DNA of 32,079 nucleotides from Patescibacteria group bacterium (GTDB taxonomy: Bacteria > Patescibacteriota > Minisyncoccia > Minisyncoccales > UBA5738): the NCBI GenBank assembly GCA_022710775.1, contig JAKLGH010000012.1, positions 1 to 32,079 of the forward strand. The letters are read 5' to 3'. Both the position numbers and the translations under genes were made by a program. Below, piece after piece: positions 1-32,079 of this stretch. The first letter of the stretch is position 1, and each line of letters begins with the position of its first letter. The notes under the pieces were generated by a model that saw only the letters and a program-made list of their open reading frames with translations, was not told the DNA's origin and made no database searches.

Positions 1-24
1 TGTTTTTGCCATGCTTATTGCCAT

Positions 25-47
25 GCGGCCAGCTTAACGCTGGCCGC
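25..47. repeat. Perfect 9-bp palindrome (hairpin)
   Basis: GCGGCCAGC (25-33) and GCTGGCCGC (39-47) are exact reverse complements around a 5-nt loop. No T-run follows on either strand, so it is not a clear intrinsic terminator. It sits upstream of the promoter at 86-113 and may end or punctuate a gene lying outside the window. Confidence 0.5.
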
Positions 48-85
48 GGAAACCGCCAAATGTGCGTACACATTACCATTGATAT

Positions 86-113
86 TTGACAAAAATGAAA
101 ATTAATATATAAT
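86..113 (+). promoter_or_regulatory. Consensus sigma70-type promoter
   Basis: TTGACA at 86-91 and TATAAT at 108-113, both perfect consensus, with a 16-nt spacer. Transcription should begin near 120, at or just before the GTG at 121, so the mRNA would be leaderless or nearly so. Confidence 0.8.
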
Positions 114-120
114 ATAGTCG

Positions 121-459
121 GTGATTGCTATTAAAAGAATTGATATACTGCGGGCTTTAGAAAAACAGTTTATACCTGTAACGGCAGGAATCGTAATTGT
201 TCTTATCTGCGGAGGAATGTTATATATGCATCTTTACCCAGCCTCCTCGAATCCCAATGCCCGTGGCTCGGTAGTCGAACCGGTAAAATGGGATGAGAAT
301 ACATATTATTTCGCCGCGGCGGGCCCATCTTGGCCGGTGTCTAAAAAAGCTTTCTTCGATAAGCATCCGGAGCTGAAGTTTGTCGGCGCTAGCCCCGACA
401 ATACCGGACAACACGGCACTCAATTAGGCACATGGCTGTACGTGAAGCCAAAGCAATGA
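121..459 (+). CDS. Small single-pass membrane protein, unknown function
   Basis: This is a 112-aa protein I do not recognise. Residues about 17-38 (VTAGIVIVLICGGMLYMHLY) form one strongly hydrophobic segment after a short basic N-terminus (IKRIDILR, EKQ). This predicts an N-in membrane anchor with about 70 residues outside. The exposed part is short and polar and ends TWLYVKPKQ. The GTG at 121 is chosen because it lies about 7 nt past the -10 box. There is no Shine-Dalgarno, so it would be a leaderless start. The stop codon TGA is built into the first arm of the terminator at 458-480, so this is a self-contained one-gene transcription unit. Reality of the gene is supported by the promoter and terminator; function is unknown. 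Confidence 0.6.
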   Translation: MIAIKRIDILRALEKQFIPVTAGIVIVLICGGMLYMHLYPASSNPNARGSVVEPVKWDENTYYFAAAGPSWPVSKKAFFDKHPELKFVGASPDNTGQHGTQLGTWLYVKPKQ

Positions 460-480
460 TCCCAAAAGGGGATCTTTTTT
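458..480 (+). terminator. Intrinsic terminator overlapping the stop codon
   Basis: GATCCC (458-463), AAAA loop, GGGGATC (468-474), then T6 (475-480). It lies directly at the end of the 121-459 gene. Confidence 0.85.
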
Positions 481-637
481 GTTGCCGCCGATACTTGCGG
501 CAGTTTATGGGAAAGTACGGCGAGCACGCTATTGCGCAACTCCGGTTCTTTTGTTAATGGCTGCCACTTTCTTATTTTTACTGATATTTTACTGAGATAG
601 AAGGTCAAAAATGTGTCAATCCGCCCGAACAAAAACC
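481..637. other. Intergenic stretch without a gene
   Basis: I see no start-supported ORF, promoter or repeat here. A small GCCGC/GCGGC hairpin lies near 484-501. The segment separates the terminator of the 121-459 gene from the terminator of the minus-strand surface protein. Confidence 0.5.
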
Positions 638-663
638 AAAAAACCGCCTTTCAGCGGTTTTTT
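638..663 (-). terminator. Intrinsic terminator of the 691-3000 gene
   Basis: AAAAAACCGC (638-647), 6-nt loop, GCGGTTTTTT (654-663). Read on the minus strand, the hairpin runs into a T-rich stretch just downstream of the minus-strand gene's stop. It is symmetrical enough to work in both directions. Confidence 0.75.
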
Positions 664-690
664 GTCATAATTAGCGATTTATCCGGTAAA

Positions 691-3000
691 CTAATTCTCT
701 CCGCCGAAAGTCCCGGTCGGGTCGGATATGCTGGAGTCGCTCTCCATTTCATCGCCGTCCTGATCCTCAACAGTACCTCCAATCTGCGCCGCATCGCCGA
801 AATCCTCATCAGTGATTTCTATATCGCTGCCGCTGGTCAAGGTAATAGTGAGAATCTTGCCGGTCGAGCTAAGCGCAAGCTTCGATGTAAATTTGCCGCT
901 GTCCTCAACCGAACCCATGTCAAAGGAAGCAATTCCCTTGATCGTCACTTTGCCCGAGGATGAAACGCTCACACCGCCGGTTTCCGAATAGGCAACTCCG
1001 GTTACCGTTTCTCCCTCATCGAGATCGTCGTTGACCGATTCCGGATCGATTGGTTCGTTGAAAGTGATGGAGATGTAATCTCCGACGTCGATATAGCCTT
1101 CGTCTCCGCCGTCGTATACGCGGATGGAAAAAATGTAGGGAGAATCGTCGTCAAAACTGCCGCCAAACGTGCCTCTAGGATAAAATATGCCCGAATCATA
1201 CTTCATCGCGTTACGGTTTAAATCCTCGACAACGCCGCCCAGTTGATCTGCGCGGCCAAAATTTTCATCACTGATTTCAATCGAAGCGCCGCTTTCTAAC
1301 GTTATTCTTAAAATCTCTCCGTTTGAGCTTAAAGAAATTCTGACATTAAAATCGCCCGAGTCTTCCACCGATCCCGTGTCAAAAGACGCAATATTTTCAA
1401 TTGTGACTTTTCCTGTTCCGGAAACGCTCACGCCGCCGGTTTCCCAATAATCGACAACTTCGATGTAGCCGCCTTCGACCAAATCATCATTAACCGATTC
1501 CGGATCGATTGGTTCGTTGAAAGTGATGGAGATGTAATCTCCGACGTCGATATAGCCTTCGTCTCCGCCGTCGTATACGCGGATGGAGGAAATGTAGGGA
1601 GAATCGTCGTCATCATAAATATCCTTTCCGCCGAAAGTTCCTGTCGGGTCATTGATACTGGAATCCCATTTCATTTCATTGCCATGCCTGTTTTCTATCG
1701 TGCCACCTACCTGAGCCGCATCATCGAAACTCTCGTTTCTGATTTTGATCTCGCTGCCGCTGGTAAGGGTAATTGTCAAAACCCTGCCATTCGAACTTAA
1801 AGCTTCCTTGGCAACAAAATCGCCCGAGTCTTCCACCGATCCCATGTCGAAGAAGGCAATATCCCTGACAGCTACCGTACCGGAGGATGAAACGCTCACG
1901 CCGCCGGTTTCCCAGTAATCGATGCCCCTAACGTAGTCTCCTTCGTCCAAATTCCTGTTGACCGATTCCGGATCGATTGGTTCGTTGAAAGTGATGGAGA
2001 TGTAATCTCCGACGTCGATATAGCCTTCGTCTCCGCCGTCGTATACGCGGATGGAGGAAATGTAGGGAGAATCGTCGTCATTCCCGTTTTCCCTCCCGAA
2101 AGTTCCTTTCAAATTATTAATCTTAACATTTGCAAGTACTGAGTTCCCGTATTCGTCTTCTATTATACCTCCAGCCTGGCGAGCGTTGGTAAAATTCTCG
2201 TTTCTGATTTCGATATCGCTGCCGCTGGTCAAGGTAATAGTGAGAATCTTGCCGGTCGAGCTAAGCGCAAGCTTCGATGTAAATTTGCCGCTGTCCTCAA
2301 CCGAACCCATGTCAAAGGAAGCAATTCCCTTGATCGTTACCTTTCCGGCCGAAGAAACGCTCACGCCGCCGGTTTCCCAGTAATCGATGCCCCTAACGTA
2401 GTCTCCTTCGTCCAAATTCCTGTTGACCGATTCCGGATCGATTGGTTCGTTGAAAGTGATGGAGATGTAATCTCCGACGTCGATATAGCCTTCGTCTCCG
2501 CCGTCGTATACGCGGATGGAGGAAATGAAGGGTGCGCCGCTTTCAGGCTGATAATAATTAAGTAATTGCTGAAGTGAAGCGATCTGTGCTTTTAGCGCTT
2601 CGATCCTGGCAGAAAGAATCGAATATGCGTCTTGAGAAGCCCTGGCGGACCTAAGATTGTTAAACAATGTCTTTGTCGAGTTGCCCGCGTATCCCGTGCC
2701 GGGAAGGCCATGAGCAACTTGAAATTTGGCTAGCGCGGTTCTTGTGGCATAACCAAAAAACAATGTTTCCGAACCGTATGATCCCGGCCCGGACAAAGCT
2801 ACCGGATAACCGTTCTCGTTCAAATACCGCTGCAAGCTTCTGACATCTTCTCCGACCGATCCAAAGCTTATATTCCTGAATAACAGCGGGGGAAGAGATT
2901 CCGCTTCCGCAATTCCACATGCCGGAACAAATGCAAAATACATCAGCAACAGACAAGCCGTTGCGGCGTTGATAAGTTTTGTTGTGATTTTGTTTGACAT
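691..3000 (-). CDS. Secreted PG-binding protein with four Big_5/SbsA-like Ig repeats (paralog A)
   Basis: A 769-aa secreted protein. Residues 1-34 look like a signal peptide (hydrophobic ACLLLMYFAFVPACG, then AEAES). Residues ~45-115 are a PG_binding_1 domain of the CPR type (VRSLQRYLNENGYPVALSGPG, FFGYATRTALAKFQ). Residues ~125-148 are a short coiled coil (ARIEALKAQIASLQQLL). Four repeats of about 150 residues follow (starting near 157, 311, 468 and 620). Each opens with a SSIRVYDGGDEGYIDVGD segment and carries ISITFNEPIDPESVN, like the bacterial Ig-like Big_5/SbsA family, and each ends near PTGTFGG. Asp-rich linkers (NDDDSP, DDDDSP) join them; acidic DGGDEG turns suggest metal binding (inference). 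It should anchor to peptidoglycan and display a stalk. Repeats are almost identical at DNA level, a sign of recombination. It is a paralog of the gene at 3278-5602. No Shine-Dalgarno is visible. Confidence 0.85.
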   Translation of the reverse strand: MSNKITTKLINAATACLLLMYFAFVPACGIAEAESLPPLLFRNISFGSVGEDVRSLQRYLNENGYPVALSGPGSYGSETLFFGYATRTALAKFQVAHGLPGTGYAGNSTKTLFNNLRSARASQDAYSILSARIEALKAQIASLQQLLNYYQPESGAPFISSIRVYDGGDEGYIDVGDYISITFNEPIDPESVNRNLDEGDYVRGIDYWETGGVSVSSAGKVTIKGIASFDMGSVEDSGKFTSKLALSSTGKILTITLTSGSDIEIRNENFTNARQAGGIIEDEYGNSVLANVKINNLKGTFGRENGNDDDSPYISSIRVYDGGDEGYIDVGDYISITFNEPIDPESVNRNLDEGDYVRGIDYWETGGVSVSSSGTVAVRDIAFFDMGSVEDSGDFVAKEALSSNGRVLTITLTSGSEIKIRNESFDDAAQVGGTIENRHGNEMKWDSSINDPTGTFGGKDIYDDDDSPYISSIRVYDGGDEGYIDVGDYISITFNEPIDPESVNDDLVEGGYIEVVDYWETGGVSVSGTGKVTIENIASFDTGSVEDSGDFNVRISLSSNGEILRITLESGASIEISDENFGRADQLGGVVEDLNRNAMKYDSGIFYPRGTFGGSFDDDSPYIFSIRVYDGGDEGYIDVGDYISITFNEPIDPESVNDDLDEGETVTGVAYSETGGVSVSSSGKVTIKGIASFDMGSVEDSGKFTSKLALSSTGKILTITLTSGSDIEITDEDFGDAAQIGGTVEDQDGDEMESDSSISDPTGTFGGEN
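1033..2528. repeat. Four near-identical ~100-bp repeats inside paralog A
   Basis: Copies start near 1033, 1493, 1960 and 2425. Each encodes the opening segment of an Ig repeat (IRVYDGGDEGYIDVGDYISI plus TFNEPIDPESVN). They are identical by eye over about 95 bp apart from a few positions at the first copy's edge. For the copies at 1960 and 2425 the identity extends roughly 70 bp further, starting near 1888 and 2356. Confidence 0.85.
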
Positions 3001-3221
3001 TTGGCTTTAATAATTGTTAAGAACGCTAAACAATTGGCTATTGCAACTCATTACCTTTATCGCACGACGATAATTGATCTAAAGGTAAGCCAAACTGTCT
3101 TAGTCGACCATACGCGTTCATTCGATAATATATTATTTTCACAATATAATATTGCGCGGGAAAAATGCAAGCATTTTTCTAAAATCTCTGCTTAATATAA
3201 ACGCACAAAATATCTGGCGTT
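3001..3221. other. AT-rich intergenic region between the two paralogs
   Basis: No convincing gene is seen. The start of the 691-3000 gene lies at its left end, but I could not find a good -35/-10 pair for it on the minus strand. AT-rich runs at 3123-3152 could hold a promoter further upstream. Confidence 0.4.
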
Positions 3222-3252
3222 AAAAAAAAGACCGCCATAAGGGGCCTTTTTT
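3222..3252 (-). terminator. Intrinsic terminator of the 3278-5602 gene
   Basis: On the minus strand, AAAGGCC pairs with GGTCTTT (one G-T pair) around an inner CC/GG, followed by a T8 run (plus-strand A8 at 3222-3229). It lies 25 nt past the stop. Confidence 0.6.
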
Positions 3253-3277
3253 TATTACTTGCTGCTATCAGCCAAAC

Positions 3278-5602
3278 TTAATCATCTCCGCCGAAAGTCC
3301 CGGTCGGGTCGGATATGCTGGAGTCGCTCTCCATTTCATCGCCGTCCTGATCCTCAACAGTACCTCCAATCTGCGCCGCATCGCTGAAATCCTCATCATC
3401 GATCTCTAAATCGCTGCCGCTGGTCAAGGTAATAGTGAGAATCTTGCCGGTCGAGCTAAGCGCAAGCTTTGATGTAAATTTGCCGCTGTCCTCAACCGAA
3501 CCCATGTCAAAGGAAGCAATTCCCTTGATCGTCACTTTGCCCGAGGATGAAACGCTCACACCGCCGGTTTCCGAATAGGCAACTCCGGTTACCGTTTCTC
3601 CCTCATCGAGATCGTCGTTGACCGATTCCGGATCGATGGCTTCGCTGAAAGTAATAGCGATCGAATCTTTGGTGTCGATGTATCCTTCTTCACCGCCGTC
3701 GCTGATCTTGATCGTTGAAATATAAGGTCCGTCATTGCTCGAACTTCCTCCGCCGAAAGTCCCGGTCGGGTCGGATATGCTGGAGTCGCTCTCCATTTCA
3801 TCGCCGTCAAGGTCTTCCACGATTCCGCCAATCTGCTGGCCATCGTCAAAATCTTCGTCCTCGATCCCGATATCGTCCCCGTCAAACAGAGTAACCGTTA
3901 AAATTTTACCCGTAGAGTTTAGGCTTAACTTAACATCAAAATCCCCGGATTCATCAACCTCTCCCATGCTGAATGAGGCAATGCCCTCGACCGTTACTTT
4001 GCCGGCCGAAGAAACGCTCACTCCGCCGACCGACCAGTAATCCACATCTTCAACGGTTTCTCCCTCGTCGAGATCGTCGTTGACCGATTCCGGATCAATG
4101 GCTTCGCTGAAAGTGATGGTCAGATAATCGCCAACGTCGACTTGGTCTTCGTCCCCGCCGTCAGAAACTTTGATCGAAGAAATATATGGTCCTTCTTCAT
4201 CGTCATCGTCTCCGTTCTCATCGCCGCCGAAAGTCCCGGACGGGTCGTCAATATTGCTGTCGTATTCCATTTCGTTGCCATCCTTATCTTCGATCGTGCC
4301 GCCGCTTTGGGTGGCATTGTCAAAATCCTCATCGGTGATATCGATATCGCTGCCGCTCGTTAAAGTAACGGTCAAAATTTTACCCGTCGAATTAAGAGCG
4401 ATCTTGGAAGTGAATTTTCCCTCATTCTCAACCGATCCCATGTCAAAAGTAGCAATATCCTTAATCGTCACTGTTCCGCCGGATGAAACGCTCACTCCGC
4501 CGGTTTTTGTCGATGAAATGCTGCTCACGGTTTCTCCCTCGTCGAGATCGTCGTTGACCGATTCCGGATCAATGGCTTCGCTGAAAGTGATGGCGATCGA
4601 ATCGCCAATATCAATATATCCCTCGTCGCCGCCGTCCGAAACTTTAATCGCGGAAATTTCGGGCCCGTCTCCGTCATTATCGTCATCATCGTCATCGTCA
4701 TCGCCCTTTTCCCCGCCAAAAGTGCCAGTGGGCTCATCAATGCTGGAATCGCTTTTCATTTCATTTCCGTCTTTGTCTTCAATCGACCCTCCAATTTGGG
4801 CGGCGCTGCTAAAATCCTCGCTCTTAATCTTAACGTCATCGCCTCCGGTGATGGTTATGGTCAGTATCTTGCCGGTAGAGCTAAGCGCAAGTTTGGATTT
4901 GAAATTCTCCGAATCCTCAACCGAACCCATGTCAAAGGAAGCAATTCCCTTGATCGTAACTTTGCCGGCCGAAGATAAGCTCACGCCGCCGACCTCCGAA
5001 TAGGCAACTCCGGTTACGGTTTCTCCCTCGTCGAGATCGTCGTTGACCGATTCCGGATCGATAGCTTCGCTGAAAGTGATGGAGATGTAATCTCCTTCAT
5101 CAATATAATCTTCATCGCCTCCGTCAGCGACTTTAATCGATGAAATACTGGGAGCCGTTTCGTCGCCCATGCTGTCGAGCAGCGCCTGCAGCGCGGCGAT
5201 TTGCTTCTGTAAGTCTTGAATCTTAGCTAATAAAACGGCGTTCGATTCTCCGCCGCTCAATAATGCCCTGGTCTGGCTACCGCAATAACCGGTTGCGGGC
5301 AATCCGTTGGCGGCTTGGTAATTCATTAAAGCGGCTTTCGTGGCGAATCCAAAACGCGCGGTTTCGCTCCCGGGCGAGCCCGGACCGGCCAGCGCCACTT
5401 TGTAGCCGATGCTGTTCAAATACTTTTGCAGGCTTCTAACGTCTTCCCCGATCGAGCCAACCGTGAGATCCCTGCTTATTTGCAGCCCCGATTCCGCTTT
5501 TGCCGTATTTATCGCCAAAACGGCGGCAAACACCGCAACAAGCGCGAAGCATAAAACAAAAACCGATAGCTTTTTAAAACTTTCTTTTTTATTGTTTGTC
5601 AT
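3278..5602 (-). CDS. Secreted PG-binding protein with four Big_5/SbsA-like Ig repeats (paralog B)
   Basis: A 774-aa paralog of the 691-3000 protein with the same order of parts. Residues 1-37 are a signal peptide (basic MTNNKKESFKK, long hydrophobic core, then AKAES). Residues ~48-115 are a PG_binding_1 domain (VRSLQKYLNSIGYKVALAGPG, ARFGFATKAALMNYQ). Residues ~122-144 are a coiled coil. Ig-like repeats begin near 151, 313, 471 and 625. A poly-Asp run lies in the linker at ~302-309, and DDDDEE in the next linker. Paralog B has SEAIDPESVN where A has NEPIDPESVN. The last repeat is nearly the same DNA as the last repeat of paralog A, although the other repeats differ more. The protein is probably a cell-wall-attached surface stalk or adhesin; the Ig-like fold assignment is from motif similarity only. 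A leader of about 128 nt precedes it. Confidence 0.85.
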   Translation of the reverse strand: MTNNKKESFKKLSVFVLCFALVAVFAAVLAINTAKAESGLQISRDLTVGSIGEDVRSLQKYLNSIGYKVALAGPGSPGSETARFGFATKAALMNYQAANGLPATGYCGSQTRALLSGGESNAVLLAKIQDLQKQIAALQALLDSMGDETAPSISSIKVADGGDEDYIDEGDYISITFSEAIDPESVNDDLDEGETVTGVAYSEVGGVSLSSAGKVTIKGIASFDMGSVEDSENFKSKLALSSTGKILTITITGGDDVKIKSEDFSSAAQIGGSIEDKDGNEMKSDSSIDEPTGTFGGEKGDDDDDDDDNDGDGPEISAIKVSDGGDEGYIDIGDSIAITFSEAIDPESVNDDLDEGETVSSISSTKTGGVSVSSGGTVTIKDIATFDMGSVENEGKFTSKIALNSTGKILTVTLTSGSDIDITDEDFDNATQSGGTIEDKDGNEMEYDSNIDDPSGTFGGDENGDDDDEEGPYISSIKVSDGGDEDQVDVGDYLTITFSEAIDPESVNDDLDEGETVEDVDYWSVGGVSVSSAGKVTVEGIASFSMGEVDESGDFDVKLSLNSTGKILTVTLFDGDDIGIEDEDFDDGQQIGGIVEDLDGDEMESDSSISDPTGTFGGGSSSNDGPYISTIKISDGGEEGYIDTKDSIAITFSEAIDPESVNDDLDEGETVTGVAYSETGGVSVSSSGKVTIKGIASFDMGSVEDSGKFTSKLALSSTGKILTITLTSGSDLEIDDEDFSDAAQIGGTVEDQDGDEMESDSSISDPTGTFGGDD
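3288..3637. repeat. 350-bp near-identical segment shared with 701-1050
   Basis: Positions 701-1050 and 3288-3637 align without indels (offset 2587). By eye there are only about six differences, mostly in a short patch (near 809-820 and 3396-3407). Both encode the C-terminal Ig repeat of the two paralogs. Confidence 0.85.
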
Positions 5603-5730
5603 TTTTTTTTGTTTTTTTATTTACCGCCGCAGCATCCGCTGCCGATGGTCTCGATATTAATGCCTAACACCAAAACGAACCGGTGCGGCGATCAGTCGAC
5701 CCAAACTTCAGGGTTAGATCCCTTTTGTAT
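5603..5730 (-). ncRNA. Putative structured 5' leader of paralog B
   Basis: The predicted transcript starts near 5730, giving a leader of about 128 nt. It contains a hairpin ACCC/GGGT (plus 5699-5714). It also holds a two-step stem: GCC/GGC (5687-5689 with 5662-5664) closing CACC/GGTG (5682-5685 with 5668-5671). There is no Shine-Dalgarno near the ATG. I matched it to no known riboswitch from memory. Confidence 0.35.
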
Positions 5731-5736
5731 TTATTA

Positions 5737-5765
5737 TATATAAAAACGTTAAAAAAATCTTTCAA
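5737..5765 (-). promoter_or_regulatory. Promoter of paralog B
   Basis: On the minus strand, TTGAAA (plus 5760-5765) and TATATA (plus 5737-5742) are 17 nt apart. A TATAAT overlaps a few bases further down (plus 5733-5738). Confidence 0.55.
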
Positions 5766-5821
5766 TTATCCTGTTTACCGCGATAAAATCTTACAATAAC
5801 CGGTAATTTTTCGCAAATCAC

Positions 5822-5869
5822 AATGTCTATATTAATCTATATTAATCTATATTAAAATGTCTATATTAA
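5822..5869. repeat. 10-bp tandem repeat TCTATATTAA
   Basis: Three direct copies at 5826-5855 and a fourth at 5860-5869 after AATG; AATG also precedes the first copy. The array lies in the divergent intergenic region between the surface protein (minus) and the phosphotransferase operon (plus). It could be a regulator-binding array or simple slippage. Confidence 0.8.
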
Positions 5870-5908
5870 AAAATAGCTGGAACCTGCAATTACGCCGAAA
5901 AAATTGAT

Positions 5909-5937
5909 TTGAAAATCCTTATCGAATCGGATACATT
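5909..5937 (+). promoter_or_regulatory. Likely promoter of the split phosphotransferase operon
   Basis: TTGAAA (5909-5914), 17-nt spacer, TACATT (5932-5937). Transcription would start about 14 nt before the ATG at 5958. No Shine-Dalgarno is seen. Confidence 0.45.
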
Positions 5938-5957
5938 TAATACAATAAGCATCAACC

Positions 5958-7169
5958 ATGGATAAATACGTTCTTTTCACCGCTGCCGATTTTCCGGCTT
6001 TTTTGGCCGAACTCGCCATGTTTGGCGGATACGGAGATTTAATATTTTTGCACGACCGCTTTTCAGGCGGACTTTATATCCTGGCGGACAAAGAAAAGAA
6101 AATGGCCAAGACAGGCCTGAAATTATACGCTAGCCCGAAAGCGGTAGAAAGACTGGTTAAAAAGGGATTTAATCTATCGGAGCGGGTCGAAAAGTTGACA
6201 GCGCTCTACCCGGAAAGCAGTTTTAAAAATCAGACTTCGGCAAAGCTTAGACTTATTTTGTTCGAATATTACAAAACCAACATTCCATTCTTAAAAATTT
6301 ATAGTTTTACCGAAGGAATATATTCTTCTTTGATTGACGCGACAATCAGAAATTTCATTTTTAAATCCATTAAAGATAAAGAGCAAGCCGCGCGCGCGTT
6401 CACGGCACTATTGAACCCAAGCAATCAAAAAACCGTCGCTATCGAAAGGGAAGAAATCTTGCATAAAACGGCAGCGCCCCAGCTCATAATCGACCTGTGC
6501 TCCTCGGTCCGTAAAATGGGTAGCGCCAAATTCATCCTGCGCTCCACCGTGAACAAAAGCTACGGGTTTTTAACATCTTTATTAAAGGAAATATCCAGAA
6601 GATACTGCCTTTCCCCGGCGCAATGCCAGGCTTGCCGACGCGACGAGGTCATTAAGATATTGGAGGGAAAAACGGTCGATACCGCCGCGATCAACGAACG
6701 GGTAAAATTTTTCGCTGCTTTCATGAAAAAGAACGAACCTAAATTTTTAACCGGACCTTGCGGGCGGAAAACCATAGATAGAATAAAATTCATTATTCCG
6801 GAAAAAGTCACCGAGTTCCGCGGGGATCCGGCCAGCGCCGGCCGCGCAACCGGCGAAGTAATGGTCCTTCCTGTCATCCTGGCCAAGAGCGGACAAGGAT
6901 TGCTTAGGGCAAAGATCAAAAAAATGAAAAAAGGGGATATCCTCGTCGCCAATACTACAGGTCCGGAGATGGTAATGGCTTGTAGAAAGGCGGGGGGAAT
7001 CGTGGCCAACGAAGGAGGAATCAACTCCCACGCCGCAATCGTCTCCCGGGAGCTGGGCATCCCGGGCATTGTGAGCACCAAGATAGCCACGCAGGTTTTG
7101 AAGGACGGGGATATTATCGAGGTGGACGCGGACAACGGGATCGTAAAAATCGTCGAAAAAACACGATAA
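5958..7169 (+). CDS. PEP-utilizing swivel-domain protein (phosphohistidine subunit of a split dikinase-like enzyme)
   Basis: A 403-aa protein. The C-terminal ~115 residues are a PEP-utilizing-enzyme mobile (swivel) domain: GDPASAGRATGEVMV, then KKGDILVANTTGPEMV, then GGINSHAAIVSRELGIP with the phosphocarrier His at about residue 358, and a closing KDGDIIEVDADNGIVKIV. In PEP synthase, PPDK and rifampin phosphotransferase this His shuttles phosphate from the ATP-grasp domain to the acceptor site. The first ~280 residues are mostly helical and unfamiliar, with Cys pairs (CQAC near 225). They do not look like a PEP-binding TIM barrel and may hold the acceptor or substrate site (inference). The partner ATP-grasp protein starts 24 nt downstream, so the pair is probably co-transcribed. 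The usual order, ATP-grasp first, is reversed. Substrate unknown. Confidence 0.75.
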   Translation: MDKYVLFTAADFPAFLAELAMFGGYGDLIFLHDRFSGGLYILADKEKKMAKTGLKLYASPKAVERLVKKGFNLSERVEKLTALYPESSFKNQTSAKLRLILFEYYKTNIPFLKIYSFTEGIYSSLIDATIRNFIFKSIKDKEQAARAFTALLNPSNQKTVAIEREEILHKTAAPQLIIDLCSSVRKMGSAKFILRSTVNKSYGFLTSLLKEISRRYCLSPAQCQACRRDEVIKILEGKTVDTAAINERVKFFAAFMKKNEPKFLTGPCGRKTIDRIKFIIPEKVTEFRGDPASAGRATGEVMVLPVILAKSGQGLLRAKIKKMKKGDILVANTTGPEMVMACRKAGGIVANEGGINSHAAIVSRELGIPGIVSTKIATQVLKDGDIIEVDADNGIVKIVEKTR

Positions 7170-7193
7170 AAAACGCTAAAAATATTTTTAAAT

Positions 7194-8147
7194 ATGATCG
7201 AAAATTATAAATACATCAGGTTTTTTGGCCAAATTTCCGGAAAAGACGCTAAAACCGCCGGGGGCAAAGCGGCAAATTTGGCCCGGCTGGTCCGGGCGGG
7301 CATTCCGGTCCCAAACGGATTCGCGATCCTGGCTCCGGCTTTTCTGGAATTATCAAAGGCTTCCAACATTGGCGAAAAAATAGAAGCGGTTCAAAGCAAA
7401 ATCGACGCCGCCGACGCCAAATCGGTCAAAACAGGATCAGAAGCCATCAAAAGGATTATCATGGCCGCTAATTTGGCGGATTTAGGAATTGAAACGCTGG
7501 CCGCGTTCGCGGCTCTGGGCGCCAAGCTCGTATCGGTGCGCAGTTCGGCTACAAGCGAGGATTCAAAAAGCGATTCCTGGGCAGGCCAGCTTGAAACTAA
7601 TTTAAACGTTGCCAAGCCGGATTTAATCGAAAAGGTTAAAAAAAGCTGGGCATCGTTGTACGGCGAAAGGGCGTTGCAATACGCCGCTGAAAAGAAACTG
7701 GACGGAAAAACCAATTCTGTCGCTGTGATCGTTCAAGCCATGATCAAACCGGAGGTTTCGGGCGTTTGCTTTACGGTCCACCCGGTCACTAATTCCAAAA
7801 AACAAATGGTCATTGAATCCGTCTGGGGCTTGGGCGAAAGCCTGGTCCAAGGCGCGGTTACGCCCGACCGGTATTTGGTAAGCCGGCCGGATCTAACTAT
7901 CCTTGACGTCAATGCCAATAGCCAGGATAAAATGATCGCCAAAACCGCTCGCGGATCCGGTTGGATAAAAGTACCAAAATCCAAACGATTAGCCCAAAAA
8001 TTATCGGGTTTCCAAATCGTGGAATTATGCCGTTTATGCTTAAAAATTGAAAAGCTTTATAAAGCTCCGCAGGATATCGAATGGGCCAGGACCTCGGATG
8101 GATTCTGTATTCTCCAAACCCGGCCGATCACCACTTTTAAAAATTGA
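7194..8147 (+). CDS. PEP synthase/PPDK N-terminal-like ATP-grasp protein
   Basis: A 317-aa protein matching the PPDK_N (PEP/pyruvate-binding ATP-grasp) family over its full length. It has GGKAANLARL (Lys ~25), VRSSATSEDS (Arg ~116) with the SWAGQLETNLNV continuation, GVCFTVHPVT, ESVWGLGESLVQGAVTPD, and the terminal EWA..FCILQTRPI (Arg ~310). These are the nucleotide-binding landmarks of the family, and its end point matches the domain boundary, so it is a stand-alone domain rather than a truncated gene. It should phosphorylate the swivel His of the upstream protein (residue ~358) using ATP. No PEP-binding C-terminal barrel exists in either gene, so a classical PEP synthase is unlikely; an RPH-like transferase is a closer model (inference). 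No Shine-Dalgarno. Confidence 0.8.
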   Translation: MIENYKYIRFFGQISGKDAKTAGGKAANLARLVRAGIPVPNGFAILAPAFLELSKASNIGEKIEAVQSKIDAADAKSVKTGSEAIKRIIMAANLADLGIETLAAFAALGAKLVSVRSSATSEDSKSDSWAGQLETNLNVAKPDLIEKVKKSWASLYGERALQYAAEKKLDGKTNSVAVIVQAMIKPEVSGVCFTVHPVTNSKKQMVIESVWGLGESLVQGAVTPDRYLVSRPDLTILDVNANSQDKMIAKTARGSGWIKVPKSKRLAQKLSGFQIVELCRLCLKIEKLYKAPQDIEWARTSDGFCILQTRPITTFKN

Positions 8148-8166
8148 TGATAATCGCTGGAAAAAT

Positions 8167-8205
8167 ATGGCAGGGAGCTTGCCATTCAAATTGTCTTTTT
8201 TAAAT
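8167..8205 (+). terminator. Possible terminator of the phosphotransferase operon
   Basis: ATGGCA (8167-8172) and TGCCAT (8180-8185) form a stem with a 7-nt loop. A T-rich stretch begins about 7 nt later rather than at once, so the call is uncertain. Confidence 0.4.
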
Positions 8206-8264
8206 TTTTCATCAACAGTGTTGTTAGTTAGGATCTGACGTTATAGAATTAACAGGTAAAACGT

Positions 8265-8861
8265 TTGCCAAAAAAAACCAGCCATCATATGTACTTATTT
8301 TTCGACACCGAAACTACCGGACTGCCGGCCAGTTGGCGATCTCCCGTGGAAGATCTGAAAAACTGGCCCAGAATGGTGCAGGCTGCCTGGATCATCCATG
8401 ACGACCACGGCAACGAATTAGCCAGCAAAAACTATATTATCAAGCCGGAAGGATTCGAAATCCCGGAAAACGCGGCTAAACTGCACGGCATAACCACCAA
8501 AAGAGCGATCAGCGAAGGATTTCCGTTAATGGACGTATTGCAAGAATTCAAGGAAGCGCTGGCTGGTGCCGATTGCCTGGTTGGACACAACGTGAGTTTT
8601 GATGAAAAGATAATCGGTGCGGAATTTTTGAGAAACAGCATGAAAAATTATCTTGCCGGGATGAATACGATTTGCACAATGCTATGTGCTACCGAATATT
8701 GCGCTATCGAGAACCAATACGGTTACAAATGGCCTAAACTCTCGGAATTGCATTTTGAACTTTTCCATTCCGGTTTTAGGGAAGCCCACAATGCCGCGGC
8801 CGATATTAAAATAACCGCCAAATGCTTTTGGGAAATGAAGAGAAGGGGAATAATACTATAA
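8265..8861 (+). CDS. DEDDh 3'-5' exonuclease (DnaQ/epsilon-like)
   Basis: A single exonuclease domain protein of 198 aa (TTG start) or 190 aa (ATG at 8289). ExoI MYLFFDTETTG gives the DxE pair, ExoII GHNVSFDEKI the second Asp, and ExoIII HNAAADIKIT the catalytic His and last Asp, so all five DEDDh residues are present (D14, E16, D113, H175, D180 from the TTG). It degrades single-stranded DNA or RNA 3'-5' as a stand-alone proofreading or repair nuclease; no polymerase or other domain is attached. The ATG at 8289 begins right at the first beta strand and is the usual start in the family. The TTG at 8265 has a weak AGGT upstream. I keep the longer frame but either could be true. Confidence 0.85.
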   Translation: MPKKTSHHMYLFFDTETTGLPASWRSPVEDLKNWPRMVQAAWIIHDDHGNELASKNYIIKPEGFEIPENAAKLHGITTKRAISEGFPLMDVLQEFKEALAGADCLVGHNVSFDEKIIGAEFLRNSMKNYLAGMNTICTMLCATEYCAIENQYGYKWPKLSELHFELFHSGFREAHNAAADIKITAKCFWEMKRRGIIL

Positions 8862-8885
8862 ATTTTTTCGACCGGAGCTCATAAA

Positions 8886-8915
8886 ATCTTGATTTTTTGC
8901 TCAAGATATTTTTTT
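8886..8915 (+). terminator. Intrinsic terminator after the exonuclease
   Basis: ATCTTGA (8886-8892), 8-nt loop, TCAAGAT (8901-8907), then A and a T7 run (8909-8915). Confidence 0.75.
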
Positions 8916-8953
8916 GAATTGCGAAAAGTCTTTATTTTTTATTTTTTTTATTG

Positions 8954-8959
8954 TATAAT
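8954..8959 (+). promoter_or_regulatory. -10 box of the baeRF gene
   Basis: TATAAT at 8954-8959 with no good -35 at 16-18 nt (the region is T-rich). The leader to the ATG at 9013 would be about 47 nt, without a clear Shine-Dalgarno. Confidence 0.4.
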
Positions 8960-9012
8960 GCTTGGCAACGCACAAATAAACTGCCGTAAAAAAATCCAGG
9001 CATATCACTGTT

Positions 9013-10164
9013 ATGACAATTATCAATCGCCAAGAACAATTTAATCCTCTGAATTTGGCTGCTTTGATAGAAAAGCAGCAATCTGGCCCTTGCGTTTCAA
9101 TTTACATACCGACAGCAAGAGATGCCGTTAAAGAAAATCGGATACGCTTCGAAAACCAGTTAAAAAAAATTAAGCGTTATGTGGCAGACTTGGATACCGA
9201 AGCCAAATCCATTCTTGCGCGCCCAAGTCTGCTCCTGGAGGACCCTTTTTTTTGGCAAAACCAAAGCGATGGTTTGGCTTTTTTCGCAACATCCGATTTT
9301 AATGCCTGCTATTGCCTGCCTATTCTTATGCCTGAAATAGCCGTTTTTGGAAATCGTTTCCATTTGAAACCGCTTTTCCAATTTATTGGAGAAAACGGCA
9401 TATTTCATTTGCTCTCGTTGAGTAGAAAAAATACAAGATTTTATCGCGGAAATCGGTACGGAATGACCGAAATTAAAGTTCCAGGATTGCCTGGCGCTCT
9501 GACGGATGTATTGCCCGATCGGGATTTTGAAAAGATGCTTCAGTCCCATGGCAGCAAGCCGCAGAACGGCGGAGAATTTTTCCATGGAAAAGGCGGCCAA
9601 AAAGACGTCAGAAAAATTAACTTACAAAAATATTTTCGCAAAATAGACTTTGCTGTATGCAATACAATGGCCTCCGGGAAAAAGCCGCTCATAATAGCTG
9701 GGCCGGGTTATTTTCTATCTCTTTACCGCGAAATCAATACTTATCGAAATCTAATTCAAGAAGGCGTTGAAGGGAATTTTGACAAAACCGGCATCGAAAA
9801 TACGCTTTACGGATCAACCTGGAGAATAGCCGACCATTATTTCTCGCAGTCAAAAATAACCGCCATCAATAGATATCGAGCCATGAAGCAATCCAACCTG
9901 GTTTCAAATGACGTGAAACAAATCGTGCCGGCGGCGATCAACGGCTTGATCGAAACCTTGATTGTGGCAGTCGGTGTTCATGTCTGGGGTACTTGCGATT
10001 TGGATAGCAAAACAATAACAACCCATGAAAACGAGCAGTCCGGCGACATTGATTTGCTTGATATTGCCGCCGTCCATACTTTTCTTCACCGCGGTTCTCT
10101 TTTTGCGGTCAAGAAAAATGAAATGCCCGATAACGCCAAGATTGCCGCGATCTTGCGTTATTAA
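9013..10164 (+). CDS. baeRF-family protein (bacterial archaeo-eukaryotic release factor-like)
   Basis: A 383-aa protein resembling the bacterial eRF1-like (baeRF) families described by comparative genomics. PCVSIYIPT near the start, PLIIAGPGYFLSLYREIN in the middle, AAINGLIETLIVAV..WGTCD, the DLLDIAAVHTFLHRG segment and the ending IAAILRY all fit the baeRF3/7-like pattern as I remember it. It also has HGKGGQKDVRKINLQKYFRKID at about residues 191-212, with GGQ at 194-196, laid out like the peptidyl-tRNA hydrolysis loop of eRF1 (GGQ followed by basic helix). Many bacterial relatives have a degenerate loop, so the retained GGQ is notable. It might act on stalled ribosomes; that is inference, and no ribosome-rescue partner lies next to it. 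It has its own promoter and terminator and is flanked by unrelated genes. Confidence 0.7.
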   Translation: MTIINRQEQFNPLNLAALIEKQQSGPCVSIYIPTARDAVKENRIRFENQLKKIKRYVADLDTEAKSILARPSLLLEDPFFWQNQSDGLAFFATSDFNACYCLPILMPEIAVFGNRFHLKPLFQFIGENGIFHLLSLSRKNTRFYRGNRYGMTEIKVPGLPGALTDVLPDRDFEKMLQSHGSKPQNGGEFFHGKGGQKDVRKINLQKYFRKIDFAVCNTMASGKKPLIIAGPGYFLSLYREINTYRNLIQEGVEGNFDKTGIENTLYGSTWRIADHYFSQSKITAINRYRAMKQSNLVSNDVKQIVPAAINGLIETLIVAVGVHVWGTCDLDSKTITTHENEQSGDIDLLDIAAVHTFLHRGSLFAVKKNEMPDNAKIAAILRY

Positions 10165-10327
10165 TTATTTAATAATCTAATAAGGTTCTTTCGCCAAACT
10201 AGTTCAATTTTAAACAAGAATGTCTCCGGTCTAATTTTTATTCTTTTGATAATTTACCGTTTCGCATTCCGGCGTTGCTCTGAATCCGCTCAATCTGTTG
10301 GGCCTATAACAAGTGGCGCCATACCAA

Positions 10328-10356
10328 CGGTAATTATTTGTTACCGGACTTTTTTT
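10328..10356 (+). terminator. Possible distal terminator of the baeRF gene
   Basis: CGGTAA (10328-10333), 7-nt loop, TTACCG (10341-10346), then GAC and T7 (10350-10356). It lies about 165 nt after the stop; the space between (10165-10327) holds no gene I can support. Confidence 0.5.
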
Positions 10357-10396
10357 ATTATCGGACCTTTATTTTTTTCCGACTAAGAAACATGAA

Positions 10397-10830
10397 TCAA
10401 GGCTGGTCGGGCGGCGGTTGCGTCTTACAACAGCAAACCAATCCGGATTTTTTGTCCGCGCCCAATTCATCGATGCAATCGGATACTACTAAGCTGCCGC
10501 TGGCATGATAAGGAAACTCTCCCGCCGCGCATACCGTAAATGTCTGGTCCTCGTTCTCAATCCAGGTTCCGCAATATCCCTGGCTGCAACCAAGAGATTT
10601 ACAAGCTTGGTCGCAATTCAAACTTTTTTTTCGGCGGCATCCGAACCGCTAAAATCAGCCAAACCGGAATCCGCCGGACTAGATCCTCCGGATAAAAAAG
10701 GTGTTTCTACTTTATCGTTTTCCTTAACAGCCTTTTTGTTTCGGCTTACGGACGGCTGGGTCAGTAGAACTCCGGCAAAAAGCAAAATCGAAACAACGAT
10801 AATTATGGGAGCCGTAAACAATCTGTTCAT
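10397..10830 (-). CDS. Membrane-anchored Cys-rich protein split by a -1 frame change at an A8 tract
   Basis: Two adjoining minus-strand frames make one sensible protein. The first (10618-10830, 70 aa) has a membrane segment (APIIIVVSILLFAGVLLTQP) and a Ser/Gly/Asp linker, then stops right after EKK. The second (10397-10621, ~73 aa) lacks an ATG and a signal. It is a compact Cys-rich domain (NCDQACKSLGCSQGYCGTW, later single Cys, DC, and a closing VCCCK). The junction is GAA AAA AAA GTT on the coding strand, i.e. A8 (plus T8 at 10624-10631). A -1 slip there joins the frames into about 144 residues. The CxxxC..GxC..CCC spacing is reminiscent of small disulfide-rich folds (weak inference). Causes could be programmed -1 slippage, a phase-variable tract, or a sequencing error. 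Restart at the overlapping TTG (10621) is possible but would give an unexported Cys-rich peptide. Confidence 0.6.
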
Positions 10831-10990
10831 GAATTTGATTGTATTGTTAACTTACGGTTTTTTATATTTTATCAATTGAAAATCAAATGTCGCAATTCAG
10901 TTTTTTTATTGTTTGCAAGCTCTATTCGCTTCGCGGCAGCAATGAATAATGGCAATCTCAAAAAAAGCATCTTTAGCCGTTTGACGGAAT
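10831..10990. other. Divergent intergenic region
   Basis: AT-rich DNA between the minus-strand Cys-rich gene and the plus-strand gene at 11088. Several TTGA-type -35 words are present on the minus strand but no well-spaced -10, and I see no ORF with a supported start. Confidence 0.4.
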
Positions 10991-11020
10991 TTGACTTCGC
11001 CAACGAAACTCTTTTATAAT
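10991..11020 (+). promoter_or_regulatory. Promoter of the 11088 gene
   Basis: TTGACT (10991-10996), 18-nt spacer, TATAAT (11015-11020). Predicted leader of about 61 nt. Confidence 0.65.
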
Positions 11021-11087
11021 TTTGATTTAAAGCGACTTATGTATTAGAATCTAAAAGGTTCATTTTTTCGCCGAAGGAGGATTTTTA

Positions 11088-11342
11088 ATGGAAAATAGAT
11101 ACCCGTATACCCTGACAAGTTATTCGAGTATGGCTATGCTAATAGTTCTTGGCCTGTACTCCATGGAATTTATCGATATTAACTCGGCTATCGCGCTAGT
11201 TGTCGCTTTATTCTTAGTGATAGTGGCTGACTGTTCGTATTTGCGCTATCAATGTACAAAGAAACGGAATTCGAGAACGCGGCATTTTAAACGCTTGACA
11301 TGCAGCGGAAACGCTGCTTTTTTTCTTCAAAGCTATGGTTAG
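11088..11342 (+). CDS. Small two-TM membrane protein, 3' end doubtful
   Basis: An 84-aa unknown. Residues ~12-28 (SSMAMLIVLGLYSMEFID) and ~33-50 (SAIALVVALFLVIVADCSY) are hydrophobic, giving a two-TM hairpin, followed by a basic tail (KKRNSRTRHFKR). The start is certain: AAGGAGG at 11074-11080 lies 7 nt before the ATG, one of the best Shine-Dalgarno sites in the window. The 3' end is odd. The frame runs through a perfect intrinsic terminator (11302-11324), and the last residues (SGNAAFFLQSYG) are its translation. A TAA in another frame (11288-11290) lies just before the hairpin, so a one-base error or shift would give a normal stop after about 66 residues. Confidence 0.65.
   Translation: MENRYPYTLTSYSSMAMLIVLGLYSMEFIDINSAIALVVALFLVIVADCSYLRYQCTKKRNSRTRHFKRLTCSGNAAFFLQSYG
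11302..11324 (+). terminator. Strong terminator located inside the annotated 11088 frame
   Basis: GCAGCG (11302-11307), GAAA tetraloop, CGCTGC (11312-11317), T7 (11318-11324). The open frame of the upstream gene continues 18 nt past it. Confidence 0.85.
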
Positions 11343-11355
11343 AATATGATATAAT
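11326..11355 (+). promoter_or_regulatory. Extended -10 promoter of the M23 peptidase gene
   Basis: TGATATAAT (11347-11355) is an extended -10. TTCAAA (11326-11331) is a partial -35, 18 nt upstream. Transcription should start within a few bases of the ATG at 11365. Confidence 0.6.
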
Positions 11356-11364
11356 GAACACGCT

Positions 11365-12525
11365 ATGAAAAAAACGATTATATTAATTTCGGTCAGCGCA
11401 GCGCTAATTTTTTTGCCGTTGAAGTCTTATGCCGCGGCAACAGCCACTTCAACTCCGGAAACCCCCCTGGAAATTTATGGACAATGGAACGGACTGGAAG
11501 CAGTTGAGATACTCGAATCTCCTTATTCCCAAACCTCGCTGAAAAAACTAATCAGGCAACTTAGCGATGACGCGGAAAAAACTGTAAAAATACCTGTTCT
11601 TTTCGGAGTTTACCGGATGCATCTTAAGCCCAATTTCGGCGAATGGCGGGGAAACGGGCGAACGCACGAAGGTTTGGACATAGTCGTACCGAAAGGCGCT
11701 CCAATCGTTTCGCCTACGGGTGCCGTAGTCTTAAGCGCGGGAACCGGAGCCAGTTCCGGAAAAACCGTATCAACGGCCAACCCGGGAGGAGAAACTTTTG
11801 TTTATATGCATCTTGATTCCATCGCCAACGTAAAATCCGGCGACATTTTGGAACCCGGAGACCTGATCGGCTTTGCCGGCAATTCCGGAAACGCGGCCGG
11901 AGGAGCGGCCCATCTGCATTTTGAGATCAGGCATAACGGAGCAACCGATCCTTATCCGCGCCTTCTCACCGATTTTACCTTTAAGGAAAAAATTTCCTTT
12001 GTTTCAAAAATCCTGGAGCAATCAAATGACGAAACAGCCCTGGCCGCCTTTTTAGCCGCCAATTACGCCACCGAATTATACGCGGCGCAAAATTCAGGCG
12101 TAGCGCTCCCAAAAAAAATAGCTTTGGCGCTGTCAGCCGGCCTAAAAAACACGCTGTCGCTTGGCGCCAGAAACGCCAGTGTCGCGGCCCTGCAAACCTT
12201 CTTAATCAACCAGGGTAAGGGGCCGGCTGCCAATGCTCTTGCCTGCTACGGTCCAACCGGCTATTTTGGAAAAGTAACCGAAGCGGCCTTGGTAGAATAC
12301 AAGTCTTTTACGAAAATATCTCCGGCCGACGGTACATGCGTTATCCCAAAGGATAACGATTTCTCCGTTGTTTTGGCGGCGGCCGCCAGACCATTGTTAA
12401 CCAATAGCACCGCGCCATCGATTGACGATCTGAAGGCGATGATAGCGCGGCTGAAAGCTCAAATCTCTGCACTTCAAGAACAGCTGGCGCGGCTGAACTC
12501 CCAGTCCAAAACCCGCATTAACTGA
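11365..12525 (+). CDS. Secreted M23/LytM-family peptidase with PG-binding domain
   Basis: A 386-aa exported cell-wall hydrolase. Residues 1-24 are a signal peptide (MKKTIILISVSAALIFLPL, SYAAA). Residues ~80-200 are an M23 (LytM) domain with THEGLDIVVP (Zn ligands H101 and D105), VYMHLDSI (H149) and AHLHFEIRH (H183 catalytic, H185 ligand), so the zinc site is complete. Residues ~262-335 form a second domain resembling PG_binding_1 (LGARNASVAALQTFLINQ, YGPTGYFGKVTEAALVEY). A terminal coiled coil follows (LKAMIARLKAQISALQEQLARLN). It should cut peptide cross-links, the C-terminal part tethering it to the wall. The coiled coil resembles that of the two surface paralogs, although here it follows the PG-binding domain at the far C-terminus. 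The start is near-leaderless (9 nt from the -10), with no Shine-Dalgarno. Confidence 0.85.
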   Translation: MKKTIILISVSAALIFLPLKSYAAATATSTPETPLEIYGQWNGLEAVEILESPYSQTSLKKLIRQLSDDAEKTVKIPVLFGVYRMHLKPNFGEWRGNGRTHEGLDIVVPKGAPIVSPTGAVVLSAGTGASSGKTVSTANPGGETFVYMHLDSIANVKSGDILEPGDLIGFAGNSGNAAGGAAHLHFEIRHNGATDPYPRLLTDFTFKEKISFVSKILEQSNDETALAAFLAANYATELYAAQNSGVALPKKIALALSAGLKNTLSLGARNASVAALQTFLINQGKGPAANALACYGPTGYFGKVTEAALVEYKSFTKISPADGTCVIPKDNDFSVVLAAAARPLLTNSTAPSIDDLKAMIARLKAQISALQEQLARLNSQSKTRIN

Positions 12526-12562
12526 TGTTTTTCCGTTTTTCTTGACTTAACCGGGCCGCAAG

Positions 12563-12582
12563 CCCCGGCCTTCAGGCCGGGG
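12563..12582 (+). terminator. GC-rich hairpin after the peptidase gene
   Basis: CCCCGGCC (12563-12570), TTCA, GGCCGGGG (12575-12582) is a perfect 8-bp stem followed by TTGTTG. The T-run is poor, and its end abuts the -35 of the next promoter. It may be a terminator or a palindromic spacer. Confidence 0.5.
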
Positions 12583-12585
12583 TTG

Positions 12586-12613
12586 TTGACAAATAAGCTA
12601 TTGGTTGTATAAT
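12586..12613 (+). promoter_or_regulatory. Consensus promoter of the 12629 gene
   Basis: TTGACA (12586-12591), 16-nt spacer, TATAAT (12608-12613). The predicted start near 12620 decides the gene start, since upstream in-frame codons would not be transcribed. Confidence 0.8.
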
Positions 12614-12628
12614 GATGGCGGTGAAATA

Positions 12629-13084
12629 ATGAAGTTTCGGAATTTATGGCTCTTTGCCAACTTTATCGGTTTTTTTTATGGTATTTATTTGTCGATTTCT
12701 CATCCGGAGAACGTCACCGGAGTCTTCATGGCTCTGCAATCTCTGGCAATCGGCACCTACATAGCCATACATACCTATAAAGCGTTGGCTTTGCTGATGG
12801 CCGCCGCGTCAATCTTGGGCGCTTTTTGCGCCGGATATCTGGCCGGAGCCGCGGAAAACGAAAAACCAAAACCTTTTATGCTTTTGCCCGCCATTTTACT
12901 GGCAATAGCAGGCGTTAACGCCCTATTTTATCCGACGGGCTTCAGGCTGGTTTTTGAATACCTCGGATTTATCTATGTCGCTTTTGGCTTGGCAATGATA
13001 AACATCGGAAGCATATATTGGTTAATCCACGATATCGAGGAATCGCCCAAAGTCCGCAGAAAACTGCGGCTTTCTTTTACTTGA
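12629..13084 (+). CDS. Small polytopic membrane protein, unknown function
   Basis: A 151-aa integral membrane protein I do not recognise. About four or five hydrophobic segments are visible: FANFIGFFYGIYLSI, GVFMALQSLAIGTYIAI, ALALLMAAASILGAFCAGYLA, LLPAILLAIAGVNALF, and YLGFIYVAFGLAMINIGSIYW. A charged cytoplasmic tail follows (DIEESPKVRRKLRLS). The ATG at 12629 is chosen because the promoter predicts transcription from about 12620; the open frame extends upstream to 12605 but overlaps the -10 box. A weak GGCGG lies about 7 nt before the ATG. It stands alone between the peptidase and rarA and shows no link to either. Confidence 0.6.
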   Translation: MKFRNLWLFANFIGFFYGIYLSISHPENVTGVFMALQSLAIGTYIAIHTYKALALLMAAASILGAFCAGYLAGAAENEKPKPFMLLPAILLAIAGVNALFYPTGFRLVFEYLGFIYVAFGLAMINIGSIYWLIHDIEESPKVRRKLRLSFT

Positions 13085-13091
13085 GTCCTCA

Positions 13092-13120
13092 TTTCCAAAA
13101 TTACCGGGTTTTGCTAGGAT
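13092..13120 (+). promoter_or_regulatory. Probable extended -10 promoter of rarA
   Basis: TGCTAGGAT (13112/13-13120) resembles an extended -10, with TTTCCA (13092-13097) 17 nt upstream. The ATG at 13133 would be only about 6 nt into the transcript. Confidence 0.4.
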
Positions 13121-13132
13121 AAGGCCAAACCT

Positions 13133-14269
13133 ATGGAACCGCTAGCTTCAAAAATCCGGCCCAAAAATCTTGAAGAGTTTGTCGGCCAGATTCACTTGGT
13201 CGGACCCGGAAAGCCTTTACGGGTGGCAATCGAAAAAAAGCATGTTTTTTCGTTTATCCTTTGGGGTCCGCCCGGAGTGGGAAAAACAACGCTTGCCAAA
13301 ATATACGCGGGATCCTTGGGCGCGGACCTTTATGAATTATCGGCTGTCTCGGCTGGCAAGGACGATATTAAAAAAATCATTGCGGTTGGCGGAGGGCTGT
13401 TTTCTAAAACCAAAGTTCTTTTTTTGGACGAAATCCACCGTTTCAATAAATCCCAGCAGGATTTTTTACTGCCTTATGTTGAGCGCGGAGATCTGGTTTT
13501 GGTTGGCGCAACTACGGAAAATCCGAGTTTCGAGGTCATTTCTCCTTTGTTGAGCCGGTGCCGGGTTTTTACGCTTGAAAGCCTCTCAAGGAACGATATG
13601 GCAACGATTCTAAGCCGCTGCGGCATACCGCTCCAAACCGCCGAAAAAGACTGGCTCATCAATATGGCTGACGGAGACGCCCGCCAGGCGATAAACGTTT
13701 TGGAAAACGCGCTTGAGCTTTACGGAGAAATCACTCTAGATGCCTTGAAAAACACGGTGCAAAACCGTTTTTTAAGGTTTGATAAAAAAGGAGAAGAACA
13801 TTTCAATACTATCAGCGCGTTCATTAAAAGCATGCGTGCCGGGCAGCCCGATGCCGCTCTTTATTACCTCGCGCGGATGGTTGTTTCCGGCGAAGACGCC
13901 AAATTCATCGCCCGGCGTATGGTGGTATTCGCCTCCGAGGATATCGGGTTGGCCAACCCTGAAGCCCTTAATTTGGCTAATAATGTTTTTAGGGCTTGTG
14001 AAACTATCGGCCTCCCTGAAGCGGCGATCAACCTGGCCCACGGCGTAGTTTATTTGAGTTTGTCCCAAAAAAACCGCTCCGCCTACGATGCTTATCTTGA
14101 AGCGGCAAACGATGCCAAAGAATACGGAAACTTACCCATACCCCTCAAGCTGCGCAACGCGCCCACAAAATTAATGAAAGAGCTTGGCTACCACAAAGAC
14201 TATGAAATGTATGACAAGAACGATCTTTTGCCCGAGGAGTTAAAGGGAAAAAAGTATTTTAAGCAGTGA
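13133..14269 (+). CDS. rarA: Replication-associated recombination protein A (RarA/MgsA), AAA+ ATPase
   Basis: A 378-aa AAA+ ATPase. The N-terminus PLASKIRPKNLEEFVGQIHLVG is the classic RarA opening. Walker A is WGPPGVGKTTLAK (K51), Walker B is VLFLDEIHRFNKSQQDFLLP (D99, E100), sensor 1 is GATTENPSFEV, and sensor 2 is MADGDARQAINVLE. The C-terminal half (YYLARMVVSGEDAKFIARRMVVFASEDIGLANPEAL) is the RarA tetramerisation and clamp-loader-like region. It acts at stalled replication forks. At 378 residues it is somewhat shorter than typical members (about 420-450), mainly at the ends, with no key motif missing. It has no Shine-Dalgarno and probably a very short leader. Confidence 0.95.
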   Translation: MEPLASKIRPKNLEEFVGQIHLVGPGKPLRVAIEKKHVFSFILWGPPGVGKTTLAKIYAGSLGADLYELSAVSAGKDDIKKIIAVGGGLFSKTKVLFLDEIHRFNKSQQDFLLPYVERGDLVLVGATTENPSFEVISPLLSRCRVFTLESLSRNDMATILSRCGIPLQTAEKDWLINMADGDARQAINVLENALELYGEITLDALKNTVQNRFLRFDKKGEEHFNTISAFIKSMRAGQPDAALYYLARMVVSGEDAKFIARRMVVFASEDIGLANPEALNLANNVFRACETIGLPEAAINLAHGVVYLSLSQKNRSAYDAYLEAANDAKEYGNLPIPLKLRNAPTKLMKELGYHKDYEMYDKNDLLPEELKGKKYFKQ

Positions 14270-14351
14270 TCAAGCCAAACCGCCAAGTCAGAACCAGCGC
14301 CTTTCTTTAATTAAAGATGGCAGCAGCCGAAAAATAAGACCCGGTTTATCC

Positions 14352-14380
14352 TTGACAAATTAAGCAAATTATATTATAAT
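14352..14380 (+). promoter_or_regulatory. Consensus promoter of the PKD/DUF11 surface protein
   Basis: TTGACA (14352-14357), 17-nt spacer, TATAAT (14375-14380): textbook boxes. The ATG at 14391 is 10 nt after the -10 box. Confidence 0.85.
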
Positions 14381-14390
14381 TATCAGTGTT

Positions 14391-15851
14391 ATGATACTAT
14401 TGGCTTTCTCTATGAAACCTATCAACAAGAACAGCAGTTTAGACTTAAATGTCTTGCTGGCCCTGGTTTTGAACCTGGCCCTGGTTTTTGCTTTATATCC
14501 GACCCTGACGGCAAATGCCGCCGACTGTTCGCTTAAAGATAAACCGAAAGTCAGCGCGGGCGCCGACCAGACAGTCCAGGAATTAAAAAATGTCTCCTTG
14601 GTCGGATCGGCTAAGGACGCAAAAGATTTGGAATACGAATGGACTTGCAACGGCGGAACAGTTGAAAGCGCTTCTTTGATAGAAGCCAATTTCATTGCGC
14701 CTGAAGTCGAACAAGACACTTATTTTGTTTGTACCCTGAAAGCAACCAGCGAATGCGGTTTCGATTACGACACTGCCAATATTCTGGTTCTAAACAAACC
14801 TGGAGAAGTCCTGGGGGAAGCCGACCAAGCTATCTTATCGGCTGAACCAAGTTCGGGTTGCGCTCCTTTGAATAATGTAAGTTTGACCGCCGATATCGGA
14901 GAAAACAACGACGCAAGCCGCGAATATACATACTATTTCTACTGCAACGGAGATACCGATTGGAATAAAACATTGATCACTCACGAGAACAGCTTTACCG
15001 CTAAGGACCTTTGTAATTATGACGAAACCGGTACTTATAACGCGTACGTTAAAGTAACGGCCGTGGGGCAGCCCGATATCAAAGAAAGCATTATGATCGC
15101 AGTTGACGACTGCAAAACCGAAGATAACACGGACAGCAACGCAAATGTTAACGGCGGCGATCAAACCAACGGCACCGGCGATGACAGCGAAAATACCCAA
15201 AATCAGACCATCTCCGTGAACCAGTTGGTTAGCAATATCACCGCGAAAACAACGTACAGCGATTCGGCTGACGCAAAAGCAGGTGACGATCTGTCCTTCC
15301 AAGTTACGCTGGAAGCAGTCGGAAGGAAATTACCGGATGTGGTTTTGGCCGATATTTTGCCAAACGGAATCGACAATGTACGCGACATCACTATCGACGG
15401 CAAAGAGGTAAACGGAAATCTCGGGGAGGGAATAAGATTGGAAGATATCGATGAAGGCACCGCAATGACCGTTGTTTTTACCGCCACGATCGAGGATCAA
15501 GGCGACTTTGACGGCAATGAACCGACCCTTACCAATACTGTTTCTGCCCGTTGCGCCGATGATAGCTGTTCTGGCCGGGATTCCGCGGAAATCAATCTTG
15601 CAGACCGGATTAAGACGGAGGTTCTCACGACCAACAATACCGGTTTTGGCGATAATCCGCTCACTGATTCGTTTGTCATCCCGGCTGGATTATCCCTGCT
15701 GCTGGTTTGGATGTTCAAAACCCGCCTTATCCAGTTTGATAAATGGGCCGACGGTCAAAAATTGCGTTATTCCGTTTATAAATCTAGAAAAAACCTTAAT
15801 CTTAAAAGATCTAAGCTTATAAAAAAAGATATCTCTGATAGGTGGTCTTAA
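14391..15851 (+). CDS. Surface protein with PKD-like and DUF11-like domains and C-terminal membrane anchor
   Basis: A 486-aa envelope protein. Residues ~20-43 are a signal peptide (VLLALVLNLALVFALYPTL, ANAADC). Residues ~50-135 are a PKD/REJ-like domain (VSAGADQTVQE, LEYEWTCNGG, YFVCTLKATSECG). Residues ~150-235 are a second PKD-like domain (SSGCAPLNNVSLTADI). A Thr/Asn/Gly linker follows, then a DUF11-like beta domain at ~285-405 (LVSNITAKTTYSDSADAKAG, VVLADILPNGIDNV, TLTNTVSARC). One TM segment at ~430-450 (FVIPAGLSLLLVWMF) leads to a basic ~40-residue tail (KSRKNLNLKRSKLIKK). Paired Cys in the domains suggest disulfides. The start is leaderless; a second in-frame ATG at 14412 (MKPINKN) is a possible alternative. 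Confidence 0.75.
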   Translation: MILLAFSMKPINKNSSLDLNVLLALVLNLALVFALYPTLTANAADCSLKDKPKVSAGADQTVQELKNVSLVGSAKDAKDLEYEWTCNGGTVESASLIEANFIAPEVEQDTYFVCTLKATSECGFDYDTANILVLNKPGEVLGEADQAILSAEPSSGCAPLNNVSLTADIGENNDASREYTYYFYCNGDTDWNKTLITHENSFTAKDLCNYDETGTYNAYVKVTAVGQPDIKESIMIAVDDCKTEDNTDSNANVNGGDQTNGTGDDSENTQNQTISVNQLVSNITAKTTYSDSADAKAGDDLSFQVTLEAVGRKLPDVVLADILPNGIDNVRDITIDGKEVNGNLGEGIRLEDIDEGTAMTVVFTATIEDQGDFDGNEPTLTNTVSARCADDSCSGRDSAEINLADRIKTEVLTTNNTGFGDNPLTDSFVIPAGLSLLLVWMFKTRLIQFDKWADGQKLRYSVYKSRKNLNLKRSKLIKKDISDRWS

Positions 15852-15884
15852 CCTTAGGCTGAAACTGACGATTGAACGCAATAC

Positions 15885-15910
15885 ACCGCCCCAAAGCGGT
15901 TATTTTGTTA
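15885..15910 (+). terminator. Weak terminator of the PKD/DUF11 gene
   Basis: ACCGC (15885-15889), loop, GCGGT (15896-15900), then TATTTTGTT. A stronger 7-bp hairpin AACAGAG/CTCTGTT follows at 15916-15936 without a T-run. Confidence 0.45.
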
Positions 15911-16028
15911 TGCCGAACAGAGACCGGGACTCTGTTGATTACTTTTAGCTTAAATTTTTTGTAAAATTTTCAGCCAATGCCTGTTTGCCGTTATCGCATA
16001 TTTTAATCTTCTTTGGTAAAATCAAAAA

Positions 16029-16034
16029 TATAAT
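16029..16034 (+). promoter_or_regulatory. -10 box upstream of the pilin-like gene
   Basis: TATAAT at 16029-16034; only a poor -35 (TTTAAT near 16002). It implies a leader of about 97 nt for the pilin-like gene. Confidence 0.4.
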
Positions 16035-16040
16035 TCGCAA

Positions 16041-16137
16041 ATGTTTTTTCCCGGCGCGGTATGGAACCGCACAGGCGGAAAGAATGCTTCCTTCTTCGCG
16101 GAATCCGGGTAATTTGCCCGGCAAGTAATTATTTTCT
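16041..16137 (+). ncRNA. Possible structured leader of the pilin-like gene
   Basis: It has hairpins GCGGT/ACCGC (16056-16060 with 16066-16070) and CCGGG/CCCGG (16105-16109 with 16117-16121). CCCGG at 16050-16054 could also pair with CCGGG at 16105-16109, a competing fold. No Shine-Dalgarno precedes the ATG. I could not match it to a riboswitch class from memory. Confidence 0.3.
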
Positions 16138-16623
16138 ATGAACAAAGGCTTTACTCTGATCGAACTGCTGGTTACAATTTCCATCATCGGCATTCTTGCC
16201 GCGGCTATTCTGGTAAGCTTTGCTCAAGCTACCGGATCGGCCAGGGATGCCAGAAGAAAAGCCGAGCTTCAGCGCGTCGGGCGGATTTTTTTAACCACCT
16301 GCTATATGCCCGACAGCGGACCCGGAACCTACGACATAGCCGTTTTGGCTGCGGAATTAAAAAATAAGTATCCCCAATATTCCGGCCAATTTTCTTCGCT
16401 GCCCAGCGATCCAAAGCTTGGGATCGCCGGCCGTTCTTATTACGAGTACACGGTATCCGCTGACGGATTAAAATGCGCGATATACGCGAACCTTGAGCGT
16501 AAAATCGAGCCGGTAACCTTGCCGGGCATCAGCGTACCGACCGCCGGAGGCGGAACCGGAGTTTTCAAATCGTCAGAAATTGGCTGGAACAAAACCGACC
16601 GATACTTCCAGGTATCAAATTAG
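16138..16623 (+). CDS. Type IV pilin-like protein (prepilin signal)
   Basis: A 161-aa prepilin. MNKGFTLIELLVTISIIGILAAAILVSF is a textbook class III signal: short basic leader, cleavage after the Gly before FTLIE, then the hydrophobic pilin helix with Glu at +5. The soluble C-terminal part is a small globular domain with two Cys (TTCYMPD and LKCAIY) that could form one disulfide; it resembles minor pseudopilins of CPR bacteria rather than a major pilin. It would be processed by PilD and assembled into a pilus or pseudopilus. No pilus machinery genes are next to it in this window, so it is an orphan locus. The leader of about 97 nt is long for this genome and may be structured. Confidence 0.85.
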   Translation: MNKGFTLIELLVTISIIGILAAAILVSFAQATGSARDARRKAELQRVGRIFLTTCYMPDSGPGTYDIAVLAAELKNKYPQYSGQFSSLPSDPKLGIAGRSYYEYTVSADGLKCAIYANLERKIEPVTLPGISVPTAGGGTGVFKSSEIGWNKTDRYFQVSN

Positions 16624-16650
16624 CTTTAAAATTAACCATATCTTCATAGT

Positions 16651-17169
16651 ATGGACAGCAGCCGGATAAAAATCATAGAAGTCAGCGATTTGATGCAAAC
16701 AGGATACAGCTACGCATTATCGGAGCCGGCCGGAAAAAATTTCGATCCGGAATTCAAACCTGAGCTTTCGCCGAAAATGATGCTGGCTCTCGGCATTTTT
16801 GGCGGCAAATACTTAACCGATTGCACAAACGAGTTTCCCAAGGATTGGTTTATACGGGCAAAACTCTGCCATGAATATCATAACCCGGAGTTAAATTTCT
16901 TTAAAATAAATGCGAGCCAGCCGCTGGCTTATTGGCAAAAAAAAGGCTGGATCCATCCGGCTGATCCGCGCGGATGGTTTCAATGGTATTGCCGCTATTA
17001 CTTGGGCCGGCGGCTCGGCGAAGAAGACAAGCGCCAAATCAATCGCTGGAAGGCGATGAAAAGACATATCGCTCAATTAAAAATCAATTGCTTAAAGGGT
17101 GATCTTACGTGCCGGCCCCGCCAAAGGCAGGCGTTATTGCATTGGGCCTATGACAGCCGGAAAATGTAG
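16651..17169 (+). CDS. Conserved protein of unknown function (DPRGWFQWYCRYYLGRR motif)
   Basis: A 172-aa soluble protein with strongly conserved-looking blocks: SPKMMLALGIFGGKYLTDC, EFPKDWFIRAKLC, LNFFKINASQPLAYW, KKGWIHPADPRGWFQWYCRY with YLGRR, RQINRWKAMKRH, and CRPRQRQALLHWAYDSRKM. I remember this block pattern from unnamed conserved proteins in bacteria and some eukaryotes, without an assigned activity. Numerous aromatic residues, conserved Cys and Arg, and the absence of a signal peptide suggest a cytosolic fold that may bind a small ligand or nucleic acid (inference only). It starts 27 nt after the pilin-like gene and has no clear promoter of its own or Shine-Dalgarno. It may be read from the pilin transcript. 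Confidence 0.75.
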   Translation: MDSSRIKIIEVSDLMQTGYSYALSEPAGKNFDPEFKPELSPKMMLALGIFGGKYLTDCTNEFPKDWFIRAKLCHEYHNPELNFFKINASQPLAYWQKKGWIHPADPRGWFQWYCRYYLGRRLGEEDKRQINRWKAMKRHIAQLKINCLKGDLTCRPRQRQALLHWAYDSRKM

Positions 17170-17210
17170 GTCGTCTGCTTAGCCGGAATTAGAGCCAGTT
17201 TTGATTGGCG

Positions 17211-17238
17211 TTGACATCCACGGCGCTTTTGTTATAAC
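17211..17238 (+). promoter_or_regulatory. Promoter of the 17297 gene
   Basis: TTGACA (17211-17216), 16-nt spacer, TATAAC (17233-17238). The leader holds a tight hairpin GGTGCC/GGCGCC (17260-17274) just before the Shine-Dalgarno, which could affect translation. Confidence 0.75.
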
Positions 17239-17296
17239 GAGGCTAGTTTCATTTAAAATGGTGCCGTAGGCGCCTTTGCGGGAGAGTGTGTTAAAA

Positions 17297-17965
17297 ATGA
17301 AAGTTTGGCATAAAATACTGCTTGGCTTTGCGATCTATACGATCTTGTTCGTCGCGGTCTTCTTTGGCCTTTACGCCGGCGCAATGGATCAGGAGCCGGA
17401 TAAATATTTGGACCGGGCAGCAACCGGCCGATCAATGGCCGACAGTTTTGGCTCAAGTTACAGCGAAATAACCAACATTACCGGCGCGCCCCAATACGGC
17501 TATTCGCACGAAGAACGACAGGCGAGTTTCGAAAACTTTAAGGAACAAACAAACCGTATTCTGGGAAATAATCATTCAGCCTTGGTCGGGACTTTCGTGA
17601 AAGATTATCAAAATCAACTGATTGTTGAAGAATATTGGTACCTGAAAGCAACTCCCATCGGCACCATAGTCGGAAAAATTATGGAGCCGACGGTTGCATA
17701 CCCCATACCGGCTACCGAATGGGGACCGCAGAAATATTTCCGCCTACCCTGGACTGAAAATATCAAAGACCGTTCAATCGTCTTTTCCAAGCCGAAAACG
17801 AACGCTTTAAAACCTTATTTTTACTTTCACGCGTTCTTCTCTTATCTTTTGCTTACCGTCGGCTCGATTGCGACAATGGGAATCGTTGCATTTTTTTATA
17901 TCGTCGCTTGGATAGCATGGATCGGCGTGCAAGATAAATCGAAAAACAAAACCAAAAAGGCTTAA
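17297..17965 (+). CDS. Two-TM membrane protein with an external middle domain, unknown function
   Basis: A 222-aa protein I do not recognise. TM1 is at ~6-27 (ILLGFAIYTILFVAVFFGLYAG). An extracytoplasmic section of about 145 residues follows, rich in aromatic and charged residues, with one Tyr/Trp cluster (EEYWYLKATP). TM2 is at ~172-205 (FFSYLLLTVGSIATMGIVAFFYIVAWIAWI, long enough for one or two passes), then a basic tail (KSKNKTKKA). The ATG at 17297 is preferred over the upstream TTG at 17276, because GGGAG (17280-17284) lies 12 nt before it and the mature N-terminus MKVWHK looks natural. It is a single-gene unit with its own promoter and a terminator overlapping its stop codon. Confidence 0.6.
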   Translation: MKVWHKILLGFAIYTILFVAVFFGLYAGAMDQEPDKYLDRAATGRSMADSFGSSYSEITNITGAPQYGYSHEERQASFENFKEQTNRILGNNHSALVGTFVKDYQNQLIVEEYWYLKATPIGTIVGKIMEPTVAYPIPATEWGPQKYFRLPWTENIKDRSIVFSKPKTNALKPYFYFHAFFSYLLLTVGSIATMGIVAFFYIVAWIAWIGVQDKSKNKTKKA

Positions 17966-17978
17966 CCCGCCTTTTTTT
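17954..17978 (+). terminator. Terminator overlapping the stop of the 17297 gene
   Basis: AAAAAGGC (17954-17961), 7-nt loop, GCCTTTTT then more T (17969-17978). Confidence 0.8.
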
Positions 17979-18064
17979 ATCGGGCAAAAATCCGCCAGCT
18001 TCAAATCGAATAAATATTTTTTCCGGGCCGGCTTAGTGGAAAATACAAGATTTGTCTGGCCGGC

Positions 18065-18205
18065 ATGAAGATAAAGAAACTGGTTTTACCGCCCGATCTT
18101 AAAATATTCCGCGAAGCGATCATCGCGGCGCTGTTGAAAGCAAGCTGCTATCATTGCCGGGAGGTTCACTACGATAAGTTACTTCTCTCTGGAGGAATTC
18201 GCTAA
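18065..18205 (+). CDS. 46-aa small protein with a CxxC pair
   Basis: This short frame reads MKIKKLVLPPDLKIFREAII, then an Ala/Leu-rich helix, SCYHC and VHYDKLLLSGGIR. It is basic and amphipathic, with a Cys-x2-Cys pair that could bind metal. Support comes from the intrinsic terminator that starts 5 nt past the stop and from ordinary codon use. Evidence against is the lack of a Shine-Dalgarno and only a weak -10 (TACAAG near 18046). It may be a real micropeptide or the tail of a leader RNA. Confidence 0.45.
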   Translation: MKIKKLVLPPDLKIFREAIIAALLKASCYHCREVHYDKLLLSGGIR

Positions 18206-18210
18206 ACAAT

Positions 18211-18232
18211 AACGCGTTAACCCGCGTTTTTC
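18211..18232 (+). terminator. Terminator of the 18065 small gene
   Basis: AACGCG (18211-18216), loop TTAACC, CGCGTT (18223-18228) continuing into T5. Confidence 0.75.
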
Positions 18233-18269
18233 TTTTACCGCCCCTGTCGCCAGTTATCTTGCTTTGTTG

Positions 18270-18298
18270 TTGACATAATTAATGCATTATGTTAAAAT
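18270..18298 (+). promoter_or_regulatory. Promoter of the 18327-18884 pair
   Basis: TTGACA (18270-18275), 17-nt spacer, TAAAAT (18293-18298). Confidence 0.75.
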
Positions 18299-18326
18299 AT
18301 TGAAAATTTCTAGGAGTTTGATTTAA

Positions 18327-18593
18327 ATGGAAGATACCGAAAATAAAACTCCGGTCGCCCGCGTAATTAGGTGTAATATAGAGGAGGCAATCTTACAGGT
18401 TTATACGCCTATGAAATTTCGATCCGTCGAATCTATCGCTACCCGGAATGCCCAGATGGCGCAAGAACGTTGCCGGTATTACGCCGGAATGCTGGCCAGA
18501 ACTGTCCGAACCAAGCCAAAGCAAAAGAGAATGGACACAGCATTAATGCCGGACCAAAGGTCAAACTTCTTAACCGAAAGCATTGAGGTATAG
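18327..18593 (+). CDS. 88-aa soluble protein, unknown function
   Basis: A small, charged protein: acidic start (MEDTENKTP), then VARVIRCNIEEAILQVY and a helical Arg/Gln-rich middle (ATRNAQMAQERCRYYAGMLA), then a basic stretch (RTKPKQKR). I recognise no family. The start is firm: AGGAG at 18312-18316 lies 10 nt before the ATG, and the promoter gives a leader of about 22 nt. It is first in a two-gene unit; the next frame begins on the base after its TAG stop. The basic segment could contact nucleic acid, but that is a guess. Confidence 0.6.
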   Translation: MEDTENKTPVARVIRCNIEEAILQVYTPMKFRSVESIATRNAQMAQERCRYYAGMLARTVRTKPKQKRMDTALMPDQRSNFLTESIEV

Positions 18594-18884
18594 GTGATTA
18601 GAATGGAAAAATTTGAATGGATAATTCGGCGGCCCGACTCGCTAACCGATGAACCGGTTGTTTGCGCCCAAACAAGTAAACGCCCAACCGAAGATATCGG
18701 TCCAGAGCTGTTTAAAGCTTTGCGGATATCTTCAGCGGTCAAAATGGGATTTTGCGAGTCTCTAAAAGACCGCAAAATCCGGTCTAGCTCCGAAAAACGC
18801 GGCCGCGACAGCCAAATAAAGGCCAAGGCCGGCCGCCATCCAACAGGCGTTGCAAAACATTCGGCCCGAGGACCAAGAAGGTAA
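18594..18884 (+). CDS. 96-aa basic protein, unknown function
   Basis: The frame begins with GTG directly after the stop of the upstream gene, with GAGG (18585-18588) 5 nt before it; an ATG at 18603 is the alternative. The protein reads MEKFEWIIRRPDSLTDEPVV, then a middle ELFKALRISSAVKMGFCES and a strongly basic tail rich in Lys, Arg, Ser and Gly (KIRSSSEKRGRDSQIKAKAG, HSARGPRR). No family is recognised. The tail looks disordered and could bind RNA or DNA (inference). The terminator begins inside the last codons, supporting it as the end of this operon. Confidence 0.5.
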   Translation: MIRMEKFEWIIRRPDSLTDEPVVCAQTSKRPTEDIGPELFKALRISSAVKMGFCESLKDRKIRSSSEKRGRDSQIKAKAGRHPTGVAKHSARGPRR

Positions 18885-18910
18885 GACAGGGAACCATCTC
18901 TGTCTTTTTT
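18883..18910 (+). terminator. Terminator of the 18327-18884 operon
   Basis: AAGACAG (18883-18889), 10-nt loop, CTGTCTT (18900-18906) running into T6. Confidence 0.8.
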
Positions 18911-18924
18911 CGTTGTCTTAAACA

Positions 18925-18953
18925 TTGACCTGCGGCAAAAACCCGCCTAAAAT
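18925..18953 (+). promoter_or_regulatory. Promoter of the TIM-barrel gene
   Basis: TTGACC (18925-18930), 17-nt spacer, TAAAAT (18948-18953). Transcription would start near 18960, after the first in-frame ATG (18956), which favours the ATG at 18974. Confidence 0.65.
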
Positions 18954-18973
18954 CAATGATTGGACCAAAACAT

Positions 18974-19678
18974 ATGAATGGCGAAAAAAACAATATCAAC
19001 GTTCTCGTATCGGTCACGACTACTTACGGCTCCGACTGGCGCAATAAATTCGCGGAAGCTTCCACTCTGGGAATCACCGAATGCGCGTTGTTTCCCACAA
19101 CTCTCTCTAAAAAAGAAAGAGAGGAATATTTTAGTTTGCTAAAAAATTCAAATATAAAAAGCTGCCCGTTCGTGCATTTGAGAAGCGACATGACGCAGGA
19201 CGAGATCGAATACCTCGCCAAAAATTTCGGAACCAAGGTTTTCAATACCCATTGCCAAGCCGAATATCCTCATGTCAACGATTGGTCAAAGTACGCCGAC
19301 CGGATTTACATTGAAAATCTTTACCACGACTTCGATTGCGATGAAATGAAAAATTGGGCCGGCATCTGCCTGGATGTTTCACACCTGGAAAACGACCGGC
19401 GGCAAAATAAGGCCAGGTTTAAATCCGTGACAGAATCCCTTAAAATCTATCCTATCGGCTGCAATCATATCAGCGGCGTGGCCGATAATATCCGGACCAA
19501 TTCCGAAGGCGAACAGCGTTTCGACACCCATCATTTTGAAAACCTTTCCGACTTTGATTATCTGAGAAATTATCCCAAAAAATATTTTTCCCGGTTTTGC
19601 GCAATCGAGGTTGAAAACACGCTTCAAGAACAATTGGCAGCGAAGAAATATATTGAAACTATTTTGGCCGGGATTTAA
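18974..19678 (+). CDS. Sugar-phosphate isomerase/AP-endonuclease-like TIM-barrel protein
   Basis: A 234-aa protein with the sequence rhythm of the xylose-isomerase-like TIM-barrel superfamily: VLVSVTTTYGSDWRNKFAEA (strand then helix), GITECALFPTTL, KSCPFVHLRSDM, TKVFNTHCQAEYP, DRIYIENL.HDFDC, GICLDVSHLEND, IGCNHISGV, and AIEVENTLQEQLAAKKYI. Candidate metal-binding residues typical of the family are present (His in FVHLR and THC, Glu in IENL, Asp/His in LDVSHLE, His in CNHIS, Glu in IEVENT). Substrate cannot be told: an isomerase, epimerase or nuclease are all possible. The ATG at 18974 is preferred because the promoter places the transcript start after 18956. It stands as a single gene with no Shine-Dalgarno. 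Confidence 0.65.
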   Translation: MNGEKNNINVLVSVTTTYGSDWRNKFAEASTLGITECALFPTTLSKKEREEYFSLLKNSNIKSCPFVHLRSDMTQDEIEYLAKNFGTKVFNTHCQAEYPHVNDWSKYADRIYIENLYHDFDCDEMKNWAGICLDVSHLENDRRQNKARFKSVTESLKIYPIGCNHISGVADNIRTNSEGEQRFDTHHFENLSDFDYLRNYPKKYFSRFCAIEVENTLQEQLAAKKYIETILAGI

Positions 19679-19682
19679 CCTG

Positions 19683-20046
19683 GCTTACGATCCGATTTAT
19701 ACCGTATTCTGCGATCGTTTTCGCTTGACTAGATGCCGCAATCTGATATACGGCAAACAGCAAATTAAAAAACCGCTCAAAGTATAAATCCAAAGACTTC
19801 TTAACCGGTTTCGATGCTATTAACGCGATTGTTGTTACAAAGGTAAAAGAATTCAAAAAATTCATCAGATTTGACCCGTTCGATAAGAACATTCTCAAAC
19901 ACGAAAACGACTTTGACAACCATGCGACATACAAAGATACGGTTGTCTTTTTACGGGTGGAAATCATACCGACCGAAACCGATCTGATGGTCATAGAGAA
20001 TATAGGGAATATTTCAGAATTTGATAAAATAGAATTTCCCAAGTAA
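19683..20046 (+). pseudogene. Decayed or frameshifted gene remnant
   Basis: No intact ORF with a normal start exists here, but two overlapping plus-strand frames look protein-like. Frame A (from ~19686) reads YDPIYTVFCDRFRLTRCRNL and IYGKQQIKKPLKV before a stop at ~19790. Frame B is open from ~19733 and reads KYKSKDFLTGFDAINAIVV, TKVKEFKKFIRFDPFD, DTVVFLRVEIIPTETDLMV, EFDKIEFPK to TAA at 20044-20046, followed at once by a good terminator. The charged composition and terminator favour plus-strand coding. A +1 change around 19740-19790 would join the frames. No ATG is in frame B near its beginning. The minus-strand frame across this region (19659-20042) is Ser-rich and TTG-started, and looks like a shadow. 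Function not recognised. Confidence 0.4.
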
Positions 20047-20067
20047 AGCCAATTTGGCTTTTTTTTG
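20045..20067 (+). terminator. Terminator of the remnant gene (plus strand)
   Basis: AAAGCC (20045-20050), AATTT, GGCTTT (20056-20061), then T5. Its T8 can also pair with the A8 at 20081-20088 via TTTTGTCG/CGACAAAA, linking it to the next terminator. Confidence 0.8.
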
Positions 20068-20080
20068 TCGGCTAATCGAC

Positions 20081-20104
20081 AAAAAAAAGGCGTTAACGCC
20101 TTTC
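20081..20104 (-). terminator. Terminator of the 20103-20516 gene (minus strand)
   Basis: On the minus strand AAAGGC, GTTAAC, GCCTTT and then T8 (plus A8 at 20081-20088). The two convergent terminators stand back to back. Confidence 0.8.
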
Positions 20105-20516
20105 AACTTTCGGACAAACGATGATCTAAATGATACTTCCACATTGCTATTTTCACACTTTCGGCTAACATATACAGCATTAAGGCGATCATGACCAACA
20201 ATTCCGTGATAGCGCCAATCGGTCCGGAATAAACATCATACCTGAAATCCAGCCCAAAAATTAAAGCTAAGAAGCCAAAACTAAAGCACAATATTTGACT
20301 TAGCTTGTAATCATAAATTTCTCCACTGGTAGATCCTTTATTGGCCAAACTCCGATACGCGATTCCCGCCATGATCTGGAAACAGCCGCATAAAACAAGC
20401 AACACGATGAACGGATTAAACCGGCTTAAAGCAGGATCAATATAAACGGTAACAACTTGCCCCAAAGCCAGGAAGCAATTAATCAGTACAATAACGAGTC
20501 TCGTTTGCGCCGACAT
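20103..20516 (-). CDS. Four-TM membrane protein, unknown function
   Basis: A 137-aa polytopic membrane protein. Segments: RLVIVLINCFLALGQVVTVY, FIVLLVLCGCFQIMAGIAY, LSQILCFSFGFLALIFGLDF, and AITELLVMIALMLYMLAES; the loops carry a Gly/Ser/Thr stretch (NKGSTSGE) and a C-terminal His/Lys tail. The four-helix layout is like small DUF-type membrane proteins, but I recognise no family. The start is firm: GGAGGG (plus 20522-20527) lies 5 nt before the ATG. It is transcribed divergently from xseA (a weak -35/-10 pair lies about 50-75 nt upstream) and ends in its own terminator. Confidence 0.65.
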   Translation of the reverse strand: MSAQTRLVIVLINCFLALGQVVTVYIDPALSRFNPFIVLLVLCGCFQIMAGIAYRSLANKGSTSGEIYDYKLSQILCFSFGFLALIFGLDFRYDVYSGPIGAITELLVMIALMLYMLAESVKIAMWKYHLDHRLSES

Positions 20517-20609
20517 CTTAACCCTCCATTTTTAAAATTCTGCTTTCTTATGGCATATTTTTACCGATAAGGCAATGGCGGGTTGAGGCAAGCAATTTGC
20601 GCGGCGTTG

Positions 20610-20618
20610 TGTTATAAT
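20610..20618 (+). promoter_or_regulatory. Extended -10 promoter of xseA-xseB-pspC
   Basis: TGTTATAAT (20610-20618) is a perfect extended -10 without a good -35. Transcript start is near 20625, giving a leader of about 17 nt without Shine-Dalgarno. Confidence 0.65.
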
Positions 20619-20641
20619 ACTTTTTGTCTGATATTTAGACC

Positions 20642-21862
20642 ATGGAATATTCCCAACAATTCAACTTTGGAGCACCCCAAACCAAAAAGGATATCTACAC
20701 GGTCTCTGAATATGTCGAGTTGCTTAACCAAAAAATCAAGCCGTTGACAGTCAAGGTTATCGGGGAAGTAAGCGAAGCAAAGCTGGGGCCAACCGGCCAT
20801 ATGTATTTTTCTTTAAAAGACGAAAAAAACGGTTTTGTGATCAGCGGCGCTATTTGGCGGTCGCGCTATGAACTATACGGGATAAAGCTCGCCGTCGGAT
20901 TAAAGATCGTCGCATCGGGCCATGCGGAGATTTACGGGCCTTCGGGCCGTCTTTCATTCATAGCAGACTCGATCGAACTGGCCGGGGAAGGAGCCTTAAA
21001 GAAAGAATACGACCGCCTGCTGAAAAAACTGGCCCAAGAGGGGATATTCGACCAGCAAAAAAAACGGCCAATCCCAAAATTCATCCGGCGGATAGGGGTG
21101 ATTACCTCCAAGCAGGGAGCGGTTATCCATGACTTTACGACCAACTTAGGCAAGTTCGGCTTCGTCATCGAATTTATCGATTCGCGCGTTGAAGGTCAAT
21201 TGGCGGTTGGCGACCTTGTCGCTTCAATCAAGACATTTAAAAAACGGCGAATCGACGTATTGGTGATCATGCGGGGCGGCGGCTCGCTGGAAGCCATGAT
21301 GGCGTTCAATAACGAAACCATCGTGCGTGAAATAGCGGCTTTTCCGGTTCCGGTCATCGCCGGCATCGGCCACGATAAAGACGTGCCCCTGGCTGCCATG
21401 GCCGCCGATCTGGCTACTTCGACCCCGTCGATCGCCGCCACAACGATTAGCCAGTCATGGGAAGAAATCGGCCGGTCGCTGGATCGTTACGAAGTTTTTA
21501 CCGTCGGGGAATATAAAAACGTGCTGAACAACGCCAAATCAAAACTTGGCCGCCATGCCCAGGCATTCGGAAGCTTTAAATATATTTTGAACAACGTGCG
21601 CCGATTTCTGGACGACAGCGGTTCGAGAATCGCGGCCCAGCTGAAATTGGCGCTGATGGCCGCAAGCCAGCAATTGGAGTATCTTGAAAAAAACATGGCT
21701 TCAAATGATCCCGAGCGTCAGTTAAAAATCGGATTCTCGATCGTGAAATCCCACGGAAGGATTTTAAAAAGCGTTGCCGCTGCGGCTGTCGGAGAAAAAA
21801 TCGATATCAGCCTGGCGGACGGCACGATCAACTCCCAAATCATTAAGATCGAAAATAAATAA
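20642..21862 (+). CDS. xseA: Exodeoxyribonuclease VII large subunit
   Basis: A 406-aa protein covering the family's full length. The N-terminal OB-fold region is IYTVSEYVELLNQKIKPL, VIGEVSEAKLGPTGHMYFSL. The catalytic core has FIRRIGVITSKQGAVIHDF, MRGGGSLEAMMAFNNETIVR, VPVIAGIGHDKDVPLAAMAA and the ATSTPSIAA patch, all characteristic of XseA. A helical C-terminal region (coiled-coil-like) precedes GFSIVKSHGRILKSV, the usual C-terminal beta segment. With XseB it forms ExoVII, which degrades single-stranded DNA from both ends. It is first in an operon: xseB starts 10 nt after it and pspC 6 nt after xseB. No Shine-Dalgarno is seen. Confidence 0.95.
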   Translation: MEYSQQFNFGAPQTKKDIYTVSEYVELLNQKIKPLTVKVIGEVSEAKLGPTGHMYFSLKDEKNGFVISGAIWRSRYELYGIKLAVGLKIVASGHAEIYGPSGRLSFIADSIELAGEGALKKEYDRLLKKLAQEGIFDQQKKRPIPKFIRRIGVITSKQGAVIHDFTTNLGKFGFVIEFIDSRVEGQLAVGDLVASIKTFKKRRIDVLVIMRGGGSLEAMMAFNNETIVREIAAFPVPVIAGIGHDKDVPLAAMAADLATSTPSIAATTISQSWEEIGRSLDRYEVFTVGEYKNVLNNAKSKLGRHAQAFGSFKYILNNVRRFLDDSGSRIAAQLKLALMAASQQLEYLEKNMASNDPERQLKIGFSIVKSHGRILKSVAAAAVGEKIDISLADGTINSQIIKIENK

Positions 21863-21872
21863 TCGCATAAAA

Positions 21873-22124
21873 ATGACGGCAAAAGCAAAAAAAGATATCA
21901 ATTTAAACGAAAATCTGAAGAAGCTGGGTGACATTTCAGCTTGGTTCAATTCCCAAAAGGAAGTAGACCTTGAGACCGGGTTGGAAAAGGTTAAGGAAGC
22001 GGCCAAGCTTATCAAAGACAGCCGCGAAAAACTGGCTAATCTGGAAAACGAATTTAAAGAAATAGAAAAGGAGTTTTCGAAAGATCTCAACGACGCGGAT
22101 CTCAAAAATAATTTCCCCGTATAG
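21873..22124 (+). CDS. xseB: Exodeoxyribonuclease VII small subunit
   Basis: An 83-aa helical protein in the expected place, 10 nt after xseA. It has the XseB pattern: LNENLKKLGDISAWFNSQKE (the family's short N-terminal helix), then LETGLEKVKEAAKLIKDSRE and KLANLENEFKEIEKEF, the long helix that wraps the large subunit. The ATG at 21873 is chosen: the open frame extends upstream into xseA, but only this start gives a normal-length XseB. It has no activity alone and stabilises the ExoVII complex. Confidence 0.85.
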   Translation: MTAKAKKDINLNENLKKLGDISAWFNSQKEVDLETGLEKVKEAAKLIKDSREKLANLENEFKEIEKEFSKDLNDADLKNNFPV

Positions 22125-22130
22125 ATAATA

Positions 22131-22328
22131 ATGGCAAAACTTTATAAAGACCTTGATCACAAGGATATTTTTGGCGTTTTGGCCGGCCTCGCCCAATACT
22201 ACGGCATAGACCGGCACAACCTGCGGGTAATTTGGATCGTCATAACCTGCCTAACCGGAGTCCTTCCCGGAATTCTTGTTTATATGGTAGCCGCGGTCGC
22301 TATTCCCGAACCGCCGATAAAAAAATAA
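22131..22328 (+). CDS. PspC-domain membrane protein
   Basis: A 65-aa stand-alone PspC domain: KLYKDLDHKDIFGVLAGLAQ with YYGIDRHNLRVIWI, followed by a hydrophobic segment (VITCLTGVLPGILVYMVAAVAIPEPPIKK). The KxxxxKxxxGVxxGLAxYxxID pattern is the PspC signature. Such small proteins sit in the membrane and are related to the phage-shock-protein C family, though no PspA or other Psp gene is in this window. It is the third gene of the xseA-xseB operon, separated by only 6 nt; the linkage to ExoVII looks like position rather than function. A tandem repeat array begins at its stop codon. Confidence 0.85.
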   Translation: MAKLYKDLDHKDIFGVLAGLAQYYGIDRHNLRVIWIVITCLTGVLPGILVYMVAAVAIPEPPIKK

Positions 22329-22524
22329 GCCCTTTCGGCATATTGATTCATTGGCTAGGGCTTCAAAAAAAAGCCCTTGCGACATATTTATTCATTGGCT
22401 AGGGCTTCAAAAAAAAGCCCTTGCGACATATTTATTCATTGGCTAGGGCTTCAAAAAAAAGCCCTTGCGACATATTCATTCATTGGCTAGGGCTTCAAAA
22501 AAAAGCCCTTGCGACATATTCATT
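22329..22524. repeat. 44-bp tandem repeat, four full units plus a partial
   Basis: Unit starts (the G of GCCC) at 22329, 22373, 22417, 22461 and 22505, each exactly 44 bp apart. Units 2 and 3 are identical, unit 1 differs at several positions and unit 4 at one; the fifth is cut after about 20 bp. Inside each unit GCCCT pairs with AGGGC. Across each junction, AGGGCTT pairs with AAGCCCT around an A-rich loop, so the array can fold in two alternative registers. It lies between the convergent pspC and the csaA-like gene. Confidence 0.95.
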
Positions 22525-22535
22525 AACCAAAGCTT

Positions 22536-22566
22536 AAAAAGCGGGCGCAGAATTGGCCGCTTTTTT
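22536..22566. terminator. Bidirectional terminator between pspC and csaA-like gene
   Basis: AAAAAGCGG (22536-22544) and CCGCTTTTT (22557-22565) form a 9-bp stem, with T6 on the plus strand and T5 on the minus strand. It ends both convergent genes. Confidence 0.75.
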
Positions 22567-22568
22567 AA

Positions 22569-22907
22569 TTACCTTACAGCCGAACCCGGAGCGACAATGT
22601 CATCGACCCAAAGAGGGGAAGCGGCGGAGTCAGCTGCGACAGCCACCAGCATCATGCCCTGGGATACTCCTTCGCCCATTTTACGCTCTGCCAGGTTAAC
22701 CGCGAATACGCAGGTTTTTCCGGCCAGATCTTCGGGCTTGAAGCGTTTTTGGACGCCCGCAAAGATCTTTTTTGGTCCGATTTCCGCTCCAAAATCAACG
22801 TCCAGTTCCAAAAGTTTTTGGCTCCAATCCGGAATGGCGCACTTAACGATCTTGCCGGCGCGCAGATCTATTTTTTCAAAATCGGTAAATTCGATTATTG
22901 GTTTCAT
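22569..22907 (-). CDS. Stand-alone tRNA-binding domain protein (CsaA / Trbp111-like)
   Basis: A 112-aa OB-fold protein: MKPIIEFTDFEKIDLRAGKI, PDWSQKLLELDVDFGAEIGP, KKIFAGVQKRFKPEDLAGK, VFAVNLAERKMGEGVSQGMM, and an ending with VAPGSAVR. This is the EMAP-II/Trbp111/CsaA family, also found as the C-terminal part of methionyl-tRNA synthetase. It binds the outside corner of tRNA as a dimer. Here it is a free protein, perhaps supplying the tRNA-binding function to a short MetRS encoded elsewhere (inference). The ATG at 22907 fits the family start; the frame extends upstream without a better start. A TAAAAT lies about 7 nt before the ATG, so the mRNA may be leaderless. It is convergent with pspC. 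Confidence 0.8.
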   Translation of the reverse strand: MKPIIEFTDFEKIDLRAGKIVKCAIPDWSQKLLELDVDFGAEIGPKKIFAGVQKRFKPEDLAGKTCVFAVNLAERKMGEGVSQGMMLVAVAADSAASPLWVDDIVAPGSAVR

Positions 22908-23067
22908 ATATATTTTATCTTCAGTTCTCAAAATAACACCAACCGCGAGGTTTGGCAAAGCCTGGCGTTAGCAATTTTAATTTGCGCTGATTATTTTAAC
23001 AGTTTTTTGCGCCGTTTCCTCAAAAAATAAAAAAATGGTTAAATAAAAGTAGCTAAGTCCAGCAAAA

Positions 23068-24084
23068 ATGAAAGGGAAAAAAAACGAACTTTATTACGCC
23101 GCGATAACCGCCGTTTTGGTTTTAGCCGCTTTGGTAACGCTTCTTTTGGATTACGGAAAATTGGGGAGCATCCTGGCTCGAACGGACTTTTACTTGATCC
23201 TATGCGCCGTTTTGTTCACCGCTGTTTCCTATATCGCGCATTCTTTCAGCTTTTGGTCGGTTTGCCGAATCTTTAAGGCGAGCATTCCTTCGCGTGAATT
23301 GCTGGAGATCGGCTTTGTTTCCAGCTCGCTTACCAACGTTCTGTCAGCCGCCGGCCTGCCAGGCCATACTTACCGGATCATTACCATGAAACGCAACCGG
23401 GTAGCGGCTGGCGACGTAACTGCTATCACGGTATTCCATACTTATTTCAACAATGCCGTTTTTTTTCTTTTATTGCCGCTGTCTTTATTGTTTATCTTCA
23501 ACGCTAGTTTTATCACCCGTGGCGAATTACTGGGTCTTGCGGCGGCGGCACTCATTTTTGTCATGTTCTTTTTAATGTCCACGGCAGCCTTATTCAAAAA
23601 AAATGTCCGTATGAAATTAACCGGCTTAATCGTCTCTTTGGCGGATATCTTTCATAAGAGAAAGCCAGTCGCGGATTTTATGGATAATTTCGGGACCGCG
23701 ATCGAGCGCGGCAAACAGCAAAGCCAGAAACGCCCTTTTTTACTGTTCTCGCTTATAGTTTTTTTGGTAGCCGACTGGGTATCAATGATTTTAACCCTCG
23801 GCTATTGCTTTGCCGCCTTCGGATCAGAAGTAGGCTTCGGAAAACTGCTGGTTGGATTTACTTCAGGCATCGCAGCCGGGGCGTTGTCGTTTATACCTGG
23901 CGGGCTGGGCATCTTTGAAAGCTCCATGGCCGGGATGTTCGCGATTTTGGGTACCGGCCTGGAAAACGCCGTGCTGGCGGTTTTGCTGTTCCGGTTCATC
24001 TATTATCTCCTGCCGTTCGGCTTTAGCCTTTTATTCTTCGGTAAAATCATTTTAGAATCAAGAAGGGAGGCCAAAACAACTTGA
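23068..24084 (+). CDS. Flippase-like / lysylphosphatidylglycerol synthase TM-region family protein (UPF0104)
   Basis: A 338-aa polytopic membrane protein with about eight TM segments. The pattern is that of the LPG_synthase_TM (UPF0104, AglD-like) family: ITAVLVLAALVTLLLDYG, VSYIAHSFSFWSVCRIF, the GFVSSSLTNVLSAAGLPGHT region, and the near-diagnostic SGIAAGALSFIPGGLGIFES toward the C-terminus, then VLAVLLFRFIYYLLPFGFS. No soluble aminoacyltransferase domain follows, so this is the membrane half alone, as in flippase-type members. In the family it handles lipids or lipid-linked saccharides; the substrate here is not visible. It starts 160 nt after the csaA-like gene on the opposite strand. No Shine-Dalgarno or clear promoter was identified. 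Confidence 0.8.
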   Translation: MKGKKNELYYAAITAVLVLAALVTLLLDYGKLGSILARTDFYLILCAVLFTAVSYIAHSFSFWSVCRIFKASIPSRELLEIGFVSSSLTNVLSAAGLPGHTYRIITMKRNRVAAGDVTAITVFHTYFNNAVFFLLLPLSLLFIFNASFITRGELLGLAAAALIFVMFFLMSTAALFKKNVRMKLTGLIVSLADIFHKRKPVADFMDNFGTAIERGKQQSQKRPFLLFSLIVFLVADWVSMILTLGYCFAAFGSEVGFGKLLVGFTSGIAAGALSFIPGGLGIFESSMAGMFAILGTGLENAVLAVLLFRFIYYLLPFGFSLLFFGKIILESRREAKTT

Positions 24085-24109
24085 CATGCAATACGCTAAA
24101 GGATATAGT
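24081..24109 (+). promoter_or_regulatory. Consensus promoter upstream of the long leader
   Basis: TTGACA (24081-24086), 17-nt spacer, TATAGT (24104-24109). The start near 24116 falls next to the ATG of the mini-ORF at 24118. Confidence 0.8.
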
Positions 24110-24117
24110 ATCAAATG

Positions 24118-24234
24118 ATGAAAATGGACGCAAATAATGCCATAGAAATTAGCGCGCTCACAAGCCTCGCGGCAATGGCTTGTTTTTGTTGTATCATCTG
24201 CCGTTCATCCGGGAGTTTTAAGATCAAATTCTAA
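24118..24234 (+). CDS. 38-aa Cys-rich leader peptide or micropeptide
   Basis: The frame reads MKMDANNAIEISALTSLAAM, then ACFCCIIC, RSSGSFKIKF and stop. Four Cys codons stand within seven codons (24181-24201), unusual for so short a peptide. The ATG lies directly at the predicted transcript start, so it would be leaderless. Another ATG at 24115 lies just before it, out of frame. Around it lie two terminator-like hairpins: ACAAGCC/GGCTTGT with T5 (24160-24187) and AACCTCCCG/CGGGAGGTT (24258-24280). It may be a regulatory leader peptide whose translation senses Cys supply, a small Cys protein, or part of a non-coding RNA. Confidence 0.5.
   Translation: MKMDANNAIEISALTSLAAMACFCCIICRSSGSFKIKF
24160..24187 (+). 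terminator. Terminator-like hairpin inside the leader
   Basis: ACAAGCC (24160-24166), 10-nt loop, GGCTTGT (24177-24183), T4. It overlaps the first Cys codons of the mini-ORF, so translation of that region would disrupt it. Confidence 0.5.
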
Positions 24235-24287
24235 GCTTATTGGCCTGATCAAATCTCAACCTCCCGGAAAACGGGAGGTTGTTTGTT
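24209..24287 (+). promoter_or_regulatory. Attenuator-like switch (antiterminator/terminator)
   Basis: The terminator stem is AACCTCCCG (24258-24266) with CGGGAGGTT (24272-24280), then GTTTGTT. An upstream CCGGGAG (24209-24215) can pair fully with CTCCCGG (24261-24267), which would break the terminator. The two pairings exclude each other, as in attenuators. It lies 150 nt before a Cys-rich gene. Confidence 0.5.
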
Positions 24288-24344
24288 AATCGCTTCCGGT
24301 TTTAGCTTTATTTTATAGCGGTAAGTGCCAATCATTGATTTTTT

Positions 24345-24394
24345 CCTGGAGTCCCGGCAATTAATTTTGCCCGGACTCCAGGGCGGAATCCGCC
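24345..24394 (+). promoter_or_regulatory. Large hairpins before the Shine-Dalgarno of the 24434 gene
   Basis: CCTGGAGTCC (24345-24354) pairs with GGACTCCAGG (24373-24382). One C-C mismatch and an inner GGCAA/TTGCC continue it toward the loop, giving 15 base pairs in total. A second hairpin GGCGG/CCGCC follows (24382-24394), sharing one base with the first. They lie about 25 nt upstream of the ribosome-binding site. Confidence 0.65.
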
Positions 24395-24433
24395 TTGAAT
24401 AGTTATGCGCTCTTTAACAAGGAGGAAAAGAAA

Positions 24434-25411
24434 ATGGAATATTATATCACCGGCAAAGATGAATTATCTGCCGAGATCAAGTCCAGATTGCCCTTAAAAA
24501 AAAGGCTGGCTGGCCTGGCCGATAAGTTCGCGAAAAAAGAATTCGGAATTTCCGGTTTTTCGGAAATGTCGGAACAAAATCTTGATCTTCCGACAAGCCG
24601 ACCCTGCGGCGTTCTCTGCCGCCAGGTAGCTACCGCCAGGATAGAAGAGGTTTGCAATTATGTATCGTGCGCTTGCCTCAACCTTTTACCGATGAATTTT
24701 ACGTTCGGTCTCGATACATTCAGCACCCGAAACGCCGATAAAGTAAATCTGGTCAAAGTAAGGTACGCCGTCGGCCATTCAAAGAACGGCCGGCCAATGG
24801 TCCGCGTTGAAAAACTCGCCGATCCTAAAGCTTTGGAAGGCATGATCTTAAGGGAAATTATGGTTGACGTCGGCATCAGCTTGCCGGAATACCATCGCCG
24901 CCTGCGGTCGAAAACATTCGGGCAGTATTGTCCGCCAACGCGGGAGATAGGCTCGCTATTCTCGTTGTATTTGAGGAAAGCGAAAAAACATCCGCCTTGG
25001 GTATTCGAGATCAACAAATTCCATACGGTCAAGAAAACCATCAATGAGGCCAATCTCTACGCTTCGCGGCCGCCTGCCTCGTGGTATTACCCGCTATACC
25101 TGGCGAATTTCTTATCCGGCAATCTCGTCCTGTTTGAAACCTACGAAAACAAAAGTGGAGACGTCCATAAAATCAAGGAAGATTTTCGCACCGCTATGGA
25201 TATCATCATGGACGCCACCGGCTTCTATCCTATGGTTGTACAAACGCCGCCGCTCGACCTGGACATGATGCTGATAAATACCGCGCTGTTCGAATCCGAA
25301 TGGAGAAGCCAGATATCCGTTCCTGAAAACTTTTCCTGCGATACCGTTGCGCTTTTTTCGCTGATTGCCAAGCAAGCAATCGCGATAGGCAGCGATGGCG
25401 TTTCCCCATAG
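24434..25411 (+). CDS. 325-aa Cys-containing protein of unknown function
   Basis: I do not recognise this protein. It is soluble-looking and has a Cys-rich part near residues 58-81 (RPCGVLCRQVATARIEEVC, then SCAC), with more isolated Cys later (FGQYCPPTRE). Other visible parts: a charged N-terminus (KDELSAEIKSRLPLKKRL), a basic middle region (YHRRLRSKTFG, YLRKAKKHPP), an aromatic stretch ASWYYPLYLANFLSG, and a C-terminal section FYPMVVQTPPLDLDMML. The Cys pattern could hold a metal or disulfides. The start is firm: AAGGAGG (24419-24425) lies 8 nt before the ATG, and the frame extends upstream without a better start. It follows a long, structured leader with an attenuator-like element and a Cys-rich mini-ORF, and ends in its own terminator. 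Confidence 0.65.
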   Translation: MEYYITGKDELSAEIKSRLPLKKRLAGLADKFAKKEFGISGFSEMSEQNLDLPTSRPCGVLCRQVATARIEEVCNYVSCACLNLLPMNFTFGLDTFSTRNADKVNLVKVRYAVGHSKNGRPMVRVEKLADPKALEGMILREIMVDVGISLPEYHRRLRSKTFGQYCPPTREIGSLFSLYLRKAKKHPPWVFEINKFHTVKKTINEANLYASRPPASWYYPLYLANFLSGNLVLFETYENKSGDVHKIKEDFRTAMDIIMDATGFYPMVVQTPPLDLDMMLINTALFESEWRSQISVPENFSCDTVALFSLIAKQAIAIGSDGVSP

Positions 25412-25433
25412 GAAGGTAAAACCTTCCTTTTTT
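25410..25433 (+). terminator. Terminator of the 24434 gene
   Basis: AGGAAGG (25410-25416), TAAAA, CCTTCCT (25422-25428) running into T6. It overlaps the last base pair of the stop codon region. Confidence 0.85.
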
Positions 25434-25480
25434 ACTGGATTTAAAAATGCTAACATGGATAACACTAACGTTCCCCGCCT

Positions 25481-26443
25481 ATGAACCAAGAATTCGATCC
25501 AATCGGTTTTATCGAAGGCTTATTGCAATTTTCACCGCGCTTGGGTTTAAGCGAAAGAAAAGCCGCCGAATTCATTATTTCGGTCTTAAAAGGAAATAAT
25601 GTCGCCTTTACGGTCCAAGAATTTGAAACATCCGTTCCGGTTGCCAGAAAGGCAAGGCTGGAAGCGGACGGGAAACGTATTGACTGCCTTAATTCCAGTT
25701 TTACCGGCGGCGTAATTGACGGTAAAAACAGCATAGTTAGTTCGCTAACGCCCTCGCGGCTTTTTTTGGAATACCCAAACATCAATTTCAACCCGGAGTG
25801 CCCAGCGATCTCTTTGGGTAATTTTTATTTTGCCCCGTCCGTAGCTTTGAGCAAAACCGACCTTCCTAAAATTTTGCGGGCCAAAAAGGTTAAAGCCGAA
25901 ACCGTGGTTGAACCGTACAACTACAGCGCTTGGAACATCTTGGTCGGCAACGCGGAAAATCCCAACAGCATTATTTTCGCCCACTACGACTCCCTGGCAA
26001 CGGGCGCCTGCGATAACGCTTCGGGAGCAAGCATCTTGATGCACATGGTCTTAAAACAGCCGGAATTTTTAAAAAAGAACCTGTTTGTTTTCGCGGCCAA
26101 TGAAGAACTCTCTTACGACAAGCCCACTTATTGGGGCCACGGATTCCGGGCTTTCGAGGAAGCAAATTTAAGCCTCATGGCCTCGTCCAAACGGCTGATT
26201 GCGGTTGATTGCGCGGGAAACGGAAAAAACAATTTTGAATCCAGCGAACGGATGGTTTATTTGGCTTTTCCGATTAAAAGATCCGGCGAATGGATGGAAA
26301 AAATCCTGGTACTTTGCGGCGATCTTAAAAAAGAAGACAAGGTTTACCATTCCAAGCTCGACAGCCTCAAACAGCTGAATAAAAAAAGCTTGATGGAAGC
26401 GGCTAATTTATTGGCCAAAGAGCTTTTCAAATTTTCTTTCTAG
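25481..26443 (+). CDS. M28-family zinc aminopeptidase-like protein
   Basis: A 320-aa M28 (Zn aminopeptidase) domain protein without a signal peptide. The two-zinc site can be traced: FAHYDS (H168), TGACDNASGAS (D178, bridging), AANEELSY (E208 general base, E209 ligand), IAVDCAGN (D243) and KVYHSKLDSL (H290). All expected positions are filled, so it should be active. The absence of a signal points to a cytosolic role in peptide breakdown, though M28 also includes glutaminyl cyclase-like members. The first ~140 residues hold a helix and a variable region. A weak extended -10 (TGCTAACAT, ending 25456) lies 24 nt before the ATG. No Shine-Dalgarno. Confidence 0.85.
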   Translation: MNQEFDPIGFIEGLLQFSPRLGLSERKAAEFIISVLKGNNVAFTVQEFETSVPVARKARLEADGKRIDCLNSSFTGGVIDGKNSIVSSLTPSRLFLEYPNINFNPECPAISLGNFYFAPSVALSKTDLPKILRAKKVKAETVVEPYNYSAWNILVGNAENPNSIIFAHYDSLATGACDNASGASILMHMVLKQPEFLKKNLFVFAANEELSYDKPTYWGHGFRAFEEANLSLMASSKRLIAVDCAGNGKNNFESSERMVYLAFPIKRSGEWMEKILVLCGDLKKEDKVYHSKLDSLKQLNKKSLMEAANLLAKELFKFSF

Positions 26444-26625
26444 AAAAATCCGTTATAGCGGATCGCTCGCGATATTCTGCCCATTATTAATTTAGCGGAT
26501 CATGCGGGGTATTTTTAAATTATTTTTTTGAATATCATTAACCTTTGGCTTAATAACCCGCCAAAGGAACATCGTTTAAAAAACCGAAATTGATTCAAAG
26601 GGTTTATCCGCTGCCTAAACAATAA
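26444..26625. other. Intergenic region with no supported gene
   Basis: Convergent space between the M28 gene and the minus-strand gene at 26665. A short hairpin ATCCG/CGGAT (26448-26463) lies just after the M28 stop without a T-run. I see nothing else. Confidence 0.4.
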
Positions 26626-26647
26626 TAAAAAACTCCCATAAGGGAGT
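26626..26647 (-). terminator. Terminator of the 26665-27015 gene
   Basis: On the minus strand ACTCCC, TTAT, GGGAGT (plus 26632-26647), then a T-run (plus A run 26626-26632). Confidence 0.8.
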
Positions 26648-26664
26648 AATATTGGAACAGATCG

Positions 26665-27015
26665 CTATGCTTCCGCCAAAAGCTGGAAACCGGGATATTT
26701 CCCGTAGATCGGGATCATGTTCATTTTCTTTTCCGGCTTAGCTTTATCGAACAAGGTCTTTAATTCAGCCATCTCCTGTTTGGGAAGAGCAATCTCAACT
26801 CTTTTTGAATCCGCCGCCAAGGCTATCCCTTTAGCCCAAAAGTTGATCCGCCAGCCATCTTTGCCGATCAGATCAGGAAATTGCTCAATAAATTTCCGGG
26901 TTGCTCGGCTGCTTTCGGCGTTGCAAACTATTTCGATGCCGATCAGGTTTTCTTGGCTTGCGTCTTTTAGGAGGGTATATTCCAAACCCTTTGACGGTAT
27001 TTCTATGTGTTTCAT
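26665..27015 (-). CDS. 116-aa soluble protein, unknown function
   Basis: The sequence MKHIEIPSKGLEYTLLKDAS, then LIGIEIVCNAESSRATRKFI, DGWRINFWAKGIALAADS, KRVEIALPKQEMAELKTLFD and KMNMIPIYGKYPGFQLLAEA alternates strands and helices like a small alpha/beta domain. No family is recognised and no signal peptide or membrane segment is present. The start is firm: GGAGG (plus 27021-27025) lies 5 nt before the ATG. A TATAAT (plus 27039-27044) lies upstream on the minus strand with no strong -35. It has its own terminator, so it is a single-gene unit. Confidence 0.6.
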   Translation of the reverse strand: MKHIEIPSKGLEYTLLKDASQENLIGIEIVCNAESSRATRKFIEQFPDLIGKDGWRINFWAKGIALAADSKRVEIALPKQEMAELKTLFDKAKPEKKMNMIPIYGKYPGFQLLAEA

Positions 27016-27100
27016 CTAAACCTCCAATATGCAATTTTATTATAAATAACAATCGTTTAATCTTTGCCCGCTCGTTATGAGTATTTAAAGGTACCAATGA

Positions 27101-27250
27101 TGTTATAATACATTGAATAAATTTGTAAACTGCCAAGAAAACCCAAACCGGGAAAACAGCGTCGTTTCGTACCGATATCGTGGACTATTTTTTTTGATTA
27201 TTGTAAGATAATAGGGTATCCAAAGGCACGTCGTTTTTTTGTTTTAAAAA
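27101..27250 (+). other. Possible orphan promoter and short transcript
   Basis: TGTTATAAT (27101-27109) is a perfect extended -10 on the plus strand. The next ATG with a clear gene lies about 265 nt downstream. The region between holds T8 (~27187-27194) after a weak palindrome CCGATATCGTGG (27168-27179), so a short RNA of about 80 nt is conceivable. No ORF is supported here. Confidence 0.3.
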
Positions 27251-27273
27251 AAGCGATGCAAAGCATAAAGAGG

Positions 27274-27384
27274 AATGCGGCTTTTATCGATATGAAATGA
27301 GGGTGCGGTTTATACTAATATGAAATTAGGGTGCGGTTTATACTAATATGAAATTAGGGTGCGGTTTATACTAATATGAAATTA
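27274..27384. repeat. 28-bp tandem repeat reaching into the start of the S41 protease gene
   Basis: Three exact copies at 27301-27328, 27329-27356 and 27357-27384. A diverged fourth lies upstream (27274-27300). Each copy contains TTTATACTAATATG, i.e. a -10-like TATACT 3 nt before an ATG. The third copy's ATG is the gene's start codon. The upstream ATGs open short frames (MKLGCGLY, then TAA) ending just before the next ATG. Confidence 0.9.
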
Positions 27385-28617
27385 AAAAAAATACATTTGG
27401 CCGTTGTTTTGCTGATTTTGATAAGTTTTACCTCCGGCCTGACCCTTGGGGAAAAAAAATGCACTTATTGCCCGGGAGTCGCTCAAGGGGTTAAGCAATC
27501 TTTTACCTGTAGGGCTTGGACGTTCTTTGAAGGCAGCTCGTGCCCCCAGGAAACCGCTGATCTCAGCCTCTTTTGGGAAACCTGGAACAGCTTGCAAAAC
27601 AAATATGTCGATAAAAGCAAGATCGATACCCAAAAAATGATATTTGGCGCGATCGGAGGAATGGTTTCCGCGGTCGGAGACCCTTATACTGTTTTTTTTA
27701 ATCCAGACGATTCGAAAGATTTCATCGACGACTCGCGCGGCGAGTTTGAAGGCGTGGGAATGGAAGTTGGAATCAAAAAAAACACACTTCAGGTCGTAAC
27801 TCCCCTGGAAGGAACGCCGGCCCAGAAAGCCGGACTTCGCGCCGGCGACGTAATCGTTAAAATAAACGGCGAACAATCCGCAAGCATGAGCGTTGACGAA
27901 GCGATAGACCTGATACGCGGGCCGCGCGGCACCGAAGTTACGCTTTCGATTTTTCGCGAAGAGTGGAAAGAAACCCGGGATATCAAACTCGTACGGGATT
28001 TGATCGATGTTCCGGCCGTCAAATGGCGGATGATCGATGAAAGTACGGCTTATATCCAGCTCTTCCAATTCACCGAAGACGCTAACGAAGAGTTTAAGAA
28101 CGCGGCAATGCAAGTGCTCGATAAGCCGGCTCAAAAGATCATTCTGGATCTCCGGAACAATCCGGGCGGATATCTCAGCGTTGCCCAGGATATCGCGGGA
28201 TGGTTTTTGGAACGCGGCCAATTGGTAACCGTTGAAGATATGGGTGAAAACAACGGTAATCTGGAATACAAGGCGGAAGGACCGGCGCTGTTTTCCAAGA
28301 CTCCTATCGTAATCCTTATCAATGGCGGTTCGGCGTCAGCGTCCGAAATTTTAGCGGGCGCGCTGCGGGACAACCGCGGCATTCAGCTGGTAGGGGAAAA
28401 ATCGTTCGGTAAAGGATCGGTCCAACAGCTTGAACCGCTTTCAGGAGGATCGACCCTTAAGGTCACCGTAGCTAAGTGGCTTACGCCAAAAGGAAGCCAA
28501 ATCAGCGAGAAAGGATTGGAAGCCGATGTTGAGGTAAAAATGACTCCCGCAGATTATGAAGCCGAAAAAGATCCCCAGCTCGATAAGGCTATTGAAATAA
28601 TATCTCAAATGAAGTAA
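27376..28617 (+). CDS. S41-family C-terminal processing peptidase (PDZ + protease)
   Basis: A 413-aa secreted or membrane-anchored serine protease of the Ctp/Prc type. Residues 1-25 are a signal or anchor (HLAVVLLILISFTSGLTLG). A Cys-containing segment follows (KKCTYCPGVAQG, TCRAWTF, SSCPQ), perhaps an extracellular disulfide insert. A helical segment then leads to GAIGGMVSAVGDPYTVFF. The PDZ domain is at ~115-200 (FEGVGMEVGI, GTPAQKAGLRAGDVIVKING). The catalytic domain has ILDLRNNPGGYL, NGGSASASEILAGALRD (nucleophile Ser ~321) and GEKSFGKGSVQ (base Lys ~346), the expected 25 residues apart. It trims C-termini of envelope proteins. Translation starts at the last ATG of a 28-bp tandem repeat; no Shine-Dalgarno. 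Promoter copies upstream may add transcription starts. Confidence 0.9.
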   Translation: MKLKKIHLAVVLLILISFTSGLTLGEKKCTYCPGVAQGVKQSFTCRAWTFFEGSSCPQETADLSLFWETWNSLQNKYVDKSKIDTQKMIFGAIGGMVSAVGDPYTVFFNPDDSKDFIDDSRGEFEGVGMEVGIKKNTLQVVTPLEGTPAQKAGLRAGDVIVKINGEQSASMSVDEAIDLIRGPRGTEVTLSIFREEWKETRDIKLVRDLIDVPAVKWRMIDESTAYIQLFQFTEDANEEFKNAAMQVLDKPAQKIILDLRNNPGGYLSVAQDIAGWFLERGQLVTVEDMGENNGNLEYKAEGPALFSKTPIVILINGGSASASEILAGALRDNRGIQLVGEKSFGKGSVQQLEPLSGGSTLKVTVAKWLTPKGSQISEKGLEADVEVKMTPADYEAEKDPQLDKAIEIISQMK

Positions 28618-28737
28618 AATCGAGTATTGATTGATAATAACCGGGCCTATCGAACAAGGCGGCACAAATAAACAAGAAAATTAGATAAGAAGGATTAAAG
28701 CAAGGCTATATTTAAAATTGAAAATAAAAGAACTAAT

Positions 28738-29187
28738 ATGCGGGTAATATTATTAAAAGACATAGAAAACTTAGGGAAACAGTACGAAACCAAAGACGTA
28801 GCGGATGGATACGCGAATAATTTCCTGTTGCCCAAAGGCCTCGCCAAACAGGCCACAAAGAACGCCGTGATTTGGGCTAAAACTCAGCTGGAAATTTCAG
28901 CCAAAAAAACAGAAGCGGAGCTTAAAGTTATCCAGCAGGAGGCATCTAATATCGACGGCCAGGAAATCACGCTGCAAGTTAAAGTAGGGGACAAGGACCA
29001 GCTATTCGAATCGATCAACGAGCAAAAGATCTGCGATAAACTTAAAGAAGCCGGTTTTCAGATCGACAAGAAACAGATCGCCCTCGAAGAACCGATAAAA
29101 AAACTTGGAGAATTTCCGGTTAAGATCAAATTCGGCCATAATCTTGAAGCTGAAATCAAAGTGATCGTTTCGGGATTGGCCGATTAA
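28738..29187 (+). CDS. rplI: Ribosomal protein bL9
   Basis: A 149-aa protein matching bL9 throughout. The N-terminal rRNA-binding domain is [20 protein letters not shown] with [20 protein letters not shown], then a long connecting helix and a C-terminal domain ([20 protein letters not shown]). It binds 23S rRNA near the L1 stalk. No Shine-Dalgarno is visible, and the region between the protease and rplI is A-rich. Some CPR groups are reported to lack bL9, so its presence narrows the lineage. It lies upstream of the pyrG leader on the same strand. Confidence 0.95.
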
Positions 29188-29347
29188 TTCATTGAACGCG
29201 GCGCCTCGGGGCTTTGCCTGAGAATGAGCCAAGAGGATTCCAAAAGGGCGTTCCTTTGGCCTTCACGCCGGGTGCATGCCCCTGCCGATGGAACACATTT
29301 GAAAAGTATTTTTAAATTATCGTTCCGTTTTTTCAACATAAACAAAA
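29188..29347 (+). ncRNA. Putative structured leader of pyrG
   Basis: The 160-nt gap between rplI and pyrG contains many self-complementary words. GAACGC (29194-29199) fits GCGTTC (29248-29253). CTCGGG/CCTGAG forms a stem near 29205-29222. CCAAA..CCTTTGG forms one near 29240-29258. GTTCC (29250-29254) can pair with GGAAC (29290-29294), which can instead pair with GTTCC (29322-29326) ahead of a GTTTTTT run. This is the logic of a terminator/antiterminator leader. No consensus from memory matches; some pairings may be chance. Confidence 0.4.
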
Positions 29348-30970
29348 ATGCCTAAATATATCTTCGTTGCCGGCGGCGTAATGTCTAGCATCGGCAAAGG
29401 AGTCGCTACGGCTTCCATAGGTAAAATCCTGGAAGGCAAAGGATTCAAAGTTACGGCCGTAAAAAACGATCCGTATATAAATGTCGATGCTGGCACGATG
29501 AACCCGGTTGAGCACGGAGAAGTCTTTGTGACCGACGATGGCACCGAAAGCGACCAGGACCTAGGCAACTACGAAAGGTTTCTGGATGAGAATCTTGGTT
29601 CGGTAAATTACGCAACCACGGGGCGCGTCTATCTTTCCGTGATCGAACGAGAACGGAATTTAGAATACAACGGGCGCTGCGTCGAGGTTGTTCCCGACAT
29701 ACCCAATGAAGTCATCAGGCGGATTAAAGCGGCTGGAAAAAAATCCCGGGCCGATTTTGTTTTAATCGAGATCGGGGGAACCGTCGGAGAATACCAGAAC
29801 ATGCTTTTTTTGGAAGCAGCCAGGATGCTTAAGCTTCAAAACCCCAAAGACGTCCTTTTTATCTTGATGGGCTACCTGCCTATCCCGGAGATGGTCGGGG
29901 AAATGAAAACAAAACCGACCCAGAATGCCGTGAAAATGCTTAACGGCGCGGGCATCCAGCCGGATATCATTCTTGGCCGTTCTTCGCAACCGCTAGACGA
30001 ACCCAGAAAACGGAAAATTTCCACTTTTTGCAATGTCGACCCCAAAGACGTTATTTCGGCGACCGATGCAAAATCAATCTACGAAGTGCCGCTGAATTAC
30101 GAAAGGGAAAATTTAAGCAGTCGGATACTTTCTAAATTCCGCATGCGGCCAAGGAAAAACAACTTTAAGGAATGGGAAAAACTGATCGATACGATCCACA
30201 ACGCCACCAAGCCGGTAAAAATAGGCATTATCGGAAAATATTTCGAAAGCGGAAAATTTACTCTGATGGATTCATACATCTCCGTTATCGAATCTATCAA
30301 GCACGCCGCGTGGCATTATGATAGAAAACCCGAGATCACCTGGCTGTCGGCCGAAAACTACGAGGAAAATCCCAAAAATCTCGAAGAACTCAAAGAATAC
30401 GACGGTATTATCATACCCGGCGGATTCGGCAGCCGCGGCGTTGAAGGAAAAATCAAAGCCATAGAATATGTGCGAACCAATAAAATCCCTTTTCTAGGCT
30501 TGTGCCTTGGGATGCAGCTGGCAACGATCGAATTCGCCAGACATGCCTGCGGACTGGATAAAGCGACTTCGCGCGAATTCAATCCGAAAACCGAACAGCC
30601 GGTCATCGACGTAATGGACGAGCAAAAAGCTCTGATAAATGAAAAAAAATTTGGAGGGACGATGCGCCTTGGCGCTTATGATTGCGAACTGGCAGTTGGA
30701 ACGCGGGCCTTTGAAATTTACGGTAATCAAAAATTAATTTCGGAACGACATCGCCACCGGTACGAGTTGAATAACGACTATCGGAAAACTTTGGAAGACT
30801 GCGGTTTGATAATGTCAGGCGTTAATCCGGAAAAAAACCTGGTTGAGATCATCGAACTCAAAAACCATCCCTTTTTTATGGCCTCTCAATTCCATCCCGA
30901 ATTCAAATCCCGGCCGTTGCGGCCTCATCCGCTTTTCCGGGAATTTATTCGCTGCGCCGCCAAACAATAA
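29348..30970 (+). CDS. pyrG: CTP synthase
   Basis: A 540-aa CTP synthase, normal length, making CTP from UTP, ATP and glutamine. The N-terminal synthetase domain begins PKYIFVAGGVMSSIGKGVAT (P-loop variant) and has VKNDPYINVDAGTMNPVEHG, TDDGTESDQDLGNYERF and EIGGTVGEYQ. The C-terminal class I glutamine amidotransferase domain has LGLCLGMQLATIEFAR (nucleophile C386), then LVEIIELKNHPFFMASQ and FHPEFKSRP (H516, E518). All catalytic triad residues are present. It is preceded by a possible regulatory leader and ends at a bidirectional terminator shared with rpmA. No Shine-Dalgarno is visible; the region before the ATG is A-rich. Confidence 0.97.
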   Translation: MPKYIFVAGGVMSSIGKGVATASIGKILEGKGFKVTAVKNDPYINVDAGTMNPVEHGEVFVTDDGTESDQDLGNYERFLDENLGSVNYATTGRVYLSVIERERNLEYNGRCVEVVPDIPNEVIRRIKAAGKKSRADFVLIEIGGTVGEYQNMLFLEAARMLKLQNPKDVLFILMGYLPIPEMVGEMKTKPTQNAVKMLNGAGIQPDIILGRSSQPLDEPRKRKISTFCNVDPKDVISATDAKSIYEVPLNYERENLSSRILSKFRMRPRKNNFKEWEKLIDTIHNATKPVKIGIIGKYFESGKFTLMDSYISVIESIKHAAWHYDRKPEITWLSAENYEENPKNLEELKEYDGIIIPGGFGSRGVEGKIKAIEYVRTNKIPFLGLCLGMQLATIEFARHACGLDKATSREFNPKTEQPVIDVMDEQKALINEKKFGGTMRLGAYDCELAVGTRAFEIYGNQKLISERHRHRYELNNDYRKTLEDCGLIMSGVNPEKNLVEIIELKNHPFFMASQFHPEFKSRPLRPHPLFREFIRCAAKQ

Positions 30971-30980
30971 TATTTCAACA

Positions 30981-31010
30981 AAAAAAAGGCCTTCACGGCC
31001 TTTTTTTTGT
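30981..31010. terminator. Bidirectional terminator between pyrG and rpmA
   Basis: A7 GGCC (30981-30991), TTCAC, GGCC T8 (30997-31008). Both strands get a hairpin followed by a T-run, serving the convergent pyrG and rpmA genes. Confidence 0.9.
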
Positions 31011-31018
31011 TTTCTGGA

Positions 31019-31306
31019 TTATTTCTTTTTTCCTTCCACTACGTTCACCATTTTTACGATTCTTTGCTTTTGGTCGTATCCCTTCTTCCTTTTGGTGCTA
31101 AAAGACACAACTCCATCCATAACCGAATATATTGTGTCGTCGCTCCCGATTTTAACGTTTTTGCCGGGCGCGAATTTGGTTCCGCGCTGGCGGATGATCA
31201 CGCTTCCGACTTTCACGGTTTGCCCGTCATATGCCTTAACGCCCAGATATTTGGGATTGGAATCTCTGCCTAATTTTGAGCCGCCCGCGGCTTTGGTCTT
31301 TGCCAT
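31019..31306 (-). CDS. rpmA: Ribosomal protein bL27
   Basis: A 95-aa bL27: MAKTKAAGGSKLGRDSNPKY, LGVKAYDGQTVKVGSVIIRQ, RGTKFAPGKNVKIGSDDTIY, then a basic tail. The N-terminus starts directly with AKTKAAGGS, so there is no cleavable extension as in Firmicutes. This N-terminal arm reaches the peptidyl-transferase centre of the ribosome. rplU, the usual partner, does not lie in this window. The leader is about 75 nt and holds a strong hairpin. The gene is convergent with pyrG. Confidence 0.95.
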   Translation of the reverse strand: MAKTKAAGGSKLGRDSNPKYLGVKAYDGQTVKVGSVIIRQRGTKFAPGKNVKIGSDDTIYSVMDGVVSFSTKRKKGYDQKQRIVKMVNVVEGKKK

Positions 31307-31324
31307 ATTATGATTATCATCAAT

Positions 31325-31361
31325 CGCCGCGCCATTTGCTTCATTTTGCCAATGGGCGGCG
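31325..31361 (-). promoter_or_regulatory. Strong hairpin in the rpmA leader
   Basis: CGCCGC (31325-31330) pairs with GCGGCG (31356-31361), and CCATT (31332-31336) with AATGG (31351-31355), a single-base bulge between. It forms an 11-bp stem about 20 nt before the rpmA start codon on the minus strand. It may be a ribosomal protein autoregulatory leader (inference). Confidence 0.5.
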
Positions 31362-31387
31362 CAGATTAAGATTAAAACAACAGTGAA

Positions 31388-31416
31388 ATAATAGCAGAAG
31401 TCCTGTTATTTGTCAA
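31388..31416 (-). promoter_or_regulatory. Promoter of rpmA
   Basis: On the minus strand TTGACA (plus 31411-31416), 17-nt spacer, TATTAT (plus 31388-31393). The transcript starts near 31381. Confidence 0.8.
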
Positions 31417-31450
31417 AGAAAAAGGCGCTGAATGCGCCCAAAACCTGCTT

Positions 31451-31975
31451 TTATCTTTTAAGCCTTCGGCTTTTTATCACCCGGCTAAACTCGTCTAGCG
31501 GAACGCCTCTTGCAATACTGGCTGCCGCGGACAGACGCCTAAAAAATTCTTTCGCATACCAAGGCTGGGTTATGATCCTTAATTCCTTAATGTCATCCCT
31601 GGGTACGCACCCCAGGCTTCCGTCGTTGGGACCGATGATCGTGTATCCCGAGTTGGTTTTTATAACGATCGCATCGGGTTCCGATCTTCTATTGCCCGCT
31701 TTGGTCAGCACTAGGAACAGGTCGTCCTTGAATTCATGCTCCCGGTAAGCCAAAAGGGCTTTCTTGGTCTCTTTGGGCGAAGTTAAATCGTCGGCAAAAA
31801 CAACCGCGCTTGCCATCGGGTCACCGATATATCCTTCGGACTGCTCTTCCAATTGGCTAAGGGCCACCCAAAGCTCGACGCCTTTTTTAGAAAAGTCGTG
31901 CAAGATTTGAATATTTCTGATATGCCGTTCTTTCAACGCTTTCGCCTCCTTAATGAACTGCCATTTTAATAACAT
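31451..31975 (-). CDS. DUF62/SAM hydroxide adenosyltransferase-like protein (short, divergent)
   Basis: A 174-aa protein with parts that recall the DUF62 (SAM hydrolase/chlorinase) family: FLVLTKAGNRRSEPDAIVIK, TIIGPNDGSLG (compare GPDNGLL), and FFRRLSAAASIARGVPLDEF (compare the FAPAAAHLARG stretch). These come in the family order. It is much shorter than the usual ~260 residues, lacking the C-terminal beta domain, and its N-terminus (IRNIQILHDFSKKGVELWVA) differs from the typical TDFG start. The family converts SAM to adenosine and methionine; whether this short protein is active is unclear. The call is from motif resemblance only, and a different nucleotide-binding family is possible. I saw no good promoter in the short upstream part. 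Confidence 0.5.
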   Translation of the reverse strand: MLLKWQFIKEAKALKERHIRNIQILHDFSKKGVELWVALSQLEEQSEGYIGDPMASAVVFADDLTSPKETKKALLAYREHEFKDDLFLVLTKAGNRRSEPDAIVIKTNSGYTIIGPNDGSLGCVPRDDIKELRIITQPWYAKEFFRRLSAAASIARGVPLDEFSRVIKSRRLKR

Positions 31976-32050
31976 GCGCTATCTTTAGAGTCAATAATAT
32001 CGGGTAATGTGCAAGGACATTTTGCGCCTTTTTGCTAAGCTGGGAGGAGC

Positions 32051-32079
32051 ATGAAAACTATGGCTGAAAGCAAAGCAGC
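32051..32079 (+). CDS. First codons of a gene cut by the window end
   Basis: ATG at 32051 begins MKTMAESKA and runs to the window end. GGGAGG (32042-32047) lies just upstream; a second in-frame ATG at 32060 (MAESKA) has better spacing to it and may be the real start. Too short to identify. Confidence 0.45.

Follow-up and report, generated by a model that had tools for sequence, protein, structure and literature searches.

A candidate leader-peptide attenuator with clustered cysteine codons upstream of an uncharacterised gene in Patescibacteria

The enterobacterial trp, his, ilv and leu leaders are Yanofsky-type transcription attenuators. Cysteine codons in comparable leader ORFs have been described elsewhere. 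In Actinobacteria, Cys leader peptides precede cysteine genes, and no conserved terminator hairpins were found with them in mycobacteria (PMC1262725); PMC9031893, citing Canestrari 2020, likewise describes mycobacterial poly-Cys leaderless short ORFs upstream of cysteine genes. Ribosome-mediated attenuation was proposed for the cysS gene of Rhodobacterales, which is preceded by the uORFC-8-2 motif, a uORF with tandem Cys codons followed by a terminator (PMC8632094).

Full-text literature searches turned up no account of attenuation by leader peptides in Patescibacteria. Members of this phylum reach high abundance in many groundwaters, for the most part resist cultivation and are thought to have little regulation. 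The window analysed here (32,079 nt) comprises one entire contig from a draft genome of 1.16 Mb, hereafter G000. Loss of ribosomal protein uL30 is a known trait of Patescibacteria, and uL30 was found neither in G000 nor in 28 relatives, while it is present in 13 of 14 control genomes; this absence, taken with the small genomes of all the relatives, fits the assignment to the phylum. The window contains a region that we read, from its sequence and with a probability of about 0.8, as a leader-peptide (ribosome-mediated) transcription attenuator of the gene that follows it, called X. As far as the searched literature shows, such a device is new for the phylum, its kind being known in principle. 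The features are as follows.

24081..24109, + strand: predicted sigma-70-type promoter, TTGACA-17-TATAGT, 11/12 consensus matches; the counterpart in the congener G001 is TTGACG-17-TATATT
24124..24234, + strand: predicted mini-ORF (leader peptide) MDANNAIEISALTSLAAMACFCCIICRSSGSFKIKF; its length and MAC-x-CC ... GSF are common to G001
24181..24201, + strand: putative control region with Cys codons at 24181, 24187, 24190 and 24199, the first three kept in G001
24207..24227, + strand: predicted antiterminator strand, which lies within the mini-ORF and has CCGGGAG (24209-24215) as its core; dG -18.5, p 0.010 against shuffles
24257..24288, + strand: predicted intrinsic terminator, hairpin 24257-24281 plus T-rich tail; its 5' arm doubles as the antiterminator partner
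24345-24382 and 24382-24394, + strand: two further predicted hairpins between terminator and X, before the boxA-like element, both stable
24409..24419, + strand: boxA-like element GCTCTTTAACA, directly before the Shine-Dalgarno; GTTCTTTAACA stands at equal distance in G001
24420..24425, + strand: Shine-Dalgarno AGGAGG of X
24434..25411, + strand: X, 325 aa, a new protein family that matches no Pfam or NCBIfam model and no PDB fold
25410..25428, + strand: hairpin with T run that resembles a terminator, separating X from the peptidase gene
25481..26443, + strand: M28-like peptidase gene (PF04389, 6e-8, above cut-off), a conserved neighbour of X

The -35 element of the promoter shares bases with the stop codon of an upstream LPG-synthase-TM-like gene. 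The mini-ORF has in-frame ATGs at 24115, 24118 and 24124 and a stop codon at 24232-24234; its start is likely 24124, the ATG common to G001, which gives 36 codons and a peptide with MACFCCIIC, the Cys cluster occupying codons 20-26. Because the predicted -10 ends at 24109, 14 nt before this ATG, the mini-ORF would sit at the very start of the transcript with almost no 5' leader. The terminator, CAACCTCCCG-GAAAA-CGGGAGGTTG, has a dG of -18.8 and a moderate T run, and the antiterminator duplex taken alone beats about 99% of shuffles. The sequence-only reading had anticipated most of these parts: its consensus promoter, the competing arms CCGGGAG (24209-24215) and CTCCCGG (24261-24267), the hairpin at 24345-24382 with a second, small one behind it and the strong Shine-Dalgarno ahead of the gene start at 24434 were all found, the larger hairpin with one mismatch and, by eye, part of its pairs kept in G001. 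Its 38-codon frame exists as well, counted from 24118, although the start shared with G001 makes the frame 36 codons in both genomes.

Like the enterobacterial attenuators, the locus places control codons in a short ORF, an overlapping antiterminator behind them and an intrinsic terminator before the structural gene. It differs from them in that the mini-ORF lies at, or within a few nucleotides of, the likely transcript start, that the codons specify cysteine rather than tryptophan, histidine or branched-chain amino acids, that the target gene is uncharacterised, and that a boxA-like element follows the terminator. With the actinobacterial and mycobacterial ORFs upstream of cysteine genes it shares a short frame with Cys codons; unlike the mycobacterial leaders of PMC1262725, it has both an intrinsic terminator and an antiterminator. 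From uORFC-8-2 it differs in phylum, gene and sequence, and it lacks an Rfam match. No known Rfam leader or riboswitch scored above its gathering threshold, and relaxed thresholds returned chance-level matches only. Among these was a weak match to Phe_leader that covers the terminator, and it was set aside; a free-standing RNA such as 6S was likewise discarded, there being no family match.

Further support for the attenuator was provided by related genomes. The congener is represented by one genome, G001 (GenBank CAINCQ010000041.1), which keeps in register the upstream gene, the promoter, a 36-codon mini-ORF, the CGGGAG strand, the terminator and a block around the Shine-Dalgarno. MAC-x-CC and GSF are found in both peptides, the fourth Cys is absent from that of G001, and the differences between the two mini-ORFs by codon position (14, 16 and 18) carry no clear coding signature. 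A protein search gave weak matches and no credible homologue of the mini-ORF outside the congener. The same order of parts precedes X in 14 genomes from several families, all presumably patescibacterial. These 14 leaders lie upstream of long or M28-linked X genes; the distant mini-ORFs and terminators among them were partly picked by hand, and the related pairs G000/G001 and G383/G982 are not independent. All 14 have a terminator, and most have a TTGACA promoter within a few nucleotides of an ORF of 17-37 codons. In 13, a strand that can pair with the 5' arm of the terminator, together with the bases ahead of that arm, begins in the second half or the last codons of the ORF; in G502 the strongest pairing is formed in another place, and a second candidate is seen at the ORF end. 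Instead of the loss of mini-ORF or alternative stems that would have spoken against the sequence-only reading, the opposite was found, both being conserved in G001 and the arrangement recurring in the 14 genomes.

Over the 14 leaders, the alternative pairing beats dinucleotide shuffles with a combined p of 8e-16. The antiterminator strands vary by family (CGGGAG, GGCCGGTTTTGG, GAGGAAGG, GTGCTAGG), and the mini-ORF ends favour their own terminators over those of other leaders, the summed energy being -314 against -194 +/- 15 kcal/mol, a value reached in 0 of 20000 permutations. Such a fit between own partners whose strands diverge between families points to coevolution. Sequence comparison establishes that all the parts exist, in what order they stand, that they are conserved and that either pairing shuts out the other; the attenuator proposed at the outset is supported.

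The proposed mechanism would run as follows. Transcription would start at or just before the ATG of the mini-ORF, leaving hardly any 5' leader ahead of translation. Given ample Cys-tRNA, the ribosome would reach the stop codon and disturb the antiterminator strand (24207-24227); the terminator hairpin (24257-24281) would then form and transcription would stop. Given too little Cys-tRNA, the ribosome would stall at the earliest Cys codons; the antiterminator strand would then pair with the 5' arm of the terminator and polymerase would continue into X.

This switch was modelled by equilibrium folding of the RNA downstream of the ribosome, whose edge was set 14 nt past the start of the A site; kinetics were ignored. 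In the model, the probability of the terminator in the window is 0.10 when the first Cys codon (24181) occupies the A site, the minimum over codons 13-36, against 0.99 with the ribosome at the stop codon and 0.91 without a ribosome; as in trp, it is also high when no ribosome is present. The low values are limited to codons 19-20, the second and third Cys codons giving 0.95-0.99. A clear modelled switch was obtained for G000, G383, G982, G056, G083, G807, G953 and nearly all of the cysteine synthase leaders discussed below; it is weak in the other leaders and, at equilibrium, absent from G001 and G719. In G001 this follows from a very long terminator (16 bp), which wins in every ribosome state, so that switching there could occur through kinetics only.

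The likely signal in the window is cysteine. G000 was scanned for a promoter, mini-ORF, terminator, antiterminator and gene in succession, which yielded few candidates. Two of the best were the leader of X and that of a cysteine synthase gene, cysK (L077 13193-14307, contig C6; identified by TIGR01136), which carries MESLNIKTDNSPSLRLAVPVICCISLF with its tandem Cys codons, an antiterminator and a terminator; these two are the Cys-cluster leaders found in G000. Across the order, a Cys-cluster mini-ORF occurs at 21 of 28 cysK loci, compared with 11% among the genes of G000 (p 4e-15), with MIKERIYCCCYCCCKLRD and MFYQINLDCCACCCTLCKGVCLNC as examples from relatives. In 21 curated cysK leaders Cys makes up 19% of the residues, the antiterminators beat shuffles with a combined p of 2.5e-20, the spacing from -10 to ATG is 6-18 nt in most, and the modelled probability of the terminator is mostly 0.00 with a stalled ribosome against about 0.95 with one at the stop codon. 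Because the same device with Cys-run peptides stands before cysK in G000 and across the order, cysteine gains weight as the signal at X. The cysK loci L077 and L154-L182, with their Cys-run leader peptides, antiterminators and terminators, form a clade-wide set of candidate cysteine attenuators. In G008 and G038, a tRNA-Cys gene just ahead of cysK separates it from its Cys leader (L176 2400-2472 and L177 1411-1482); in G182, such a gene immediately precedes an X gene of the short form (L021 2027-2099).

The mini-ORFs before X agree with a cysteine signal in part. Cys is enriched 3.9-fold in them (p 4e-7) and Phe 2-fold, Asp, Glu and Pro are underrepresented, and none lacks both Cys and Trp (naive p 2.6e-5, for a feature chosen after looking). 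C-x-C-C occurs in three, those of G000, G001 and the distant G081; the remainder have mostly mixed hydrophobic or aromatic runs (Ile/Leu/Phe/Trp/Cys) with one or two Cys or Trp, such as AAYFCWMLFIIVLFYAF in G218 and NWYFLFIIF in G502. The same attenuator might therefore be a broad sensor of amino-acid shortage or slowed translation, the Cys cluster being one of several control runs. These mixed runs and the enrichment of Phe speak for this alternative, as do further G000 leaders with Ile/Leu or aromatic runs that do not precede Cys genes, but the finding of Cys-cluster leaders in G000 before X and cysK and the C-x-C-C shared as far as G081 argue against it, and we put it at clearly less than even odds. 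The attenuator is most likely tuned to cysteine in the genus of the window, where we infer that the mini-ORF is translated and that cysteine is sensed. The cysteine signal first proposed for the locus is strengthened by the cysK leaders and is weaker for X in other families, whose leaders are mixed; the Cys residues of X are unconserved outside the genus. Cysteine is likely here and not everywhere.

The three other explanations fare worse. The mini-ORF might be an independent gene for a small protein, ended by its own terminator, with X transcribed separately behind it; promoter, short frame and terminator do make up a complete small gene, whose MAC-x-CC and GSF are conserved. This is unlikely, as the only promoter-like site between terminator and X overlaps the gene start and is not convincing, and as the overlap of the ORF end with an antiterminator recurs elsewhere with changing sequence. 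Sensing of a metal (copper or zinc) by the Cys-rich nascent peptide is very unlikely. It was considered because C-F-C-C-I-I-C could bind a soft metal and because the proteobacterial copper-sensing upstream frames CutF/CruR also place a Cys-containing frame ahead of the next gene, CutF being an exported protein that acts through a CxxxC motif and has a Pro-rich arrest-like motif (PMC9973294). The mini-ORF of the window, as read from its sequence, has neither an export signal nor a Pro-rich stretch of this kind, most homologous leaders lack Cys clusters, no metal gene lies nearby and cysteine synthase has the same device. Least credible is that the terminator just ends the LPG-synthase-like transcript and the rest is coincidence: the promoter overlaps that gene's stop codon and the terminator follows about 170 nt later, but the device is kept in families with unrelated upstream genes and has its cysK parallels in G000 and the order.

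Gene X itself gives few clues. A structure model with high confidence (pLDDT 91.6) had no PDB match below E 1e-3, and degenerate DNA patterns found close relatives in the congener alone among GTDB contigs and none among viral contigs. The five clustered Cys noted in its product at the start are a trait of the genus and not of the family, and were dropped as a functional clue since they are not conserved. Long forms of X usually adjoin the M28-like peptidase gene, and short forms elsewhere are often near histidine-kinase genes; a short paralogue in G000 (C32, L054) lies beside a histidine-kinase-like gene and a gene for a Cys-rich small membrane-anchored protein. Because of the terminator-like hairpin between them, X and the peptidase gene may not form one transcript. 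That the attenuator serves amino-acid scavenging through X and the peptidase is speculative.

The boxA consensus, GYTCTTTRAMA, is that of an rRNA antitermination element. GCTCTTTAACA matches it, and in 10 of the 14 X leaders a boxA-like element deviating from it at no more than one position comes after the terminator, against 2.9% of G000 genes; summed over the leaders, the mismatches number 19 against 49 +/- 3 in shuffles. The idea arose from the rarity of TTCTTTAACAAGGAGG, which was rejected as a genome-wide leader motif. The G000 stretches contain only 15 exact boxA matches, a total in which an overlap makes one match appear twice; four follow attenuator-like leaders (the window, L112 twice and L079). 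Putative elements between an attenuator terminator and a gene were seen in the window (24409-24419), L071, L068, L112 and L079. We know of no earlier case in which a leader-peptide attenuator and boxA occur together. In E. coli, Nus factors repress suhB through a boxA close to its Shine-Dalgarno (PMC5725501); the putative element of the window is similarly close to the Shine-Dalgarno in the mRNA leader, but no leader-peptide attenuator is described for suhB in that study.

Patescibacteria probably sense amino-acid shortage by stalled ribosomes. A larger picture can be drawn tentatively, in which they possess a network of near-leaderless attenuators, those of cysK and X having Cys runs and those of other genes, and of X in other families, mixed runs. 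In this picture many X leaders would be two-step switches, where boxA places X under Nus-factor control once read-through has occurred, and X would be part of a new peptide-scavenging system. If the attenuator reading is right, it would explain how a cell that has few regulators notices a lack of amino acids and would place the uncharacterised X in a nutrient response. Control codons that vary by family before one gene make the evolution of specificity testable.

Further attenuator-like leaders were noted in G000 in L094 (around 450-620), in L112 (- strand, around forward 4021 and 805) and in L079 (- strand, around forward 1559); their mini-ORFs are MNSQSQQFNNSILLLVLGVLIKEGFLFGER, MEYAINAINQIIIDLLFEGRLFEQ (upstream of a gene of 128 aa and of one resembling methionyl-tRNA synthetase), MNLRARKNFWFSYYFIRTRCLGNFRL and MFSNNINNPVIVLMLGHTAKREWPGLEYIQKT, and the genes behind them code mostly for uncharacterised proteins. 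Elsewhere in the window, 691-3000 and 3278-5602 on the - strand are neighbouring large paralogues with N-terminal signal-like segments and repeated DGGDEGYIDVGDYISITFNEPIDPESVN units.
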